A DNA stretch of 64,000 bases from Haloactinopolyspora alba (lineage in GTDB: Bacteria; Actinomycetota; Actinomycetes; Jiangellales; Jiangellaceae). The stretch spans positions 186,001 through 250,000 of the forward strand of contig NZ_PYGE01000007.1 in the NCBI RefSeq assembly GCF_003014555.1, read 5' to 3'. Below the pieces are notes generated by a model. That model had not been told where the DNA came from and made no database searches. It saw nothing but the letters and a program-made list of their open reading frames with translations. The number at the start of each line of letters is the position of its first letter. The first letter of the stretch is position 1. Positions 1-64,000 of this stretch are shown one piece after another. A program made the position numbers and the translations under genes.

Positions 1-2
1 CG

Positions 3-668
3 GGTGCGGCGGCGGCCATGGCGCTGCAGGCCATCGCGCCGACGACGGACGTGGCCGTGGACGGGACCGCCACGGTCGCCGGCCGCGACGCCTACGAACT
101 GGTCGTCAGCCCGAAGGACGACAAGTCGCTGATCGGGTCGATCCGCCTCGCCGTCGACGGAGAGCACGGGCTTCCGCTGCGGGTGCGCATCCTCAGCAGC
201 GAGGGCGGCGACCCCGTCTTCGAGATGGGCTTCACGTCCGTGACGTTCGGCGAGCCCGACGAGTCGGTGTACGACTTCAACCCGCCCGCCGGGACGGAGG
301 TCGAAGAGGTCGACCCGCAGGAGCTGAAGCGGCAGTCGCCGCACGGCCCGAACGGGCACGGGAACGCGAACGCCGAGGACGTGCCCGCCCCGAGCGACGT
401 GAGCGTCGTCGGCAGCGGATGGACCTCGGTGGCCGTGGTGCGCGACGTGCGCCTGGAGGACCTCACGAAATCGATGGACGGCAAGGCCCCGACGGTCGAC
501 GCGCTCCTCGGTGAGTTCGAGAAGGTGTCCGGGCCGTACGGGACCGGGCGCGCCATGAGCAACGACATCGTCTCGGCGCTGCTGCTCGACGACGGGCGGC
601 TGCTGGTCGGCGCGGTGCCGCTCGAGGTGCTCGAGGACGCGGCCATGGATCCGCAGGCGGCCGCGTAG
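3..668 (+). CDS. LolA/RseB-like lipoprotein-carrier-fold protein, 5' end missing
   Basis: The reading frame is open to the left edge of the window, so this is only the C-terminal ~220 residues. The visible part alternates short beta strands in the style of the LolA/LolB/RseB half-barrel (for example a DAYELVVSP strand and an MGFTSVTFGEPDESVYDF strand), followed by a His/Asn/Gly/Pro-rich linker and a C-terminal region with a VGAVPLEVLEDAA tail. Actinobacterial members of this group (often labelled DUF2092 or outer-membrane lipoprotein carrier) are exported and cell-surface located, and may bind lipid or sense envelope stress. The signal peptide would lie outside the window. The family call rests on fold-like pattern and length, not on a catalytic motif. 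A strong hairpin follows 46 bp after the stop. Confidence 0.6.
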   Translation, partial: GAAAAMALQAIAPTTDVAVDGTATVAGRDAYELVVSPKDDKSLIGSIRLAVDGEHGLPLRVRILSSEGGDPVFEMGFTSVTFGEPDESVYDFNPPAGTEVEEVDPQELKRQSPHGPNGHGNANAEDVPAPSDVSVVGSGWTSVAVVRDVRLEDLTKSMDGKAPTVDALLGEFEKVSGPYGTGRAMSNDIVSALLLDDGRLLVGAVPLEVLEDAAMDPQAAA

Positions 669-714
669 TAGGGGGCGCGGCCGGCCGCGATCCGGAGCGG
701 CCGCGGGAGAACCG

Positions 715-756
715 CGAGGTGCGGGTGGACGCCGACAGGTGTCCACCCGCACCTCG
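715..756. terminator. Strong bidirectional hairpin terminator
   Basis: A 16-bp perfect stem (715-730 with 741-756, beginning CGAGGTGCGGG) encloses a 10-nt loop. It lies 46 bp after the LolA-like gene. There is no T tract, as is common for actinobacterial terminators. Confidence 0.7.
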
Positions 757-817
757 TTCGTGTCCTGGACTCGCACCGCGCCCCGTGCCCGCACGGTGCG
801 GCGGTGGTGTCGGAATA

Positions 818-868
818 GCGACAGCTACCTCACACCGTTCTGCCGGAGCGACACTGTCCTCACACCGT
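818..868. repeat. Two 21-bp imperfect repeats, 30-bp period
   Basis: Copies at 818-838 and 848-868 share GCGACA, then four variable bases, then CCTCACACCGT. The 30-bp period is about three helical turns, so both copies face the same side of DNA, as expected for protein-binding sites or a decayed insertion-sequence end. Confidence 0.5.
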
Positions 869-1152
869 GCGTGTCCGGTGTGCGCGGGCCCTTCTCGCAT
901 TGATCATGGCCGTTCCCGCCCGTTCCCGATGATCGTGTTCGCTCGCGGACGCACAGCGAGCGGTGACGGTCATGCGGATCCGGCGACACGACCGAACCCG
1001 GACGGTCGAGGCGGGGGTCGTGTGTGAGCGGAAGCCGTCGTGTCTGGGTGACCAGCGTCAACTCGGGTCCTTCGTGGCGGCGATCATGAGACAACAACGG
1101 CGTGGGCGCGCACGGGTGAGCGCATGGGCCGCAGGGATCTCCGTGAACGTGA

Positions 1153-1201
1153 TTCGCGGGCGGCGGGTGCAGGCCGGAGCCTTGCACCCACCGCCCGCGA
1201 A
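1153..1201 (-). terminator. Hairpin terminator for the beta-helix gene
   Basis: Arms 1153-1171 and 1183-1201 are complementary over 19 bp with a single non-Watson-Crick position (a G-U wobble when read on the minus strand, a C-A mismatch on the plus strand), with an 11-nt loop. It sits 45 bp past the stop of the minus-strand gene that ends at 1247. Its better pairing on the minus strand supports that orientation. Confidence 0.7.
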
Positions 1202-1204
1202 GCG

Positions 1205-1240
1205 GTGTCACCGGTGTGTCACGAGTGTGTCACCGGTGTG
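1205..1240. repeat. Pair of 14-bp direct repeats
   Basis: GTGTCACCGGTGTG occurs at 1205-1218 and 1227-1240 (22-bp period), just beyond the stop codon of the beta-helix gene. Function unknown. Confidence 0.5.
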
Positions 1241-1246
1241 CGGTGA

Positions 1247-2197
1247 TCAGCGGAACGCGTGCCCCGCGTCCTCGGCGGCGTCGGAGCCCGCGTCGGAGCG
1301 AGCCTCGATGTCCGCCTTGACCTCGGCCTTGCGTTCCTCGGCCGGGCCCATGGTGCGGCGCTGGCTCATGGTGCTGATCGCGGATTCGGCGCCGCAGTCC
1401 TCGGTGCCGCGGACCCGGTTGTTCTCCGCGACCGGCGCCGGGTCGTTGCCCGAGCAGGTCAGGTCGCCACGGACGACGTTGCCGGAGACGTACGACTCGG
1501 CGGTGTTGTCGGTGATGCTGAGGTTGCCGCCGAACACGTTGAAGCCGCAGCCCGACAGCGGAGCCGTCGCGCCGACCTGCAGGATGTCGCCGTTGCCGCT
1601 GAACGACGCGTCGCCGTCCACCTCGGAGAGGCAGAAGACGCTGCCCTGCGAGGCACCGGAGACCGACACGTTGCGCTCGACGACCGTGTCGTAGACGTCG
1701 GTCAGCGCGTCGCCCTCGGTGGTGAGGTTCCGGCTGACCCAGCCGCTCTCGAGGAACGTCTCGCCGTTCGTCGACGAGATGTTCCTGCTGTGCGTCGAAC
1801 CGACGCTGTAGAAGAAGCCGGAGTCGGTGGCGTTGACGTTCCCGCCGACCGAGGTGTCCTCCACGTAGGCGCCGTAGGCGGTGGCGAGCCGGACGTTGCC
1901 GGTCACCTCCGAACCGATGACGTCGGCGAACCCGTTGTCACGGACACGGACTGTGCCGTTCACCGTGGCGTTGTCGAGCAGCAGGTCGGCGTCGGCGCGG
2001 ACGATCGCGTTGCCGTCGATGGTGACGTTGGTGAGCTCACACGAGTCGCCCGAGCGGACGACGAGGTCACCGGGTACGGAGACGTCCGAGGCGACGCCGT
2101 CACAGAAGGTCGTGAGACCGGCCTGTGACGGAGCGGCGAACCCGAGTGCGACCAGCCCGGTGACCGCCGTGGTGACGGCGATGTTGCGGTAGCGCAT
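1247..2197 (-). CDS. Secreted beta-helix / polymer-forming-like surface protein
   Basis: A 316-residue exported protein. A basic start and hydrophobic stretch end in AAPSQAG near residue 27, a classical Sec signal. Residues ~40-255 are built of short repeating strands rich in V, N, D, T and G (DGNAIVRADADLLLDNATV, then NGTVRVRDN, SEVTGNVRLA, GGNVNATD, RGDLTCSGN), the rung pattern of a parallel beta-helix or bactofilin-like polymer-forming protein. Four cysteines (early TFCDG, DSCEL, then FCLSE, SGCGF, TCSG, DCG) could form extracellular disulfides. The last ~50 residues are charged and helical (PAEERKAEVKADIEARSDA). A GAGAGGAG ribosome site lies just upstream. Probably a wall-associated or secreted structural protein. 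No enzymatic residues are recognised. Confidence 0.6.
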   Translation of the reverse strand: MRYRNIAVTTAVTGLVALGFAAPSQAGLTTFCDGVASDVSVPGDLVVRSGDSCELTNVTIDGNAIVRADADLLLDNATVNGTVRVRDNGFADVIGSEVTGNVRLATAYGAYVEDTSVGGNVNATDSGFFYSVGSTHSRNISSTNGETFLESGWVSRNLTTEGDALTDVYDTVVERNVSVSGASQGSVFCLSEVDGDASFSGNGDILQVGATAPLSGCGFNVFGGNLSITDNTAESYVSGNVVRGDLTCSGNDPAPVAENNRVRGTEDCGAESAISTMSQRRTMGPAEERKAEVKADIEARSDAGSDAAEDAGHAFR

Positions 2198-2306
2198 GTG
2201 CGCTCCTCTCTGCGGATGAGGTGCGTGGATGACGCTTCTTCGCGCGCATCGCCCGAGGGCTCGCCGTTGGTTCCGAGCCTGTGGGCGGCGGCACGAAGTT
2301 TTCTCG

Positions 2307-2338
2307 GATCAGCACGGCTGCGACCTGGCGTGCTGATC
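2307..2338 (-). other. Hairpin in the leader of the beta-helix gene
   Basis: GATCAGCACG (2307-2316) pairs perfectly with CGTGCTGATC (2329-2338) around a 12-nt loop. It lies 110 bp upstream of the start codon at 2197. It could be a terminator of the preceding sugar operon, an attenuator or an operator. There is no T tract. Confidence 0.5.
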
Positions 2339-2417
2339 GAATGCGAACGTGTCGACCCCCCTTACTCCCTGCTCGGAGATGCGTACGACGTGAACTCTTT
2401 CCGGGTTGTGACGATCA

Positions 2418-2423
2418 TGTCAA
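2418..2423 (-). promoter_or_regulatory. Candidate -35 element for the beta-helix gene
   Basis: On the minus strand TTGACA occurs at 2423-2418; 17-18 bp further is a poor -10 (AAGAGT). The position is consistent with a promoter giving a ~190-nt leader. Only the -35 half is convincing. Confidence 0.35.
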
Positions 2424-2579
2424 GGTTTGGCCCGTATTTCGGGTGAGATGTCGCTCCGAGTTCGCCTTCGGGACACGGACACCGACGTGTGCAGTCTGCC
2501 GTGCCCGTCGCCGACTGGCCATGGCGGCGCGCGGAGCCTGTGGAAAACCGCCTCGGCGGACGGCCGGGCGACGCCGCGC

Positions 2580-3578
2580 TCAAGGGCGCAGCGACGAGCG
2601 CACGGGCTCGTTGCCGGCCGCCGAGCGGTACGCCGCGAGGGCCACCAGGGTGGCGGCCAGGCCGTCCGCACCGGTCACGGAGGGCGTACGGCCGGTGCGG
2701 ACCACATCGACGAACTCGTCGATCATCCCCTGGTTGGCATCCGACCCCCACATCGGCCACGCCAACGGCCCCTGTGATCCGCCGTGGACCGTCAGGTGCT
2801 GGCCGAAGGCGTCGACGCCGATCGTGCCGTTCTCGCCGACGAGCTCCAGCGTGAGCCCGCCCCACGTGGGGTAGTCGTCGGGCCTGCTCCAGCTGGAGTC
2901 GATGGTCGCGAACACGCCGTCGGGATACGTGAGCATCACCAGCCCGCCGGTCTCGACGTTCACGGCGTCGCGGTGCAGGACGCGGTTGGTCGCCGCGTAC
3001 ACCTCGACCGGGTCGTGGCCCAGGTACCAGCGCAGCACGTCGGCGAGGTGGACGGTGTGGTCCATGACGGCGCCGCCCCCGGCCAGCACCGGGTCGGCGA
3101 ACCAGGCGCCGTGCCTGATCGGCAGGACGCTCTGGTTCGTGCCCGAACACGCGTACACGTGCCCCAGCGCGCCGTCGGCGAGCAGACCGGCGGTCTCCCG
3201 CAACGGCGGGCTGAACCGCATCGGGAACGCCGTCATGAGCGGCACACCGGCCTCAGCGCAGACGGCGACGATCGCGCGCGCGTCGTCCTCGTTCGTGGCC
3301 AGCGGTTTCTCGCAGAGCACCGCGACACCTGCCGCCGCGGCCCGCTCCACGAGGCTGCGGTGGTGCACGGTCTCGGAGCAGACGACGACGGCGTCGACAC
3401 CATCGTCCAGCAGCTGTTCCGGCGAGGCACGCCACGGGACGTCGTGTGCCTGTGCCCACCGGGTGCCGCGCTCGGCGTCGTCGTCGGTGACACCGGCGAC
3501 CTCGACCCCGGCGGCCCGGAAGTTGGCGACGTAGGCGTCGGCGTGCACGTGTGCGCTGGACAGGAATCCGACTCTCAT
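2580..3578 (-). CDS. Gfo/Idh/MocA-family NAD(P)-dependent sugar dehydrogenase (1)
   Basis: A 332-residue oxidoreductase. The N-terminal Rossmann half begins VGFLSSAHVHADAY, which departs from the usual GxGxxG. The family signature CEKPLA follows at ~95, and the substrate-domain segment VMDHTVHLADVLRWYLG supplies the conserved Asp/His pair. Members oxidise or reduce hydroxyls of sugars, inositols or sugar acids with NAD(P), often at C-3. It is the last gene of the sugar operon: its ATG overlaps the preceding stop by 4 bp (ATGA), so translation is coupled. A longer upstream frame exists, but the coupled ATG with MRVGFL is the natural start. Exact substrate unknown. Confidence 0.85.
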   Translation of the reverse strand: MRVGFLSSAHVHADAYVANFRAAGVEVAGVTDDDAERGTRWAQAHDVPWRASPEQLLDDGVDAVVVCSETVHHRSLVERAAAAGVAVLCEKPLATNEDDARAIVAVCAEAGVPLMTAFPMRFSPPLRETAGLLADGALGHVYACSGTNQSVLPIRHGAWFADPVLAGGGAVMDHTVHLADVLRWYLGHDPVEVYAATNRVLHRDAVNVETGGLVMLTYPDGVFATIDSSWSRPDDYPTWGGLTLELVGENGTIGVDAFGQHLTVHGGSQGPLAWPMWGSDANQGMIDEFVDVVRTGRTPSVTGADGLAATLVALAAYRSAAGNEPVRSSLRP

Positions 3579-4615
3579 TCCATGACCTCCGTGCCCTCGG
3601 TGACCTCCGTGGCCTCCACGTCGGCGGGACGGCCGGTGGAGATCGACTGCCCGACCGCCGCCGCGATGCTCACCGCGGCGAGCGCGTCCTCGGCGGTGAC
3701 CACCGGCTCGGCCGCACCACGCAGGACGTCGAGGAAGTGCCGTAGCTGGACCGTGTGCGGGGGCTCGGCGAGCGGGCTGGACGGCAGCGGCATCTGCGCG
3801 GACGGCGAGTTCGTGCGGACGTTCGGGCGCACCGGTGCGCTGCGGTCGGAGTCGAGCTCGAGGACGCCGCCGGTGCCGGCGATCTCGGCCCGGGTGCGGA
3901 ACGTGGGCGGCGGGTGGGCCCACGACCCGTCGACGTGGCTGATGGCGCCGGAGGCGTGGCGCAGGATGGCCAGGACGTGGTCGGGAACGGAGCCGGCGTC
4001 GGCCTCGGCCCGGGAGGCGCGCACGCTGCGCGCGTACACCCCGACCACCTCGCCGGCGACCCAGCGTGCGTAGTCGAAGTCGTGCACCATCAGGTCGAAG
4101 TGCAGGCCGCCCGAGCGTGCCTCGTCCACGTACCAGCTCCCCGGCTGCTGCGGCTGGAACGTCGAGCGGGCCAGCCGGACGACCGCGGGCTCACCGACCG
4201 CCCCGTCGTCGACCGCCGCCTTGGCCGCCGCGTACTCGGGGAAGAACCGCACGACGTGCGCCGGCAGCAGCGCGACGCCCGCCTGGCGGCACGTCGTGAT
4301 CATGTCGGCCGCCGCGGCCGGCGTGCGGGCCAGCGGCTTCTCGCAGACCACCGAGCGCCCGGCGCGGGCCGCGCGCACCGTGATCTCGTGGTGCACGTCC
4401 GTGGGCACGCACACGTCGACGACGTCCACCCGGTCGAGCAGCTCGTCCAGGTCGTCGCACGCGTGCATGCCGTACTCGCGCGCCAGCGGATCCGGCGAAC
4501 CACCCGGGCCGGAGAGCACCGCCGTGAGCTCGGCGTCCGGGCAGGCCGCCCAGCCCGCCGCGTGCACGGACCCCATGAAGCCCGTGCCGACGATTCCGAT
4601 CCGTGTTCGGTTCAT
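3575..4615 (-). CDS. Gfo/Idh/MocA-family NAD(P)-dependent sugar dehydrogenase (2)
   Basis: A 346-residue protein with a canonical dinucleotide-binding start (IGIVGTGFMGSVHAAGW), the CEKPLART signature at ~95 and a catalytic segment FDLMVHDFDYARW at ~175. It resembles inositol 2-dehydrogenase-like and 3-keto-sugar-forming members. It overlaps both neighbours by 4 bp (ATGA), upstream with the MalG-type permease and downstream with the first Gfo/Idh gene, so the three are co-translated. Two different dehydrogenases in one transport operon suggest successive redox steps or interconversion of keto-sugars. Substrate is inferred from context only. Confidence 0.87.
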   Translation of the reverse strand: MNRTRIGIVGTGFMGSVHAAGWAACPDAELTAVLSGPGGSPDPLAREYGMHACDDLDELLDRVDVVDVCVPTDVHHEITVRAARAGRSVVCEKPLARTPAAAADMITTCRQAGVALLPAHVVRFFPEYAAAKAAVDDGAVGEPAVVRLARSTFQPQQPGSWYVDEARSGGLHFDLMVHDFDYARWVAGEVVGVYARSVRASRAEADAGSVPDHVLAILRHASGAISHVDGSWAHPPPTFRTRAEIAGTGGVLELDSDRSAPVRPNVRTNSPSAQMPLPSSPLAEPPHTVQLRHFLDVLRGAAEPVVTAEDALAAVSIAAAVGQSISTGRPADVEATEVTEGTEVME

Positions 4616-5496
4616 TTGATCGCTCCCGAGGTCAGACCGCGGATGAACTGCCGCGAGAAGATGATGAACAGGGCCATCATCGGCAGCGCCGCCAGCGTCA
4701 GCACCGCCAGCACGGCGTTCCAGTCGGTGACGAACTGCCCGAGGAACAGCTGCGCGCCGAGCGTCACCGTCCGTGCGCTCTCGCCCGGCGTGAGGATCAG
4801 CGGGAACCAGAGGTCGTTCCAGATCGGCAGCATGGTGTACACGCCGATGGCGGCGAGCCCCGGACGCACCAGGGGAGCAGCGATGCGATACACGCGGTAC
4901 TCACTCGCGCCGTCGATCCGGGCGGCGTCCTTCAGATCGCCGGGCACCTGTTTGAAGAACATCGTCAGGACGAACACCGCCAGCGGCAGCCCCATCGCGG
5001 TGTACACGAGCACCAGCCCGAACAGCGAGTTCACCAACCCGATGCGGACCATCAGGTCCAGGATGCCCACCGTGCCGAGGCGGATGGGGATCATGATCCC
5101 CAGCGCCATGTACAGCGACAGGGCCGTGATGCCGGCGAACCGGTACTCGGCGAGCGCGAACGCGGCCATCGAGCCCAGCAGCAGCACCAGGAAGATCGTG
5201 CTCACGGTCACGATGAAGCTGTTGAGGAAGTAGAGCTCGAACTGCGCCCGTTCGAAAACAGTCTGGAACCCGCTGACGTCGAACGTGTCGGGCGTGGGGA
5301 TCGCGAACGGCTCGTCGAAGATCGCCTGGCGGGATTTGAAGGCGTTCATGACGATCAGCGCGATCGGCCCGCACGCCACGACGACGTAGGTGAGCAGGAT
5401 GACGTGCGGAACCGCGGTGCCCGCGCGCGCCCGCAGCGGACGGCGCGCCGTCGGCCCGACGGCGACACCGCGCGTAGGGGTGTTCACAGCGTTCAC
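4612..5496 (-). CDS. Carbohydrate ABC transporter permease, MalG type
   Basis: A 294-residue inner-membrane protein with about six membrane helices. The EAA loop that docks the ATPase reads LKDAARIDGASEYRVYRIAA near residue 200, and the protein ends in the SGAIK-type tail common in this family. It starts at a GTG preceded by GAGGAG. It pairs with the MalF-type permease 10 bp upstream. No ATPase gene is in the cluster. In actinomycetes such importers usually share one general ATPase (MsiK type) encoded elsewhere, so that is the expected partner. Confidence 0.92.
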   Translation of the reverse strand: MNAVNTPTRGVAVGPTARRPLRARAGTAVPHVILLTYVVVACGPIALIVMNAFKSRQAIFDEPFAIPTPDTFDVSGFQTVFERAQFELYFLNSFIVTVSTIFLVLLLGSMAAFALAEYRFAGITALSLYMALGIMIPIRLGTVGILDLMVRIGLVNSLFGLVLVYTAMGLPLAVFVLTMFFKQVPGDLKDAARIDGASEYRVYRIAAPLVRPGLAAIGVYTMLPIWNDLWFPLILTPGESARTVTLGAQLFLGQFVTDWNAVLAVLTLAALPMMALFIIFSRQFIRGLTSGAIK

Positions 5497-5506
5497 ACTG
5501 GGCTCC

Positions 5507-6481
5507 TCACAGTTGGTAGCTCTCGACGCGCCGCTGCCAGCCGTAGAAGTACAGGAGGACGCCGGCCAGGATGAGCAGGAACATCATGGTGGCCACGGTG
5601 GCGCCCATGGTGCTGGAGCCTTCCTGCAGCTGGAACCCGAAGAACGTGCGGAAGAAGAACGTCCCCATGATGTCCGATGCGAAGTCGGGCCCTGCCAGAG
5701 CGCCCTTGACGGTGTAGATGAGGTCGAAGGCGTTCATGTTCGCCACGTAGGTCACCACGGAGACGACGCCGACGGTCGGCAGCAACAGCGGGAACTTGAC
5801 CCGCCAGAAGGTCGACCATCCGCCGGCTCCGTCGACCCTGGCCGCCTCGGTGAGCTCGTCGGGGATGCTGATGAGCACGGCGTAGAACAGGATCATCGGA
5901 ATGCCGATGTACTGCCAGACCGACATCAGCGCCAGTGTCACCAGCGCGGTGCTCGACTGTCCCAGCAGCGGTGTGTCGACGAAGCCCCATATCGGGCTGA
6001 TGATGAGCTGCCAGATGAATCCGACGATGACCACGCTCAACGTCGTCGGGATGAACAACAACGCCTGGTAGGTGGCGCGGCCTTTGAGCGCGGGTCCGGC
6101 CAGCAGCGCCGCCAGCAACAGCCCGATCGGATTCTGCACGAAGAAGTGCACGGCGAAGAACACCAGGTTGTTCCACACCGCGTTCCAGAACGCGGAGGCG
6201 AGCAGGTCGTCGGTGAGCAGGTGGACGAAGTTGTCGAAACCGACGAACACCTGCCCGCCGTCGCTGGGGGCGAACATGCTCAACCGCAGCGAGTCCAGCA
6301 GCGGGTAGACCATGAACACGGTGTAGATCGCCGCGGCGGGCGCGATGAAGACGAGGAGGTGTGTCCGGAAACGCCGCCGGCGAGGCGGTGCGGCCGGAGG
6401 CGTGGCGACCGCGTCCGCGCCCGTGGCGACGGTCGTGGTGCCGACCTCGTCCGGCGGCACCGAGTCCCGGAGTCGGCTCAT
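5507..6481 (-). CDS. Carbohydrate ABC transporter permease, MalF type
   Basis: A 324-residue permease. A cytosolic N-terminus rich in Ala, Pro and Arg is followed by the first membrane helix at HLLVFIAPAAAIYTVFMVYP, then five more. The EAA motif is ELTEAARVDGAGGWSTFW near residue 215. The start was chosen at the ATG with a strong AAAGGAG ribosome site; an in-frame extension to 6622 runs into the binding-protein gene and lacks such a site. Together with the downstream MalG-type permease it forms the transmembrane channel for the sugar importer. Confidence 0.92.
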   Translation of the reverse strand: MSRLRDSVPPDEVGTTTVATGADAVATPPAAPPRRRRFRTHLLVFIAPAAAIYTVFMVYPLLDSLRLSMFAPSDGGQVFVGFDNFVHLLTDDLLASAFWNAVWNNLVFFAVHFFVQNPIGLLLAALLAGPALKGRATYQALLFIPTTLSVVIVGFIWQLIISPIWGFVDTPLLGQSSTALVTLALMSVWQYIGIPMILFYAVLISIPDELTEAARVDGAGGWSTFWRVKFPLLLPTVGVVSVVTYVANMNAFDLIYTVKGALAGPDFASDIMGTFFFRTFFGFQLQEGSSTMGATVATMMFLLILAGVLLYFYGWQRRVESYQL

Positions 6482-6516
6482 GTGTGCTCCTTTGCGGCGG
6501 GAAACGAACCGGCGCC

Positions 6517-7851
6517 CTATTTCTGCTGTGGCTCGTACCAGCGCTCCAGGCCCTTCTGCGCCTCGGCGGCCGCCTGCTGGGGCTCGATGGTGCCGTTGAG
6601 CACCTGTGCGCTGAGGTCCCACAGCTGGTTCTCGAGGTTCGGCTCGCCGCGCGAGAGGATCTGGTACGAGTTACGGATCGTCGACTCGCACTCGTCGCGC
6701 CAGCTCAGGAACTCCTTGGCCAGCGGGTCCTGTACCTCGACGTCGTGGTCGGACATCGGGAAGAACCCGGGCAGCTCGTTGGCGTACAGCTCCGCGAACT
6801 CCGCCGAGGTGGTCCATTCGAGGAAGGTCCGGGCCGCTTCCGGGTGCTCGGTGGCGGCGTTCATGCCGACGCCGATGTCGGTGTGGTCGCTGACGTAGCA
6901 GGTGTCCTGTCCCTCTGGCGGCGGGGGAGGGAACGCCCCCATCTCGAAGTCGGCCTGCTCGTTGAACAGCGCGATCTCCCACGAGCCGGTCGGGTAGATC
7001 GCCCCGCGACCCAGGGTGAACATGTTCTGCGCGTCGGGGTAGGTGATCGACTCGTAGCCGTCGGGCAGATACTCCGACCAGGAGGCGAGCTCGGCGAACG
7101 CGTCGACGTACTGTGGGTCGTCGAAGCTCTCGCTGCCCTCGATCAGCGCCTTCCGGCCGGTCTCGCCCTTCCAGTAGTTCGGGCCGATGTTCTGCAGGCC
7201 CATGGTCGCGGCCTCCCACTGGTCCGCGGTGCCCATCACCAGCGGCGCGTACTCACCGTTCTGGGCGATCGTGTCGAGTACCTCGTGGAACTGCTCCTCG
7301 GTCTCGGGAGGCTCGATGCCGAGCTCGTCGAAGATCGCCTTGTTGTAGAGGAAGCCGTGGATCACCGACGCCATCGGGACGCAGTAGGTCTCCGAGCCGT
7401 CGTCGGTGGACCACGCGGTGCGCGCGATGTCGTCGAACGCGTCCATGCCGGGCAGATCGGTCACCGGCGCGAGGTGACCCTCGTCGTAGAGCCGCAGTGA
7501 CACGTCGAACGGCCGACACGTGATCAGGTCGCCCGCCGTGCCGCCGGACAGCTTCGCGTCGAGCGCGGCGTCGTACTCGTCCGGAGCCGTGGGCCGGAAC
7601 TCCACCCGGATGTCGGGGTGCTGCTCGTGGAAGGCCGGCAGGATGACGTCCTCCCAGATCGCGAGGTCGTCGTTGCGCCAGCTCTCCATGAGCAACGTGA
7701 CCTGGTCGCCGCTGCCGCCGTCCGAGCCGTCGGAGCCGTCGTCGCCGGCGTTGTCCGTGTTCTCCCGCGGATCGACGCTTTCGCCGCATGCGGCCAGTAG
7801 CAGTAGGGCGGCGCCCGTGATCGGGACCAGCCGGCGGAGTCGTTTGGACAT
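6517..7851 (-). CDS. Extracellular sugar-binding lipoprotein of ABC importer
   Basis: A 444-residue solute-binding protein. The signal peptide ends in a lipobox LLLLAACGES, so Cys near residue 20 becomes the lipidated N-terminus. A Gly/Ser/Asp-rich linker follows (SDGSDGGSGDQ), then the two-lobed family-1 binding fold (VTLLMESWRNDDLAIWEDV opening strand; aromatic residues such as W, Y and F scattered as expected for sugar stacking). The ATG at 7851 is preceded by GGAG; an upstream in-frame start has a non-signal N-terminus and is rejected. It delivers sugar to the MalF/MalG-type permeases encoded directly downstream. Confidence 0.92.
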   Translation of the reverse strand: MSKRLRRLVPITGAALLLLAACGESVDPRENTDNAGDDGSDGSDGGSGDQVTLLMESWRNDDLAIWEDVILPAFHEQHPDIRVEFRPTAPDEYDAALDAKLSGGTAGDLITCRPFDVSLRLYDEGHLAPVTDLPGMDAFDDIARTAWSTDDGSETYCVPMASVIHGFLYNKAIFDELGIEPPETEEQFHEVLDTIAQNGEYAPLVMGTADQWEAATMGLQNIGPNYWKGETGRKALIEGSESFDDPQYVDAFAELASWSEYLPDGYESITYPDAQNMFTLGRGAIYPTGSWEIALFNEQADFEMGAFPPPPPEGQDTCYVSDHTDIGVGMNAATEHPEAARTFLEWTTSAEFAELYANELPGFFPMSDHDVEVQDPLAKEFLSWRDECESTIRNSYQILSRGEPNLENQLWDLSAQVLNGTIEPQQAAAEAQKGLERWYEPQQK

Positions 7852-7945
7852 GGTTTCTCCTGTAGTCGTCGATCCTCGTACAGCGCTGCGCCCGGCGCCG
7901 GCCACCACCTGGCGGACCGGCGCCGGACGTCAGCTTTTCAGCGGG

Positions 7946-10900
7946 TCAGGCCATGGACCGCGCCCTGCGGTTGGCGGCGTTGCCACGTGCGACGTCACTG
8001 CGCGCCGCGGCGCTGATGACGGCGCCTCGTTCGTCGTTGCTGAGCACGCCGTCGGTCACCAGCTGGCCGGTCACCTCCCGTACATGCCTCACGAAGGCTC
8101 CGTGGTTCTTCCAGTCGCCGTCCTCGTGGATGAGGTCGTTGATAGTACAGCCGTCGTCAAGCGTGTGGTTGGTCACACCACTGTCGACGTCACCGACGAC
8201 GACGGTGTCCCTCATGTCCGGGTCCGGGCATGCGTCGGGGTCCGGCTCGGCGATGGTGAACTCGACCGTTTGCAGGCTCTCCGTCCGACCCGCGACATCG
8301 GTCGAGCGGAACTCCACCACGTGCTCCCCGGCGCCCTCGACGGTGAACGGGGTGTCGTAGGTGGTGAACTCTTCGTCACCGGCCATCCGGTACTGCGTCT
8401 GCGCCACGCCGGAGGTCGCGTCGTCGGCTTCCAGCGTGACCGTCACCGGTCCGGTGAAGGCGCCGTCCGCCTGCTCGCCCGTCAGCGACGCCTCGGTGGC
8501 CGGGGCGGACTGATCGATCAAGAAGTCCATCTCCTCGATGCCGGTGTACACCGGCGGCTCACCGCTCGACGGAGTCACCTCGAACTTCGACACCATCCCG
8601 GTCCACGACGTGGGGTCGTCCGGGTTCGGGCGGTTCGAGTGCGGCGTGCAGTACACGTAGTACGTGCCCTGCTCCGTCGCCTCGTAGTAGAACGGATCGT
8701 CCTCCCAGTCGGATCCCAGCGGGCGCGACGCCAGCACCTCACCGTTCTCGTCGGTGATCACGACGTCGTGCGCGTAGCCGGGAACGTACTGGAACTTGAT
8801 CGTGTCACCCTGCGTCACGCTGAACTCGGTCTCGCTGAACTCGAACCCGTTCTGCCCGACGAGGATCTCCTTCTCGGACGGCTCCTGCCCGCCGTCACCG
8901 GGCAGCATCGCCCGGTAGTCGATGTCGTAGACACCGTCCGCGTCGAACGTCACGGGCTCGGTCCAGGTGCGCCACCGGGACTCGTCGGTCCGCGTGCGCC
9001 ACTGCAACTCCGCCGCGGGGTCGTTCGACTCCATCGACAGCGTGACCGGCGAGTTGTACCAGCCGTTGGAGCCGTCGGGTTCCGCCGGCTCCACCGACGC
9101 GTCGACGGTCAGCTCCGGATCGGTCTCGTGCTCGTTGATCCAGACGTTGCGGAACTCGACGCTCTCGCCGGGCGCCTGGCCCTCGGAGTGGTTCTGCAGG
9201 CCGACGAAGCCCTCGAGCGGGCGGGTGCCGTCGCCGGTGAAGGTGGTGACCTCGGTGCCGTTGAGCACCACCCGGTACTCCTGGCCGATCACCTCGATCT
9301 CCATCGTGTTCCACTCGCCGATGGGGTTGGTGGCCAGCGGCTCGGCCGGAGCGTAGTTGTAGATGGCGCCGGTCCGGGTCATCGGGTCGTCGGTGGCCTC
9401 GTAGATCTGGACCTCGTGACCCTCGTCGATCGTATTGGTCGGATCACCCTGGGGATCGGGGAAGCGGACGTACACGCCGGAGTTGTCGTCCGGGTTCTGG
9501 ACCCGGAAGTCGACTCTCATCGTGTAGTCGGTGAACTTCTGCTGGTCGTACCAGAGCAGACCCATGCCGCCGTGCGGCTGGAGCAGCCCGCACTCGTCGA
9601 TGTCGAACCCGCCGGGACCGGCCTGCGTCCAGCCGTCCAGCGTCTCGCCGTCGTACAGCGGCACGTAGCCTTCGGGCGGTGTCTGCGGCTCCGGGCACTG
9701 CGAGTCGCCGAGCTCCTTGACCCAGATGTCGCGGAAGAGCACGTTGTCCGACACCCGGTTGTTCTGGATCCCGACGTAGCCGGAGGTCAGGTCGCGGCCC
9801 GAGTCGGCCGGGTTCTCGTACTCGTTGACCAGCACGTCGTTGATCCACACCCGGACCATCGGGGCGTCGACCTCGATCTCCATCTCGTTCCACTCACCGG
9901 CGACGGTGGGGAACGACGTCGGCGCCTGGAAGGTGTAGACCGATCCGGTCTTGGCGCGGTCCGGGGCGTCCGGATAGCCGCCGGTGTCGTCGATCTGGAT
10001 CTCGTAGCCCTGGTTCACCCCGATCCACGGGTCGTCGCCGGGATCCGGGAACCCGAAGAACACGCCGGAGTTGTCGTCCGCCGCGCGGGCCTTGAAGTCG
10101 ACATGCAGCCGGTACGAGTCGAACTGCTCCTCGTGCCACAGCATCCCGAGCCCTTCCGGATCGCCGGTCGACTCGAGAGCACACGTGCCCTCGCGCGCCT
10201 CGTCCTCGACGATGGCGAATCCGCCCGGTCCGGCCTGGTTCCAGCCGTTCAGCGTTGAGCCGTCCCACAACGCCCGGTATCCCTCGTCGACCGCCGGCGT
10301 CTGACACACCGGGCCGCCGGTGTCCTCTCCGACGCACAGCGAGAAGTCGGTGAAGGTGGCCGTCAGCGGATTCGCGATCTCGTTCGGGCCGTGCGCGGCG
10401 AAGAAGCCGAACTCGGGGTTCTCGTACTGCGAGACCGGGGCGGGTCGCCCGACGTTGACCCACGACTCGCCGTCGCGTGAATACGCCGCGGAGACGTTCT
10501 CTCCGTCGCTGGTCAGCCGGATGGTCAGGGTCTGCGGCGCGTTCGTGATGGCGGGATTGTCGACGCCGCTCTCGTAACGGATCTCGCCGTTCTGGTGGAA
10601 CAGGTACTCGAATCTTCCGTCGGCGTTGCTGCCGTACGCCGGGAAGAACGACGCCTTGGTGAAGTTCTGGTCGTCACCGTAGATGATGAACCCGGCTTGG
10701 TCGTGACGGACCGAATTCTCCGGCATCGTCACGGTGACCTCGGCTTCCCATCGCTCACCCGGAACCGGCTTCAGGATCATGTTCTGCGCGTTCGTGACGA
10801 TGTTGTCGCTGAGATGATTGCTGATCATGTCGCCCTGCAGCATGTCGATCTCGAGCGCGCCGTCGGTCTGCCGGTAGCTGTCCGGGGCCTCGCGCACGAT

Positions 10901-12514
10901 CGTCGGCCACATCTCGCGGTCGAGCTCGGTCCCGGCGAAGTCGTCGGTCACGCATTCACCGAGCGGGGGAGCGCTGCCCACGTAGTCGATCCGGTAGAGC
11001 CCGGCGTTCGGGCTGTCTCCGAACGAGCCGCCCTCCAGCACGTACAACGACCCGTCCGGGCCGAACGCGCCGTCCATCAGCCCCGACCACGTCTCGTTGG
11101 GCATGAAGTCGTTGATGGCCGTGATCTTCTCGTTCTCGTCGAGCTCGGCCGTCTTGACGTGGCCGCGGTGAAAGTCGAGAAGGAACCAGCGCCCGTCGTA
11201 GTGCTCCGGGAACTTGGTGTCGGACTCGAGGTTCTCGTCGTAGCGATACACCGGTCCGGACATCGGCCCACCGGCGCCGGTGCCCATGTTCAGGAACGGC
11301 TCGGGGATCGGGTTGACCTCACCGCTCGGCATCCCGGCCCAGGTGTCCGGCCAGTTGGCCCAGCTGCGCGGGTAGTAGATCGTCGCCGGCTTCACGGGCG
11401 GCAACTGCTCGAGCCCGGTGTTGTTCGGCGAGTTGTTGACCGGGCCGTTCTCGCAGTCGTAGAAGTCGCCGAGCGGCTCGTTCGTCTCGTAGTCCCACGG
11501 ACGGTACGGGTAGTTGTTCCCGATACAGAACGGGTAGCCGAAGTTGGCCGGCTCCGACGTCACCATGTACTGGTCGAAACCCCAGGGGCCGCGCTCGGTC
11601 CATTCGCCCAGTCGGTTCGGGCCGTAGTTGCCGATGTGCAGCCGATCGGTGGCGGGGTCGATCGAGATGCGGAACGGGTTGCGGAACCCCATCGCGTAGA
11701 TCTCCGGGCGCGTCTTGCCGCCGCCGGCCTCGTCTCCGGTGAACAGGTTGCCGTCCGGGACGGTGTAGGTGCCGTCCGGCTGCGGCGTGATCCGCAGCAC
11801 CTTCCCGCGCAGATCGTTCGTGTTGCCCGACGTCCTGCGGTCGTCGTTGTACCAGTGGTCCGACCGGCTGTCGATCGGGGAGTACTGGTCGTTCAGGTCC
11901 GGCGTGGACTCGTCACCGGTGCTCAGATACAGGTTGCCCGCGGAGTCGAACTCGAGATCGCCCGCCACGTGGCAGCAGTTCGTCTTGTTGTACGGAACCT
12001 TCAACATGACGGTCTCGGACGACACGTCGAGCTGTCCGTTCTCGAACACGAACCGGGACAGGAAGTGGTTGTTCTCGTCCCGGCTGGTGTAATAGACGTA
12101 CACCCAGCCGTTCGTGGCGAAGTCCGGGTCCAGCGCCAGCCCCAGGAGTCCGCCCTCCTGGTTCTTCGACCCTTCGATGTCAGGGTCCGACGGCAACGGG
12201 TGGTCGTCGAACACACTCAGCTCAGCCGCGACGGTCACCTCGCCGGTGTCCGGGTGATACACCCGGACCACGCCGTCGCGGCTGGTCATGAACACCCTGC
12301 CGTCGTCGGCCATGTCCATCGTCATGGGCTGCGGGACGTCGGGGGTCAGGAGCGTCTTCTCGAACTCGTCGTCCGCGGACTGCTCCGCGAACGTGGCGTT
12401 CTGGTCCTGGTCCTGTGGCGTGTCCACCGTCTGCGCGGTGGCCGGCGCGCTGACCATGACCGAGAACAGCAGGGCCAGGAACAAGAGCAACGATGCGGGT
12501 CTCTTGCCGAACAT
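7946..12514 (-). CDS. Giant secreted protein: sugar-dehydrogenase propeller, DUF1080 x2, cupredoxin
   Basis: A 1522-residue exported protein, signal peptide ending at APATAQT near residue 28. Domains, approximate: 50-510 glucose/sorbosone-dehydrogenase-type beta-propeller (QEGGLLGLALDPDF, GNLYLSTGD, MGFRNPFRIS); 520-730 concanavalin-like DUF1349 region; 738-935 and 948-1130 two DUF1080 (3-keto-disaccharide-hydrolase-like) domains sharing a TLxGWxQAGPGGF opening; 1138-1215 an Ig-like region; 1218-1311 a cupredoxin with likely type-1 copper ligands in AHDVV, YVYCTPHS and TGMVS; 1328-1425 a second Ig-like region; then a helical tail. No wall anchor is seen. It heads the sugar operon, 94 bp before the binding-protein gene. 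I infer oxidation and hydrolysis of a glycoside outside the cell; whether the propeller binds PQQ is not shown. The ATG at 12514 has GGGAGG before it. Confidence 0.85.
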   Translation of the reverse strand: MFGKRPASLLLFLALLFSVMVSAPATAQTVDTPQDQDQNATFAEQSADDEFEKTLLTPDVPQPMTMDMADDGRVFMTSRDGVVRVYHPDTGEVTVAAELSVFDDHPLPSDPDIEGSKNQEGGLLGLALDPDFATNGWVYVYYTSRDENNHFLSRFVFENGQLDVSSETVMLKVPYNKTNCCHVAGDLEFDSAGNLYLSTGDESTPDLNDQYSPIDSRSDHWYNDDRRTSGNTNDLRGKVLRITPQPDGTYTVPDGNLFTGDEAGGGKTRPEIYAMGFRNPFRISIDPATDRLHIGNYGPNRLGEWTERGPWGFDQYMVTSEPANFGYPFCIGNNYPYRPWDYETNEPLGDFYDCENGPVNNSPNNTGLEQLPPVKPATIYYPRSWANWPDTWAGMPSGEVNPIPEPFLNMGTGAGGPMSGPVYRYDENLESDTKFPEHYDGRWFLLDFHRGHVKTAELDENEKITAINDFMPNETWSGLMDGAFGPDGSLYVLEGGSFGDSPNAGLYRIDYVGSAPPLGECVTDDFAGTELDREMWPTIVREAPDSYRQTDGALEIDMLQGDMISNHLSDNIVTNAQNMILKPVPGERWEAEVTVTMPENSVRHDQAGFIIYGDDQNFTKASFFPAYGSNADGRFEYLFHQNGEIRYESGVDNPAITNAPQTLTIRLTSDGENVSAAYSRDGESWVNVGRPAPVSQYENPEFGFFAAHGPNEIANPLTATFTDFSLCVGEDTGGPVCQTPAVDEGYRALWDGSTLNGWNQAGPGGFAIVEDEAREGTCALESTGDPEGLGMLWHEEQFDSYRLHVDFKARAADDNSGVFFGFPDPGDDPWIGVNQGYEIQIDDTGGYPDAPDRAKTGSVYTFQAPTSFPTVAGEWNEMEIEVDAPMVRVWINDVLVNEYENPADSGRDLTSGYVGIQNNRVSDNVLFRDIWVKELGDSQCPEPQTPPEGYVPLYDGETLDGWTQAGPGGFDIDECGLLQPHGGMGLLWYDQQKFTDYTMRVDFRVQNPDDNSGVYVRFPDPQGDPTNTIDEGHEVQIYEATDDPMTRTGAIYNYAPAEPLATNPIGEWNTMEIEVIGQEYRVVLNGTEVTTFTGDGTRPLEGFVGLQNHSEGQAPGESVEFRNVWINEHETDPELTVDASVEPAEPDGSNGWYNSPVTLSMESNDPAAELQWRTRTDESRWRTWTEPVTFDADGVYDIDYRAMLPGDGGQEPSEKEILVGQNGFEFSETEFSVTQGDTIKFQYVPGYAHDVVITDENGEVLASRPLGSDWEDDPFYYEATEQGTYYVYCTPHSNRPNPDDPTSWTGMVSKFEVTPSSGEPPVYTGIEEMDFLIDQSAPATEASLTGEQADGAFTGPVTVTLEADDATSGVAQTQYRMAGDEEFTTYDTPFTVEGAGEHVVEFRSTDVAGRTESLQTVEFTIAEPDPDACPDPDMRDTVVVGDVDSGVTNHTLDDGCTINDLIHEDGDWKNHGAFVRHVREVTGQLVTDGVLSNDERGAVISAAARSDVARGNAANRRARSMA

Positions 12515-12552
12515 GGCTTCCTCCCGGGGATAGCCGGTTCTACGTGAATGAT

Positions 12553-12577
12553 CACGGTGCCGAATCTGGTCACCGTG
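12553..12577. promoter_or_regulatory. Inverted repeat, candidate operator
   Basis: CACGGTG (12553-12559) and CACCGTG (12571-12577) are perfect 7-bp arms spaced by 11 bp, 39 bp upstream of the giant secreted gene's ATG. Confidence 0.4.
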
Positions 12578-12584
12578 GCGTAGT

Positions 12585-12602
12585 AGTGAAAACTTCTTCA
12601 CT
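12585..12602. promoter_or_regulatory. Palindromic candidate ROK operator
   Basis: AGTGAA-AACTTC-TTCACT is a perfect 6-bp inverted repeat, 71 bp upstream of the giant secreted gene. Its AT-rich TTC arms stand out from the GC-rich surroundings, and a related TTCTTCA string recurs next to the ROK start. Confidence 0.45.
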
Positions 12603-12849
12603 TGCGTTCGGGGTGCAGAGGTGCCGAGGGGAGGGGTCGGGCTGGCCGCCTTCGGGCGCGTTGCCGGCGCTCGACGGCGTCGTCACCGAGCCGGAGGGGC
12701 TCGGCGCAGGAGTCGATCTCGGCTGTGACGGGCTCGGTTCACGAGCGCCGGCGCGACCATGGCGAGGACCGACAGGAAGGAACGGTTCGCTTGCCCGACA
12801 TGAGCTCTCCTTGGGGTGTCGAGGATGTCGGCTGATCGACGAATCTCGT

Positions 12850-12862
12850 TTAGACTTACTAA
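12850..12862. promoter_or_regulatory. Candidate ROK autoregulatory operator
   Basis: TTAG-ACTTA-CTAA (12850-12862) is followed by GAAG-CTTT-CTTC (12864-12875), both inverted repeats within an AT-rich tract ~50 bp before the ROK GTG. AT-rich palindromes are typical ROK-repressor sites. Confidence 0.45.
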
Positions 12863-12913
12863 CGAAGCTTTCTTCAATATCTCTACTCGACATCACGGTG
12901 TCAAGGGGGCGTA

Positions 12914-14119
12914 GTGACCCAATCCGGACTCGGAGGCGGGCCGCACCTGCTTCGACTGATGAACTGCGCCGCGGTACTCCAAGCCATTCGGGACGCGGGG
13001 ACGGCGCGGCTGACCGACGTCGTCCAGGCCACCGGCCTGTCCCGGCCGACCGTCACCGCCGCTGTGTCCACACTGATCGGTGACGGGTGGGTGGAGGAGA
13101 CCGAGGCGCCCGAGAGTGACCTGCCGCGGATGGGGCGCCCGGCGCGGGTGGTGCGCTTCCGTGCCGACGCCCGCCACGTCCTCGGCATCGACGTCGGGCC
13201 GCACAAGGTGTACTGCGCGGTCGCGGACCTGAACGGCAACGTGGTGACCCACATCCGGCGCGACGTCGACGAGCCCGGCTCCTACGCCGCTCTGCTCGAG
13301 CACGTCGACTCCACGATGGACCTCGTGCTCGACGAGGCGGGTGTCGACCGCTCCTCGCTGGCGGCGGTCGGTATCGGCACTCCGGGCATCGTGGACGAAT
13401 ACCGCGGCGCCGTCGTGCAGGCGCCGTCGGTCCCCGGCTGGGACTCCCTGGAGCTCAGCCGCGCGCTACAGGACGGCATCCCCTGTCCGGTGCATGTCGA
13501 GAACGACGTGAACCTCGCCGTCGTCGCCGAGCGGTGGAACGGGCGGTGGGGCGACGCCGACGATCTCGTCCTCGTGCAGTGGGGCTACAGGGTCGGCGCG
13601 GCGGTGCTGATGCAGGGCAGGTTGCACCGTGGCGCACACGGTGCGGCCGGTGAGATCGGCTTCATCGACCTGGAGGAGGAGCCCCAGGGCGTCCAGGCAG
13701 AGGGACTGGGCCCGCTCGAGGCCACTGCGGGAACGTCGTGGATCTTCCGCCGAGCTCGTGAGCTGGGCGATCATACGAGCCGCGACGCCGTGACGGTGCT
13801 GAGCGCGGCGGCGCGCGGCGACCCGCTCGCCACCCGGGTGGTGGACGAGGCAGCCGCGCGATTCGCGCGCGGTCTGGCACCGTTCCTGGCCGCTATCGAC
13901 CCCGAGTTGGTGGTCATCGGCGGCGGCATCACCCTCGCCGGCGAGACGATGCTGTCCGCGGTGCGCAGCCAGCTCGCCCGGCGGGCGCTCGTGGTTCCGC
14001 GGCTCGAGTTGTCGTCACTCGGCGACGACGCCGTCGCGCTGGGTGCCGTGCGGCTGGCCCTCGACCACGCCGAACGGCGGCTGCTGGACGCCTACTCGGC
14101 GCCGGACGCCAAGATGTGA
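12914..14119 (+). CDS. ROK-family transcriptional repressor of the sugar locus
   Basis: A 401-residue NagC/XylR-type regulator: winged helix-turn-helix at ~15-65 (TDVVQATGLSRPTVTAAVS), then a sugar-kinase-like ROK domain starting at LGIDVGPHKVYCAVADLNG, with ENDVNLAV at ~196. The usual zinc motif CxCGxxGCxE after GEIGF is absent; the region reads GEIGFIDLEEEPQGVQAEG, so the classical zinc site is lost. Starts at GTG after AAGGGGG. It is divergent from the secreted sugar gene and its 3' end overlaps the convergent Gfo/Idh gene by 28 bp. Expected to bind nearby palindromes and release them when its sugar ligand binds; the ligand is unknown. Confidence 0.88.
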   Translation: MTQSGLGGGPHLLRLMNCAAVLQAIRDAGTARLTDVVQATGLSRPTVTAAVSTLIGDGWVEETEAPESDLPRMGRPARVVRFRADARHVLGIDVGPHKVYCAVADLNGNVVTHIRRDVDEPGSYAALLEHVDSTMDLVLDEAGVDRSSLAAVGIGTPGIVDEYRGAVVQAPSVPGWDSLELSRALQDGIPCPVHVENDVNLAVVAERWNGRWGDADDLVLVQWGYRVGAAVLMQGRLHRGAHGAAGEIGFIDLEEEPQGVQAEGLGPLEATAGTSWIFRRARELGDHTSRDAVTVLSAAARGDPLATRVVDEAAARFARGLAPFLAAIDPELVVIGGGITLAGETMLSAVRSQLARRALVVPRLELSSLGDDAVALGAVRLALDHAERRLLDAYSAPDAKM

Positions 14120-15030
14120 GGGTCGTCGGCGAGGGGGCGCCGCGCCCCGGTGAGTGTGCGCTGCGCCTCGGCCAGCGTGTCGAGGATCTCGCGGCCGAAG
14201 GTGACGTCGTACGGGTGTGGCGGGTCGTGGAAGGTGGCCGTCGCCATCAACTCGGTGACGGCGAGGCCGGCCACCTCGACCACCGGCGTGCCGGACTCCG
14301 GCATTGCCGCCTGCCCGTCGCCGCCCCACACCCGTGCCCGGAATCCGCTTGCGGCTTCCGGTGCCGCCAGGGACACCGTGGCCACGCTCGACGCGCCGCC
14401 GGCGTGCGACAGGACGAGGTGCGTGGTGCCGAGCGGGTCGCCGTGCGCGGCGACCGCGGTCACCGGTCCGAGCGTGGCCACGAGCACCGACAACGCGTGC
14501 GGCCCGACGTCCCACAACCCCCCGTGCTCGAGTCGCCACGGTGTGGCGAACGGGCCGCCGTCGCGCTGCACCGAGCCGAGCAGCAGCGCACAGCCGCCCT
14601 CCCAGCCGAGCTCGGACTCCGCGCACGAGTCGAGCCAGGTCCGGATCTCGGGCCGGAACAGCTGGGTGAAGAAGACGACGCTGGCGACCCCCGCATCGTG
14701 CACGGCCGCCTCGAGCGTCCGGCCGGCCGGCGCCTCCAGGGCGATCGGCTTCTCGAGCAGGAGATGCTTGCCGGCCGTGGCGGCCCGGGTGGCCAGGTCG
14801 GCCTGGACGTCGGGCGGTACCGAGAACGCCACCGCGTCCACCTCGGCGAGGAAGGCGTCGTAGTTCTCGTTGCCCGTGTACGGCTGGGCGCCGGTCACGT
14901 CGGCCAGTTCGCGGGCACGGTCGGCGTCACGCCCCCAGACGGCGGTCAGCGACGCGCCCTCGGTGGCGACGATCGCGGGCGCATGCGTGACGTGGGCCCA
15001 GTAGCCGGTGCCGACGAGTCCGAATCGCAT
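14092..15030 (-). CDS. Gfo/Idh/MocA-family oxidoreductase (3)
   Basis: A 312-residue dehydrogenase: FGLVGTGYWAHVTHAPA nucleotide-binding start, LEKPIAL signature near residue 90, and a GLWDVGPHALSVLVATLG segment with the conserved Asp/His near 165. It lies just beyond the ROK gene in convergent orientation (28-bp overlap), not in the main operon, but the content suggests the same sugar pathway. The ATG at 15030 is used; an in-frame GTG at 15042 would add four residues (MCRV). No good ribosome site is seen for either. Confidence 0.82.
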   Translation of the reverse strand: MRFGLVGTGYWAHVTHAPAIVATEGASLTAVWGRDADRARELADVTGAQPYTGNENYDAFLAEVDAVAFSVPPDVQADLATRAATAGKHLLLEKPIALEAPAGRTLEAAVHDAGVASVVFFTQLFRPEIRTWLDSCAESELGWEGGCALLLGSVQRDGGPFATPWRLEHGGLWDVGPHALSVLVATLGPVTAVAAHGDPLGTTHLVLSHAGGASSVATVSLAAPEAASGFRARVWGGDGQAAMPESGTPVVEVAGLAVTELMATATFHDPPHPYDVTFGREILDTLAEAQRTLTGARRPLADDPHILASGAE

Positions 15031-15092
15031 GACACGACACACTACGTGTCCGGACGGTGGTGACGCTCACCCGATACGGCGCCCCGGACGAC

Positions 15093-15098
15093 TAGCCT
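15093..15098 (+). promoter_or_regulatory. -10-like box before a leaderless start
   Basis: TAGCCT lies 8 bp before the GTG at 15107, and no Shine-Dalgarno sequence intervenes. The spacing fits transcription starting at or next to the start codon. Confidence 0.45.
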
Positions 15099-15106
15099 GA
15101 GGCAGC

Positions 15107-17776
15107 GTGGACGGTGAAGCGGCGTACCCCGCGCACTGGGAGGCCGACGTCGTCCTGTCCGACGGCGCCACGGCCCACCTGCGGCCCATCGCGGCCGACG
15201 ACGCGGACCGGCTGGTCGACTTCTACGCCCGGGTGAGCGACGAGTCGAAGTACTTCCGGTTCTTCGCGCCGTATCCGCGTCTGAGCAGCCGCGACGTCGA
15301 CCACTTCACCCAGGTCGACCACGACGACAGGGTGGCCCTGATCCTGCTGGTCGGTGACGACATGATCGCGGTGGGCCGGTACGAACGGGTCGACAGCACC
15401 GACGCGGAGGTCTCGTTCCTCGTCGAGGACGGTCATCAGGGCCGCGGCGTGGGCAGTGTGCTGCTCGAGCACCTGGCGCAGGTCGCGCGGGAACGCGGTG
15501 TGCGCCGGTTCGTCGCGGACGTGCTGCCGACGAACCGCAGGATGGCCACGGTGTTCGCCGACGCCGGCTACACCGTCGAGAGCCGGTACGAGGACGGCGT
15601 GGTGCACGCTGAGTTCGAGATCGTGCCGACCGACGACTCGCTCGAGGTCATGGCCGCACGCGAGCACCGTGCCGAGGCCAGGTCGATCGAGCGGCTGCTG
15701 ACACCGCGCTCGGTCGCGGTGGTCGGCGCCAGCCGCCGCCGCGACACCGTGGGCCAGACGCTGGTGCGCAACCTCGTGGCGGGCGGCTTCACCGGCCCGG
15801 TGTACGCCGTCAACCGCGAGGCGAGCGCCATCGCGGGGGTGCCGGCCTATCCGAGCGTTCGGGCCGTCCCGGACGACATCGATCTGGCGCTGGTGGCGGT
15901 GCCCGCCGACGCGGTCGAGGAGGTCGTTCTGGACTGCGCGACCAAGGGGGTGCGCGGGCTGGTCGTCGTGTCGGCCGGCTTCGCCGACACCGGCGAGGAG
16001 GCTGGGCGCGAGCGCCAGGCCGAGCTGGTCCGCACCGCGCGCGCACACGGGATGCGCATCGTCGGCCCGAACTGCCTGGGCATCGTCAACACCGACGCCG
16101 CCTACTCGTTGAACGCGACGCTCGCCGCGGTGGTGCCGCCGGCGGGCCGGGTGGGCTTCTTCTCCCAGTCCGGCGCGCTGGGCACCGCGATCCTCGGGGA
16201 CGGCGCGGCGCGCGGGCTCGGCCTGTCGACGTTCGTCTCAGCGGGCAACCGCGCCGACGTCTCGGGCAACGACCTGTTGCAGTACTGGCGCGACGACCGG
16301 GCCACCGAAGTGGTGCTGCTCTATCTCGAGTCGCTGGGCAACCCCCGCAAGTTCGCCCGCATCTCGCGCCGGGTGGCGGCCGTCAAACCGGTCGTGGCGG
16401 TCAAGAGCGGCCGCTCGACACAGGGGGTCCCGCTGGGGCACACGGTGCGGCCCATCGAGGCGCCGCAGCCCGCGCTCGACGCGATGTTCCGCCAGTCGGG
16501 CGTGATCCGCGTGGACACGATCTCGGAGATGTTCGACGTCGCCCAGGTGCTGGCGTACCAGCCGCTGCCGGACGGTGACACCGTCGCCGTGCTCGGCAAC
16601 TCGGGGGCGCTGTGCCTGCTCGCCGTCGACGCCGCCGTGAACGCGGGCCTCGACGTCCGCGGTGATCCGGTCCGCCTCGGTGCCGCCGCGAGCGCCGGGG
16701 ACTACCGGGACGCGCTGGCCGAGCTGGTGGCCGACGCGGACGTCGACTCGATCCTGGTGGTGTTCGCGCCGGCGGTGGACGCCTCCAGCGGCGGCGACGT
16801 CGCGCACGCGATCGCGCAGATGGCGCGCACCTCGCCGAAGCCGGTCGTCACGACGTTCCTGGGCAGCAGGGGCGTGCCGGAGAGCCTGCGCGTCGTGGAC
16901 GAGCACGGCGTGCCCGCACGCGGGTCCGTCCCGTCGTACCCGTCACCGGAGGAGGCGGTCCGCGCGCTGGGCCACGTGTCGACGTACGCGCGCTGGCGGC
17001 GACGCTCCCGCGGGACGGTGCCCGAGGTCGCGGGGTGCGATCCGGAGGCCGCCCGGCGGGTCGTGGCCGAGGCGTGGCGCGGCTCGGCGGAGTCCGGCAC
17101 CGACCTCGACACCGAGCAGCTCGGCCGGCTGCTGTCCACGTACGGCGTCGACCTGCTGCCGATGATCCCGGCGGTGACGCTGGACGACGCGGTGGCCGCG
17201 GCCGACCGGCTGGGCGGCGAGGTGGTGCTCAAGGCGACCGCCGAGCACCTGCGGCACCGCCCCGACCTCGCCGACGTGTGGCGCAACATCGACACCGCCG
17301 ACGAGCTCCGCGACGCGTGGCAGACGATGTCGTCGACGCTGGCCGATCCCGCCGAGGCCGGGTTCGTCGTCCAGCCGATGGCGCCGGGAGGCGTCCCCGT
17401 CGTCGTCCGGGCGCAGGAGGACCCGATGTTCGGGCCGGTGGTGTCGTTCGGCGTGTCCGGTGTGGCGACCGAGCTGCTGGGCGACCGGTCGTACCGGATA
17501 CCGCCGCTGACCGACCGCGACTGCGCCGAGATGGTGCGCGAGATCAAGGCAGCGGCACTGCTGATGGGATACCACGGCGGTATCACCGCCGACCTGGCGG
17601 CGGTCGAGGACCTGCTGCACCGGATGTCCCGGCTGGTCGACGACGTCCCCGAGGTCCGGTCGGTGGAGCTGAACCCGGTGCTGGTCGCCGAGTCGGGACT
17701 GGCCGTCGTCAACGGCGCCGCGCGCGTCGCGCCGCCGTCCGGGCGGTCGGACTGGTATACCCGGAGGCTGCCGTGA
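15107..17776 (+). CDS. GNAT / NDP-forming acyl-CoA synthetase fusion (Pat-like acetyltransferase)
   Basis: An 889-residue fusion. Residues ~20-185 are a GNAT acetyltransferase (VEDGHQGRGVGSVLLEHLA is the acetyl-CoA loop). Residues ~200-320 form a CoA-binding Rossmann domain (SVAVVGASRRRDTVGQTLVRNL), ~330-640 the succinyl-CoA-ligase-like flavodoxin domains (GFFSQSGALGTA), and ~665-889 an ATP-grasp domain (VVLKATAEHLRHRPDLADV). Protein lysine acetyltransferases of Streptomyces with this reversed order (GNAT first) acetylate acyl-CoA synthetases and other enzymes; enterobacterial Pat has GNAT last. The GTG start is preceded by a -10-like box and no ribosome site. Target proteins unknown; a catalytic acyl-CoA ligase role cannot be excluded. 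Confidence 0.85.
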   Translation: MDGEAAYPAHWEADVVLSDGATAHLRPIAADDADRLVDFYARVSDESKYFRFFAPYPRLSSRDVDHFTQVDHDDRVALILLVGDDMIAVGRYERVDSTDAEVSFLVEDGHQGRGVGSVLLEHLAQVARERGVRRFVADVLPTNRRMATVFADAGYTVESRYEDGVVHAEFEIVPTDDSLEVMAAREHRAEARSIERLLTPRSVAVVGASRRRDTVGQTLVRNLVAGGFTGPVYAVNREASAIAGVPAYPSVRAVPDDIDLALVAVPADAVEEVVLDCATKGVRGLVVVSAGFADTGEEAGRERQAELVRTARAHGMRIVGPNCLGIVNTDAAYSLNATLAAVVPPAGRVGFFSQSGALGTAILGDGAARGLGLSTFVSAGNRADVSGNDLLQYWRDDRATEVVLLYLESLGNPRKFARISRRVAAVKPVVAVKSGRSTQGVPLGHTVRPIEAPQPALDAMFRQSGVIRVDTISEMFDVAQVLAYQPLPDGDTVAVLGNSGALCLLAVDAAVNAGLDVRGDPVRLGAAASAGDYRDALAELVADADVDSILVVFAPAVDASSGGDVAHAIAQMARTSPKPVVTTFLGSRGVPESLRVVDEHGVPARGSVPSYPSPEEAVRALGHVSTYARWRRRSRGTVPEVAGCDPEAARRVVAEAWRGSAESGTDLDTEQLGRLLSTYGVDLLPMIPAVTLDDAVAAADRLGGEVVLKATAEHLRHRPDLADVWRNIDTADELRDAWQTMSSTLADPAEAGFVVQPMAPGGVPVVVRAQEDPMFGPVVSFGVSGVATELLGDRSYRIPPLTDRDCAEMVREIKAAALLMGYHGGITADLAAVEDLLHRMSRLVDDVPEVRSVELNPVLVAESGLAVVNGAARVAPPSGRSDWYTRRLP

Positions 17777-17810
17777 TGAGTCCGGGGTCGAGCGTGCAAG
17801 GATGGTGGAC

Positions 17811-18392
17811 ATGGCGGATACAGGTACGCGTGAGGGCCTTCGCCTGGCCATCCAGGAGGCGGGATATTACCCCGATCTCGTCGCCGACACGCTCGAGACG
17901 GCGCTGGCCGGCGAGGCGGTGACCTCCTACGTCGTTCATCACGAACCCCACTTCGACCGGGACGAGTTGCGCAGGCACGTCAGTGTGCTCGTTCTGACAC
18001 CCACCCGGCTCGTGGTCGGGCACACCGACGAGTACCCGTCGGACGAGACGCATGACGTGCCGTACGCCACCACCTCCACCGAGGCGGTGCCGCTCGACCG
18101 CGTGTCGTCGGTGGTCGTGAGCCGCACGGTCACCGCTCCGGCGGCCTACCGCACCGGGACGCCGGCGCTGGACGTCGTGCTGACGGTCGGTTGGGGCGCC
18201 ATGAGCCGCGTCGACATCGAGCCCGCCACCTGTGGCGATCCCGAGTGCGAGGCCGATCACGGCTACACCGGCGCGTTGACGTCCGACGACTTCACGTTGC
18301 GGGTGAGCCAGGCCGGCGAGGGCACCAACCGGGTCGAGGATCTGCTCACGTTCGCCCGCTCGCTGTCGGCGGCCACGGTCTCCGTACGGTGA
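17811..18392 (+). CDS. DUF5998 family protein
   Basis: A ~193-residue soluble protein of actinobacteria with no known function. It has an N-terminal helical part (REGLRLAIQEAGYYPDLVADTLETAL), a beta-rich core (HVSVLVLTPTRLVVGHTDEY), and a cysteine pair in TCGDPECEADHGYTG that could bind metal. Start chosen at ATG 17811, seven bases after AAGGATGG; an in-frame ATG at 17802 would add MVD. Its stop overlaps the start of the following phosphatase gene by 4 bp (GTGA), and this pair is often found together in actinomycetes, so it probably works with that enzyme. Confidence 0.8.
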   Translation: MADTGTREGLRLAIQEAGYYPDLVADTLETALAGEAVTSYVVHHEPHFDRDELRRHVSVLVLTPTRLVVGHTDEYPSDETHDVPYATTSTEAVPLDRVSSVVVSRTVTAPAAYRTGTPALDVVLTVGWGAMSRVDIEPATCGDPECEADHGYTGALTSDDFTLRVSQAGEGTNRVEDLLTFARSLSAATVSVR

Positions 18393-19507
18393 CGCGAGTG
18401 CCGCTGCTGCCTCGGTACGGTGAGGCCGCGCTGAGCGACCTGCTGCCGTCGGTGCTCGGCGCCCTCGGTGTCGCCGGCGAGAGCGACGTGCTGGGGCTGC
18501 CGCCGGCGCGGCAGTACTGTGTGCTGCTGATCGACGCGCTCGGCTGGCGGCTGCTGCAGGCGCATCCGGCGCAGGCGCCGTTCCTGTCGTCGCTGACCGG
18601 CCGGGCGATCACGGCCGGTGTCCCCACGACGACGGCGGTGAGTCTGGCCAGCCTCGGCACGGGGCTGCCGCCCGGGCGGCACGGCATCGTCGGCTACACC
18701 TCGCGCACACCGGGCGACACGGCACTGTTCAACGCGCTGCGCTGGGAGCCGCAACTCGACCCGGAGGCGTATCAGCCGCATCCGAGCCTGTTCCAGCGGG
18801 CGGCCCGTGCCGGCGTCGAGACCACGGTGGTGGGTGAGGGCAAGTTCCGCGAGTCCGGTCTCACCCGTGCCGCGATGCGCGGCCCGTTCCGGGTGGCCAA
18901 CACGTTCGGCCAGCGGATCGCGGCGGCGGCCGACGCCGTCGCCGGTGCCGGCTCCGGCCTGGTGTACGTGTACGACGGCGACCTCGACTACACCGGCCAC
19001 CAGCACGGATGCTCGTCGGCCGCGTGGCGGCACCAGCTGGCGATGACCGACCGATTCGTCGAGGAACTGTACGATCAGCTGCCCTCGGGCACGGCGCTGG
19101 TGGTCACCGGTGACCACGGGATGGTCGATGTCGACCCGGAACGGCGGGTGGACGTCGACGACGTGCCGGCACTGCGCGACGGCGTAGCGCTGGTGGCCGG
19201 TGAGGCCCGGTTCCGGCACGTCTACACCACGGACGCCTCCGCGGCCGAGGACGTCGCCGCGGCGTGGCGCGGGGTGCTGGGGGAGCGGGCGAGCGTGCTG
19301 ACCCGCGGCGCCGCGGTCGAGGCCGGATGGTTCGGCGCGGTCGAGGGGCGCGTGCTCGAGCGGCTGGGCGACGTCGTGGTCAGCGTGGACGGTGACTGCG
19401 CTGTCGAGCGGCGCAGCGTGTTCCCCGTCGAGGGCAAGCTACGGGGCTTGCACGGGGCCTTGACAGAGGACGAACTTCTGGTGCCCTTGTTGGTCGGAGA
19501 GGCCTGA
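18389..19507 (+). CDS. Alkaline-phosphatase-superfamily phosphodiesterase / nucleotide pyrophosphatase-like
   Basis: A 372-residue metallo-hydrolase of the type I phosphodiesterase/nucleotide pyrophosphatase group. Metal and nucleophile signatures are in order: LLIDALGW (Asp), GVPTTTAVSLASLGTG (Thr nucleophile), DLDYTGHQHG (Asp/His) and VVTGDHGMVDV (Asp-His). No signal peptide, so likely cytosolic. GTG start overlaps the DUF5998 stop (GTGA), indicating coupled translation; a longer in-frame extension inside DUF5998 is composed of Arg/His-rich nonsense. Substrate unknown. Confidence 0.87.
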   Translation: MTRVPLLPRYGEAALSDLLPSVLGALGVAGESDVLGLPPARQYCVLLIDALGWRLLQAHPAQAPFLSSLTGRAITAGVPTTTAVSLASLGTGLPPGRHGIVGYTSRTPGDTALFNALRWEPQLDPEAYQPHPSLFQRAARAGVETTVVGEGKFRESGLTRAAMRGPFRVANTFGQRIAAAADAVAGAGSGLVYVYDGDLDYTGHQHGCSSAAWRHQLAMTDRFVEELYDQLPSGTALVVTGDHGMVDVDPERRVDVDDVPALRDGVALVAGEARFRHVYTTDASAAEDVAAAWRGVLGERASVLTRGAAVEAGWFGAVEGRVLERLGDVVVSVDGDCAVERRSVFPVEGKLRGLHGALTEDELLVPLLVGEA

Positions 19508-19511
19508 GTCC

Positions 19512-20159
19512 GTGGCGGATCTGCACTTCTTCACCGGGACCATGGACTGCGGAAAGTCGACGCTGGCGTTGCAGATGGACTACAACCACCGAAGACGCGG
19601 CCTGACCGGGCTGCTGCTCGCCTCGCACGACCGCGGCGGCGACGCCACCGTGTCCAGCCGGCTGGGCCTGTCGGCACGCGCGGTCGAGGTGGGCACCGAC
19701 ACCGACCTGTGGGGACTCGTCGTCGAACGACTGACGGCCGGGACCCGGGTCGACTACGTCATCTGCGACGAGGCCCAGTTCTACACGCCCGCGCAGATCG
19801 ACGACCTCGGACGGGTCGCCGACGAGCTGGACACGCCGGTCTACGCGTTCGGCATCCTGACCGACTTCCGCACCCGGCTGTTCCCGGGCGCGGCGCGCCT
19901 GGTCGAGCTGGCCGACCGGATGGAGACCCTGCAGGTCGAGGCGTTGTGCTGGTGCGGGCGGCGGGCGACGCACAACGCCCGCACGGTCGACGGCGTCATG
20001 GTCACCGAGGGTCGGCAGGTGGTGGTCGGCGACACCGGCGACGACGGCAGGATCGGCTACGAGGTGCTGTGCCGGCACCATCACCGCCGCCGGATGACGG
20101 CCACCAGCGCGGGGGTGGCCGGAACAGGCAGCGACCCGTTGCCGTTCGCCGCCTCGTGA
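19512..20159 (+). CDS. tdk: Thymidine kinase
   Basis: A 215-residue type-II (TK1-like) thymidine kinase that phosphorylates thymidine to dTMP with ATP in the salvage pathway. P-loop FTGTMDCGKST at residues 7-17; catalytic CDEAQF near 85-90 (the Glu acts as base); lasso-domain zinc residues in ALCWCG near 146-148 and VLCRHH near 186. It begins at GTG four bases after the preceding phosphatase gene and probably shares its transcript. Length is normal for the family. Confidence 0.95.
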   Translation: MADLHFFTGTMDCGKSTLALQMDYNHRRRGLTGLLLASHDRGGDATVSSRLGLSARAVEVGTDTDLWGLVVERLTAGTRVDYVICDEAQFYTPAQIDDLGRVADELDTPVYAFGILTDFRTRLFPGAARLVELADRMETLQVEALCWCGRRATHNARTVDGVMVTEGRQVVVGDTGDDGRIGYEVLCRHHHRRRMTATSAGVAGTGSDPLPFAAS

Positions 20160-20170
20160 GACGGTGCTGA

Positions 20171-20626
20171 TCAGACCGTGACCCAGCTGGTGACGATGGG
20201 CGCCCGCTGCGGGTCGTCGAAGCGGCAGCTGACCGAGAGCGGCCCGGGGGAGACCGGCGCCGCGCGGAAGCGGCCGTCGCCGTCGGCGTCCACGGTCACC
20301 ACGCCGCCGGGATGGCGGACCTCCACCGTCGCCGCGGCCGGCGCGATGATCTGACCGATCAGCCGCCGGGAACGGCGTTCGTGACCGATCTCGAGAACCA
20401 CGGTCGTGTCGCCGGAGGCGAAGGTCAGCAACTGCGGCGGCTCGGCGGCGCGCACGGCGGCGGCGGGTTCGGCCGTGGAGTCCGCGACCAGCTCCGCGAG
20501 CTGAGCGTCCGGGTCGCGCCAGCTCAGCAACGCTTTCGCCGCCTCGACGAGATGCGGTGGCGGCGCCTCGGTGACCTCGAGCACGGTGCGCAGGCGGTCT
20601 TCGAGCGGTTCCGCGGCGTCGGTCAT
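20171..20626 (-). CDS. Unrecognised partner of the ECF sigma factor
   Basis: A 151-residue protein I cannot assign. The N-terminal ~55 residues are helical and acidic (LEDRLRTVLEV, LVEAAKALLSWRD, QLAELVADS); residues ~65-151 look like a single beta-sandwich (LLTFASGDTTVVLEIGH, TVEVRHPGGVVTVDADGDG, LSVSCRFDD). No membrane helix and no HxxxCxxC zinc anti-sigma motif. It starts 4 bp after the sigma-factor stop, so the two are co-expressed. The helical N-terminus could contact sigma region 4, but this is inference. Similar two-gene units are common in actinomycetes. Confidence 0.65.
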   Translation of the reverse strand: MTDAAEPLEDRLRTVLEVTEAPPPHLVEAAKALLSWRDPDAQLAELVADSTAEPAAAVRAAEPPQLLTFASGDTTVVLEIGHERRSRRLIGQIIAPAAATVEVRHPGGVVTVDADGDGRFRAAPVSPGPLSVSCRFDDPQRAPIVTSWVTV

Positions 20627-20629
20627 GGT

Positions 20630-21211
20630 CTAGTCCCCCTTGGTCTGCCGGCCGGGCCGGGCATCGTCGCCGAGCAGACGGCGCAGATGCTGCAGGCAGC
20701 GTTTCCGGGTCGGGCCGATGCTTCCGACCGGCATGCCCAGGGCGTCCGCGACGTCCTCGTAGGCATCCTGCTCCGGTGCGGCCACCGTGAGCCGCAACAC
20801 GTTCTGGCAACGTGCGGAGAGCTGGTCGAACGCACGCCGGACCTCGACGTGGTCCTCACGGGTGAGCAGCGCGTCCACGGGGCCCGGAGTCCCCGTGTCG
20901 GCGCCGGCGTGCTCCTCGACCGCGACGTCCGGGCGTTCCCGGTCGGTGCGCCGCAGTACCCGGAGGCATTCACGCCTGGCTGTGGTGACCAGCCAACCGG
21001 CCAGCCGGTCCGGCCGGTCGATCCGGTCGACGTTCTCGAGCAGCCGCAGCCAGGTGGCCTGGAAGGCGTCCTCCGCATCGCCGGTCCGGAGCTGATGGCT
21101 GCGCACCACCGTCCAGACCAGCGCCGAGTGCTGCTCGACCAGGCGGTCCCAGGCGTCCTGAACGCCGTCGGCCGCCTGCTTGACGAGCTCGCTGGTGGAC
21201 GGATCACCCAC
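20630..21211 (-). CDS. ECF-type RNA polymerase sigma factor
   Basis: A 193-residue sigma-70-family factor lacking regions 1 and 3. Region 2 spans ~15-85 (DAEDAFQATWLRLLENVDRI, then GWLVTTARRECLRVLRR), a variable acidic linker ~90-120, and region 4 spans ~130-185 (DAYEDVADALGMPVGSIGPTRKRCLQHLRRLLG). GTG start preceded by GGGAG. The gene downstream encodes an unrecognised partner rather than a zinc anti-sigma factor, so its activity may be set by transcription or by that partner. A candidate TATACT -10 lies 77 bp upstream. Confidence 0.92.
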   Translation of the reverse strand: MGDPSTSELVKQAADGVQDAWDRLVEQHSALVWTVVRSHQLRTGDAEDAFQATWLRLLENVDRIDRPDRLAGWLVTTARRECLRVLRRTDRERPDVAVEEHAGADTGTPGPVDALLTREDHVEVRRAFDQLSARCQNVLRLTVAAPEQDAYEDVADALGMPVGSIGPTRKRCLQHLRRLLGDDARPGRQTKGD

Positions 21212-21287
21212 GCCGACTCCCGGAGAACTGACACCACCGCCGGGACGGACGTAGGAAACCGGCAGAGGGCCGATGCGGCCCCGCCCG

Positions 21288-21293
21288 AGTATA
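21288..21293 (-). promoter_or_regulatory. Candidate -10 of the ECF sigma gene
   Basis: TATACT on the minus strand, 77 bp upstream of the GTG at 21211; 18 bp upstream of it is TGACGG as a partial -35. Near-consensus -10 in an otherwise GC-rich region. Confidence 0.45.
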
Positions 21294-21338
21294 GAACGTG
21301 CTCATGGGTGGCCGTCAGCGACGGGCCCGCGCCTCCGG

Positions 21339-21357
21339 GCACGACATGGTGTCGTGC
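21339..21357. other. Perfect 8-bp hairpin or operator
   Basis: GCACGACA-TGG-TGTCGTGC at 21339-21357. It lies just upstream of the candidate sigma-gene promoter on the minus strand, so it may be an operator, or a stem of a plus-strand RNA. Confidence 0.4.
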
Positions 21358-21669
21358 GTCGCCTGCGCGCCCGTCGCCCCCCGTTGGTACGACCATCGCA
21401 ACCTGCCCCCCTGACTCACAGACGGATCACGAGCGGTCGCCGTGTTCGCCTGCGTCGTTTGGCTGCGAGGATCTCGACGACGCGGTGCCTCGTCAGAGCC
21501 CGCCACCGGTCCGGATCGGCGCTCGCGCCGGGCACGGGCTGGATGGACACAGCGAAGCGTTGGTGAAGCACCGCTGCCTCCCTCGGTGTGCTCGGCGCGA
21601 CCGGAGGTCTCCGGCCGACGGAACGCCCGTGGTGGCCACCGGGCGCTCACAGATACAGAGCAACCGATG

Positions 21670-21702
21670 CCGGCTCAGATACATCCGCGAGCCGGTTTTT
21701 TT
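21670..21702 (+). terminator. Canonical intrinsic terminator on the plus strand, facing sepH
   Basis: CCGGCTC (21670-21676) pairs with GAGCCGG (21689-21695) and is followed directly by seven T (21696-21702). It touches the sepH stop codon but is oriented for a plus-strand transcript, although both flanking genes are on the minus strand. On the minus strand the same hairpin lacks a T tract and is at best a weaker sepH terminator. Confidence 0.75.
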
Positions 21703-22820
21703 CAGTCGTTCTTACGGCGGCCGAACATGATCTCGTCCCAGCTGGGCACACTGGGCCGGCGCGAGCGGCTGGAGCCGCTGGACTTGCGCTGGGGCGTGGA
21801 CGCGGGCTGATCGGCCGTGGGCGCCAGGTCGGAGGTGTCGTCGGTCTCGACGTGGCTGGCGATGTCGCTGAGCCGGAGCCGCTCGCTGGTGGCTTCGTCG
21901 TCGGCGGTCTCGTCGGCGGGCGGGTCAGACCACAGCTCCGGCTCTCGCCGGCGCCGGTCCGCACGCGCGTTGCGCTGGTTACGGCGCGAACGCCGCGCTG
22001 CCGGGCTCGCCGTGCCCTGGTCCGGCTGGGTGTCGTCGGTGTCGTCGTCGTGCGCCTGTTCGGCACGCCGGGCCAGCTCGTGCACCGGAGCCGCCACCGG
22101 GGGCGGCACCACCGACAGCGGGTCGACCTCGGGCTCGTCCTCGACGGGCGACTCGACCACCGCGAGCCGGGGACCGGCCGGCTGCTCGGGCTCGTCGGTG
22201 GGGTCGGCGTCGACGGGTCCGTGGGCGACGGCGTCGACCTCGGGTGCGTTCAGCGGCGCCAGTCCGGCGATGACACGCCCGGGGTCGTCCTCGGGCTGCA
22301 CCGATCGGCCGGACGGGTCGAACGAGAACAGCGCGGAGCCGTCCTCGCCGTCCCACGAGAACCGGACCAGCCAGCGGCCGTCGTCGCGCCGCCAGGCATC
22401 CCACTGCACCTGCTGTGGGTCGGTGCCGTGCGAGCTGGCGGTGGCGGCCGCGGCGGACTCGAGTGTCTGCGGAGGGCCGTCGCCGCCGAGACGGCGCACC
22501 GTGGCCTGGCGGGCGCGTTCGGCGACGTGCTGGCGTTCGCCGATGACGGGACCGGCGAACCGCTCCACCTTCTCGCGCGGCATGCCCGACACGGCCGCGA
22601 CCGTGTCGACGGATTCTCCTGCCCGCACGCGCGCCTGGATGTCACGCGGACGTAGCTGGCTTTCGAGCTGGATATCCAACTGTCCCAACCTCGCTCGGTC
22701 GCCTCGGATCGCGGCGTGCAGGCGGTCGTCCACGCGCAACGCCAGCTGTTCGTCGCCGTACCCGCCGAGGATGAGATGCTCGCCGTCCTCACTGACGGCT
22801 ACGAGCCGTAGTTCACGCAT
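21702..22820 (-). CDS. sepH: Cell division protein SepH
   Basis: A 372-residue protein of the DUF3071/SepH family, which binds and stimulates assembly of FtsZ in actinobacteria. The conserved N-terminal domain (MRELRLVAVSEDGEHLILGG, about residues 1-170) includes a helix-turn-helix-like segment GESVDTVAAVSGMPREKVERF near 75. The rest is low-complexity, acidic and Pro-rich, typical of the disordered C-terminal arm, ending in a basic SWDEIMFGRRKND peptide. The ATG at 22820 follows GGGAGGTGAT; an in-frame start at 22835 overlaps the ribosome site and is rejected. Confidence 0.93.
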   Translation of the reverse strand: MRELRLVAVSEDGEHLILGGYGDEQLALRVDDRLHAAIRGDRARLGQLDIQLESQLRPRDIQARVRAGESVDTVAAVSGMPREKVERFAGPVIGERQHVAERARQATVRRLGGDGPPQTLESAAAATASSHGTDPQQVQWDAWRRDDGRWLVRFSWDGEDGSALFSFDPSGRSVQPEDDPGRVIAGLAPLNAPEVDAVAHGPVDADPTDEPEQPAGPRLAVVESPVEDEPEVDPLSVVPPPVAAPVHELARRAEQAHDDDTDDTQPDQGTASPAARRSRRNQRNARADRRRREPELWSDPPADETADDEATSERLRLSDIASHVETDDTSDLAPTADQPASTPQRKSSGSSRSRRPSVPSWDEIMFGRRKND

Positions 22821-22927
22821 CTCATCACCTCCCACGCACGACTGGCACCATGGTCACCCGGGCGACGGTGTCCACAAAGCCGCCACGCCGCCGGAAATTG
22901 CCGGATGTCCAGGCCGTGCCGGGGTGT

Positions 22928-24238
22928 TCAGGGTCCGAGCACCCGGTCGAGGTACTGATTGGTCATGATCCTTTCCGGGTCGACGCGGTCTCGGACCGCG
23001 CGGAAATCGTGCAGTCTGTCGTAGTGATCAGAAAGATACGTGATGTCGCGCGTGTGCAGCTTGCCCCAGTGTGGTCGGCCGGCGTACGAGGTCCACAGCC
23101 GTTCCGCGGCGTCGAACCAGCCCCGGTAGTCGGTGCCGGGGTAGGCGTGGGTGGCGACGTACACGGTGTCCCGGGCATGTGCGGGGGAGAGCCACACGTC
23201 GTCGGCCGGAGCGGTACGGACCTCGACCGGGAACGCGATGCGCCACGGGCCGCCGGCGGTGAGCTCGCGCAACTCGCGTAGGGCCGGCACCGCCGCGGCC
23301 CTCGGCAGGGCGTACTCCATCTCGTGGAACCGCACCCGCCGGGTACTGGTGAACACCGCCGGCGCGTCGTCGACGGAGGAACGGCGCCCGATCAGCCGCG
23401 CGGCGGCGCGGTTCACCGCCGGGGTCACCCGCGGCACGGCCCTGGACAGCCGCTGCGTCAGCGCGACACCGGCGTTCTCGACCACCTCGTTCGACAGCCG
23501 GGCGGACAACCGGCCGGTCCTGGTGGGCCGTTCGTCGGTGCGGCGGTTGCGTTTGAGCTGGACCGCATCGGTGAACGGGAGCCAGTAGAACTCGACGTGC
23601 TCCTCGTCGGCGGCGAGGTCGTGGAAGGCGTCGAGGACGTCGTCGAGCCCGGCCCGCTCTTGGACGGCCCGTAGCCGGAACGCGGGCTCGACGTGGAAGG
23701 TCACCGCGGTGATGACGCCCAGGGCGCCGAGTCCGAGCCGCGCGGCGTGGAAGAGGTCGGCGCCGTCACCGTGGTCGTCCGCGGCCACGTCCGCCAGCGA
23801 ACCGTCGGGCAGCACCATCCGTACCCGGCGCACGGCCGCGGCGAGCGCGGCACTGGCACGCCCGGTGCCGTGCGTGCCGGTCGAGACCGCTCCGGCGACC
23901 GTCTGGACGGCGACGTCGCCCATGTTCCTCAGCCCGTACCCGCGCACGGCGAGGGCGTCGTTGAGCTCGCGGATGGTCGTGCCGGCGGCGACGGTGGCCT
24001 CGGCGCCGCCGTCCGCGGCCGGTTCCAGCGCCAGCAGGCCGCGCAGCCGGTCCAGCAGCACGAGCACGCCGTCGGTGGCCGCCACCGGGGTGAAGCTGTG
24101 CCCGGCGCCGGCGGCCTTGACGCGCAGGTTGCGGCGCGCGGCGTCGGCGACGACGGCGGCGACCTCGTCCGCGTCCGCCGGCCGGACGACGCGCCGCGGG
24201 TCGCAGTGGACCGTGCGAGCCCAGTTACGCCACGTCAC
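22928..24238 (-). CDS. D-arabinono-1,4-lactone oxidase-type FAD oxidoreductase
   Basis: A 436-residue VAO-type flavoprotein. The N-terminal FAD-binding half has AAGAGHSFTPVAATDG near residue 43 and the pyrophosphate loop VSTGTHGTGR near 117; the C-terminal half is the ALO domain with the hallmark HWGKLHTRDI near 388. Relatives oxidise aldonolactones or sugar alcohols, passing electrons to oxygen or another acceptor. It starts at GTG on the minus strand, divergent from ferrochelatase. An ALO-type oxidase beside sepH and ferrochelatase is a common actinobacterial order. Confidence 0.88.
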   Translation of the reverse strand: MTWRNWARTVHCDPRRVVRPADADEVAAVVADAARRNLRVKAAGAGHSFTPVAATDGVLVLLDRLRGLLALEPAADGGAEATVAAGTTIRELNDALAVRGYGLRNMGDVAVQTVAGAVSTGTHGTGRASAALAAAVRRVRMVLPDGSLADVAADDHGDGADLFHAARLGLGALGVITAVTFHVEPAFRLRAVQERAGLDDVLDAFHDLAADEEHVEFYWLPFTDAVQLKRNRRTDERPTRTGRLSARLSNEVVENAGVALTQRLSRAVPRVTPAVNRAAARLIGRRSSVDDAPAVFTSTRRVRFHEMEYALPRAAAVPALRELRELTAGGPWRIAFPVEVRTAPADDVWLSPAHARDTVYVATHAYPGTDYRGWFDAAERLWTSYAGRPHWGKLHTRDITYLSDHYDRLHDFRAVRDRVDPERIMTNQYLDRVLGP

Positions 24239-24332
24239 GTCGGGTCCTTCCGGGCGGCCGGCAGGGTGTGGCCGGCGCCGTCACCGCACCCTGCGCGCGC
24301 ATGTCCGGAGCGAACTTGGCAGGATCGTGCGG

Positions 24333-25451
24333 GTGAGCGAAACGCGAAATCGCGTCGATCCGTACGACGCACTGCTCGTGGTCTCCTTCGGCGGGCCGGA
24401 GAGCGACGACGACGTCATGCCGTTCCTCGAGAACGTCACCCGGGGACGCGGAGTGCCCCGGGAGCGCCTCGAGGAGGTGGCCGAACACTACTACGAGTTC
24501 GGCGGCCGCAGCCCGATCAACGCCCAGAACCGGGCGCTGGTGGCCAACATCGAGCACCTGCTCGCCGAGATCGGCATCTCGATGCCCGTCTACTGGGGCA
24601 ACCGGAACTGGGACCCGTACCTGGCCGACGAGCTCACGCGCATGCGCGACAACGGCATCGGCCGGGCGGCGGTGTTCATCACCAGCGCGTACGACTCCTA
24701 CTCCGGGTGCAGGCAGTACCGGGAGGACCTGGCGGACGCGGTGGCGGCGGTCGGTCCGGGAGCGCCGCGTCTGGATCGGCTGCGGCACAGCTTCGACCAC
24801 CCGGGATTCATCACGGCGAACGCCGACGGCGTCGTCGGCGCGCTGGGCGACCTGCCGGCGCAGCTGACCGGCCGGGCGCGGATCGTGTTCGTCACCCATT
24901 CGATCCCGGTGGCGATGGCCGAGACGTCCGGTCCGTCCGGCGGCGCCTACGTGGCCCAGCACGAGGCCGTCGCCGAGGCCGTCGCCGCGCAGGTGGCCGA
25001 GCGTACCGGCGTGCAGCGCCCGTTCGACCTCGTCTACTGCTCGCGCAGCGGACCGCCGGAGATGCCGTGGCTGGAGCCGGACGTCAACGACCACCTGGCG
25101 AGCCTGGCGGCGGACGGCGTCGAGGCGGTGATCCTGGCGCCGATCGGGTTCCTCTCCGACCACATGGAGGTCGCCTACGACCTCGACACCGAGGCGATCG
25201 CCACGGCCAAGGAGCTGGGTGTCGCGGCCGCGCGCGCGGCCACCGCCGGGACGCACCCGGACTTCGTCGCCACCGTCGTCGACCTGCTGACCGAACGGGC
25301 CGCCGTGGAGCGTGGTGAGGACGTCACCCGGGCGAGCGTGCTGTCGCTCGGGCCGGCGCCCGACGTCTGCCCCGCGGGCTGCTGCCCGAACCTCCGCGAG
25401 TCACGACCCGCCCTGTTCGGCGAGGACGCCCCACCCCACCCGTCGCCGTGA
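24333..25451 (+). CDS. hemH: Coproporphyrin/protoporphyrin ferrochelatase
   Basis: A 372-residue ferrochelatase that inserts ferrous iron into a porphyrin; in Gram-positive bacteria the substrate is coproporphyrin III (CpfC). Seen: LLVVSFGGPESDDDV at the start, SAYDSYSGCRQYRED, the metal-centre VFVTHSIP (His) near 185, and the GFLSDHMEVAYDLD block near 275. Cysteines in VYCSRSG and DVCPAGCCPN near the C-terminus fit the [2Fe-2S] ligands known from actinobacterial enzymes. GTG at 24333 lies eight bases after AGGA; a GTG at 24327 is too close to it. Its stop abuts the first copy of the 61-bp inverted repeat. Confidence 0.93.
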   Translation: MSETRNRVDPYDALLVVSFGGPESDDDVMPFLENVTRGRGVPRERLEEVAEHYYEFGGRSPINAQNRALVANIEHLLAEIGISMPVYWGNRNWDPYLADELTRMRDNGIGRAAVFITSAYDSYSGCRQYREDLADAVAAVGPGAPRLDRLRHSFDHPGFITANADGVVGALGDLPAQLTGRARIVFVTHSIPVAMAETSGPSGGAYVAQHEAVAEAVAAQVAERTGVQRPFDLVYCSRSGPPEMPWLEPDVNDHLASLAADGVEAVILAPIGFLSDHMEVAYDLDTEAIATAKELGVAAARAATAGTHPDFVATVVDLLTERAAVERGEDVTRASVLSLGPAPDVCPAGCCPNLRESRPALFGEDAPPHPSP

Positions 25452-25511
25452 ATGACCACGTTCACCATGGAATTCCATGCGTCACCACCCCTGCAGGCCT
25501 GGTGACGCGTG
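25451..25511 (+). repeat. 61-bp inverted repeat, left copy
   Basis: Exactly complementary to 26398-26458 over 61 bp, with 14 of 19 further inward positions also matching (to about 25530). Contains the 14-bp palindrome CATGGAATTCCATG (25466-25479) and a hairpin with 9-bp arms GCGTCACCA / TGGTGACGC (25479-25508) around CCTGCAGG. Begins at the last base of the ferrochelatase stop codon. Confidence 0.95.
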
Positions 25512-25554
25512 TACTCGCCTGGTGGTGTCCACCGATGAACCCGAGGAGTGCCCC

Positions 25555-26364
25555 GTGACGGTCGACCCCGCAGCCCTGCTGGCCCTCGCCGAGTCGACCG
25601 CGCGTGAGGCCGGCGCCATGGTGCATCGGCGCCGCGAGGCGGTCGAGCGCATGGACGTCGCCGCGACCAAGTCGACACCCACCGACGTCGTCACCGAGTC
25701 GGACACGGCCGCGGAGACGCTGATCCGCGAGCGCCTGCTGGCCGCTCGGCCCGACGACGGGATCCTCGGCGAGGAGGACGGGCACACGGCGGGCAGCTCG
25801 GGCGTCGACTGGGTGGTCGACCCGATCGACGGCACCGTGAACTACCTCTACGGCATGCCGCAGTACGCGGTGTCGATCGCCGCGCGCGCCGACGGAGTGG
25901 TGGTCGTCGGCGTGGTGCACAACCCGGCCAGTGGCGAGACCTGGACGGCGGTCCGCGGCGGTGGCGCCCACCTGGACGGCCGCGCGATCCGCGTCACGTC
26001 GTGCGACCGGCTCGACCTCGCCATGGTGGGCACCGGCTTCGGCTACGACGCGGACCGGCGGGCCCGGCAGGCCGCGGTGTTGCTCGACCTGGTGCCGGTC
26101 GTGCGCGACATCCGCCGTGCGGGAGCCGCGTCGCTGGACCTGTGCTGGGTGGCCACCGGCCGGCTGGACGCCTACTACGAACGCGGGCTGAAGGCGTGGG
26201 ACATGGCCGCCGGCGCGCTGGTCGCTGAGGAGGCGGGCGCCGTCGTCACCGGGCTGCGGGGCACGGAAGCCGGCGAGGACCTGATGCTGGCGTGTACCCC
26301 CGGCGTGGTGGACGAGCTGCGTGCGCTGTTGGAACGCCTCGGTGCCGACCGCGACCTGAGCTGA
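25555..26364 (+). CDS. Inositol-monophosphatase-family phosphatase
   Basis: A 269-residue Mg-dependent phosphatase. Metal motifs in order: GEEDG near 65, WVVDPIDGTVNYLYGMPQYA near 83-102, and the C-terminal KAWDMAAGALVAEEAG near 220. Family members hydrolyse inositol-1-phosphate, 3'-phosphoadenosine phosphates, fructose-1,6-bisphosphate or histidinol phosphate; the substrate cannot be read here. Start chosen at GTG 25555, six bases after GAGGAG; a longer frame starting inside the inverted repeat is rejected. The gene is enclosed by the two 61-bp inverted repeat copies, which is unusual for this conserved locus. Confidence 0.9.
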   Translation: MTVDPAALLALAESTAREAGAMVHRRREAVERMDVAATKSTPTDVVTESDTAAETLIRERLLAARPDDGILGEEDGHTAGSSGVDWVVDPIDGTVNYLYGMPQYAVSIAARADGVVVVGVVHNPASGETWTAVRGGGAHLDGRAIRVTSCDRLDLAMVGTGFGYDADRRARQAAVLLDLVPVVRDIRRAGAASLDLCWVATGRLDAYYERGLKAWDMAAGALVAEEAGAVVTGLRGTEAGEDLMLACTPGVVDELRALLERLGADRDLS

Positions 26365-26397
26365 GCGACGGGGTTTCCGGCCACCACTGGGCGAATG

Positions 26398-26458
26398 CAC
26401 GCGTCACCAGGCCTGCAGGGGTGGTGACGCATGGAATTCCATGGTGAACGTGGTCATT
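26398..26458 (-). repeat. 61-bp inverted repeat, right copy
   Basis: Mirror copy of 25451-25511. The outer edge contains the stop codon of the ABC permease gene (26454-26456), the inner edge lies 33 bp after the IMPase stop. Its hairpin may terminate both convergent genes, but the identity to the left copy is far beyond what a terminator needs. Confidence 0.95.
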
Positions 26459-27662
26459 TCCCGGCCGGCGTGGAGGTACCGCGGTCGGGGGTGAGCGCCT
26501 CGCGCCAGGAGACCTTGGCACCCATCCGCAGCACGGCGCCCTCGTAGATCCGGGCGGCCAGCGCCACCAGCAGCACGATCAGCAGCAGCATCGACCCGAG
26601 CGCCAGCCCGACCTCCCAGCCGGCGGCATCGCCGCGGGCCATCCGGATCGGCATGACCAGGGCGCTGAACGGCGGCAGCACGCTGACCACCCCGACCAGC
26701 GGACTGTCCGGGCTCATGAACGCGAGGAAGCTGGCGAAGTACGAGATCATCGTCAGCATCGTCACCGGCGTCGTGACGTTCTGCAGCTCCTCCTGACGCG
26801 AGATGCGCGCGGCCGCGGCGGCGGACAGGCACGAGTAGGCGGCGTAGCCCAGCACGAACCAGCCGAGCGACAGCAGCACCGGTGTCAGCATCGACGCGGT
26901 CAGCGTGACCATCCCCAGCCCGCCGGCCAGCGCCAGCCCCAGCGCGCCGATCACCATCAGCTGCACCAGTCCGAGCAGGCCGATGCCGACGATCTTGCCG
27001 GCCAGGAGCGCCCTGGCCGGGATGGCGGCCAGCATCACCTCGACGACCCGGCTCGACTTCTCCTCGACGACGCCCATGGCCACCCACATCGAGTACCCCA
27101 TGAGCTGGCCGAACAGCACCATCGAGCCGAAGAACGCGACGACGCCGCGGGTGTTGCGCTCCTCCGCTTCGGGATCGAGCGTGACGGTGCCGAGCGTCGC
27201 GCCGTTCAGCGCCGCGGTCACCTCCTCCGGGTCGATGCCGGCCTCGGAGAGCGCCGCGCTGCCCTGGACCTGGCTGTAGGCGTTCTGCAGCACCGCTCGC
27301 AGCGAGTCGTCCAGGTCACGTTCCACATAGACGGAGTCGCCGTCGACGTAGGCGTCCAGGTCGCCGTCGGTGACGGCGCCACGTGCCTGCTCGGCGTCGG
27401 CGACGTCACCGAACTCGACCTCCACACCGGCGACGTCGGCCTGCTGCTGGACCGCGCTGCGCAGGGCCTGGTCGCCACCGAGCAGGCCGACGTCGAAACT
27501 GTCCTCGCCGACGTCGGTGAACCGCGGGAAGAGCGCGACGACGGCGATGATGCCGACGGTGACCGCGGTCGAGATGAAGAACGACCGGTCGCGCAGGCGC
27601 TGGCCGAACTCGCGGCGCGCCACCAGTGTCGCGGCGGCGCGAAAGGTCAGGGCGCGGCTCAT
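26454..27662 (-). CDS. ABC-2 type exporter permease (NatB/YhaP-like)
   Basis: A 402-residue membrane protein. One N-terminal helix (FISTAVTVGIIAVVALFP) is followed by a ~150-residue extracellular domain with negative charge (DVGLLGGDQALRSAVQQQADV), then five or six C-terminal helices, the layout of Na+-efflux NatB-type and drug/peptide ABC-2 exporters. Its GTG/ATG start overlaps the ATPase stop by 4 bp, so the two form one unit. The 3' end lies inside the right inverted repeat copy. Substrate unknown. Confidence 0.87.
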   Translation of the reverse strand: MSRALTFRAAATLVARREFGQRLRDRSFFISTAVTVGIIAVVALFPRFTDVGEDSFDVGLLGGDQALRSAVQQQADVAGVEVEFGDVADAEQARGAVTDGDLDAYVDGDSVYVERDLDDSLRAVLQNAYSQVQGSAALSEAGIDPEEVTAALNGATLGTVTLDPEAEERNTRGVVAFFGSMVLFGQLMGYSMWVAMGVVEEKSSRVVEVMLAAIPARALLAGKIVGIGLLGLVQLMVIGALGLALAGGLGMVTLTASMLTPVLLSLGWFVLGYAAYSCLSAAAAARISRQEELQNVTTPVTMLTMISYFASFLAFMSPDSPLVGVVSVLPPFSALVMPIRMARGDAAGWEVGLALGSMLLLIVLLVALAARIYEGAVLRMGAKVSWREALTPDRGTSTPAGK

Positions 27663-28609
27663 CGGCTCTCCTCGGCATGGTCGCCGGCATGGGTGCCGGC
27701 ATCGTCACCGGCGCCGTCGGTGACGGCCTCGCGGAACAGTTCAGTGAGCGTGGACCGCACCGGCGTGAACTGGCGTACCGGTCCGAGGGCGCGGGCGGTG
27801 TCGAGCGCCTTCTGGTCGTCGACGTCGGGTGCCAGCTCGACGAGCGCGTCCGGTGCGGAGCCGTCGACGACGGTGACCCCGGGCAGCCGGTCGCGCAGCT
27901 CGCCGACCCAGCCGGGCCCGGCGTCGACGTGGATCCGGTAACGGCGCGCCGCCTCGCCGCGCAACTGCTCGACGGTGCCGTCGGCGACCATCCGGCCGGC
28001 GCGGACGATGCCGACCGCGTCGCACAGCCGTTCGACGAGTTCGAGCTGGTGGCTGGAGAACACCACGGCGGCTCCGGCGTCGACCCGGGCGCGCAGGACC
28101 CCCGCCATCGCGTCGACGCCCATCGGGTCGAGGCCGCTGAACGGCTCGTCCAGCACGAGGACCGCGGGATCGTGGATGAGCGCGGCCGCGAGCTGCACGC
28201 GCTGCTGGTTGCCGAGCGACAGCGCCTCGACCCGGTCGCTCGCGCGTTCGCCGAGAGCGAGCATGTCGAGCAGGTCGCCGGCCGTCTGCCGTGCTGTGGT
28301 GCGCGCCACACCGTACAGCTGTGCGAGGTAGACGAGCTGATCGAACACCCGCATCTTCGGATAGAGGCCGCGCTCCTCGGGCATGTAACCGAACTCACGT
28401 CGCATGTCGCGGTCGACGGTGCGGCCCTGCCAGCGCACGGTGCCCGAATCGGGGGAGAGTACCCCCAGCACGATGCGCATCGCGGTGGTCTTCCCGGCGC
28501 CGTTCGTCCCGACGAACCCATACATCTGCCCTGGTCGGACCGTGAATGAGAGATCGTCGAGAGCGACCACGTCGCCGTATCGGCGCGAGAGCCGGTCGAG
28601 CTCGAGCAT
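27659..28609 (-). CDS. ABC exporter ATPase subunit (NatA/YhaQ-like)
   Basis: A 316-residue ATPase: Walker A GTNGAGKTT near 35-43, signature ALSLGNQQRVQLAAALIHD near 130 (LSLGN rather than LSGGQ), Walker B VLVLDEPFSGLD near 155, and the H-loop SSHQ near 190. A C-terminal ~100-residue domain is typical of the drug-export subclass. The ATG at 28609 is preceded by AAGGA; upstream in-frame extension runs through non-coding sequence. Pairs with the ABC-2 permease immediately downstream. This exporter sits between genes that are often adjacent elsewhere (IMPase and DUF4193). Confidence 0.9.
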   Translation of the reverse strand: MLELDRLSRRYGDVVALDDLSFTVRPGQMYGFVGTNGAGKTTAMRIVLGVLSPDSGTVRWQGRTVDRDMRREFGYMPEERGLYPKMRVFDQLVYLAQLYGVARTTARQTAGDLLDMLALGERASDRVEALSLGNQQRVQLAAALIHDPAVLVLDEPFSGLDPMGVDAMAGVLRARVDAGAAVVFSSHQLELVERLCDAVGIVRAGRMVADGTVEQLRGEAARRYRIHVDAGPGWVGELRDRLPGVTVVDGSAPDALVELAPDVDDQKALDTARALGPVRQFTPVRSTLTELFREAVTDGAGDDAGTHAGDHAEESR

Positions 28610-28891
28610 GCGGATCCTTCGTTTCGGCAGCGGGTCCGACGGCCAGCATCCCCCGTCCGGATGCGGACGTTCCTCATCCTTCGGGACGGTCCCGCGGTCA
28701 CTCGGGAGGACGATACCGGCCACGTGTTGGCGGGTCGGTGTGCGGGAACGGGTCACCATCAGGCAGAATCTGCCGCTCGGAGCGGGCACAACCGCGGACG
28801 CTCGTGCGTTACGAAGGGGCACCGATTCGTCGGAACGATTCCGGCGACGCCACCGACGGACGACAAACGCGCCCAGTGAGGGGGATGGATC

Positions 28892-29191
28892 ATGGCAACC
28901 GACTACGACGCACCACGCAAGACGGACGAGGAGATCTCCGAGGACTCGCTCGAGGAGCTGAAGAACCGGGGGATGGACAAGTCCTCCGGGATCGTCGACG
29001 TCGACGAGTCCGAGCTCAACGAGTCGATGGAGCTGCCTGGTGCGGACCTGTCGAACGAGGAGCTGGCAGTACGCGTACTGCCGCGGCAGGCGGACGAGTT
29101 CACCTGCTCGCAGTGCTTCCTCGTGCATCACCGCAGCCAGTTGGCGAAGGAGAAGAACGGGCAGCTCATCTGCCGCGACTGCGCAGCCTGA
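28892..29191 (+). CDS. DUF4193 zinc-ribbon protein
   Basis: A 99-residue acidic protein conserved in actinobacteria. The C-terminus has a zinc-ribbon-like pair TCSQC (near 71-74) and CRDC (near 94-97); the N-terminus is charged (DEEISEDSLEELKNRG). GAGGGGGATGGATC precedes the ATG. Related short zinc-ribbon proteins bind RNA polymerase or nucleic acid, but no role is established here. It opens the conserved DUF4193 - DUF3093 - dut - DUF3710 block; the 282 bp upstream holds only the promoters it shares with the divergent ABC exporter. Confidence 0.85.
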   Translation: MATDYDAPRKTDEEISEDSLEELKNRGMDKSSGIVDVDESELNESMELPGADLSNEELAVRVLPRQADEFTCSQCFLVHHRSQLAKEKNGQLICRDCAA

Positions 29192-29206
29192 CGCCCGACG
29201 TTCCCC

Positions 29207-29662
29207 TCATGCGGTGTGCTGACGCGCCGCCTCGAGAACGGCCGCGAGCCGATCGGGGCGGCGCGTCGTGACAAGCCAGTACGGAGTGGGGTCGTCGGGA
29301 TCGTCGACCCCGACACGCACGACGGCGGGGGCGTAGCCGCGGATGACCGTGTAGGCCCTCGGGTCCAGCTCGGGTCCCCGGGCGGCGCGGGCGCGCTCGC
29401 CGTCGAGTGCCTCGACGGTGCCGACGTTCGCCAGCGGTATCCGTGCCCGCCCGACCGTCAGGGTGGTGTCGTCCACGGCGATGAGCGCTCTGCCGTAGGC
29501 GAACAGCAGCGCCGCCCCGAGCGCGAGCACCCCGAGGCCCACCGGCAGCGACACCGCCGGGCCATAGGCGTGGTGGTACACCATCCACACGGCCCCGGCC
29601 AGCGCCACGAGCAGGCCCCACCAGAGGACGGGCACCCACAGGCGCTCGCGATAGTTCGTCAC
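29207..29662 (-). CDS. DUF3093 membrane protein
   Basis: A ~151-residue protein with two N-terminal membrane helices ([39 protein letters not shown]) and a C-terminal PH-like beta domain ([44 protein letters not shown]). Function unknown. It lies between DUF4193 and dut on the opposite strand, as in many actinomycetes. GTG 29662 (VTNYRERL) is the likely start; longer in-frame starts run through sequence upstream of dut. Confidence 0.8.
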
Positions 29663-29714
29663 CCACAGCAGGGTGCCACGGAAAGGCCCGCGCCGAACAC
29701 ACGGACCGAGCCGG

Positions 29715-29720
29715 TAGGGT
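29715..29720 (+). promoter_or_regulatory. -10-like box upstream of dut
   Basis: TAGGGT, 8 bp before an in-frame GTG at 29729. If the dut mRNA starts here it would be leaderless from 29729, or use the Shine-Dalgarno GGAGGT and GTG at 29747. Confidence 0.4.
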
Positions 29721-29746
29721 CGGCGATCGTGAGCGGAGGTGTACAC

Positions 29747-30217
29747 GTGAGCGAGCCGGTGGACGTGCTGATCACCCGCATCGACCCGGACGTGGCCCTG
29801 CCCGGCTACGCACACCCGGGCGACGCGGGCGCCGATCTCGTCACCACCACCGACGTGACCATCCCGCCGGGCGAGCGGGCGATGGTCGGCACGGGCATCG
29901 CCATCGCGCTGCCGGCGGGTTACGCTGCGTTCGTCCATCCGCGTTCCGGACTGGCCCACCGGCTGGGCGTGAGCATCACGAACACACCCGGCACGGTCGA
30001 CGCCGGATATCGCGGCGAGATCCGGGTATCCCTCGTCAATCACGACCTGCGTGACGCGGTGACGTTCGCCCGTGGCGACCGGATCGCGCAGTTGGTCGTC
30101 CAACGGGTCGAACGGGTCCGTTTCCACGAGGTCGAGCGGCTTCCCGGGTCGGCCCGTGGCGACGGTGGACACGGGTCGACGGGAACGTCGTCGGCCCATC
30201 ACGACGGAAGGAAGTAG
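29747..30217 (+). CDS. dut: dUTP diphosphatase (dUTPase)
   Basis: A 156-residue homotrimeric dUTPase that hydrolyses dUTP to dUMP and keeps uracil out of DNA. Motifs: [51 protein letters not shown], and [14 protein letters not shown] near the C-terminus. GTG at 29747 has GGAGGT six bases upstream; an alternative in-frame GTG at 29729 ([10 protein letters not shown]) fits a leaderless mRNA from the TAGGGT box. DUF3710 follows after 6 bp in an operon. Confidence 0.95.
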
Positions 30218-30223
30218 ACCAAA

Positions 30224-30943
30224 GTGTTCCGACGCCGGCGCCGAGGCGACGACGCATCGACACCCGCCGACCAGGGCCCGGACGAGAGCGCTGCGGCGGA
30301 CGGCGAGCCCGCCCCGGACGCGGATTCGGCGGGGGACACCGACCGTACCGGTGGCCCGTACGACGCGTCCGAGGTCGACATGCAGGAGGCCCGCTCGGGC
30401 CGGATCGACCTCGGCGGTCTGCTCGTGCGCCCGGCGCCGGGGATGAAGCTGCAACTGCAGCTGGACAAGCGCACCGGCAACGGCACGAGCGTGTTGCTGA
30501 GCACCGACGAGGCCGCGGTCCAGCTGGTCGCGGTGGCGGCCCCGCGCAGCTCCGGAATGTGGGAGCAGACCCGGTTGCAGATCGGCGAGGACGCCAAGGG
30601 CCGGGGCGGGCGGTCCGAGGAGGCGAACGGGCCGTTCGGCACCGAGATGCGGGTGGTGGTGCCGGCTCAGTCGCAGGAGGGCAAGCAGGTCTTCCAGCCG
30701 TCGCGGGTGTCGGGTATCGACGGGCCGCGGTGGATGCTGCGCGCGACCTTCCTCGGCAAGGCCACCACGGACGCGTCGGTCTTCCAGCAGCTGGTCGACA
30801 TCGTGCGCCAGACGGTGGTCGTGCGCGGCGAGGCCCCGATGGCGCCGGGTGACGTCATCACGCTGAAGCCTCCGGAGGGCGGCCAGGGCGAGGCGGAGAC
30901 GTCGCAGGCCGGGCCCTCCGAGGACGGGCCGCTGCAGGCGTGA
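30224..30943 (+). CDS. DUF3710 family protein
   Basis: A 239-residue cytosolic protein found next to dut across actinobacteria; function unknown. The first ~55 residues are Arg-rich then acidic and low-complexity (RRRRRGDDASTPADQGPDE). Residues ~60-220 form a conserved beta-rich domain (GRIDLGGLLVRPAPGMKLQLQ, QLVAVAAPRSSGMWEQTRLQIG, DGPRWMLRATFLGKA). GTG start follows GGAAGGA; six bases after dut. Likely co-transcribed with dut and the OB-fold gene. Confidence 0.88.
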   Translation: MFRRRRRGDDASTPADQGPDESAAADGEPAPDADSAGDTDRTGGPYDASEVDMQEARSGRIDLGGLLVRPAPGMKLQLQLDKRTGNGTSVLLSTDEAAVQLVAVAAPRSSGMWEQTRLQIGEDAKGRGGRSEEANGPFGTEMRVVVPAQSQEGKQVFQPSRVSGIDGPRWMLRATFLGKATTDASVFQQLVDIVRQTVVVRGEAPMAPGDVITLKPPEGGQGEAETSQAGPSEDGPLQA

Positions 30944-30975
30944 CGTCCGCAGCCGGGACGGGTGGGCAGAACAGC

Positions 30976-30981
30976 TAGGCT
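30976..30981 (+). promoter_or_regulatory. -10-like box of a leaderless start
   Basis: TAGGCT, 7 bp before the ATG at 30989, with no ribosome site. Suggests an internal promoter for the OB-fold gene separate from the dut transcript. Confidence 0.5.
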
Positions 30982-30988
30982 GGGCGGT

Positions 30989-31375
30989 ATGGGTGACAAC
31001 GCCACGCGCCGCGGCTTCTGGGGAGCCGTGGCCCGGTGGGCGGCCTCGGACGCCGAGGTGGACGCCGAGGAGCTTCGTGACGACGCGCGCGAGGCCGGGT
31101 GCCAGTCGCTGGCCGAGGTTCCCGAGCGCTCGCGGGTGAAGGTCCGCGGCACGCTGCGGTCGGTCACGCTGCAGCCGCGGCAGGGAACGCCCGCGCTGGA
31201 GGCGGAGTTGTTCGACGGCTCCGACTCGGTGACACTGGTGTGGCTGGGCCGGCGCCGGATCGCGGGCATCAGCTGTGGCCGTCGGCTGACGGCGGTCGGC
31301 CGGGTGGCGACGCTCGACGGCCGGCGCGTCATGTTCAATCCGCGATACGAGCTGCAACCGTCCGGTACGGAATGA
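30989..31375 (+). CDS. OB-fold nucleic-acid-binding-type protein
   Basis: A 128-residue protein with an N-terminal helical segment and a C-terminal OB-fold (SRVKVRGTLRSVTLQ, LEAELFDGSDSVTLVWLGRR, GRRLTAVGRVATLDGRRVMFNPRYEL), similar to the tRNA-anticodon-like OB domain of small actinobacterial proteins. It is a regular member of the dut block; partner unknown. The ATG at 30989 is preceded by a TAGGCT box and no Shine-Dalgarno; a longer in-frame start at 30962 would include that box and is unlikely. Confidence 0.82.
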   Translation: MGDNATRRGFWGAVARWAASDAEVDAEELRDDAREAGCQSLAEVPERSRVKVRGTLRSVTLQPRQGTPALEAELFDGSDSVTLVWLGRRRIAGISCGRRLTAVGRVATLDGRRVMFNPRYELQPSGTE

Positions 31376-31439
31376 CCTCGCCCGTCCGGGGCGGCACGAA
31401 CCTCATCGACGAGCGAGAAGGCGAGCGGGACCGGACATC

Positions 31440-32135
31440 ATGAGCCAGACCGAACCCGGCGATCAGCGCGGCCAGCAGCAGAGCTGGGTCGGTGCCATCG
31501 CGTCCGAGGACCGGTTCCGTCCGCAACACGCGCTGAGCCTGGGCGCACTGCTGGACGCCGGGCTGCCGCTCGCGCTGTTCACGGTGGTCTACGCGGTCGC
31601 GGGGCACAACCTGTCGCTGTCGCTGTGGGTGGCGCTGGGCTCCGGCGCGCTGCTGGCGGTGGTGCGGCTGTTCCGGCGTGAGCCGCTGCAGAACGTGGTC
31701 GCCGGCTTCGTCGGCCTCGGCATCGCCGCCTACCTGGCCCACCGGACCGGACAGGCCGAGGACGTCTTCCTGCCCGGGCTGCTGATCAACGTGGGATACG
31801 GGCTCGCGTACCTGGTGTCCATCGCGGTGCGCTGGCCGTTGCTGGGCGTGTTCGTGGGGCTGGTGACCGGTCAGGGCATGGCGTGGCGGCGCGACCCGGC
31901 GTTGCTGCGCGCGTTCACCAAGGCCAGCCTGCTGTGGGTGGCGCTGTTCGCCACCAGGCTGGCGGTGCAGGCGCCGCTGTACTTCGCCGGCGAGGAGCAG
32001 CTGGGCTGGCTCGCCGGCGCCCGGCTGGCCATGAGCTGGCCGCTGTTCCTGCTGGTGGTCTACCTGTCGTGGGTCATCATCCGGCCGGCGTACCGTGCGC
32101 ACACCGAAGCGCAGACCGAGGCGGCGGCGGACTAA
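31440..32135 (+). CDS. DUF3159 integral membrane protein
   Basis: A 231-residue protein with about six membrane helices (LLDAGLPLALFTVVYAVAG, LWVALGSGALLAVVRLF, VVAGFVGLGIAAYLA). Function unknown; in many actinomycetes it lies beside the TrkA pair and is often annotated simply as DUF3159. Its TAA stop overlaps the TAG stop of the convergent TrkA gene (CTAA, 32132-32135), leaving no room for a terminator between the two transcripts. Confidence 0.87.
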   Translation: MSQTEPGDQRGQQQSWVGAIASEDRFRPQHALSLGALLDAGLPLALFTVVYAVAGHNLSLSLWVALGSGALLAVVRLFRREPLQNVVAGFVGLGIAAYLAHRTGQAEDVFLPGLLINVGYGLAYLVSIAVRWPLLGVFVGLVTGQGMAWRRDPALLRAFTKASLLWVALFATRLAVQAPLYFAGEEQLGWLAGARLAMSWPLFLLVVYLSWVIIRPAYRAHTEAQTEAAAD

Positions 32136-32800
32136 CCCTCGTCGTGCGGCGACAGCAGCTGCCCGAGCTGGCGCTCGCGTTCCGGCGCCGCGACGAACAG
32201 CAGCTCGTCGCCGGCCTCCAGCGGCATGTCCGGCAGCGGACTGTGCACGTGCTTGCCGCGGATGATCGACACCAGCGACGTGTCCACCGGCCACGCGACG
32301 TCGGCGATGGCGGTTCCGACGATGGGGGAGTCGGTCGGCAGCGTCAGCTCGACGAGGTTCGCCTCGCCCTGCCGGAAACTGAACAGGCGCACCAGGTCGC
32401 CGACGCTGACGGCCTCCTCGACGAGGGCGCTCATGATGCGCGGCGTGGAGACGGCGACGTCGACGCCCCAGCTGTCGTTGAACAGCCACTCGTTGCCCGG
32501 ATGGTTCACCCTGGCCACGACGCGCGGCACCCCGAACTCGGTCTTGGCCAGCAACGACACGACGAGGTTGACCTTGTCGTCGCCGGTGGCCGCGATGACG
32601 ACGTTGCAGCGCTCCAGCGCCGCCTCCTCGAGCATGGACAGCTCGCAGGCGTCGGCGAGCAGCCACTCCGCCTCGGGCACACTGGCGGCCTTGATGGCGC
32701 GCGGCTCCTTGTCGACGAGCAGGACGTCGTGGTTGTTCGTGAGCAGCTCGGAGGCGATGGAGCGCCCGACGTTGCCGGCACCGGCGATGGCGACGCGCAT
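32132..32800 (-). CDS. TrkA/RCK potassium-uptake regulatory protein (second of pair)
   Basis: A 222-residue cytosolic gating protein: RCK_N domain with VAIAGAGNVGRSIASELL and the acidic VDKEPRAIK (adenine-nucleotide binding) then a TrkA_C domain near 140-220 (NLVELTLPTDSPIVGTAIADV). Such proteins form a ring on K+ channels or transporters and control opening by NAD(H), ATP or c-di-AMP. It overlaps the upstream TrkA stop by one base (TGATG). Mycobacterial relatives are called CeoC. In this window the divergent neighbour is a KimA-like K+ transporter, so that is the likely partner. Confidence 0.9.
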   Translation of the reverse strand: MRVAIAGAGNVGRSIASELLTNNHDVLLVDKEPRAIKAASVPEAEWLLADACELSMLEEAALERCNVVIAATGDDKVNLVVSLLAKTEFGVPRVVARVNHPGNEWLFNDSWGVDVAVSTPRIMSALVEEAVSVGDLVRLFSFRQGEANLVELTLPTDSPIVGTAIADVAWPVDTSLVSIIRGKHVHSPLPDMPLEAGDELLFVAAPERERQLGQLLSPHDEG

Positions 32801-33465
32801 CAGAGCTCGACCTCCGGATCGTTCGTGAAGATGCTCTCGACCTTCTCGAGGTCGTCGGTGCGGATCAGCACGTGGATCAGGTCGCCGTCCTGGATGACGG
32901 TGTCGGGACGCGGCAGCAGGCCGTCGCCGTAGCGGGTGATGAACGCGATCCGCGCGCCCGACGCCGCTTCGAGCGTCGTGGCCGGCTGACCGATCCACCC
33001 GGCGGCGACGTGAATCTCGGCGAGGTGGATGGTGCCGGACGGATCGACCCACTCGGTCTGTGCGCCCTCCGGGATGATCCGGCGCAGCATCTGGTCGGCG
33101 GTCCAGCGCACGGTGGCGACCGTGGGGATGCCGAGGCGCTGGTACACCTCGGCGCGGCCGGGGTCGTAGATGCGGGCGACGACGTTGTCGACGCCGAAGG
33201 TCTCGCGCGCGACCCGGGCGGCGAGAATGTTCGAGTTGTCACCGCTGCTGACGGCGGCGAACGCGTCGGCGCGCTCGATGCCCGCCTCGCGCAGCACGTC
33301 CCGGTCGAACCCCACGCCGGAGACGGTCGAGCCCTCGAACCCGGGCTGCAACCGGCGGAACGAGTCCGGGTTCTGGTCGACGACGGCGACCGTGTGATCG
33401 TGCGACTCCAGGCTGTGCGCCAGGGTCGAGCCGACCCGGCCGCATCCCATGATGACGACGTGCAC
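32800..33465 (-). CDS. TrkA/RCK potassium-uptake regulatory protein (first of pair)
   Basis: A 221-residue RCK protein: VVIMGCGRVGSTLAHSLE nucleotide loop, VDQNPDSFRRL, and a TrkA_C domain beginning near 140 (IHLAEIHVAAGWIGQPATTLE). Mycobacterial relatives are called CeoB. The two TrkA proteins are only distantly alike, suggesting a hetero-oligomeric ring. Divergent from the KimA-like transporter with a 117-bp control region between them. Confidence 0.9.
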   Translation of the reverse strand: MHVVIMGCGRVGSTLAHSLESHDHTVAVVDQNPDSFRRLQPGFEGSTVSGVGFDRDVLREAGIERADAFAAVSSGDNSNILAARVARETFGVDNVVARIYDPGRAEVYQRLGIPTVATVRWTADQMLRRIIPEGAQTEWVDPSGTIHLAEIHVAAGWIGQPATTLEAASGARIAFITRYGDGLLPRPDTVIQDGDLIHVLIRTDDLEKVESIFTNDPEVEL

Positions 33466-33568
33466 CTGCGTCCTCTCCGCTTCGCCGAAGCCACGAGCGC
33501 TGTCGCCGACGACGTTACACGAGCGGACCGGCCGGAGCGTCGGTGCGACGGGTCCCTGCCCGACGGCC

Positions 33569-33574
33569 TAACAT
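33569..33574 (+). promoter_or_regulatory. -10-like box before the KimA-like gene
   Basis: TAACAT, 8 bp before the GTG at 33583; no ribosome site between. Fits a leaderless mRNA. Confidence 0.45.
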
Positions 33575-33582
33575 TGCGGACC

Positions 33583-35568
33583 GTGCCGAAGCTGGGCGAC
33601 ATCTCCAAACGTGTGCTCGTCGGTCGCAAGCTCGCCAGCGACCGACTGAGCCACACGTTGCTGCCCAAGCGCCTCGCGGTCCCGGTGTTCGCCAGCGACC
33701 CGCTGTCGTCGGTGAACTACGCCACCCAGGAGATCCTGGTCATCCTGACCCTGGGTGGGCTGACGTACCTGGTCTACACCCCGTGGGTGGCGGCGGTCGT
33801 CGTGCTGCTGCTGGTGACGGTGGTGGCGTCCTACCGTCAGCTGGTCCGGGCGTATCCGTCCGGTGGCGGTGACTTCGAGGTCGCCAGCACGAACCTCGGC
33901 CCCACGGCCGGGCTGGTCGTGGCCAGCGCGCTGCTCATCGACTACGTGCTCACCGTCGCCGTGTCGGTGTCGGCCGGCGTGGACAACCTGATCTCGGCCG
34001 TACCGCAGCTGGATCGATATCGCATCCCGATCGCGCTCGGCCTCGTGGTGTTCCTGGCGGCGATGAACCTGCGCGGGGTCCGCGAGAGCGGCAAGGCCTT
34101 CGCGATACCGGCGTACCTGTTCGTCGTCGGCATCGGCGCGATGATCGTGTGGGGCCTGGGGCAGACGCTCTTCGGTGAGGCGCCGCGCGCGGAGTCGGCG
34201 GACTACGACGTCGCCGCGGAGATGACCGATCTCGGCGGGGTCGCGGTCATGCTGCTGGTGTTGCGGGCGTTCGCGTCCGGCTGTACCGCGCTGACCGGCG
34301 TCGAGACCATCGCGAACGGGGTGCCGGCCTTCCGCAAGCCCAAGGGCAAGAACGCCGCGTCGGCGCTGGCGATCATGGGGACGTTGTCGATCAGCATGTT
34401 CGTCGGCATCACGGCGCTGGCCGTCGTGTCCGAGGTGCGCTACGTCGAGGACCCGTGCTCGCTGCAGGGGTTCGACTGCGAGACCCAGCCGCAGCGCACG
34501 GTGATCTCGCAGATCGCCCTGGCCGTGTTCGGCGACGAGAGCATCCCGTTCTACTACATTCAGGCGGTCGCCGCGCTGATCCTCATCCTGGCGGCGAACA
34601 CGGCGTTCAACGGCTTCCCGCTGCTCGGGTCCGTCCTGGCGCAGCACCGGTACGCGCCACGGCAGCTGCACACCCGCGGCGACAAGCTGGTGTTCAGCAA
34701 CGGCATCATCGTTCTGGCGCTGCTCGCCGGGGTGCTGATCGTGGTGTTCGACGCCTCGGTGACGCGGCTGATCCAGCTGTACATCGTCGGTGTGTTCACC
34801 GCGTTCACGCTCGGGCAGGCGGGCATGGTCCGGCACTGGAACCGGACCCTGACCACGACGCGAGACGTCTCGGAACGCCGGTCGATCATGCGCTCACGGG
34901 CGATCAACGCGTTCGGTGCGACGATGACCGGTGTCGTGCTGGTCGTGGTCACCATCACCAAGTTCACGCACGGCGCGTGGATCGTGCTGGCCACGATGCC
35001 GCTGCTGTTCGCGCTGATGCGCGGCATCCGCCGGCACTACGACACCGTCAGCGAGGAACTGGCCGTCGACGACTGGCCGTCGGAGTCGTTGCTGCCGTCG
35101 CGCGTGCACGCGGTCGTGCTGGTGTCGCGGCTGCACAAGCCGACGGTGCGGGCCATCGCGTACGCCCGGGCGGCACGGCCGGACATCATCGAGGCGATCA
35201 CCGTCAACGTCGACGCCGACGACACCGCGACGCTGCTGGACGAGTGGGACCGGCGCGAGATCCCGGTGCCGCTGCGGGTGCTCGACTCGCCGTACCGTGA
35301 GATCGCGCGGCCGGTCATCGAGTACGTGCGGGCGATCCGGCGCGCCAGCCCGCGTGACGTCGTCACCGTCTACGTCCCCGAGTACGTCGTCGGGCGCTGG
35401 TGGGAGCGGCTGCTGCACAACCAGAGCGTGTTCTGGCTCAAGGGCCGGCTGCTGTTCACACCGGGGGTGATGGTGACGAGCGTTCCGTGGCAGCTGCATT
35501 CGTCGACGGACCAGGGGAGCAAGGGCGGCGCCCGCCCCGGGCCGGACCAGGGCGGTGGATCGAGCTGA
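33583..35568 (+). CDS. KimA-like APC/KUP-type potassium transporter
   Basis: A 661-residue membrane protein with about 12 helices and a C-terminal cytosolic domain of ~150 residues. It matches the Bacillus KimA (YdaO) pattern closely: FASDPLSSVNYATQEILVIL, LLIDYVLTVAVSVSAGVDN, SGCTALTGVETIANGVPAF, LAANTAFNGFP, FSNGIIVLALLAGVLIVVF, and C-terminal LHNQSVFWLKGRLLF. From memory of the KimA structure, K+-site residues (Asp and Tyr in SDPLSSVNY; Asp, Tyr, Thr, Ser in DYVLTVAVS; Thr in CTALTG) are present. KimA is a H+/K+ symporter closed by c-di-AMP. GTG start follows a -10-like box with no ribosome site. The divergent TrkA pair supports a K+ role. Confidence 0.85.
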   Translation: MPKLGDISKRVLVGRKLASDRLSHTLLPKRLAVPVFASDPLSSVNYATQEILVILTLGGLTYLVYTPWVAAVVVLLLVTVVASYRQLVRAYPSGGGDFEVASTNLGPTAGLVVASALLIDYVLTVAVSVSAGVDNLISAVPQLDRYRIPIALGLVVFLAAMNLRGVRESGKAFAIPAYLFVVGIGAMIVWGLGQTLFGEAPRAESADYDVAAEMTDLGGVAVMLLVLRAFASGCTALTGVETIANGVPAFRKPKGKNAASALAIMGTLSISMFVGITALAVVSEVRYVEDPCSLQGFDCETQPQRTVISQIALAVFGDESIPFYYIQAVAALILILAANTAFNGFPLLGSVLAQHRYAPRQLHTRGDKLVFSNGIIVLALLAGVLIVVFDASVTRLIQLYIVGVFTAFTLGQAGMVRHWNRTLTTTRDVSERRSIMRSRAINAFGATMTGVVLVVVTITKFTHGAWIVLATMPLLFALMRGIRRHYDTVSEELAVDDWPSESLLPSRVHAVVLVSRLHKPTVRAIAYARAARPDIIEAITVNVDADDTATLLDEWDRREIPVPLRVLDSPYREIARPVIEYVRAIRRASPRDVVTVYVPEYVVGRWWERLLHNQSVFWLKGRLLFTPGVMVTSVPWQLHSSTDQGSKGGARPGPDQGGGSS

Positions 35569-35618
35569 GCAGGCCACAGCGGCGGGTCCGGGGCGAGGAC
35601 CGGGCCGGCACCGAGATC

Positions 35619-36869
35619 GTGGTGGACGTGGGCGACGTGGCGCACGGCGGCGTCTGCGTCGCGCGGCACGAGGGACGCGTCGTGTTCGTCCGGCACGCGC
35701 TGCCGGGGGAGCGGGCGTGGGTGCGCGTCACCGAGGGCGGCAGCGACGACCCGTTCTGGCGCGCGGAGGCCATCGAGATCGTGACCGAGTCGCCGGACCG
35801 GGTGCAGCCGCCGTGTCCGTACGCGGTCCCCGGCGGCTGCGGCGGGTGCGACTGGCAGCACGCGGCTCCGCGGGCACAGCGCCGGTTCAAGGAGACGGTG
35901 GTGGCCGAGCAGCTGCGTCGCCTCGCCGGCATCGACATGCGGGTCGAGGTCGAGCCGGTGCCGGGTGACGCCGACGGGCTGGACTGGCGCACCCGCGTCA
36001 CCTACGCCGTCGACGCGGACGGCCGCGCGGGGCTGCACCGGCACCGGTCCCACGACATCGTGCCGATCGAGCGCTGCCTCATCGCGCACCCGCGCGTCCG
36101 TGACGTGGGCGTGGAGGCGCGCGAGTGGCCGGACACCGAGTCGGTCGAGGTCGTCGCCGCGAGCGGCGGCCGGCTGGTGATCGCGGAATGTACGAGCCCG
36201 GAACCGGAGCCGCCGATCCTGGCCTCGGACGTGTCCGTCGCGGTGGCGGCCGACCGCGACGGAAGCCGCCTCCGCGCCCTGCACGGGCGGACCGAGGTGG
36301 TCGAGGAGGCCGCCGGCCGTCGCTGGCAGGTCACCGGCGGCGGCTTCTGGCAGGTCCATCCGGGCGCCGCGGACATCCTGGCCGCCGCCGTGCTGGACGC
36401 CCTGGACCCGCGCCCCGGCGAACGCGGGCTGGACCTGTACTGCGGGGTCGGGCTGTTCACCGGCGTCCTGGCCGGGCGGGTTGGCCCGGACGGCTGGGTC
36501 GTCGGCGTCGAGGGGTCGCGGCAGGCGGCGGACGACGCCGACTGGAACCTGCGCGACCTGCCGGGCGTCCGGGTGGAACGTGGCCGGGTCGACCGGACGC
36601 TGAACCGTGCCGACGTCGCGCCCGAGGTCGACGTGGTGGTCCTGGACCCGCCGCGAACCGGCGCGAAGGCGCGTGTCGTCGCTTCGATCGCCGCGAGGTC
36701 GCCGCGCGCCGTCGCGTACGTGGCCTGCGACCCGGCCGCGCTGGCCCGGGATGTGGCGATCTTCGCCGAGCACGGGTACACGCTGGCGGGGCTGCGCGCG
36801 TTCGACCTGTTCCCGATGACCCACCACGTGGAGTGCGTGGCGGTGCTGGAACCCACCGCGCAGCGGTGA
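35619..36869 (+). CDS. TRAM-domain RNA (uracil-C5)-methyltransferase
   Basis: A ~416-residue RlmD/TrmA-type SAM-dependent methyltransferase acting on uridine in rRNA or tRNA. N-terminal TRAM barrel (VFVRHALPGERAWVRV); iron-sulfur cysteines in PPCPYAVPGGCGGCDWQ; Gln loop GGFWQVHPGAADIL near 225; SAM loop LDLYCGVGLFTG; VLDPPRTGA; and catalytic Cys in YVACDPAALARD. Start is uncertain: GTG 35619 is the first usual start codon, but it trims the first TRAM strand. A CTG at 35565 overlapping the transporter stop (CTGA) with GGTGGA upstream would add 18 residues and restore it. Confidence 0.88.
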   Translation: MVDVGDVAHGGVCVARHEGRVVFVRHALPGERAWVRVTEGGSDDPFWRAEAIEIVTESPDRVQPPCPYAVPGGCGGCDWQHAAPRAQRRFKETVVAEQLRRLAGIDMRVEVEPVPGDADGLDWRTRVTYAVDADGRAGLHRHRSHDIVPIERCLIAHPRVRDVGVEAREWPDTESVEVVAASGGRLVIAECTSPEPEPPILASDVSVAVAADRDGSRLRALHGRTEVVEEAAGRRWQVTGGGFWQVHPGAADILAAAVLDALDPRPGERGLDLYCGVGLFTGVLAGRVGPDGWVVGVEGSRQAADDADWNLRDLPGVRVERGRVDRTLNRADVAPEVDVVVLDPPRTGAKARVVASIAARSPRAVAYVACDPAALARDVAIFAEHGYTLAGLRAFDLFPMTHHVECVAVLEPTAQR

Positions 36870-37760
36870 TCACGCGGCGTGTGCTTCGAGCGCCGCGACA
36901 CAGGCACGCACCGGCGGGCTCTGGTTCCGGGTGAGCCAGGCCACGCTGATGTCGCGCCGGAGCGCGGGCGTGGTCGGGATCATGCGCACGCCCGGTGGGG
37001 CCACCGCCCCGGCCATCGCGGGGACCAGTGCCGCGGCCAGGTTCTGTTCGACGAGGGCGTACTGCGCGGTGTGCTCGGCGACGAAGTAGCGGACGTCGGG
37101 TTCGACGCCCCGGGCGCGCAGCGCCTGCACGAGCGCCTCGTGCGGCTCGGTTCCCGGTGGGCAGGTGGCCCACGCCGTGTCTGGCAGTTCGGCGAGGTCG
37201 ACAGCCTCGTGGTGGTGACACGGATGACGCGTCGAGAGGGCCACCTTCGCCTCTTCGTCGACGAGCGTCCGCAGGGTCACGCCCTCCGGAATGACCAACG
37301 GCCGGTTGGCCCAGCTCTCGATGAGCAGAACGTCGAGAGCGCCGTCGAGCAGCCGCGGCATCAGGTCGACGACCTCACCGTCGGTGACGGTGGGCAGCAG
37401 CCGCGGGTGCCGGGTGGTGAGGTCGGCGAGGGCATGCGGCAGCAGCGTACGGACCGCGCTGGCCACACCACCGATGCGCAGCGGTCCGAGCACCTGATCG
37501 TCCAGGTCGCCGAGATCGGACTCGGCGGCCGCGAGTTGGCCGAGGACCTGTTCGGCGTGCCGGCTGAGCACCCGGCCGGCGTGTGTGAGCCGGACGCTGC
37601 GGCCGTGTGGTTCGAGCAGCGTGTGCCCGGCCTCCCGCTCCAGCTTGCCGAGCTGCTGTGACACCCCGGACGGGGTCATGTGCAGGGCCTGCGCCGCACG
37701 GGCGACGGAGCCGTGGGTGGCGACGGCGGCGAGCGCGCGGAGCCGGTCGAGACTGAACAC
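36870..37760 (-). CDS. LysR-family transcriptional regulator
   Basis: A 296-residue LysR regulator: N-terminal winged helix (FSLDRLRALAAVATHGSVARAAQALHMTPSGVSQQLGKLE) and a periplasmic-binding-like effector domain from ~85. It is divergent from an EamA transporter, the usual arrangement in which LysR controls export of a metabolite. The GTG at 37760 lies seven bases after TAGTCT with no ribosome site, so a leaderless start is likely; ATG 37820 would add a 20-residue non-family N-terminus. Ends one base after the methyltransferase stop, convergent. Confidence 0.87.
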   Translation of the reverse strand: MFSLDRLRALAAVATHGSVARAAQALHMTPSGVSQQLGKLEREAGHTLLEPHGRSVRLTHAGRVLSRHAEQVLGQLAAAESDLGDLDDQVLGPLRIGGVASAVRTLLPHALADLTTRHPRLLPTVTDGEVVDLMPRLLDGALDVLLIESWANRPLVIPEGVTLRTLVDEEAKVALSTRHPCHHHEAVDLAELPDTAWATCPPGTEPHEALVQALRARGVEPDVRYFVAEHTAQYALVEQNLAAALVPAMAGAVAPPGVRMIPTTPALRRDISVAWLTRNQSPPVRACVAALEAHAA

Positions 37761-37767
37761 ATTAGCG

Positions 37768-37773
37768 AGACTA
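37768..37773 (-). promoter_or_regulatory. -10-like box of the LysR gene
   Basis: TAGTCT on the minus strand, 7 bp before the GTG at 37760. Confidence 0.45.
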
Positions 37774-37825
37774 CTGGGTACAGCCGAGAAATCGTTGCTT
37801 TTACTTCCGTGACGCGCCATGCACA

Positions 37826-38878
37826 GTGGAGTTCGTGACGCGAGACGACGGTTCGACGACCATGCGGCAGGAACCGAGCACCACCGTGCGGGCCCGGGTC
37901 GTGAGCCGTCCCGTCGTGCTGGCGGTGGCGGGCTCCGCCTGCATCTCGGCGTCGGCGGTGTTCATGAAGCAGTCCGGGACCAACGCCGGCACCGCGGCCT
38001 TCTTCCGGTGTGCGCTCGCGCTGCTCGTGCTGGTGCCGCTCGCCTGGCGAGAGCGGCACCGGCTCGACCCGCGGCAGCTGCGGCATCGGCTGATGGACGT
38101 CGGCGCCGGCGTCCTGCTCGGCGTGGACATGGTGTTCTGGGCGGCCAGCGTGCTCAACGTGGGCGCGTCGATCGCCACGGTGCTCATCAACGTCCAGGTC
38201 GTGGTGTTCCCGTTGCTGGCCCGGGTGGTGTCGGGCGCGAGGCTGTCGTGGCGGTTCGCGGTGACGGCGCCGCTGATGCTCGTCGGTGTCGCGCTCGCCA
38301 GCGGGGCCGTCGGCCGGCCCGAGCCGGGCAGCGACCCGGTGGCAGGCGTCACGTTCGGCATGATCGCCGGGGTCGCGTACGCGGGGTACCTGTTCCTGAT
38401 GCGGCTCGGCGGCGGGCGTCAGCACACGGTGTCGCCGGTGTGCACGTCGACGGCGGCGGCCGCGGTGACGGCCGGCGTGCTGGGCGGACTCTGGACGGGC
38501 ATCGACCTCGCGCCGGGGTGGCCGGCCATGGGCTGGCTGCTGACGCTGGCGATCGTCGGGCAGGTGGTGGCGTGGCTGCTCATCACGACCGCACTGCCGG
38601 CGCTGCCGGCCGACGTCGGCGCGGCGCTGCTGCTGTTGCAACCGGTGCTGGCGTTCGGGCTCGGTGTCGCGATCGGCGAACGTCCGACCTCGACGCAGGT
38701 CGCCGGCTGCGCGCTGGTGGTCGTCGTGGTCTGGTATCACAACCGGCTGCCCCGCCGGTCCGGCGTCAGTTATCCTGACCAGTGGTCCGACGACGGCTGC
38801 GTGCAGGGAGGTGAGGCTGCCATGAGCAGTGAACCTCCCAGTTATGCACGGCGGGACGCTCGAGCCGCGGGCAGCTGA
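37826..38878 (+). CDS. EamA/RhaT-family metabolite exporter
   Basis: A ~350-residue membrane protein with ten helices in two EamA repeats (VVLAVAGSACISASAVFMKQ; GMIAGVAYAGYLFLMRLGG). Proteins of this family export amino acids, nucleobases or other small molecules. GTG 37826 is taken as start; ATG 37862 is an alternative and would remove 12 residues of non-membrane sequence. The C-terminal ~35 residues after the last helix are non-hydrophobic. Divergent from the LysR regulator with 65 bp between, so probably its target. Substrate unknown. Confidence 0.82.
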   Translation: MEFVTRDDGSTTMRQEPSTTVRARVVSRPVVLAVAGSACISASAVFMKQSGTNAGTAAFFRCALALLVLVPLAWRERHRLDPRQLRHRLMDVGAGVLLGVDMVFWAASVLNVGASIATVLINVQVVVFPLLARVVSGARLSWRFAVTAPLMLVGVALASGAVGRPEPGSDPVAGVTFGMIAGVAYAGYLFLMRLGGGRQHTVSPVCTSTAAAAVTAGVLGGLWTGIDLAPGWPAMGWLLTLAIVGQVVAWLLITTALPALPADVGAALLLLQPVLAFGLGVAIGERPTSTQVAGCALVVVVVWYHNRLPRRSGVSYPDQWSDDGCVQGGEAAMSSEPPSYARRDARAAGS

Positions 38879-38948
38879 TGCCCGGCGGCGGGTGTCCTGC
38901 GCCTCCGACACCCTCGCGCCCGCGTCCGTTTTCGTTGGGAGAGACGCC

Positions 38949-40097
38949 ATGCCGCCGCGTCGTCAACGTGCACTCCGTGTCATCCGTCCGGCCCTGCGCC
39001 GGCACAACACCCGCAACAACACCGGCGCCGCGGCCGCGGACACGCAGCCGGCCGAGTCCGACAACGGTCACCCCAGGTCCAGCATCATCGACGCCGCGCT
39101 GTACCGCGACGGCTATCGCGCGAGCACGCCCGGCTCGCTGGCCGAGACCTACCACGAACTGCGCGCGGACGCCGAGGCGATGGCCTGGATCGGGCTGTAC
39201 CGGCCCAGCGACGCCGAGCTGATGTCGCTGGCCGAGGAGTTCGACCTGCACCCCTTGGCGGTCGAGGACGCCATGGAGGCGCACCAGCGGCCGAAGCTCG
39301 AACGCTACGGCGAGACCCTGTTCGTGGTGCTGCGCGCCGCGCGCTACCTCGACGCCTCCGAGCAGGTCGACTTCGGCGAGCTGCACCTGTTCGTCGGCCA
39401 GGACTTCGTCATCACCGTCCGGCACGGCGCGGCGCCGGACCTCTCGGCGGTGCGCCGCCGCATGGAGGACACCCCCGACCTGTTGCGGCTCGGGCCGGAG
39501 GCGGTGCTGTACGCGGTGCTGGACGCGGTCGTCGACGGCTACGTTCCGGTCATCGCCGGCGTCGAGAACGACGTCGACGAGATCGAGACGGAGGTGTTCG
39601 GCCGTGATCCGCGGGTGTCGCGGCGTATCTACGAGCTCTCGCGCGAGGTGCTCGAGTTCCAGCGGGCCACCCGGCCGCTGATCGGCATGATGCAGGGCCT
39701 GCAGGCAGGATTCGTGAAGTACGGCACGGACGAGGAGCTGCAGCGCTATCTGCGCGACGTCGCCGACCACGTGGCCGAGGTCACCGAGCGCGTCGACGGC
39801 TTCCGGCAGGTGCTGCAGGACATCCTCCGGGTCAACTCGACCCTCGTCACGCAGCAGCAGAACGAGGAGATGAAGGCGCTCACCGAGGCGAGCTTCGAAC
39901 AGAACGAGGAGCTGAAGAAGATCTCCGCGTGGGCGGCGATCCTGTTCGCCCCGACCCTGGTGGGCACCATCTACGGCATGAACTTCACGCACATGCCGGA
40001 GGTGGACTGGTACTTCGGCTACCCGTTCGCGTTGTTCCTGATGGCCCTGGTGTGCGCGGGGCTGTTCGTGGTGTTCCGGCGACGCGGCTGGTTGTGA
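38949..40097 (+). CDS. corA: CorA-family magnesium/cobalt transporter
   Basis: A 382-residue channel: a basic N-terminal tail, a large cytosolic alpha/beta domain (HPLAVEDAMEAHQRPKLERYG), the long stalk helix (ELQRYLRDVADHVAEVTERVDGFRQ style heptads), and two C-terminal helices with the signature YGMNF near 355. It assembles as a pentamer and admits Mg2+ or Co2+. The ATG at 38949 follows GGGAGAGACGCC; an in-frame start at 38829 lies within the EamA gene and is rejected. Confidence 0.93.
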   Translation: MPPRRQRALRVIRPALRRHNTRNNTGAAAADTQPAESDNGHPRSSIIDAALYRDGYRASTPGSLAETYHELRADAEAMAWIGLYRPSDAELMSLAEEFDLHPLAVEDAMEAHQRPKLERYGETLFVVLRAARYLDASEQVDFGELHLFVGQDFVITVRHGAAPDLSAVRRRMEDTPDLLRLGPEAVLYAVLDAVVDGYVPVIAGVENDVDEIETEVFGRDPRVSRRIYELSREVLEFQRATRPLIGMMQGLQAGFVKYGTDEELQRYLRDVADHVAEVTERVDGFRQVLQDILRVNSTLVTQQQNEEMKALTEASFEQNEELKKISAWAAILFAPTLVGTIYGMNFTHMPEVDWYFGYPFALFLMALVCAGLFVVFRRRGWL

Positions 40098-40125
40098 CCG
40101 CCGGGCCGCGTGCAAAGCTGGAACC

Positions 40126-41058
40126 ATGCGACTTCGGATCTTCACCGAGCCCCAGCAAGGGGCCAGCTACGACGACCAGCTCCGGGTGGCGAAGGCCACC
40201 GAGGCTCTCGGTTTCGACGCGTTCTTCCGCTCCGACCACTACCTGGCCATGGGCGCCGCCGACGGCCTGCCCGGGCCCACAGACTCGTGGGTCACCCTGG
40301 CGGGCCTGGCACGCGAGACGTCGCACATCCGGCTGGGCACCCTGGTGTCGTCGGCGACGTTCCGTCATCCCGGGCCGCTGGCGATCCAGGTGGCGCAGGT
40401 CGACGAGATGTCCGGCGGGCGGGTCGAGTTCGGCCTCGGCACCGGCTGGTACGACAGTGAGCACGCCGCGTACGGCATCCCGTTCCCTCCGAAGCGGTTC
40501 GGCCTGCTCGAGGAGCAGCTGGCGGTCGTCACCGGGCTGTGGAACACGCCCGTCGGCGAGCGCTTCTCGTTCTCCGGCGAGCACTACACGGTGACCGACT
40601 CGCCGGCGTTGCCGAAACCGGCCCAGCGGCCGCTGCCGTTGATCGTGGGCGGCAACGGCCCGCGGCGCACGCCAGCCTTGGCCGCGCAGTACGCGGCGGA
40701 GTACAACACGTCGTTCCCGCCCAAGGCGGAGATCGGGGACAGGTTCGCCGCGGTGCGCAAGGCGTGCGAGGACGCCGGTCGTGACCCGGACGAGCTGGTG
40801 TACTCGGCGGCGCTGGTGCTGGCGTGCGGCAAGGACGAGGCCGAGTTCGCGCGGCGTGCTGCCGCCATCGGTCGCGAGCCGGCGGAGCTGCGGGCCAACG
40901 GCCTGGCCGGTACGCCGCAGGAGGTGGTCGACGGCATCGGCGCGCTGAAGGAGCTCGGCGCCGGGCGCGTGTACCTGCAGGTGCTGGACCTGACCGATCT
41001 CGAGCACCTGGAGCTCGTGGCCGCGGAGGTGGCGCCGCACGTACAGCCTGCCGGCTGA
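40126..41058 (+). CDS. LLM-class F420-dependent oxidoreductase
   Basis: A 310-residue luciferase-like monooxygenase-fold protein (TIM barrel). Family features: RIFTEPQQGASYDDQL start, AFFRSDHYLAMG, LGTLVSSATFRHPGPLAIQVAQVDEM, EFGLGTGWYDSEHAAYGIPFP, LIVGGNGPRRTPALAAQYA. Actinobacterial members usually use coenzyme F420 for hydride transfer. Substrate not predictable. It ends 21 bp before the convergent response-regulator gene. Confidence 0.87.
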   Translation: MRLRIFTEPQQGASYDDQLRVAKATEALGFDAFFRSDHYLAMGAADGLPGPTDSWVTLAGLARETSHIRLGTLVSSATFRHPGPLAIQVAQVDEMSGGRVEFGLGTGWYDSEHAAYGIPFPPKRFGLLEEQLAVVTGLWNTPVGERFSFSGEHYTVTDSPALPKPAQRPLPLIVGGNGPRRTPALAAQYAAEYNTSFPPKAEIGDRFAAVRKACEDAGRDPDELVYSAALVLACGKDEAEFARRAAAIGREPAELRANGLAGTPQEVVDGIGALKELGAGRVYLQVLDLTDLEHLELVAAEVAPHVQPAG

Positions 41059-41079
41059 CCCGGCGGTTCACCCCGGCCG

Positions 41080-41757
41080 TCAGCTGCCGGGCTGGACGAG
41101 CCCGGTCTCGTAGGCGATGACGACGGCTTGCGCGCGGTCGCGCAGGTCGAGCTTGGTGAAGAGGCGCCCCACGTGGGTCTTGATGGTCTGCTCGGCCAGC
41201 ACGAGCGATTCGGCGATCTCGGCGTTGGACATGCCGGCGGCGATGAGCTTGAGCACCTCCGTCTCGCGAGTGGTGAGGTCGCGCAGTTGGTCCGGTCGGG
41301 GCCGGTTGGCCTCCGGGCGGCGGGCGAACTCGGCGATGAGGGTGCGGGTGATCGACGGAGCCAGCAGGGCATCCCCGGCCGCGACGACCCGCACCGCGTG
41401 CACGAGATCGGCGGCTGGAGCGTCCTTGAGGAGGAAGCCGCTGGCCCCGGCGCGCAGCGCCTCGTACACGTAGTCGTCCAGGTCGAAGGTGGTGAGCATG
41501 ACCACCCGTGGATGCCGCAGGCCCGGAGCACGCAGGATCCGCCGGGTGGCTTCGAGGCCGTCCAGCATCGGCATGCGCACGTCCATGAGCACGATGTCCG
41601 GAGCCAGGCGGCGGTTGGCGTCCACGGCGGCTGCGCCGTCGGCGGCGTCCCCGACGACGTCGATGTCGGGCTGGGCGGCCAGCAGCGCGCCGAACCCCTG
41701 CCGGACCATGGCCTGATCATCGACGATCAGTACCCGGGTGGGTGGCTCACTGCTCAC
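41080..41757 (-). CDS. NarL/FixJ-type response regulator
   Basis: A 225-residue DNA-binding response regulator: receiver domain with acidic VLIVDDQ, phospho-acceptor Asp in VLMDVRMPMLDG near 58, Lys in FLLKDA near 108; LuxR-type helix-turn-helix at ~155-215 (LTTRETEVLKLIAAGMSNAEIAESLVLAEQTIKTHVG). GTG start overlaps the histidine-kinase stop by 4 bp (GTGA), so the pair is co-translated and cognate. Regulon unknown. Confidence 0.94.
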   Translation of the reverse strand: MSSEPPTRVLIVDDQAMVRQGFGALLAAQPDIDVVGDAADGAAAVDANRRLAPDIVLMDVRMPMLDGLEATRRILRAPGLRHPRVVMLTTFDLDDYVYEALRAGASGFLLKDAPAADLVHAVRVVAAGDALLAPSITRTLIAEFARRPEANRPRPDQLRDLTTRETEVLKLIAAGMSNAEIAESLVLAEQTIKTHVGRLFTKLDLRDRAQAVVIAYETGLVQPGS

Positions 41758-43535
41758 GAGGGCTCCTCGACATGGAAGGGCAGGGTGGCTCGGACCTCGA
41801 AGCCGCCGCCGGGACGCGCATCGGTGGTCAACGTGCCGCCGACGACGTTCGCGCGTTCGCCCATGCCGATCAGGCCATGGCCGGGGCCTGCGGGCTCGAC
41901 CGGCGTCGCCGGCGCGGCGTTGACGATCGTGAGCTCCAGGCCGGTCGAGGCGTAGACGATGGTCACGTCGACCTCCGCGCCGGGGGCGTGCCGGGCCGCG
42001 TTGGCCAGCGACTCCTGGACGATCCGGTAGGCCGACAGGCCGACCTGTGTGCCGACGGCCGTGGGTGAGCCGTCGATGCTCAGCCGTACCGGCACTCCGG
42101 AACGCGCCGCCGACTCGACCAGCTCGCCGACCTGGTCGAGGCCGGGCTGGGGCGCGTGCGTGACCTCGCGGTCCTCGCTGCGCAGGACTCCGAGCAGGCC
42201 GCGGATCTCCGTGAGTGCCTGGCGCGCGGACGTGCTGATGGCCGCGAACTCCTCCTGCGCCTGCGGCGGCAGCCCGCTGATCCGGTACGGAGCGCTCTCG
42301 GCCTGCACCACCACCATCGACATGTGATGGGCGACGACGTCGTGCAGGTCGCGGGCGATCCGCGCCCGCTCTTCGAGGACGGTACGGCGTGCCTTCTCCA
42401 ACTCGCTGAGCTCGGTCTGGCGTTCGAGTTCGTGCCGGGCGCGCCGGCGCGAGCGGACGAGGTCGCCGATGATCGTGAACGCGGTCGCCACGACGAGCAT
42501 GGTGATGGCGACTCCGGAGTCCACCGGGGCACCCGTCGCGATGACCATGACGGTGACGGCCCACACCCAGCCCGTCGTCCAGCGGTCGTGGCGGACGCTG
42601 ACCAGGAACGTCGAGGCCAGCCAGACCCACTGGAAGATCACCGGCCAGGCACCCGGGTCGAGGCCGCCGCTCTGCGTGCCGATGACGGCGACGACGGCGG
42701 CGAGAACCGTGGCGAGCCGCCAGCCGAGCAGCGCGTACCGCCTGCTCAAGCCCACCGGTAGGGCGATGAGCGCGGCGAGGATCGGCAGCACGAGGTCGTG
42801 GACCACGAGCGTCTCGCGGATCGAGGCGGCCACCGCGATCCAGAACACGCCGAGGGCCAGCAGCCACGGGACGACGGCGCGCACCCGCTCCACCCACGGC
42901 GACGACGGCAGCAGACGATGGCCCAGGGGAGGCCCGGCCGGCGGTGAGGTCACCCAGTCGACGAACGCCTCCCGGAAGCCGCCGAGCAGTCTGGCCCTGA
43001 CCTCGGTGAGCGAGACCGGAGGCGCCGCGTCGCCGGCCGGGTGGATCAGGCCGGCGGAGCGCACGAGCGTGCCGGCCAGCGCCACCACCGTCACCCCGAC
43101 CGTCCAGCCCGCACGGAGATCGTCCGGCACGGAGACCGCGAAGAGCACGGCCGTGGCGAGGGCCGCGGCCACGGCCGTGGCCACCCGCAGGGACCGGGTC
43201 AGGTGCGGTGGCGGGCGCAGGGCCACCGCGAACAGCAGCGCCAGCAGCACCAGCCCGTGCACGGTCGGCCACGGCCATGGGTCGCCGTCCACGACCGGAA
43301 ACGCTCGCGACACCAGCAGGGCGCCGCCCGCCGACAGCAGCCAGCCCAGTGCCGGACGGGTGGTGATCAGGCCGAACGGCACGGCCGCCAGGGCCGCCAG
43401 GATCGGCACGTCGAGCTCGGTGCGGGACTCCAGCACCTCGGAGACGCTCGGCAGGGCGACAGCGAACAGAGCGAGGCTGCCGATCCATGGCAGCCACTTC
43501 CGCGCCGTGATGACGGCGTCGCCCCGGTCGTCCAC
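41754..43535 (-). CDS. HisKA_3 sensor histidine kinase
   Basis: A 593-residue membrane kinase. About ten membrane helices in two groups (residues ~15-165 and ~230-365) with a cytosolic-looking linker between; then a dimerisation helix with the phospho-acceptor His in IARDLHDVVAHHMSM near 397, and a HATPase_c domain (SLANAARHAPGAEVDVTI; GHGLIGMGERANVVGG). The double set of helices without an extracellular sensor loop suggests sensing of membrane state or a lipophilic signal. The GTG at 43535 lies six bases after TAACCT, with no ribosome site. Confidence 0.92.
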   Translation of the reverse strand: MDDRGDAVITARKWLPWIGSLALFAVALPSVSEVLESRTELDVPILAALAAVPFGLITTRPALGWLLSAGGALLVSRAFPVVDGDPWPWPTVHGLVLLALLFAVALRPPPHLTRSLRVATAVAAALATAVLFAVSVPDDLRAGWTVGVTVVALAGTLVRSAGLIHPAGDAAPPVSLTEVRARLLGGFREAFVDWVTSPPAGPPLGHRLLPSSPWVERVRAVVPWLLALGVFWIAVAASIRETLVVHDLVLPILAALIALPVGLSRRYALLGWRLATVLAAVVAVIGTQSGGLDPGAWPVIFQWVWLASTFLVSVRHDRWTTGWVWAVTVMVIATGAPVDSGVAITMLVVATAFTIIGDLVRSRRRARHELERQTELSELEKARRTVLEERARIARDLHDVVAHHMSMVVVQAESAPYRISGLPPQAQEEFAAISTSARQALTEIRGLLGVLRSEDREVTHAPQPGLDQVGELVESAARSGVPVRLSIDGSPTAVGTQVGLSAYRIVQESLANAARHAPGAEVDVTIVYASTGLELTIVNAAPATPVEPAGPGHGLIGMGERANVVGGTLTTDARPGGGFEVRATLPFHVEEPS

Positions 43536-43541
43536 CCGCTC

Positions 43542-43547
43542 AGGTTA
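43542..43547 (-). promoter_or_regulatory. -10-like box of the kinase/regulator operon
   Basis: TAACCT on the minus strand, 6 bp before the GTG at 43535. Confidence 0.45.
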
Positions 43548-43741
43548 GGCGGTCGGCGGTCGTCTCGGCGTCACGCCACGGAGCTACGCCGCATTGGCTC
43601 CGGGGAGGGACGCCGGCCCGTGCCCGGTCCCCCGGGGGTGACAGCCGAAACGGCTCTGCGGTGCGACGACGTGCCGCGGCCGCGTCCATAGCGTCCGTCC
43701 TGGCCCGCCGGATCGCCCGGCCGGACGAGGAGGGGTGCCCC

Positions 43742-44362
43742 ATGGTGTGGACGCGGTTGGGAGCCGTCGCCGCGGCGATCGCGGCGGCCTTCGTGCTGAC
43801 CGGCGCCGGTCAGGTCTCGCCGGCCACGTCGGGGCCCGAGAACGCCGCTGCCGCGCGGGCCGTCGCCGTGTTGACCGGCCGCGCCGCCGGCGACGTGCCG
43901 GCGGTGATTCCGGCGGACTTCGCCGACGTCATGGGGTACGAACCCGTGACGGTGACGGACGCCGGCGGTGCGGTGCGGGTGCTTGATCCGTCGGGCGAGT
44001 GCTCCTCGCCCGTAGGAACCGCAGGCTACGACTTCGCGCAGGCCTGTCGCGTGCACGATTTCGGCTACGACCTCCTCAGGTATGCCGTCGAGCGCGGCGG
44101 CGAGCTGGGGCCTTGGGCGAGGATGGCCATCGACGACCAGTTTGGTGCCATGCTGCGGGCACGGTGCGACAGCGACGGCGGGGGAGCGCCCTGCCATGCC
44201 GCGGCGGCGCTCACGCTCGGCGCGGTGAAGATGAACTCCTGGCGGCAGGGATACGGTCAGCCGGGTGACGAGGACCCTGTCCCGTACATCGTCGCGGGCC
44301 TGCTGCTCGTGTCGGCGTGCGTCGGTCCGCCGCTCGTGCGCCGGCTCTGGGGTCTCGGATGA
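43742..44362 (+). CDS. Secreted or membrane-anchored phospholipase A2
   Basis: A 206-residue prokaryotic phospholipase A2. N-terminal signal or anchor helix (LGAVAAAIAAAFVLTGAG); catalytic ACRVHDFGYDLLRY near 100-113 with the His-Asp dyad, flanked by Cys residues in GECSS, AQACR, RARCDSD and APCHAA that fit two disulfides; and a C-terminal membrane helix (VPYIVAGLLLVSACVGPPLV) followed by RRLWGLG. Bacterial secreted PLA2 usually lacks the C-terminal helix, so this one is probably anchored at the outside of the membrane. ATG after GAGGAGGGG. Its stop overlaps the following acyltransferase start. Confidence 0.88.
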   Translation: MVWTRLGAVAAAIAAAFVLTGAGQVSPATSGPENAAAARAVAVLTGRAAGDVPAVIPADFADVMGYEPVTVTDAGGAVRVLDPSGECSSPVGTAGYDFAQACRVHDFGYDLLRYAVERGGELGPWARMAIDDQFGAMLRARCDSDGGGAPCHAAAALTLGAVKMNSWRQGYGQPGDEDPVPYIVAGLLLVSACVGPPLVRRLWGLG

Positions 44363-45651
44363 ACGCTGGACGCGACCGCTTCGTGGATGCGCTGAGGGCG
44401 GCGAGCCTCGTGGCGGTAGCGGTGGGCCATTGGCTGATGGCCACCATGGTCGTGGTCGACGGCGAGGTACACGGGGCGAACGCCTTGGATTCGATCGCGG
44501 CGTTGCGGCCGGCGACGTGGCTCCTGCAGGTGATGCCGCTGTTCTTCATGGCCGGCGGATTCTCGAACGCGCTGGTGTGGCGCCGGACGGTGCGCCGAGG
44601 CGGCGGCTATACCGAGTTCGTGCGCAGCCGGGTGCACCGGCTGACGCGCCCGGCGATGGCCTTCGCGGTGATCACGCCGACCGTGCTGGGCCTCGCACTG
44701 CTCACCGGTCTGCCGGAGCAACAGGTCGGGCTGGTCGGCGAGTTGCTGGGCGGACCGCTGTGGTTCCTCGGCGTCTACGTCCTGGTGACGGCGCTGGCTC
44801 CGTTGATGCTGCGATGGCATGGACGTTCGCCGGTCGCGGCGGCCGTAGCCCTGGCGGTGGCGGCCGCGACCGTGGATGTGGTCCGGATGGAGGTGGCTGG
44901 CGGTGTCGGTTACCTGAACTTCGCGTTCGTGTGGCTGTTCGCGCAGCAGGTGGGGTTCTGGTACGTCGACGGCCGGCTCGCACGGGTGACGCGGAAGGTC
45001 GCGTGGATCGTCCTCGCGGCCGCGTGCGTGGCGCTGCTCGTGCTGACTGGATTGGGGCCGTACCCGGTCAGCATGGTCGGGCTGACCGGAGAGATGTCGA
45101 ACATGGCGCCGCCGTCGGTGTGCCTGCTGGTGCTGGCGCTCGCGCAGGCGGCGGCATGCGTGCTGGCGCGTCCGCGCGTGAACGCGTGGCTGGAGCGGAC
45201 ACGGCCGTGGGCGGCGGTCGTGGCCTGCGGCTCCAGGGCCATGACGATCTACCTGTGGCATCTGCCGGTTCTCGTGGCGGCGTTCGCGATGATGCTCGCC
45301 GCCGGGGTCACGCCGCCCGCACCGGGGAGCACCACGTGGTGGCTCAGCAGGCCGGTCTGGGTCGTCGCACTGGCGGCGATGCTGGCTGCCGTGTCGATGC
45401 CGCTCGCGCGCTGGGAGCGCGCCGTGCCGGCACGGGGCGGTTCACCGGGGGGTGTCGCCGTGGCGTGCCTGGGTGTGGCGCTGGTGTCGCTGGGGCTGTT
45501 CGGCCTCACCCTCGGTGGTCTGGCCGATCCGGAGACGACCTGGCCCAGCGTCGCCGGCGTGTTGGCCGGGCGGGTGCTCGTCGGCACGGTGGGCGCGGCG
45601 TGCGGGTATCCGTCACAGGGTGACGGAAGCGCGCGAGACCGTGTATCTTGA
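44359..45651 (+). CDS. Membrane acyltransferase family 3 protein
   Basis: A 430-residue protein with ten or more helices, of the acyltransferase-3 (OafA/NolL) family that moves acyl groups onto sugars, peptidoglycan or lipids at the membrane. Family marks: RFVDALRAASLVAVAVGHWLM near the N-terminus (His near 28 and Arg nearby), PLFFMAGGFSNALVW, GPLWFLGVYV, and TIYLWHLPVLV near 305. It overlaps the phospholipase A2 stop by 4 bp (ATGA), so both act in one process, perhaps lipid remodelling. Its stop lies inside the palindrome before aconitase. Confidence 0.88.
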   Translation: MNAGRDRFVDALRAASLVAVAVGHWLMATMVVVDGEVHGANALDSIAALRPATWLLQVMPLFFMAGGFSNALVWRRTVRRGGGYTEFVRSRVHRLTRPAMAFAVITPTVLGLALLTGLPEQQVGLVGELLGGPLWFLGVYVLVTALAPLMLRWHGRSPVAAAVALAVAAATVDVVRMEVAGGVGYLNFAFVWLFAQQVGFWYVDGRLARVTRKVAWIVLAAACVALLVLTGLGPYPVSMVGLTGEMSNMAPPSVCLLVLALAQAAACVLARPRVNAWLERTRPWAAVVACGSRAMTIYLWHLPVLVAAFAMMLAAGVTPPAPGSTTWWLSRPVWVVALAAMLAAVSMPLARWERAVPARGGSPGGVAVACLGVALVSLGLFGLTLGGLADPETTWPSVAGVLAGRVLVGTVGAACGYPSQGDGSARDRVS

Positions 45652-45659
45652 GGTCAAGA
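45646..45659. promoter_or_regulatory. Palindromic operator candidate upstream of aconitase
   Basis: TCTTGA-GG-TCAAGA, perfect 6-bp arms, includes the acyltransferase stop codon and lies 130 bp before the aconitase start. AT-rich palindromes of TCTTGA type resemble regulator sites upstream of tricarboxylic-acid-cycle genes in actinomycetes; the bound protein is not identified. Confidence 0.5.
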
Positions 45660-45788
45660 GAGCTTGTCGTCCGCCGGTGCGTTAGGTGACCCTCAGCGGG
45701 TGTCGGGTCAGGCGAGTGGGCGACGATGTGTGACAGCGCCGCGGCCGATGATGGCCGCGATACGGCGGACGAGAGGTTGGGATCGAAC

Positions 45789-48593
<2,805 letters not shown>

Positions 48594-48605
48594 GCGAGCT
48601 CGGCC

Positions 48606-49073
48606 TCAGGTGTCGCCGTTCGCGTCCCGCGCGGCGACGTCCTCGCGGTCGCCGGCTCCGCGCCGGCGACCGCCCATGGCCAGCACGCCCACCAGCATGA
48701 CGATCAGGGCGCCGGCACTGACCCAGAACCCGGTCTGCAGATCACCGGCGCCCACGTCCAGCTCGTCGTCGGTCAGTTGCATGACGGCCCACAGCACGAT
48801 CGCCGCGGCGCCGACCAGCCACCCCAGCACCAGGATGAAGCGCGAGAGCAGCAGTGCGCCCAGCACGCCGAGGAGGCCGGTGACCACGAACGGCACGGCC
48901 ATCGAGTTCCAGTACGACGACGCCTCGTCGACGACGTCGGCCTGATAGATCCGCTCCAGGGGCAGCTCCTGGGCCGGCCGATCGCCGGACCAGTCCAGGT
49001 ACACGCCCGCCGCGGCGCCGAGTGCGCCGAGAGCGGCGACGACGGCGCCGGTCACACGTCGGCGAGTGACCAC
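48606..49073 (-). CDS. Four-helix membrane protein, paralogue A
   Basis: A 155-residue protein with four predicted helices (VTGAVVAALGALGAAAGVYL, MAVPFVVTGLLGVLGALL, FILVLGWLVGAAAIVLWAVM, GFWVSAGALIVMLVGVLAM) and a conserved extracellular YLDWSGDRPAQELPL loop after helix 1. It is a tandem paralogue of the next gene upstream (same length, same YxxWxxxRxxxELPL loop). Function unknown. The GTG at 49073 has GGGGGAGG upstream; a GTG at 49082 touches it. Confidence 0.72.
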   Translation of the reverse strand: MVTRRRVTGAVVAALGALGAAAGVYLDWSGDRPAQELPLERIYQADVVDEASSYWNSMAVPFVVTGLLGVLGALLLSRFILVLGWLVGAAAIVLWAVMQLTDDELDVGAGDLQTGFWVSAGALIVMLVGVLAMGGRRRGAGDREDVAARDANGDT

Positions 49074-49138
49074 GGGAACCACCTCCCCCGACGAGGTCCC
49101 TTGTGATCACCATGCCACGCGAAACGCGGCGTTGCACG

Positions 49139-49606
49139 TCACTCCGGGGGTTCGTCGTCGAAGACGGACAGCGGCGCCTCGACCTCCTCGCGCCGCGGCC
49201 CCATGACCGCGATGCCGATGAGCAACAGCACCAGCCCGCCCACGCACAGCCAGCGGCCGTAGTCGAGCGTCGCGTCCGGCGGCGCCTGGTCGGTCGCTTG
49301 CCCGATCAGCCGCATGATCCACCACAGCGCGATCGTGGCGACACCGGTCAGCCAGGCCAGCCCCAGCAACAGGCGGGACCTGACCAGCCCGCCCAGCACG
49401 CCGACGGCGCCGAGCACCGCCAGCGGCGCCGCGACCGACTCCCAGTACCCGGACGCGACGCCGTCCTCGCCGGCGCGCACGAGCTGGGTGATGGGCAGCT
49501 CGTGCGGTGCGCGACCGTCGTACCAGCGCACGTAGGCGCTGCCGGCACACACGAGTGTCGCGGCCGCGCCCGTGATCGCCCCGATGGTCCGCCGTCCCAG
49601 CCGCAT
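49139..49606 (-). CDS. Four-helix membrane protein, paralogue B
   Basis: A 155-residue protein matching paralogue A: helix 1 then YVRWYDGRAPHELPI, helices SVAAPLAVLGAVGVLGGLV, LLLGLAWLTGVATIALWWIM and WLCVGGLVLLLIGIAVMG. The shared polar loop and identical length point to tandem duplication. The ATG at 49606 is preceded by GGAGCGAC. An in-frame extension to 50110 would overlap dxs and is rejected. Function unknown; position between acnA and dxs gives no clear hint. Confidence 0.72.
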   Translation of the reverse strand: MRLGRRTIGAITGAAATLVCAGSAYVRWYDGRAPHELPITQLVRAGEDGVASGYWESVAAPLAVLGAVGVLGGLVRSRLLLGLAWLTGVATIALWWIMRLIGQATDQAPPDATLDYGRWLCVGGLVLLLIGIAVMGPRREEVEAPLSVFDDEPPE

Positions 49607-49765
49607 CGTCGTCGCTCCGTCCGCACTCGTGTGTCCCGGCCCCGGAAGGGTAGTGGGCCGGGTAGGCGAGCTCAACACGACGCGACGGAGGACACCTGGC
49701 ACGTGATCACGCGGGGCCGGGCATCTACACTCGAGCTTCGGCACCTTTTGCGATGAGGAGGCGGC

Positions 49766-51700
49766 GTGGGAGTGCTCGACCGTATCACCGACCCGCGTGT
49801 GCTGCGGGGTCTCTCCGATGCCGAGCTGGAGTCGCTGGCGGCGGAGATCCGGGACCGGCTGGTGTCGACGGTCGCGCGTACCGGCGGGCATCTCGGGCCG
49901 AACCTCGGCGTGGTGGAGCTGACCATCGCGGCGCACCGGGTGTTCGACTCGCCCCGCGACCCGGTGGTCTTCGACACCGGGCACCAGGCGTACGTGCACA
50001 AGATGCTCACCGGCCGGCAGAACGATTTCGACCGGCTGAAGCAGGCCGGGGGCCTGTCCGGTTATCCCAGCCGCGCCGAGAGCGAGCACGACTGGGTCGA
50101 GAACTCGCACGCGTCCACCGCGCTGTCCTACGCCGACGGCATGGCCAAGGCGTTCGCAGTGCGCGGCGAGAGCGAGCGCACGGTCGTGGCCGTCATCGGC
50201 GACGGAGCGCTGACCGGCGGTATGGCCTGGGAGGCGATCAACAACATCGCCGACGGCCCGCAGACCGGGCCCGGGCGGCGCCCGCTGGTCATCGTGGTCA
50301 ACGACAACGGGCGGTCGTATTCACCCACCGTCGGCGGCCTGGCCAAACGGCTGACCGGGCTGCGCACCGACCCGCGCTACGAGCAGGCCCTCGAGGTGGT
50401 CAAACGCACGCTCGGCCGCACCGCGCTGGTGGGCCAGCCGCTGTACGAGGCGCTGCACGGCGTGAAGAAGGGCCTCAAGGACCTGCTGGCGCCGCAGGGG
50501 ATGTTCGAGGACCTCGGCCTGAAGTACATCGGCCCCATCGACGGGCACGACCGTGCGGTGGTCGAGCAGGCACTGATCCAGGCCAAGGGGTTCGGCGGGC
50601 CGGTGCTGGTGCACTGCCTGACGCAGAAGGGCTACGGCTACGAGCCGGCGCTGCGCGACGAGGTCGACCAGATGCACGGTCCCGGCCCGTTCGATCCGGC
50701 GACCGGGCGGCCGGCCGGCAGCCCGAGCCGGCAGTGGACGGACGTGTTCAGCGACACGATGGTCGCGGCGGGACGCGAACGGTCCGACGTGGTGGCGATC
50801 ACGGCCGCGATGCTCGGGCCCACCGGCCTCGAGGCGTTCGCCCGCGCGTTCCCGGACCGCTGCTTCGACGTCGGCATCGCCGAACAGCACGCGACCACGT
50901 CGGCCACCGGAATGGCCATGGCCGGCCTGCACCCCGTCGTGGTCCTGTACGCGACGTTCCTGAACCGCGCGTTCGACCAGATCCTGATGGATTGCGCGCT
51001 GCACCGGGCCGGCGTGACGTTCGTGCTGGACCGGTCCGGGGTCACCGGCACCGACGGGCCGTCGCACAACGGCATGTGGGACATGTCGATCCTGCAGCCC
51101 GTACCCGGCCTGCGCATCGCGGCGCCGCGCGACGGCACACGGCTGCTCGAACAGTTCGCCGAGGCGCTGGACGTCGACGACGCACCCACGGTGGTGCGCT
51201 ACCCGAAGGGCTCGGTGCCGCAGGACGTCGAGGCGCTCGAACGTGTCGGCGGGGTGGACGTGCTGACACGGGCGGAGACCGAGGACGTTCTGCTGGTCGC
51301 GGTGGGCGCGATGGCCGGTGCCGGCGTCGACGCGGCCGAGCGGCTGGACGCCCAGGGCGTCGGCGTCACGGTCGTGGACCCGCGGTGGGTCAAGCCGGTC
51401 GACGAGGCGCTGGTGGACCTCGCCCGGCGACATCGGCTGGTGGTCACGGTCGAGGACAACGGGCGTGTCGGCGGCGTCGGCTCGGCCGTCGCCCAGGTGC
51501 TGCGCGACGCCGGTGCGGACGTCCCGATCCGCGACTTCGGCATCCCGCAGCGGTTTCTCGACCACGCCAAGCGCGACGAGATCCTCGCCGACGTCGGGCT
51601 CACCGGGCAGGGTCTGGCGCGTGAGGTGTCCGGGCTCGTCGCGGCGCTGGACAGCGACACCGAGGCCGGGGACGACGCCACGTCGACGGTCCGGCCGTGA
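49766..51700 (+). CDS. dxs: 1-deoxy-D-xylulose-5-phosphate synthase
   Basis: A 644-residue thiamine-diphosphate transketolase-type enzyme joining pyruvate and glyceraldehyde-3-phosphate, first step of the MEP isoprenoid route. ThDP motif [16 protein letters not shown] near 146; [15 protein letters not shown] near 72; catalytic Glu in [10 protein letters not shown] near 373; [12 protein letters not shown] and [15 protein letters not shown] of the pyrimidine domain; normal family length. GTG start after GAGGAGGCGGC. Overlaps the AI-2E-family gene by 4 bp. Confidence 0.96.
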
Positions 51701-52794
51701 GCGAGTCCGCACCACCGCAGAACCGTCGCGGGCCGGACTGGCTGCGCGACGAGGCGATCATCGCCGGGCGGCTGCTGGTCATCGGCCTGGCGGTCGCCGC
51801 GGCGATCTGGCTGGCGATGCAGATCCAGTTCATCGCGGTGGCCGTCATGCTCGGTTTCGCCGAGGTGGCGCTGCTGTGGCCGCTGGCGCGATGGCTGCGG
51901 CGCAGGCGCGTCCCCGCGGTGCTGGCGGCGATGTTCTGCGTGCTGTTGTTCCTGGCGTTCTTCGCCGGGCTGGTGGTCTTCGTCATCACCGAGGTCGTCA
52001 ACTCGTGGCCGTCGATGGTCCGTGCCATCACCGGCTCGGTGACCGAGATCAACGAATGGCTCGAGCAGGGCCCGTTCGGCATGGACACCCAGAACGTCCA
52101 GGACCTGCTGGACGACCTGCGGTCGAGGCTCGGTGACGTCCTGGGCAACATCACCAGCGCGGCCGCCACCGGGCTGTCGGTGGTCGGCAACTTCGTCACC
52201 GTCATCCTGATCGCGACGTTCTTCGCCATCTTCGCCCTGACCAGCGGCGACAAGTTGTGGAACCAGTTCCTGCAGGCGCTGGAGCCGCGGCACCGGGTGC
52301 CCGCGGACGCGTCGTTCCGGGCGGCGATGAAGACCGCCGGCAACTGGTTCTACGCCTCGACGATGACCGGCCTCGTCGACGGCACGCTCATCGGCATCGG
52401 GCTGCTGATCCTGGACGTCCCGCTGGCGGTGCCGATCGGCGCGCTGACGTTCCTGATGGCCTACGTCCCGCTGGTGGGGGCGACCCTCGCCGGTGCGGTG
52501 GCGGTGCTGGTGGCGCTGTTCTCCGGCGGCTTCGGCACGGCGGTGTGGGCGCTGGTCATCGTGATCGTGGTCCAGCAGGTCGAGGGCAACGTCCTGGCGC
52601 CGCTGCTGATGTCGCGGGCGCTGAACTTCCACCCGCTGATCGTGCTGGTGCTCACGACCGGTGCGGCGGCCGCGTTCGGCCTGGTCGGCCTGTTCCTGGC
52701 GGTCCCGGTGACCGGAGCGATCGCCTCCGCGGTGCTGGCGTGGAGGCGATCGAAACGGTCCCAGCGCGTCGTCGACGACATCGTCCTGCGGTAG
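51697..52794 (+). CDS. AI-2E-family transporter
   Basis: A 365-residue membrane protein with about eight helices of the AI-2E/PerM family ([60 protein letters not shown]; the re-entrant [31 protein letters not shown] near the C-terminus). Relatives export autoinducer-2 or act as Na+/H+ antiporters; the substrate here is unknown. GTG start overlaps the dxs stop (GTGA). Convergent with the beta-oxidation genes. Confidence 0.88.
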
Positions 52795-52803
52795 CCGGCT
52801 TGC

Positions 52804-54915
52804 TCACGGCTGCTGCGGGCTGGCCACCCCCGGCGGCAGGAAGCGCGTGCCGGTGGTCTGCTCGGACGCGCCGCTGCGGTCGAGGTACGGCGTGATGCCG
52901 CCCAGGTGGAACGGCCAGCCCGCGCCGAGCAGCATGCACAGGTCGATGTCCTGCGCCTCGGCGACCACGCCCTCGTCGAGCATCAGCCGGATCTCCTGCG
53001 CCACGGCCGCCATCGCGCGGGCGCGGGCCTGCTCGGCGGTCAGCACCCGGTCGCCCTGCCAGAACAGCGCGGCCGTGTCGTCGTCGAGGTACGGCTGGCC
53101 CTGCTCGTTCCACGACCACAGCCCCGGTTTGCCGGCGTCGACGAGCCGGCGCAGGTTGTCCGAGACCGTGAACCGGTCGGGGAACGCCTCGTGCAGCGTC
53201 TCGTTGACGTGCAGGACGACGGCCGGGCCGACCAGCTGGAGCAGCACGAACGGCGACATCGGCAGGCCCAGGGGAGCGAGGGCCCGGTCGGCGACCTCCA
53301 CCGGCGTGCCCTCGTCGGCCACCGCGTTGATCTCGCTCATCAGCCGGATCAGCACCCGGTTGACGACGAACCCCGGCGCGTCCTTCACCAGCACGCAGGA
53401 CTTCTTCAGCGTCTTGCCGACGGCCAGCGCGGTGGCGAGCGTCTCGTCGTCGGTGCGCTCGGCCCGGACGACCTCGACCAGCGGGAGCACCGCGACCGGG
53501 TTGAAGAAGTGGAACCCGACGACACGCTCCGGGTGCCGCAGCTCGGTGGCCATCTCGCTGACCGACAGCGACGAGGTGTTGGTCGCCAGCACGCACGTCG
53601 GCTCGACGATCTCTTCGAGCTCGGCGAAGACCTGCTGCTTGATCTTCATCTCCTCGAAGACCGCCTCGATGACGAAGTCCGCGTCGGCGAACACGGACTT
53701 GTCGGTGGAGCCGGAGACCAGCGCCTTGAGGCGGTTGGCCTGGTCGGACGAGATGCGGCCCTTGCCGAGCAGCTTGTCGATCTCGGCGTGCACGTACCCG
53801 ACCCCGCGCTCGACGCGTTCGGCGTCGAGGTCGGTCAGTACGACTGGGACCTCCAGCCGGCGGACGTAGAGCAGGGCGAGCTGGCTGGCCATCAGCCCGG
53901 CGCCGACGACGCCGACCTTCGTCACCGGCCGGGCCAGGTCACTGTCAGGAGCGCCGGCGGGCCGCTTGGCGCGGCGCTGGGTCAGGTCGAACGCGTAGAC
54001 GCCGGAACGCAGCTCGTCACTCATGACCAGGTCGCCGAGCGCCTCGTCCTCGGCGGCGAACCCCTCGTCGCGGGTGGACGTGCGCGCTGCCGCGATCAGG
54101 TCGAGGGCGCGGTACGGCGCCGGCGCGGCCCCGTTCACCTTGGCGTCGGCGACCGCGCGCCCGCGGGTCACCGCCTGATCCCACGCCTCGGCGGTACGCG
54201 GCACGTCCGTGCGCTCGACCGTGACGTCCCCGCGCAGCACCTTCGCCGCCCACAGCAGCGACTGCTGCAGATAGTCGGCGCCCTCGAACGCGACGTCGGC
54301 GATCCCGAGCTCGGCCACCTGCGGGCCCTTGAGCATGCGGTTCTGGTTCAGGGCGTTCTCGATGACGACCGTGACCGCGGCGTCCGGGCCGATCAGGTGG
54401 GGCAGCAGCCAGGCGCCGCCCCACCCGGGGATCAGGCCCAGGAACACCTCGGGCAGCGCGATGCCCTGCGCCGCGCGGGAGATCGTACGGTACGTGCAGT
54501 TCAGCGCGACCTCGAGGCCCCCGCCGAGGGCCATGCCGTTGATGAAGCCGAAGGTGGGAACCGGCCCGTCGCCGAGCTTGCCGAAGACGCGGTGGCCCAG
54601 CCGGGCGAGCTGCACGGCCTGGTCACGCTCGGTCACCAGAGCCATGCCCTTGAGGTCGGCGCCCGCGGCGAGGATGAACGGCTTGCCGGTGACGGCGACG
54701 GCGACGACGCCCGGCTCGGCGTAGGCGGCGTCGATCGCGCGTTCGAGCTCGAGCAGGGACGCCGGGCCGAGCGTGTTCGGCTTGGTGTGGTCGGCGCCGT
54801 TGTCGAGCGTGATGAGCCCGGCCTTGCCCGCCCCCAGCGGGAGCTCGACGAAGCGCAGGTGGGCGCTGGTGACGACCTCGTCGGGAAAGAGCGAGTTGAA
54901 GTCCGTTCCGGCCAT
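52804..54915 (-). CDS. Fatty-acid oxidation complex alpha subunit (FadB/FadJ-type)
   Basis: A 703-residue bifunctional enzyme. N-terminal enoyl-CoA hydratase (residues ~20-300) with GKPFILAAGADLKGMA and oxyanion loop NGMALGGGLEVALNC, catalytic Glu in LPEVFLGLIPGWGG; C-terminal 3-hydroxyacyl-CoA dehydrogenase (~335-700) with VGVVGAGLMASQLALLY, VIEAVFEEMKIKQQVF and GFHFFNPV (catalytic His). It hydrates enoyl-CoA and oxidises the product with NAD+. ATG overlaps the thiolase stop by one base (TGATG), giving a coupled thiolase-alpha operon. Confidence 0.94.
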   Translation of the reverse strand: MAGTDFNSLFPDEVVTSAHLRFVELPLGAGKAGLITLDNGADHTKPNTLGPASLLELERAIDAAYAEPGVVAVAVTGKPFILAAGADLKGMALVTERDQAVQLARLGHRVFGKLGDGPVPTFGFINGMALGGGLEVALNCTYRTISRAAQGIALPEVFLGLIPGWGGAWLLPHLIGPDAAVTVVIENALNQNRMLKGPQVAELGIADVAFEGADYLQQSLLWAAKVLRGDVTVERTDVPRTAEAWDQAVTRGRAVADAKVNGAAPAPYRALDLIAAARTSTRDEGFAAEDEALGDLVMSDELRSGVYAFDLTQRRAKRPAGAPDSDLARPVTKVGVVGAGLMASQLALLYVRRLEVPVVLTDLDAERVERGVGYVHAEIDKLLGKGRISSDQANRLKALVSGSTDKSVFADADFVIEAVFEEMKIKQQVFAELEEIVEPTCVLATNTSSLSVSEMATELRHPERVVGFHFFNPVAVLPLVEVVRAERTDDETLATALAVGKTLKKSCVLVKDAPGFVVNRVLIRLMSEINAVADEGTPVEVADRALAPLGLPMSPFVLLQLVGPAVVLHVNETLHEAFPDRFTVSDNLRRLVDAGKPGLWSWNEQGQPYLDDDTAALFWQGDRVLTAEQARARAMAAVAQEIRLMLDEGVVAEAQDIDLCMLLGAGWPFHLGGITPYLDRSGASEQTTGTRFLPPGVASPQQP

Positions 54916-56138
54916 CAGGCAGCTGCCTCCTCGTACTCGGCGTGATGCGGGTTCTCCCAGACGACGGTGCCGCCCATGCCCAGGCCCACGCACATGGTGG
55001 TGACGCCGTAGCGCACCTCGGGGTGGTCCTCGAACTCGCGGGCCAGCTGGTTCATCAGGCGTACGCCCGAGGACGCCAGCGGATGGCCGACGGCGATGGC
55101 GCCGCCGTAGGGGTTGACCCGCGGGTCGTCGTCGGCGATGCCGTGGTGGTCCAGGAACGCCAGCACCTGGACGGCGAAGGCTTCGTTGATCTCGAACAGG
55201 CCGATGTCGTCCATGCCCAGCCCGGCCTTGGCGAGGGCCTTCTCGGTGGCCGGCAGCGGACCGGTGCCCATGAACTCGGGCTCGACGCCGGCGAAGGCGT
55301 ACGAGATCATCCGCATTTTCGGCGCGAGGCCCAGTTCGGCGGCGGTGTCGGCGCCGGTGAGCATGGCCGCGGTGGCGCCGTCGTTCAGCCCGGCGGAGTT
55401 GCCGGCGGTGACGCGGCCGTGCGGGCGGAACGGGGTCTTCAGCTCGGCGAGGTCGGCGGCGGTGGTGCCCGGCCTGGGCGGCTCGTCGGCCGTGGCCAAC
55501 CCCCAGCCGTGCTCGGTGCTGCGGGTGGCGACGGGCACCAGGTCCGGCTGGATCTTGCCGTCGGCGTAGGCCTTCGCCAGCTTCGCCTGGCTGGCCGCGG
55601 CGTACGCGTCGGCGCGTTCGCGGGTCAGGTGCGGGAACCGGTCGTGCAGGTTCTCCGCGGTGTTGCCCATGACCAGTGCGGACGGGTCGACGAGCTGCTC
55701 GGCGAGGAACCGCGGGTTCGGATCGACCCCGTCGCCCATCGGGTGGTGGCCCATGTGCTCGACGCCGCCGGCGACGACGACGTCGTAGGCGCCGACGGCG
55801 ATGCCGCCCGCGGTGGTGGTCACCGCGGTCATGGCGCCGGCGCACATCCGGTCGATGGCGAAACCGGGCACGCTGCGCGGCAGCCCGGCCAGCACCGCGG
55901 CGCTGCGCCCGATGGTCAGCCCCTGGTCGCCGGTCTGCGTGGTCGCGGCCACGGCGACGTCGTCGACCCTGTCGGGCGGCAGGGAGGGGCTGCGGCGCAT
56001 CAGCTCACGGATGCAGGAGACGACGAGGTCGTCGGCACGGGTCTCGTGGTACATCCCCTTCGGTCCGGCCTTGCCGAACGGGGTGCGGACGCCGTCGACG
56101 AAGACGACGTCGCGGACAGGCCTTGCGGGACGAGGCAC
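54915..56138 (-). CDS. Acetyl-CoA C-acyltransferase (thiolase, FadA-type)
   Basis: A 407-residue thiolase completing beta-oxidation by cleaving 3-ketoacyl-CoA. Nucleophilic Cys in IDRMCAGAMTAV near 98; C-terminal NEAFAVQVLAF, GGAIAVGHPLASSGVR (His) and catalytic TMCVGLGMGG (Cys). GTG start follows GAGGAGGGCCAG. It is the first gene of a two-gene operon with the alpha subunit. Confidence 0.94.
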   Translation of the reverse strand: MPRPARPVRDVVFVDGVRTPFGKAGPKGMYHETRADDLVVSCIRELMRRSPSLPPDRVDDVAVAATTQTGDQGLTIGRSAAVLAGLPRSVPGFAIDRMCAGAMTAVTTTAGGIAVGAYDVVVAGGVEHMGHHPMGDGVDPNPRFLAEQLVDPSALVMGNTAENLHDRFPHLTRERADAYAAASQAKLAKAYADGKIQPDLVPVATRSTEHGWGLATADEPPRPGTTAADLAELKTPFRPHGRVTAGNSAGLNDGATAAMLTGADTAAELGLAPKMRMISYAFAGVEPEFMGTGPLPATEKALAKAGLGMDDIGLFEINEAFAVQVLAFLDHHGIADDDPRVNPYGGAIAVGHPLASSGVRLMNQLAREFEDHPEVRYGVTTMCVGLGMGGTVVWENPHHAEYEEAAA

Positions 56139-56227
56139 CTGGCCCTCCTCGGTCGTGCGAGTGGGAACGTGGCACCGATGCTACTCGTCGGTAACCATGG
56201 TCGTGAAGCGGGTTCCGGTGACCCGGG

Positions 56228-56935
56228 TCACGTGCCCGGGCCGACGACGCGCAGCGCCTCCCGCCGCGACAACGCGGACAGCCGCCGTCCGGACCGGGCG
56301 ACGAACGAGCGCACCCAGTCCGGGTCGGTGCGCGAGTGCTGGCGAAGCGCCCAGCCGATCGCTTTGCGCAGGAAGAAGTCGGGGTCGTCGACGGAGGCGA
56401 GCACGCACGAGGCCAGCAGTTCGACGTCGACGTCCTCGTTGGCCCCGACCTGGCAGATGACCGCGGCCCGGCGGCGCCACCGGTCGTGATCGCGGCTCCA
56501 GGCCAGGACGGCCGGGGTGACCGTGGCACGGTGTGCGGTGAGGACCGGTCCGACCGAGTGGATCGCGACGTCGTCGACGAGGTCCCACCACGCCCCGGTG
56601 ACGATCATGTGCTCGAACAGCCCGAGTACGTCGGCGGAGCGCGCCCACGTCCGGTACGGCGGAGCCTGCGCCAGCTGGATCGCCGCGTAGCGCTCCTCAC
56701 GGTGCTCGGCGCCGTCCCAGAGCTCGCGCACCGTGGCCTCCCAGCAGTGGGGATCGCCGAGGACACGCTGACGCAGCAGCGGGCGCAGGGCGCGCACACG
56801 GTCCGGCTTCGGCACCCCGAGGAACGGCATCTCGGACTTCATGTACGCGCGCATCGGCGCGGCCTTCGCGGGGTCGGCCGCCGTCCGCAGCGCCGCGCGG
56901 ATGTCGGCCACGAGCTCGCTGTCCGCGGTGCTCAC
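56228..56935 (-). CDS. AlkD-like DNA alkylation repair protein
   Basis: A 235-residue HEAT-repeat DNA glycosylase family protein, which removes N3/N7-alkylpurines without base flipping. Family marks: MKSEMPFLGVPKPDRVRALR near 30-50, GAWWDLVDDVAIHSVGP with the catalytic-type Asp, FFLRKAIGWALRQHSRTDPDWVRSFV near 195. Start taken at GTG 56935, seven bases after TACGGT, fitting a leaderless mRNA; GTG 56944 would add MGA. Confidence 0.86.
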   Translation of the reverse strand: MSTADSELVADIRAALRTAADPAKAAPMRAYMKSEMPFLGVPKPDRVRALRPLLRQRVLGDPHCWEATVRELWDGAEHREERYAAIQLAQAPPYRTWARSADVLGLFEHMIVTGAWWDLVDDVAIHSVGPVLTAHRATVTPAVLAWSRDHDRWRRRAAVICQVGANEDVDVELLASCVLASVDDPDFFLRKAIGWALRQHSRTDPDWVRSFVARSGRRLSALSRREALRVVGPGT

Positions 56936-56942
56936 GGCGCCC

Positions 56943-56948
56943 ACCGTA
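56943..56948 (-). promoter_or_regulatory. -10-like box of the AlkD-like gene
   Basis: TACGGT on the minus strand, 7 bp before GTG 56935. Confidence 0.35.
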
Positions 56949-57012
56949 GACGGCCGGGCAGTCGGACGCGGTCAAATCCCGGGAGGGGAGGTGTGTGAGG
57001 CGGCGTGGAGGA

Positions 57013-57018
57013 TAGGCT
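57013..57018 (+). promoter_or_regulatory. -10-like box of the FAD oxidoreductase gene
   Basis: TAGGCT, 10 bp before ATG 57029; no ribosome site is seen. Slightly wider spacing than the other examples. Confidence 0.35.
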
Positions 57019-57028
57019 GATCAGCCAC

Positions 57029-58432
57029 ATGGCCGGATCGTACGACCTCATCGTCATCGGCGCGGGTCCCGCGGGGCTCGCCGCCTCGTGGCGCGCTGCC
57101 CAGCGCGGCATGAAGGTGGCCCTGCTCGAGCGCGCCGACCACGTCGGAGGGCTCGCCGCCTCGTTCGACGTCGTAGGTGTGCGCGTCGACCAGGGCTCGC
57201 ACCGCCTCGACCCGCACGCTCCGCCGGAGCTGCTGACGGACCTGCGCGGCCTGCTCGGCGACGACCTGCAGCAACGCCGGCGCAGCAGCCGCATCCGGGT
57301 CGGGGACGAGTGGCTGAGCCTGCCGTTCCGCGCCGACGAGGTGAGCCGCCGGCTGCCCGCGTCGCTGCTGGCGCGGGTGGCCCGCGACTCCGCGTTGTCG
57401 GCGTTCCGCCGCGCGGAGTCGGACACCTACGCCGGGGTGGTCCGTTCCCGTGTCGGCTCCGCGCTGTACGACGCCGTGTACGGGCCGCTGGCGGAGAAGT
57501 TCTGGGGGATGTCCGGCGAGAACATCAGCGCCGAGCACGCCCGCCGGCACACTGCCCGGCTCGGCACCTGGCGGGTGGCCGCGCGGGCGCTGACGCGTGG
57601 CCGCCGCGGGCGCGCCGACGTCGGCGGCTACTACTACCCCCGCACCGGCTTCGGCGAGCTGGTCGAGACGCTGTCGTCGGCGGCCACCGACAGCGGCGTC
57701 GACATCCGCACCGAGGCCGAGGTGGACCGGGTCCGGGTCACCGAGGACGAGGTCGAGGTGACCACACAGGACGGCGACGCCATCACCGGCGGACTGGTGT
57801 TCTCGACGCTGCCGCTGCCGGTGCTCGCCCGCATCGCCCGCCCGGCTCCGTCGCTCACGTCGATCGAGTCGTCCGCGCGGCTGCGCTACCGCGCCATGAT
57901 CCTGGTCTACGTCGTGCACCGGGGTGGACGGTGGACCCGGCACGACTCGCACGACATCCCGGACCCACGCACGCCGGTCGCGCGCATCTCCGAGCCGGTG
58001 AACTACCGCGACAACCCGGACGATCCGACCGACCGGACGGTGCTGTGCGCGGAGATCCCGTGCTCGATGACCGACGAGGTGTGGGGCCTGGACGACGAGT
58101 CGCTGGCCGACCTCGTCGACGAGACCCTGGGTCTGACCGGCCTGCCCGGTGTCGACCGGATGCACGTCGAGACGCGCCGGATCGGGCAGGTCTATCCGAT
58201 CTACCGCGCCGGCTACGAGCGCGACTTCAGCGACGTGGACACCTGGGCGCGGATGATCCGCCGAGTGGTCACACTCGGGCGGCAGGGCCTTTTCGTCCTG
58301 GACAACATCGACCAGGCACTGCTCATGGCCTACGACGCCGTGGACGCGATCCGCGACGACGGCCGCTTCGACCGGTACGCGTGGACGGTCGCCCGCGAGC
58401 GGTTCCACCGCTCCACGGACCCGCCGGTCTAG
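57029..58432 (+). CDS. FAD-dependent amine-oxidase-like oxidoreductase
   Basis: A 467-residue flavoprotein of the protoporphyrinogen-oxidase / UDP-galactopyranose-mutase-like superfamily: dinucleotide loop DLIVIGAGPAGLAASWRAAQRGMKVALLERADHVGG at the N-terminus (with the Glu that binds ribose), DQGSHRLDPHAP, and a C-terminal GLFVLDNIDQALLMAYDAVDAI. The middle YGPLAEKFWGM and GYYYPRTGFGELVETL segments resemble lycopene-cyclase/UGM-like members found with glycosyltransferases. Substrate unknown. Start at ATG 57029 puts the FAD loop near residue 10; GTG 57005 is possible. Its TAG stop overlaps the RNase D stop (CTAG). Confidence 0.82.
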   Translation: MAGSYDLIVIGAGPAGLAASWRAAQRGMKVALLERADHVGGLAASFDVVGVRVDQGSHRLDPHAPPELLTDLRGLLGDDLQQRRRSSRIRVGDEWLSLPFRADEVSRRLPASLLARVARDSALSAFRRAESDTYAGVVRSRVGSALYDAVYGPLAEKFWGMSGENISAEHARRHTARLGTWRVAARALTRGRRGRADVGGYYYPRTGFGELVETLSSAATDSGVDIRTEAEVDRVRVTEDEVEVTTQDGDAITGGLVFSTLPLPVLARIARPAPSLTSIESSARLRYRAMILVYVVHRGGRWTRHDSHDIPDPRTPVARISEPVNYRDNPDDPTDRTVLCAEIPCSMTDEVWGLDDESLADLVDETLGLTGLPGVDRMHVETRRIGQVYPIYRAGYERDFSDVDTWARMIRRVVTLGRQGLFVLDNIDQALLMAYDAVDAIRDDGRFDRYAWTVARERFHRSTDPPV

Positions 58433-59634
58433 GCGGCCGCGAACGCCTCGGCGACCGCGGCGGCGGTGAGCTGGATCTGCCACTCGCGCGCGCCCCGCTT
58501 GCGGAACGCCTCGGCCACCGCGTCCTCCGTCGGCGGGTCCGGCGGCTCCCACGCCGCGCGGCGCAGCGTGTCCGGCGTCAGCAGGTTCTCGACCGGCAAC
58601 TCGTGGGCCTCGGCGATCTCGACCACGCTGGCTCGCGCGGCCGCGAGCCGGACCGCCGCGTCGGGCTGGCGGTTCGCCCAGGACCGCGGCGGAGGCGGGC
58701 CGTCGTACGGGGCGGTCTGCGGCGGAAGCTCGGCCTCCGGCAGCCGCCTGGCCTCGGACACCGCGGCGTACCAGCGGCCGGTCTCGCGGCGTTGCGCGCG
58801 GCCGCGGAACACCGGCATGGCCGCCAGCGCCTCCTGCGTGGTCGGCATGGTCAGCGCAGCGTCGATGATCGCGGCGTCGGGCAACACCCGGCCGGGGGAG
58901 AGGTCGCGCTGTTCGGCGAGCGAGTCGCGGGCGTACCACAGCGCCCGGACGACCGCGAGCCTGCGGCGGTCACGGATGCGGTGCAGGCCGGACGTGCGCC
59001 GCCACGGGTCCGTGCGCGGCTCCGGCGGGTCGGCGTTGACCAGTGCCGCGAACTCCTCGTGGGCCCACGCGAGCTTGCCCGCGGCGCGCAGCTGCTCCTC
59101 GAGCGCGTCGCGCAGCTCGATCAGCAGCTCGACGTCGAGCGCGGCGTAGCGCAGCCACTCGTCCGGCAGCGGGCGGGTGGACCAGTCGGCGGCGGAGTGG
59201 CCCTTCTCGAGCGCGAACCCCAGCACGCTGTCGACCAGCGGCCCCAGCCCCACCCGGGGAAGTCCGAGCAGCCGGCCGGCCAGCTCGGTGTCGAACAGCA
59301 TCGTCGGGCGCATCCCCACCTCCGCCAGGCAGGCGAGGTCCTGGGACGCGGCGTGCAGCACCCATTCGGCGTCGGCGAGAGCGTCACCGAGGGGGGACAG
59401 ATCGGGAACGCCGATGGGGTCGATCAGTGCGGTGCCCGAGCCGTTCCGGCGCAGCTGGATCAGATAGGCACGGTGTCCGTACCGGTAGCCCGACGCCCGT
59501 TCGGCGTCCACTGCCACCGGGCCGCCCGCGGAGCTGAACCGGCTCAGCACCGTGTCCAGCGCGGCTCGCTCGTCCACGATGTCGGGCAGACCGTCTCGTG
59601 GCGCGAGTAGGGGTGTGGAATCTTCCGACGTCAA
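58429..59634 (-). CDS. rnd: RNase D-like 3'-5' exonuclease with HRDC domain
   Basis: A 401-residue exonuclease. DEDD nuclease at ~25-195: PVAVDAERASGYRYGHRAYLIQL (Asp, Glu), HAASQDLACL (Asp), LFDTELAGRLLG, YAALDVELLIELRD (Asp with Tyr). HRDC domain near 205-285 (RLAVVRALWYARDSLAEQRDLSPGRVLPDAAI) plus a C-terminal extension. Likely trims tRNA or other RNA 3' ends. Start is a TTG at 59634 overlapping the DUF3000 stop (TTGA), with GGCGGAG upstream, so translation is coupled. A longer frame to 59766 has no family residues. Confidence 0.88.
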   Translation of the reverse strand: MTSEDSTPLLAPRDGLPDIVDERAALDTVLSRFSSAGGPVAVDAERASGYRYGHRAYLIQLRRNGSGTALIDPIGVPDLSPLGDALADAEWVLHAASQDLACLAEVGMRPTMLFDTELAGRLLGLPRVGLGPLVDSVLGFALEKGHSAADWSTRPLPDEWLRYAALDVELLIELRDALEEQLRAAGKLAWAHEEFAALVNADPPEPRTDPWRRTSGLHRIRDRRRLAVVRALWYARDSLAEQRDLSPGRVLPDAAIIDAALTMPTTQEALAAMPVFRGRAQRRETGRWYAAVSEARRLPEAELPPQTAPYDGPPPPRSWANRQPDAAVRLAAARASVVEIAEAHELPVENLLTPDTLRRAAWEPPDPPTEDAVAEAFRKRGAREWQIQLTAAAVAEAFAAA

Positions 59635-60233
59635 CGGCTCCGCCTCGTGCGCTTCTGCGGGATGGCAACGACCCCGGTGGGCAAGGGTACCAACCCTGCC
59701 GCGGTGGTCAGCGCATCGCCCCAGGCCAGCGCATGTGGCATCAGTTCGCCGTCGAGCGGGGTCCACGAGGCGCGGATCTCGATCTCGGCCGTGGCGGTCT
59801 CGTCGGCCATGCCGCCGAAACCCTCCGACGACACCCTGGTGACGGTGCCGCTGGGCGCGGTGAACGGCGCCGAGCGGTTGGTCAGGGCGTCGATCATCCA
59901 GCTCCAGCCGACGGCGGGGAGCAGCGGGTCGCTGCCCATCTCGAGCTCCAGGCTCGCGCGGACGTACGTGACCAGGCGAAACTCGCCGTGCCAGGCCTCC
60001 TGGCCCGCCGGGTCGTAGAGCAGAACGAGACGGCCGGTCGCGGTAGGGTCGTCATCGTCCGACTCGACGAAGACGTCCGCGCTCAACGCGTGCGTGTGCG
60101 GCGCCAGCCGCTTCGGTGCCGGTGTCTCCTCGAGGTGGACCTCGGGGCGGAACTGCGCCGAGTGCAACGTCTCCACCGCGTGCGCGAAAACACCCGACAC
60201 CCCCGGCTGGAGGCCTTCGGTGCTCCTTGCCAC
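59631..60233 (-). CDS. DUF3000 family protein
   Basis: A 200-residue actinobacterial protein of unknown function: helical start, then beta strands (FVESDDDDPTATGRLVLLYDPAG, WHGEFRLVTYVRASLELEMGSDPLL, ATAEIEIRASWTPLD) and a basic C-terminus (QKRTRRSR). It regularly sits between RNase D and hemE. GTG start, seven bases after TAGTCT, with no ribosome site, so probably leaderless. Overlaps the RNase D start. Confidence 0.85.
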   Translation of the reverse strand: MARSTEGLQPGVSGVFAHAVETLHSAQFRPEVHLEETPAPKRLAPHTHALSADVFVESDDDDPTATGRLVLLYDPAGQEAWHGEFRLVTYVRASLELEMGSDPLLPAVGWSWMIDALTNRSAPFTAPSGTVTRVSSEGFGGMADETATAEIEIRASWTPLDGELMPHALAWGDALTTAAGLVPLPTGVVAIPQKRTRRSR

Positions 60234-60240
60234 AATCTGA

Positions 60241-60246
60241 AGACTA
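60241..60246 (-). promoter_or_regulatory. -10-like box of the DUF3000-RNase D operon
   Basis: TAGTCT on the minus strand, 7 bp before the GTG at 60233, in the 74-bp region divergent from hemE. Confidence 0.5.
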
Positions 60247-60307
60247 GGCCCGTTTGCCCGCGCCGTCAGCGAGCCACGCCCGGCGTGCGACGATCGGTGA
60301 TGTGACC

Positions 60308-61363
60308 GTGACCTCCGAGCAGCACCCTACCGAGCCCTCCGGACCATCCAGCAGTCTGTTCGTCCGGGCCTGCCGTGGCGAGCGAGGCCCGCGCGCACCG
60401 GTCTGGTTCATGCGCCAGGCCGGCCGTTCACTGCCGGAGTACCGCCGTGTGCGCGAGGGCGTGCCGATGCTGGAGTCCTGCGCTCGCCCGGACATGGTCA
60501 CCGAGATCACCATGCAGCCGGTGCGCCGCTACGGGGTGGACGCGGCGATCTTCTACTCCGACATCGTGGTGCCGCTCAAGGCGATCGGCGTCGACGTCGA
60601 CGTGAAACCCGGCGTCGGTCCGGTGCTCGGCGCGCCGATCAGGTCGCGGGCCGACCTGGACCAGTTGCGCCCGCTCGAACCGGACGACGTGCGGTTCGTC
60701 GACGAGTCGGTGCGCGCGCTGGTCGACCAGCTCGGCGAGACGCCGCTGATCGGATTCGCCGGCGCCCCGTTCACGCTGGCCTCGTACCTGGTCGAAGGCG
60801 GGCCGTCGAAACACCACGAGGTCACCAAGGCGCTGATGCACAGCGACCCCGAGCTGTGGCACGACCTGCTGTCCAGGGTGGCCGCGATCTCCGCCGCTTT
60901 CCTCGGCGTCCAGGTGGCCGCCGGCGCGTCCGCGGTGCAGCTGTTCGACTCGTGGGCAGGCGCGCTGTCCGCGCGCGACTACGCTCGCGTCGTCCAGCCG
61001 TACAGCGCGCGGGTCCTGGACAGCGTCGGCACCGTGCCCCGCATCCACTTCGGCGTCGGGACCTCGGAGTTCCTGCCGCTGATGGCCGAGGCCGGCGCCG
61101 ACGTCGTCGGCGTCGACTGGCGGCTGCCACTGGACGAGGCGGCACACCGGGTTCCCGGCAAGCCCGTGCAGGGCAACCTGGACCCGGCCCTGCTCGGCGC
61201 CGACCCGGCGGTGGTCGACGCCGAGGTCGACCGCATCCTGGCCGAGGGCCGCGGCGCCCCGGCGCACGTGTTCAACCTGGGCCACGGCGTGCTGCCCGAC
61301 ACCGACCCGGACGTCCTCGCGCGCGTCGTCGAACGGGTTCAGGCGGCCGGCGCCCCGGGCTGA
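60308..61363 (+). CDS. hemE: Uroporphyrinogen decarboxylase
   Basis: A 351-residue TIM-barrel enzyme that decarboxylates the four acetates of uroporphyrinogen III to give coproporphyrinogen III. PVWFMRQAGRSLPEYR with catalytic Arg near 35; DAAIFYSDIVVPLKAIGVDV with the key Asp; GFAGAPFTLASYLVEGG; and the C-terminal FNLGHGVLPDTDPD (His). GTG 60308 is six bases after GGTGAT; GTG 60302 directly abuts that site. Divergent from DUF3000. The 3' end overlaps the convergent DUF4349 gene by 25 bp. The next haem gene, cgoX, is on the same strand after it. Confidence 0.96.
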   Translation: MTSEQHPTEPSGPSSSLFVRACRGERGPRAPVWFMRQAGRSLPEYRRVREGVPMLESCARPDMVTEITMQPVRRYGVDAAIFYSDIVVPLKAIGVDVDVKPGVGPVLGAPIRSRADLDQLRPLEPDDVRFVDESVRALVDQLGETPLIGFAGAPFTLASYLVEGGPSKHHEVTKALMHSDPELWHDLLSRVAAISAAFLGVQVAAGASAVQLFDSWAGALSARDYARVVQPYSARVLDSVGTVPRIHFGVGTSEFLPLMAEAGADVVGVDWRLPLDEAAHRVPGKPVQGNLDPALLGADPAVVDAEVDRILAEGRGAPAHVFNLGHGVLPDTDPDVLARVVERVQAAGAPG

Positions 61364-62199
61364 CGGCGCCGCCGCACGAGCACCAGTGCCGGATAGCCCA
61401 CGGCCGCGGCCAGGACGGCGAATGGCAGGACGGCGCCGAGCGCGGTCAGCGCGAACGCGCCGGCCGACACGAAGGCGTCCCATCCGCCGCCGAGCCCGGC
61501 GAGAAAGCCGCGGTCGTCATCGCCCGGCGACTGCGCCGACGGGGCGTGCAGCTCGACGGTCACCGTGGCCAACGACGTCTGCTGGGCCAGCTGCTCCTGA
61601 CGGGTCAGCAGCGCGTCCAGGTCGGCCTCGCGCTTGCTCAGCTCGCGTTCGACGGCGATGACGTCGGAGAGGTCGCCGGCTTCGTCCAGCAGCGTGCGCA
61701 GCCGCTCGATGCTCGCGCGCTGTGAAGTGACCCGTGACTCGGTGTCGACGACCTCCTGCGTGACGTCCTCGGCGCTGCGGGTGCGGTGGGTGACCTCGCC
61801 GAGCTCGGTGAGCCGCTCGAGCGCGGCGTCGAGATCGTCGGCCGGGACACGCAGCGTGAGCGTCGCGTGCTCGTCGCCCGTCCGGCGTTCGTCGGCGACC
61901 AGCCCGCCGGCGCCGGTCGCGATGTCGGCCGCCCGCTGCGCGGCCGCCGGGACGTCGTCGGCGCGGATGGACAGGTCCACCGTGTGGATGACGTGTCGCT
62001 GCGCCGCGGACATCGCGGCCTGATCGATGACACCGCCGGAGTCGTCCGACGAAGCCGCCTGTTCATCCGGCGCGGCTGCTTCGGGAGCCGCCTCACCCGA
62101 GCCTCCGGCGGCCGAGTCGGCGGTCTCGCTCTCCCCGCCGCTGCATCCGGCCAGGACCGCGAGCACGAGCGCCGCGGCGCCGATCGTCGTTCTTCTCAT
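61339..62199 (-). CDS. DUF4349 lipoprotein
   Basis: A 286-residue surface lipoprotein: signal peptide with lipobox LAVLAGCSGG (Cys near 19), a Ser/Gly/Ala/Glu linker, an extracellular domain that opens with HVIHTVDLSIRADDVPAAAQRA and has LTLRVPADDLDAALERL, a coiled-coil at ~150-215 (ERELSKREADLDALLTRQEQ), and a C-terminal membrane helix followed by RRRR. This family is common beside hemE and cgoX; function unknown. ATG at 62199 follows GGGAGGTCACG. Convergent with hemE. Confidence 0.87.
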   Translation of the reverse strand: MRRTTIGAAALVLAVLAGCSGGESETADSAAGGSGEAAPEAAAPDEQAASSDDSGGVIDQAAMSAAQRHVIHTVDLSIRADDVPAAAQRAADIATGAGGLVADERRTGDEHATLTLRVPADDLDAALERLTELGEVTHRTRSAEDVTQEVVDTESRVTSQRASIERLRTLLDEAGDLSDVIAVERELSKREADLDALLTRQEQLAQQTSLATVTVELHAPSAQSPGDDDRGFLAGLGGGWDAFVSAGAFALTALGAVLPFAVLAAAVGYPALVLVRRRRQPGAPAA

Positions 62200-62313
62200 C
62201 GTGACCTCCCTCGACACCGGTGTGACGCCGGATCGTGGGTGGCGGTTGCGGCCGCGGCGGTCACGATCGGGACACGGAGCGGGCGGCGGGACGGTGTCTG
62301 GGATCCTGGGAGA

Positions 62314-63744
62314 GTGACAGCTGAGGATGCGGCCCCGCGGGTCGCGGTGGTCGGCGGCGGCATCAGCGGACTGGCGGCGGCGTGGTTCCTGCGCCGGGCG
62401 CTGGGCGAGACGGCGCAGATCGTCGTGTACGAGAAGCGCCGCGACGTCGGCGGGCACCTGCGCGTGGCCGAGGTCGCCGGCCACCCTGTCGACCAGGGAG
62501 CGGAGGCGCTGCTGGCGCGGCGGCCCGAGGCCCTCGAGCTGGCCGAGGCGGTGGGCCTGGCCGCCGACCTGGAGCACCCGGCGCAGCTCGGCGCCGGGTT
62601 GTGGATCGGTGCCGGCGTCCGCGCGATGCCGACGGGCACGGTCATGGGCGTGCCCGACGACCCGGTGCGCCTGGCCGGAGTGCTCGACGCCGCCGAGGTC
62701 GAGCAGGCGGCCGTGGCGGACCGCGGGGCCGGAATGCCCATCGACGGCGACGTCGCGGTCGGGAGGCTGGTGCGGTCCAGGTTCGGCGCCGCCGTCGCCG
62801 ACCGGATGGTCGAGCCGATGCTGGGCGGCGTGTACTCCGGACACGCGGACGAGCTCTCGCTCGACGCGACGGTGCCGGCACTCGGCGAGGCCGCCCGGAG
62901 CGCGTCGTCGCTCGGGGCCGCGGTCGCAGCGGTGCGCTCGGGCGGTGCACGTGAACAACAGGCCGGCCCGGTGTTCGCGGGTGTTCGCGGCGGCGTGGGC
63001 CGGCTTCCGTCGGCCGTGGCGGCCGCCTCCGGCGCAACGGTGCGCACCGACGTGACCGTCCGCGAGCTGCACCGCACCCCGTCCGGCTGGCGGCTGGTGA
63101 CCGGGCCGGTGCCGAGCCCTGCGACGGACGACGTCGACGCCGTCGTCGTCGCCACTCCGCCCGCGCCCGCGTCCAGGCTGCTCGCCGGGGCCGTGCCGGC
63201 CGCGGCGTCCGAGCTCGGCGGGATCGAGGCGGCCAGCATGGCGATCGTCACTCTCGCGGTGCCGCGCTCGGCGTTCGCGGCACCACCCAGCTCGTCGGGG
63301 TTCCTCGTGCCGCCTGCGCAAGGCCGGACGGTCAAGGCGGTGACCTACTCGTCGGTGAAGTGGCCGTGGCTGGGCCGCAGCAGCGGTGATCTCGTGCTGC
63401 TGCGTGCGTCGATCGGCCGGCATCGCGAGGTCGGCGAGCTGCAACGCGACGACGCCGAACTCGTCGACGCGGTCCGCGCCGACCTGCGCGAGGCCGCTGG
63501 GCTGACCGGGGACCCGGTCGACACCCGGGTGACACGGTGGGGCGGTGCTCTCCCGCAGTACGCCGTGGGCCACGTCGACCAGGTCGCACGGATCCGCGCG
63601 TCCGTCGCGGCCGTGCCGGGCTTGTCGGTGTGCGGCGCCGCGTACGACGGCGTGGGCGTCCCGGCGTGCATCGCCGCGTCCCGCGCCGCCGCGGACAGGG
63701 TCGCCGACGAGCTGGCGGGCGCTCGTGCCAGGATCGGGTCATGA
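62314..63744 (+). CDS. hemG: Coproporphyrinogen III oxidase / protoporphyrinogen-oxidase-type (CgoX, HemY)
   Basis: A 476-residue FAD enzyme that oxidises coproporphyrinogen III to coproporphyrin III in the Gram-positive route; classically annotated hemG/hemY. FAD loop RVAVVGGGISGLAAAWFLRR, EKRRDVGGHLRV, DQGAEALLARRPEAL, MLGGVYSGHADELSLDA (substrate domain) and C-terminal GLSVCGAAYDGVGVPACIASR-type tail near 440. The GTG at 62314 is chosen as the closest start before the FAD loop; ribosome site TGGGAG is only two bases away, so the start is less sure than the gene. Its stop overlaps hemQ (ATGA). Confidence 0.9.
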   Translation: MTAEDAAPRVAVVGGGISGLAAAWFLRRALGETAQIVVYEKRRDVGGHLRVAEVAGHPVDQGAEALLARRPEALELAEAVGLAADLEHPAQLGAGLWIGAGVRAMPTGTVMGVPDDPVRLAGVLDAAEVEQAAVADRGAGMPIDGDVAVGRLVRSRFGAAVADRMVEPMLGGVYSGHADELSLDATVPALGEAARSASSLGAAVAAVRSGGAREQQAGPVFAGVRGGVGRLPSAVAAASGATVRTDVTVRELHRTPSGWRLVTGPVPSPATDDVDAVVVATPPAPASRLLAGAVPAAASELGGIEAASMAIVTLAVPRSAFAAPPSSSGFLVPPAQGRTVKAVTYSSVKWPWLGRSSGDLVLLRASIGRHREVGELQRDDAELVDAVRADLREAAGLTGDPVDTRVTRWGGALPQYAVGHVDQVARIRASVAAVPGLSVCGAAYDGVGVPACIAASRAAADRVADELAGARARIGS

Positions 63745-64000
63745 CCGACACCGCACCATCGGCCAAGGGCCGCAAGGCTCGCGAGCTGAACGACACCATC
63801 CGGTACACGATGTGGTCGGTGTTCCGCCTGCGCGAGCCGTTCGGAGACGCCGCCGCCCGCGACGCTGCCGGTGCCGAGGCCGAGAAGCTGTTTGCGACGC
63901 TGGCAGGCGAGGACGTCGTCGTCCGCGGGACCTACGAGCTCTCCGGGCTGCGGGCGGACGCCGACCTGCTGATCTGGTGGCACGCATCCGAGGTGGAGCA
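63741..64000 (+). CDS. hemQ: HemQ coproheme decarboxylase, 3' end missing
   Basis: The first 86 codons of a chlorite-dismutase-family protein. LNDTIRYTMWSVFRLREPFGD at ~17-37 is the characteristic start of actinobacterial HemQ (ChdC), which converts iron-coproporphyrin III to haem b with peroxide; DLLIWWHASEVE at the right edge is the next conserved strand. ATG overlaps the cgoX stop by 4 bp. The catalytic Tyr and haem-binding His lie beyond the window. Confidence 0.9.
   Translation, partial: MTDTAPSAKGRKARELNDTIRYTMWSVFRLREPFGDAAARDAAGAEAEKLFATLAGEDVVVRGTYELSGLRADADLLIWWHASEVE

Follow-up and report, generated by a model that had tools for sequence, protein, structure and literature searches.

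What keeps an exact inverted repeat around a single housekeeping gene is the question raised by one locus of Haloactinopolyspora alba. The window analysed is a stretch of 64,000 nt (C7:186001-250000 of a 5.54 Mb genome in 49 contigs), in which the repeat encloses a gene of the inositol monophosphatase type (IMPase) lying between the genes for ferrochelatase and an ABC permease. A sequence-only reading of this locus had described arms of 61 bp with 14 matches among the next 19 inner bases, had placed their outer edges at the two flanking stop codons, and had proposed either a REP/MITE-type pair or a cassette able to flip the IMPase gene. Its description of the repeat is borne out: the arms are exact over 61 bp, and complementarity is 94% over the full 80 nt of 25451-25530 and 26379-26458, with which the additional inner matches agree. 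The arm palindrome, CATGGAATTCCATG, occurs twice in the window when up to two mismatches are allowed, against 0.02 expected in shuffles, and the 30-nt hairpin core (up to three mismatches) also occurs twice, against 0.00 expected. As the ferrochelatase reading frame ends at 25451 and that of the permease at 26454 on the minus strand, the outer edges do sit at stops, and both stop codons touch the repeated element or fall inside it.

Table 1. Features of the locus, in window positions
Feature	Positions	Strand	Basis or remark
Copy 1 of the 77-nt element	25451..25527	+	R1 match C7:211451-211527 +
Copy 2 of the 77-nt element	26382..26458	-	R1 match C7:212382-212458 -
Predicted hairpin of copy 1	25462..25525	+	Covariation on 46 copies; RNA fold -32.5 kcal/mol, z -3.35
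Predicted hairpin of copy 2, same layout	26384..26447	-	Covariation; RNA fold -30.8 kcal/mol, z -2.77
17-codon ORF MTTFTMEFHASPPLQAW inside copy 1	25452..25505	+	Judged a by-product; third codon positions vary least
ORF holding ferrochelatase, gene upstream of copy 1	23709..25451	+	Relatives match from about 24366
IMPase-type gene, between both copies	25555..26364	+	Name from the sequence-only reading; start codon assumed
ABC permease-type gene, upstream of copy 2	26454..27662	-	ORF; name from the sequence-only reading

Each arm corresponds to the first 61 bases of a 77-nt element. The TGA stop of ferrochelatase is completed by the first A of copy 1, and the permease stop is the TGA at positions 3-5 of copy 2. 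Two unrelated copies (C5:281192 and C30:33745) among the 111 full-length ones compared in this genome carry exactly these 61 bases as well, and the 61 bp are simply the stretch where both window copies agree.

The proposal of an invertible cassette or composite transposon, in which recombination between the arms flips or moves IMPase, can draw on the mutual resemblance of the window copies, which are reciprocally most alike (0.948), and on the inverted arrangement of 11 of the 12 neighbouring pairs in this genome. However, reciprocal best similarity was found in only 2 of 10 pairs compared, the 61 bases also occur in the two unrelated copies, and the orientation of IMPase beside ferrochelatase is constant: in each of the 11 loci fetched from relatives, with repeats or without, the two genes lie side by side and point the same way. 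The gene to which a copy belongs is the one whose stop precedes it, and IMPase is not cargo, since it also adjoins ferrochelatase in relatives that lack the repeats. As far as relatives tell, the invertible cassette is not supported; it was rejected on their gene order and on copy number, and the whole proposal retains only a very small probability.

A 77-nt family at gene ends

The further copies that the sequence-only reading had suggested looking for are numerous. A covariance model built from 30 copies (R1) finds at least 134 places in the genome at E ≤ 6.1e-10, a lower bound because only 150 of 4847 candidates were scored. The first whole-genome search gave at least 40 matches, all scored candidates matching, and a pattern allowing up to three mismatches occurs 114 times. 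Of the 150 R1 matches, 143 places were kept; six were dropped as the opposite strand of a kept place, and one (C30:33401, E 0.004) without good reason. Nine of the 143 are weak (E > 1e-9), comprising six palindromes and three fragments or variants. The unit is exactly 77 nt long in 111 kept places, starts with AATGAYCACG or a close variant, and has AATGACCACGTTCACCATGGAATTCCATGCGTCACCACCCCTGCAGGCCTGGTGACGCGTGCACTCGCCTGGTGATG as the consensus of 30 copies; palindromes of 44 nt with the same left end are also present. The fallback that the pair might be no more than duplicated terminators comes nearer to the functional reading given below; the window pair is two of at least 134 copies.

Most of these units follow one rule of position. 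With genes called by a simple codon-usage script and not by a published gene finder, none of the 143 places lies inside a predicted gene, and so none of the 134 strong ones. Ninety-three strong places lie behind a sense gene and a further 16 are antisense; in the other 25 no coding signal is clear upstream, five of these 25 having less than 150 nt of upstream sequence. In 91 of the 93 sense places the stop codon falls between -18 and +26 nt relative to the first base of the element. The offset is exactly -5 in 27 strong places, where the TGA of the element (positions 3-5) is itself the stop, and -1 in 10, where the first A of the element completes it; three 44-nt palindromes are likewise placed at -5. 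With the weak places included (n=143), 100 are sense, 98 of them at -18 to +26, with 31 at -5, among them a fragment without the element start (C8:147240), and 10 at -1. As a control, 7.3% of the window's intergenic positions and strands lie 0-26 nt behind a sense stop. Of 56 copies examined in relatives, 55 have a gene called upstream, and 39 of these 55 have a sense stop within 30 nt.

The genes on the far side of the element are often convergent. Among 101 sense cases with both neighbours, 58 next genes are convergent and 43 co-directional (57% convergent), against a baseline for convergent-facing gene ends of about 42% in the window and 36% in the relative G007, both by hand arithmetic on adjacent pairs; only 56 of the 143 places have a next gene on the same strand. 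In each of 117 copies examined, a purine directly precedes the element.

The sequence in front of the element is rich in C and poor in G. In the 25 nt before it, the C and G fractions are 0.487 and 0.245 over 97 element genes; for 47 window gene ends, taken at offsets from the same distribution and including the window's two element genes, they are 0.347 and 0.363. For 41 copies from nine other genomes the C and G fractions are 0.466 and 0.250 before the element and 0.340 and 0.345 after it, and for 11 copies outside the family they are 0.495 and 0.295 before it. Stretches with more C than G are characteristic of the sites where Rho loads. The C-rich stretch could nevertheless reflect an insertion preference rather than a function, and the two would look alike. 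TGA is the stop in 90 of 97 element genes against 36 of 47 controls, an excess that arises partly because the element supplies the TGA in some of these genes.

The hairpin and the facing pairs

The structure was examined on an alignment (A5) of 46 copies from ten genomes, five of the 111 full-length own copies and 41 copies of relatives, picked by R1 score, which align gap-free over 77 columns. The layout, in element positions, is an outer helix of 12-17 with 70-75 and an inner helix of 23-41 with 46-64, closed by a loop at 42-45 that reads TGCA in copy 1. Nine of the pairs were already in R1 and belong to the tested structure, and the other 16 are absent from R1. With the long hairpin 77.7% of cells are paired, compared with 30.3-46.6% when the partner is slid, and changes occur on both sides in 18 of 25 pairs. 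Cells with two-sided changes number 102 against 39.2 in shuffles, and none of 500 shuffles reached as high a value. The alignment thus indicates that one long hairpin is maintained across species by compensatory changes. A short central hairpin, the first guess, proved too small, as sister copies reveal the long one. RNAalifold, run on the same 46 copies, returned no consensus structure. The fold z values of single copies from relatives are -9.95 (G005), -9.54 (G007), -5.90 (G020) and -2.75 (G006). Rfam 15 gave nothing above its gathering score in window positions 25300-26600 or at four relatives' loci, and a hairpin followed by a T run, as in an intrinsic terminator, was found nowhere in 25400-26500.

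A second possible product of the element is the small reading frame MTTFTMEFHASPPLQAW, whose ATG and length of 17 codons are kept in 91 of the 111 full-length own copies and 27 of the relatives' 41. Its entropy at the three codon positions is 0.33/0.43/0.25 in own copies and 0.75/0.84/0.71 in relatives, lowest at the third in both. As the third positions are the least variable, codon-like constraint is lacking, and a selected peptide was rejected.

Whether the pairing matters in RNA or in DNA is a separate point. In the own genome G-U pairs outnumber A-C mismatches by 129 to 23, mostly from two positions, and in relatives the counts are 24 and 20; as the own excess comes mostly from two positions and relatives have none, selection at the RNA level is not established. 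The lack of an excess in relatives would suit a site that acts in DNA by forming cruciforms at the ends of genes and bears on supercoiling, protein binding or the organisation of the chromosome, roles that have been proposed for REP/BIME; the shared left end of the 44-nt palindromes and the prevalence of inverted pairs would suit it as well. Sense orientation and the upstream C-over-G skew are, however, strand-specific features, and a DNA-level site is considered improbable.

Neighbouring copies are not in excess, with 12 own pairs less than 3 kb apart against 10.7 under uniform placement, and what distinguishes them is their orientation: 11 are '+-', with the AATGAYCA ends outward, one is '++', and none is '--' or '-+'. 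A hand count in relatives of the family gave 12 '+-' pairs, one weak '--' (L251), one weak '+-' (L266) and one unreadable pair (L243); outside the family two direct pairs occur at 56 nt, '--' in L281 and '++' in L285. Some of these loci were fetched for close double hits, and there orientation alone counts. At gaps above 500 bp, 14 of 16 pairs are '+-', leaving aside the weak '+-' and the unreadable one, whereas the gene-end layout predicts 24-31%; this corresponds to about 5e-6 by hand, in a test chosen after seeing the data. The intuition of the sequence-only reading about pairing survives in part, in that copies less than 3 kb apart nearly always form an inverted pair around a segment. Deletion that purges direct repeats would account for the missing '++' and '--' pairs, but not for the missing '-+' pairs, and the '+-' prevalence is not accounted for by the explanation preferred below.

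Relatives and spread

The pattern with up to three mismatches is found in the own genome only, and in none of 59 others. R1 detects copies in 15 of these 59 genomes, and nearly all of the matches listed span 77 nt. A second covariance model, R2, built from the 46 copies, finds diverged copies in 18 of the 22 genomes of the family and no match in the other four, G008, G017, G018 and G021, which is what became of the suggestion that relatives might lack the repeats. Outside the family it gives weaker matches in 11 of the 371 further genomes of the class; in nine of these the start sequence is partly what R2 looks for. The other two, in G238 and G033, have no GAYCACG start and may be chance. An exact pattern gave no occurrence in genome_contigs and another exact pattern none in viral_contigs, and plasmid and phage collections gave no match to the element, all in collections that may leave out near relatives; an IMPase search of genome_contigs gave only distant relatives, at most 54% identical, whose 67 loci were set aside.

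At the locus itself, the two copies that flank IMPase in G006 occupy the same positions as those of the window and are inverted in the same way. A long palindromic copy lies behind ferrochelatase in G010, and a short AATGATCA palindrome in G012, and in G008 a palindrome lies at the IMPase stop; the g3 genomes G007, G003, G009 and G011 have no match between ferrochelatase and IMPase. In G001, which belongs to the own genus, there is no close IMPase homologue, the best having 39% identity.

Copies mostly resemble each other more within a genome than between genomes, with mean identities of 0.71-0.88 and 0.61-0.76 respectively. Six genomes have more than two copies, and in five of them the identity within exceeds that to any other genome, the exception being G003, with 0.706 within (four copies) against 0.757 to G007 of the same genus. 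The genera have the length, the pairing and the rule of position in common, while the sequence is mostly genome-specific.

A purely selfish, non-autonomous element, which inserts into, or survives only in, C-rich DNA behind stops and does nothing for the host, would agree with this sequence pattern, with the high copy number and with the four family genomes without a match. It would also agree with the orthologues of element genes: 16 such genes (two with the palindrome) have an orthologue at 60% identity or more, the best one being in G007 for 15 and in G001 for one, and AATGAYCA was not found within 50 nt after the stop of any of these. The own C-terminus ranges from 13 residues shorter to six longer than that of the orthologue. 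The element serves moreover as a target for other mobile elements, since 12 of 12 exact IS ends lie at one fixed place within it. Against the selfish reading stand the conservation of the structure over genera and the sharing of positions, for in 8 of 43 element genes of relatives the orthologue carries the element in the own genome as well (one of the eight at a distance of 92 nt, and one with a left-arm variant as the own copy). By hand arithmetic about one would be expected if 100 of some 4,800 genes carry the element, and perhaps two or three if only transcription-unit ends count. Two copies at a shared place are barely more similar than others (for example 0.77 against a mean of 0.76, and 0.56 against 0.58), which suggests either that places are inherited and sequences homogenised in each genome, or that the same places are hit again.

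A further point against selfish spread is the lack of an enzyme of the Y1 type: Y1_Tnp (PF01797) gave no match at E ≤ 10 in the own genome, while control genomes had matches in 10 of 14 cases, six of them above the cut-off. A REP driven by a RAYT was rejected on this result. An autonomous partner with a longer end would start with AATGAYCACGTTCACC or AATGAYCACGTYCCGC and then diverge from the repeat; one non-exhaustive pattern search gave two occurrences, both known copies, with a pattern that required a base other than C at position 16 and was blind to elements sharing the first 16 bases with that C. The selfish element is on balance judged rather unlikely.

The comparison with known repeats separates the two halves of the REP/MITE label. 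PMC3733652 and PMC2817692 describe REP/BIME as high-copy, extragenic palindromes that lie mostly downstream of coding regions, where neighbouring genes are convergent or unidirectional, and often form inverted dimers, with RAYT (Y1) transposases for GTAG REPs and no dedicated transposase for CGTC REPs. The REP half of the label stands, because the element is a high-copy extragenic palindrome that prefers gene 3' ends and convergent pairs, and is an IS target. It differs from the REPs described there in length and end, these having 20-40 nt and a GTAG or CGTC tag at one end and the element 77 nt and an AATGAYCACG end; the GCGTC seen in its own copies forms part of the stem, and relatives do not conserve it, and the RAYT/Y1 transposase gene of GTAG REPs was not found in the own genome. 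IS that target REPs are described in PMC1525189, and IS likewise use one fixed place in the element, with the differences that the host repeat is another and that the IS are known here from their ends alone.

MITEs are small, non-coding, dispersed and of inverted-repeat structure, and the element is likewise all of these. The MITE half of the label does not stand: no offset stands out among 117 copies, which upholds the earlier remark that a target-site duplication is absent and led to the rejection of a MITE with target duplication, and the one pattern search, non-exhaustive as it was, gave no other element sharing the end. With MIRUs of mycobacteria (PMC12548453) the element shares the short repeat, the small ORF, the place at gene borders and the overlap with starts or stops; MIRUs are said to integrate at start codons and to be coupled to the gene that follows, whereas the element lies behind the stop codon and its ORF lacks coding constraint.

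Untagged REP-like families in M. tuberculosis are mentioned in PMC3733652, in which the term Actinobacteria does not occur, and in the open-licence literature of PubMed Central no description was recognised as this element. We read the element as a new REP-like family, set apart from tagged REPs (the untagged M. tuberculosis families aside), since the tests for a tag and for a RAYT/Y1 transposase came out negative.

A candidate role at mRNA 3' ends

The preferred explanation, to which a probability of roughly 0.6 is assigned, is a family of REP-like hairpin repeats, copied or homogenised, that are candidate mRNA 3' ends after Rho-dependent termination. It proposes that units spread by copying or become homogenised in place, and that units in place would act within the transcript. 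The C-rich, G-poor gene tail, which is rut-like, would let Rho terminate transcription downstream; exonucleases would then trim the transcript back to the hairpin right behind the stop codon, and the hairpin would remain as a stable 3' end, shielding the mRNA from 3'-5' exonucleases. In B. subtilis, Rho-dependent ends are described as being trimmed (PMC12350095). The hairpin may also face transcription coming from convergent neighbours. In the window, one copy would have ended up behind each of the two inward-pointing genes that flank IMPase. Judged from sequence, the hairpins probably serve as mRNA 3' ends, which is their candidate role.

A broader version is offered tentatively, as a possibility with the odds against it: the element could be a copyable, modular gene end, consisting of its own stop and a hairpin, used behind C-rich tails throughout the family to take over transcription-unit ends, and renewed in place in each species at positions that are shared in part, and facing pairs may insulate single genes.

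No Y1 transposase was found, and the family raises the question of how such hairpins spread, as do the CGTC REPs. If the role at 3' ends is true, one repeat family would set the stops of many genes, and its copying would offer a route to the bulk rewiring of transcript ends.

An insertion sequence within the element

In the Haloactinopolyspora alba genome, the 77-nt REP-like element harbors an insertion sequence (IS) at a single fixed place, as seen at contig ends (loci L158-L169), where the ends of the IS read GGCGGTGTCCATCGGTGTAAGCAACG and GGTGGAATCTATCGGTGTAAGCAACG. The end motif of the IS has 12 exact matches, every one of them at the end of a contig and next to half of an element; two more pattern matches carry two mismatches. 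The IS is known here from its ends alone, and the peptides coded there resemble an IS30-family transposase.

The ends of two other sequences, GTCACAAGAGCC and GTCACAACAGCC, adjoin the GGAATTCCATGCG of the element (L127 and L130, two copies, and L126). Judging by these junctions, it is as if the CATGGAATTCCATG palindrome of the element were a target of other mobile elements.

Variants and close pairs of the element

The same genome carries six AATGATCACGTTCCGCATGGAATTCCATGCGGAACGTGATCATT palindromes, of 44 nt or nearly so, which have their left half in common with the 77-nt element, and five copies with a different left arm, in which AATGATCCACGTTGTTGAAGCATGGAT or a close variant replaces AATGAYCACGTTCACCATGG.

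Variant forms in the H. alba genome, with the folding z-score of the one palindrome folded
Form	Contig:position	Fold z
AATGATCACGTTCCGCATGGAATTCCATGCGGAACGTGATCATT palindrome	C2:423007	-10.6
AATGATCACGTTCCGCATGGAATTCCATGCGGAACGTGATCATT palindrome	C3:55	
AATGATCACGTTCCGCATGGAATTCCATGCGGAACGTGATCATT palindrome	C10:103281	
AATGATCACGTTCCGCATGGAATTCCATGCGGAACGTGATCATT palindrome	C10:140756	
AATGATCACGTTCCGCATGGAATTCCATGCGGAACGTGATCATT palindrome	C12:135491	
AATGATCACGTTCCGCATGGAATTCCATGCGGAACGTGATCATT palindrome	C7:154699	
AATGATCCACGTTGTTGAAGCATGGAT-type left arm	C15:98338	
AATGATCCACGTTGTTGAAGCATGGAT-type left arm	C18:63041	
AATGATCCACGTTGTTGAAGCATGGAT-type left arm	C10:131817	
AATGATCCACGTTGTTGAAGCATGGAT-type left arm	C14:86904	
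AATGATCCACGTTGTTGAAGCATGGAT-type left arm	C1:270001	

Genome-wide, copies less than 3 kb apart enclose segments of 122 to 2760 bp, and 11 of these 12 pairs face each other, with their AATGAYCA ends outward.

Palindromes and hairpins in other genomes

In the compared genome G008, the IMPase gene ends in a perfect palindrome, CCGTGATCATTGGCTTTTGACTACCGAATTCGGTAGTCAAAAGCCAATGATCACGG, whose TGA reads as the stop codon (L152); genome-wide searches of G008 with either covariance model of the element (R1 or R2) gave no match. Similar hairpins, starting with GTTGACCACG, GTTGATCACG or close variants, are found in other families of the same class (f9, f28 and f40; L279-L286), and two of them (L280 and L282) have both ends. 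The unit may long predate the element's own family.
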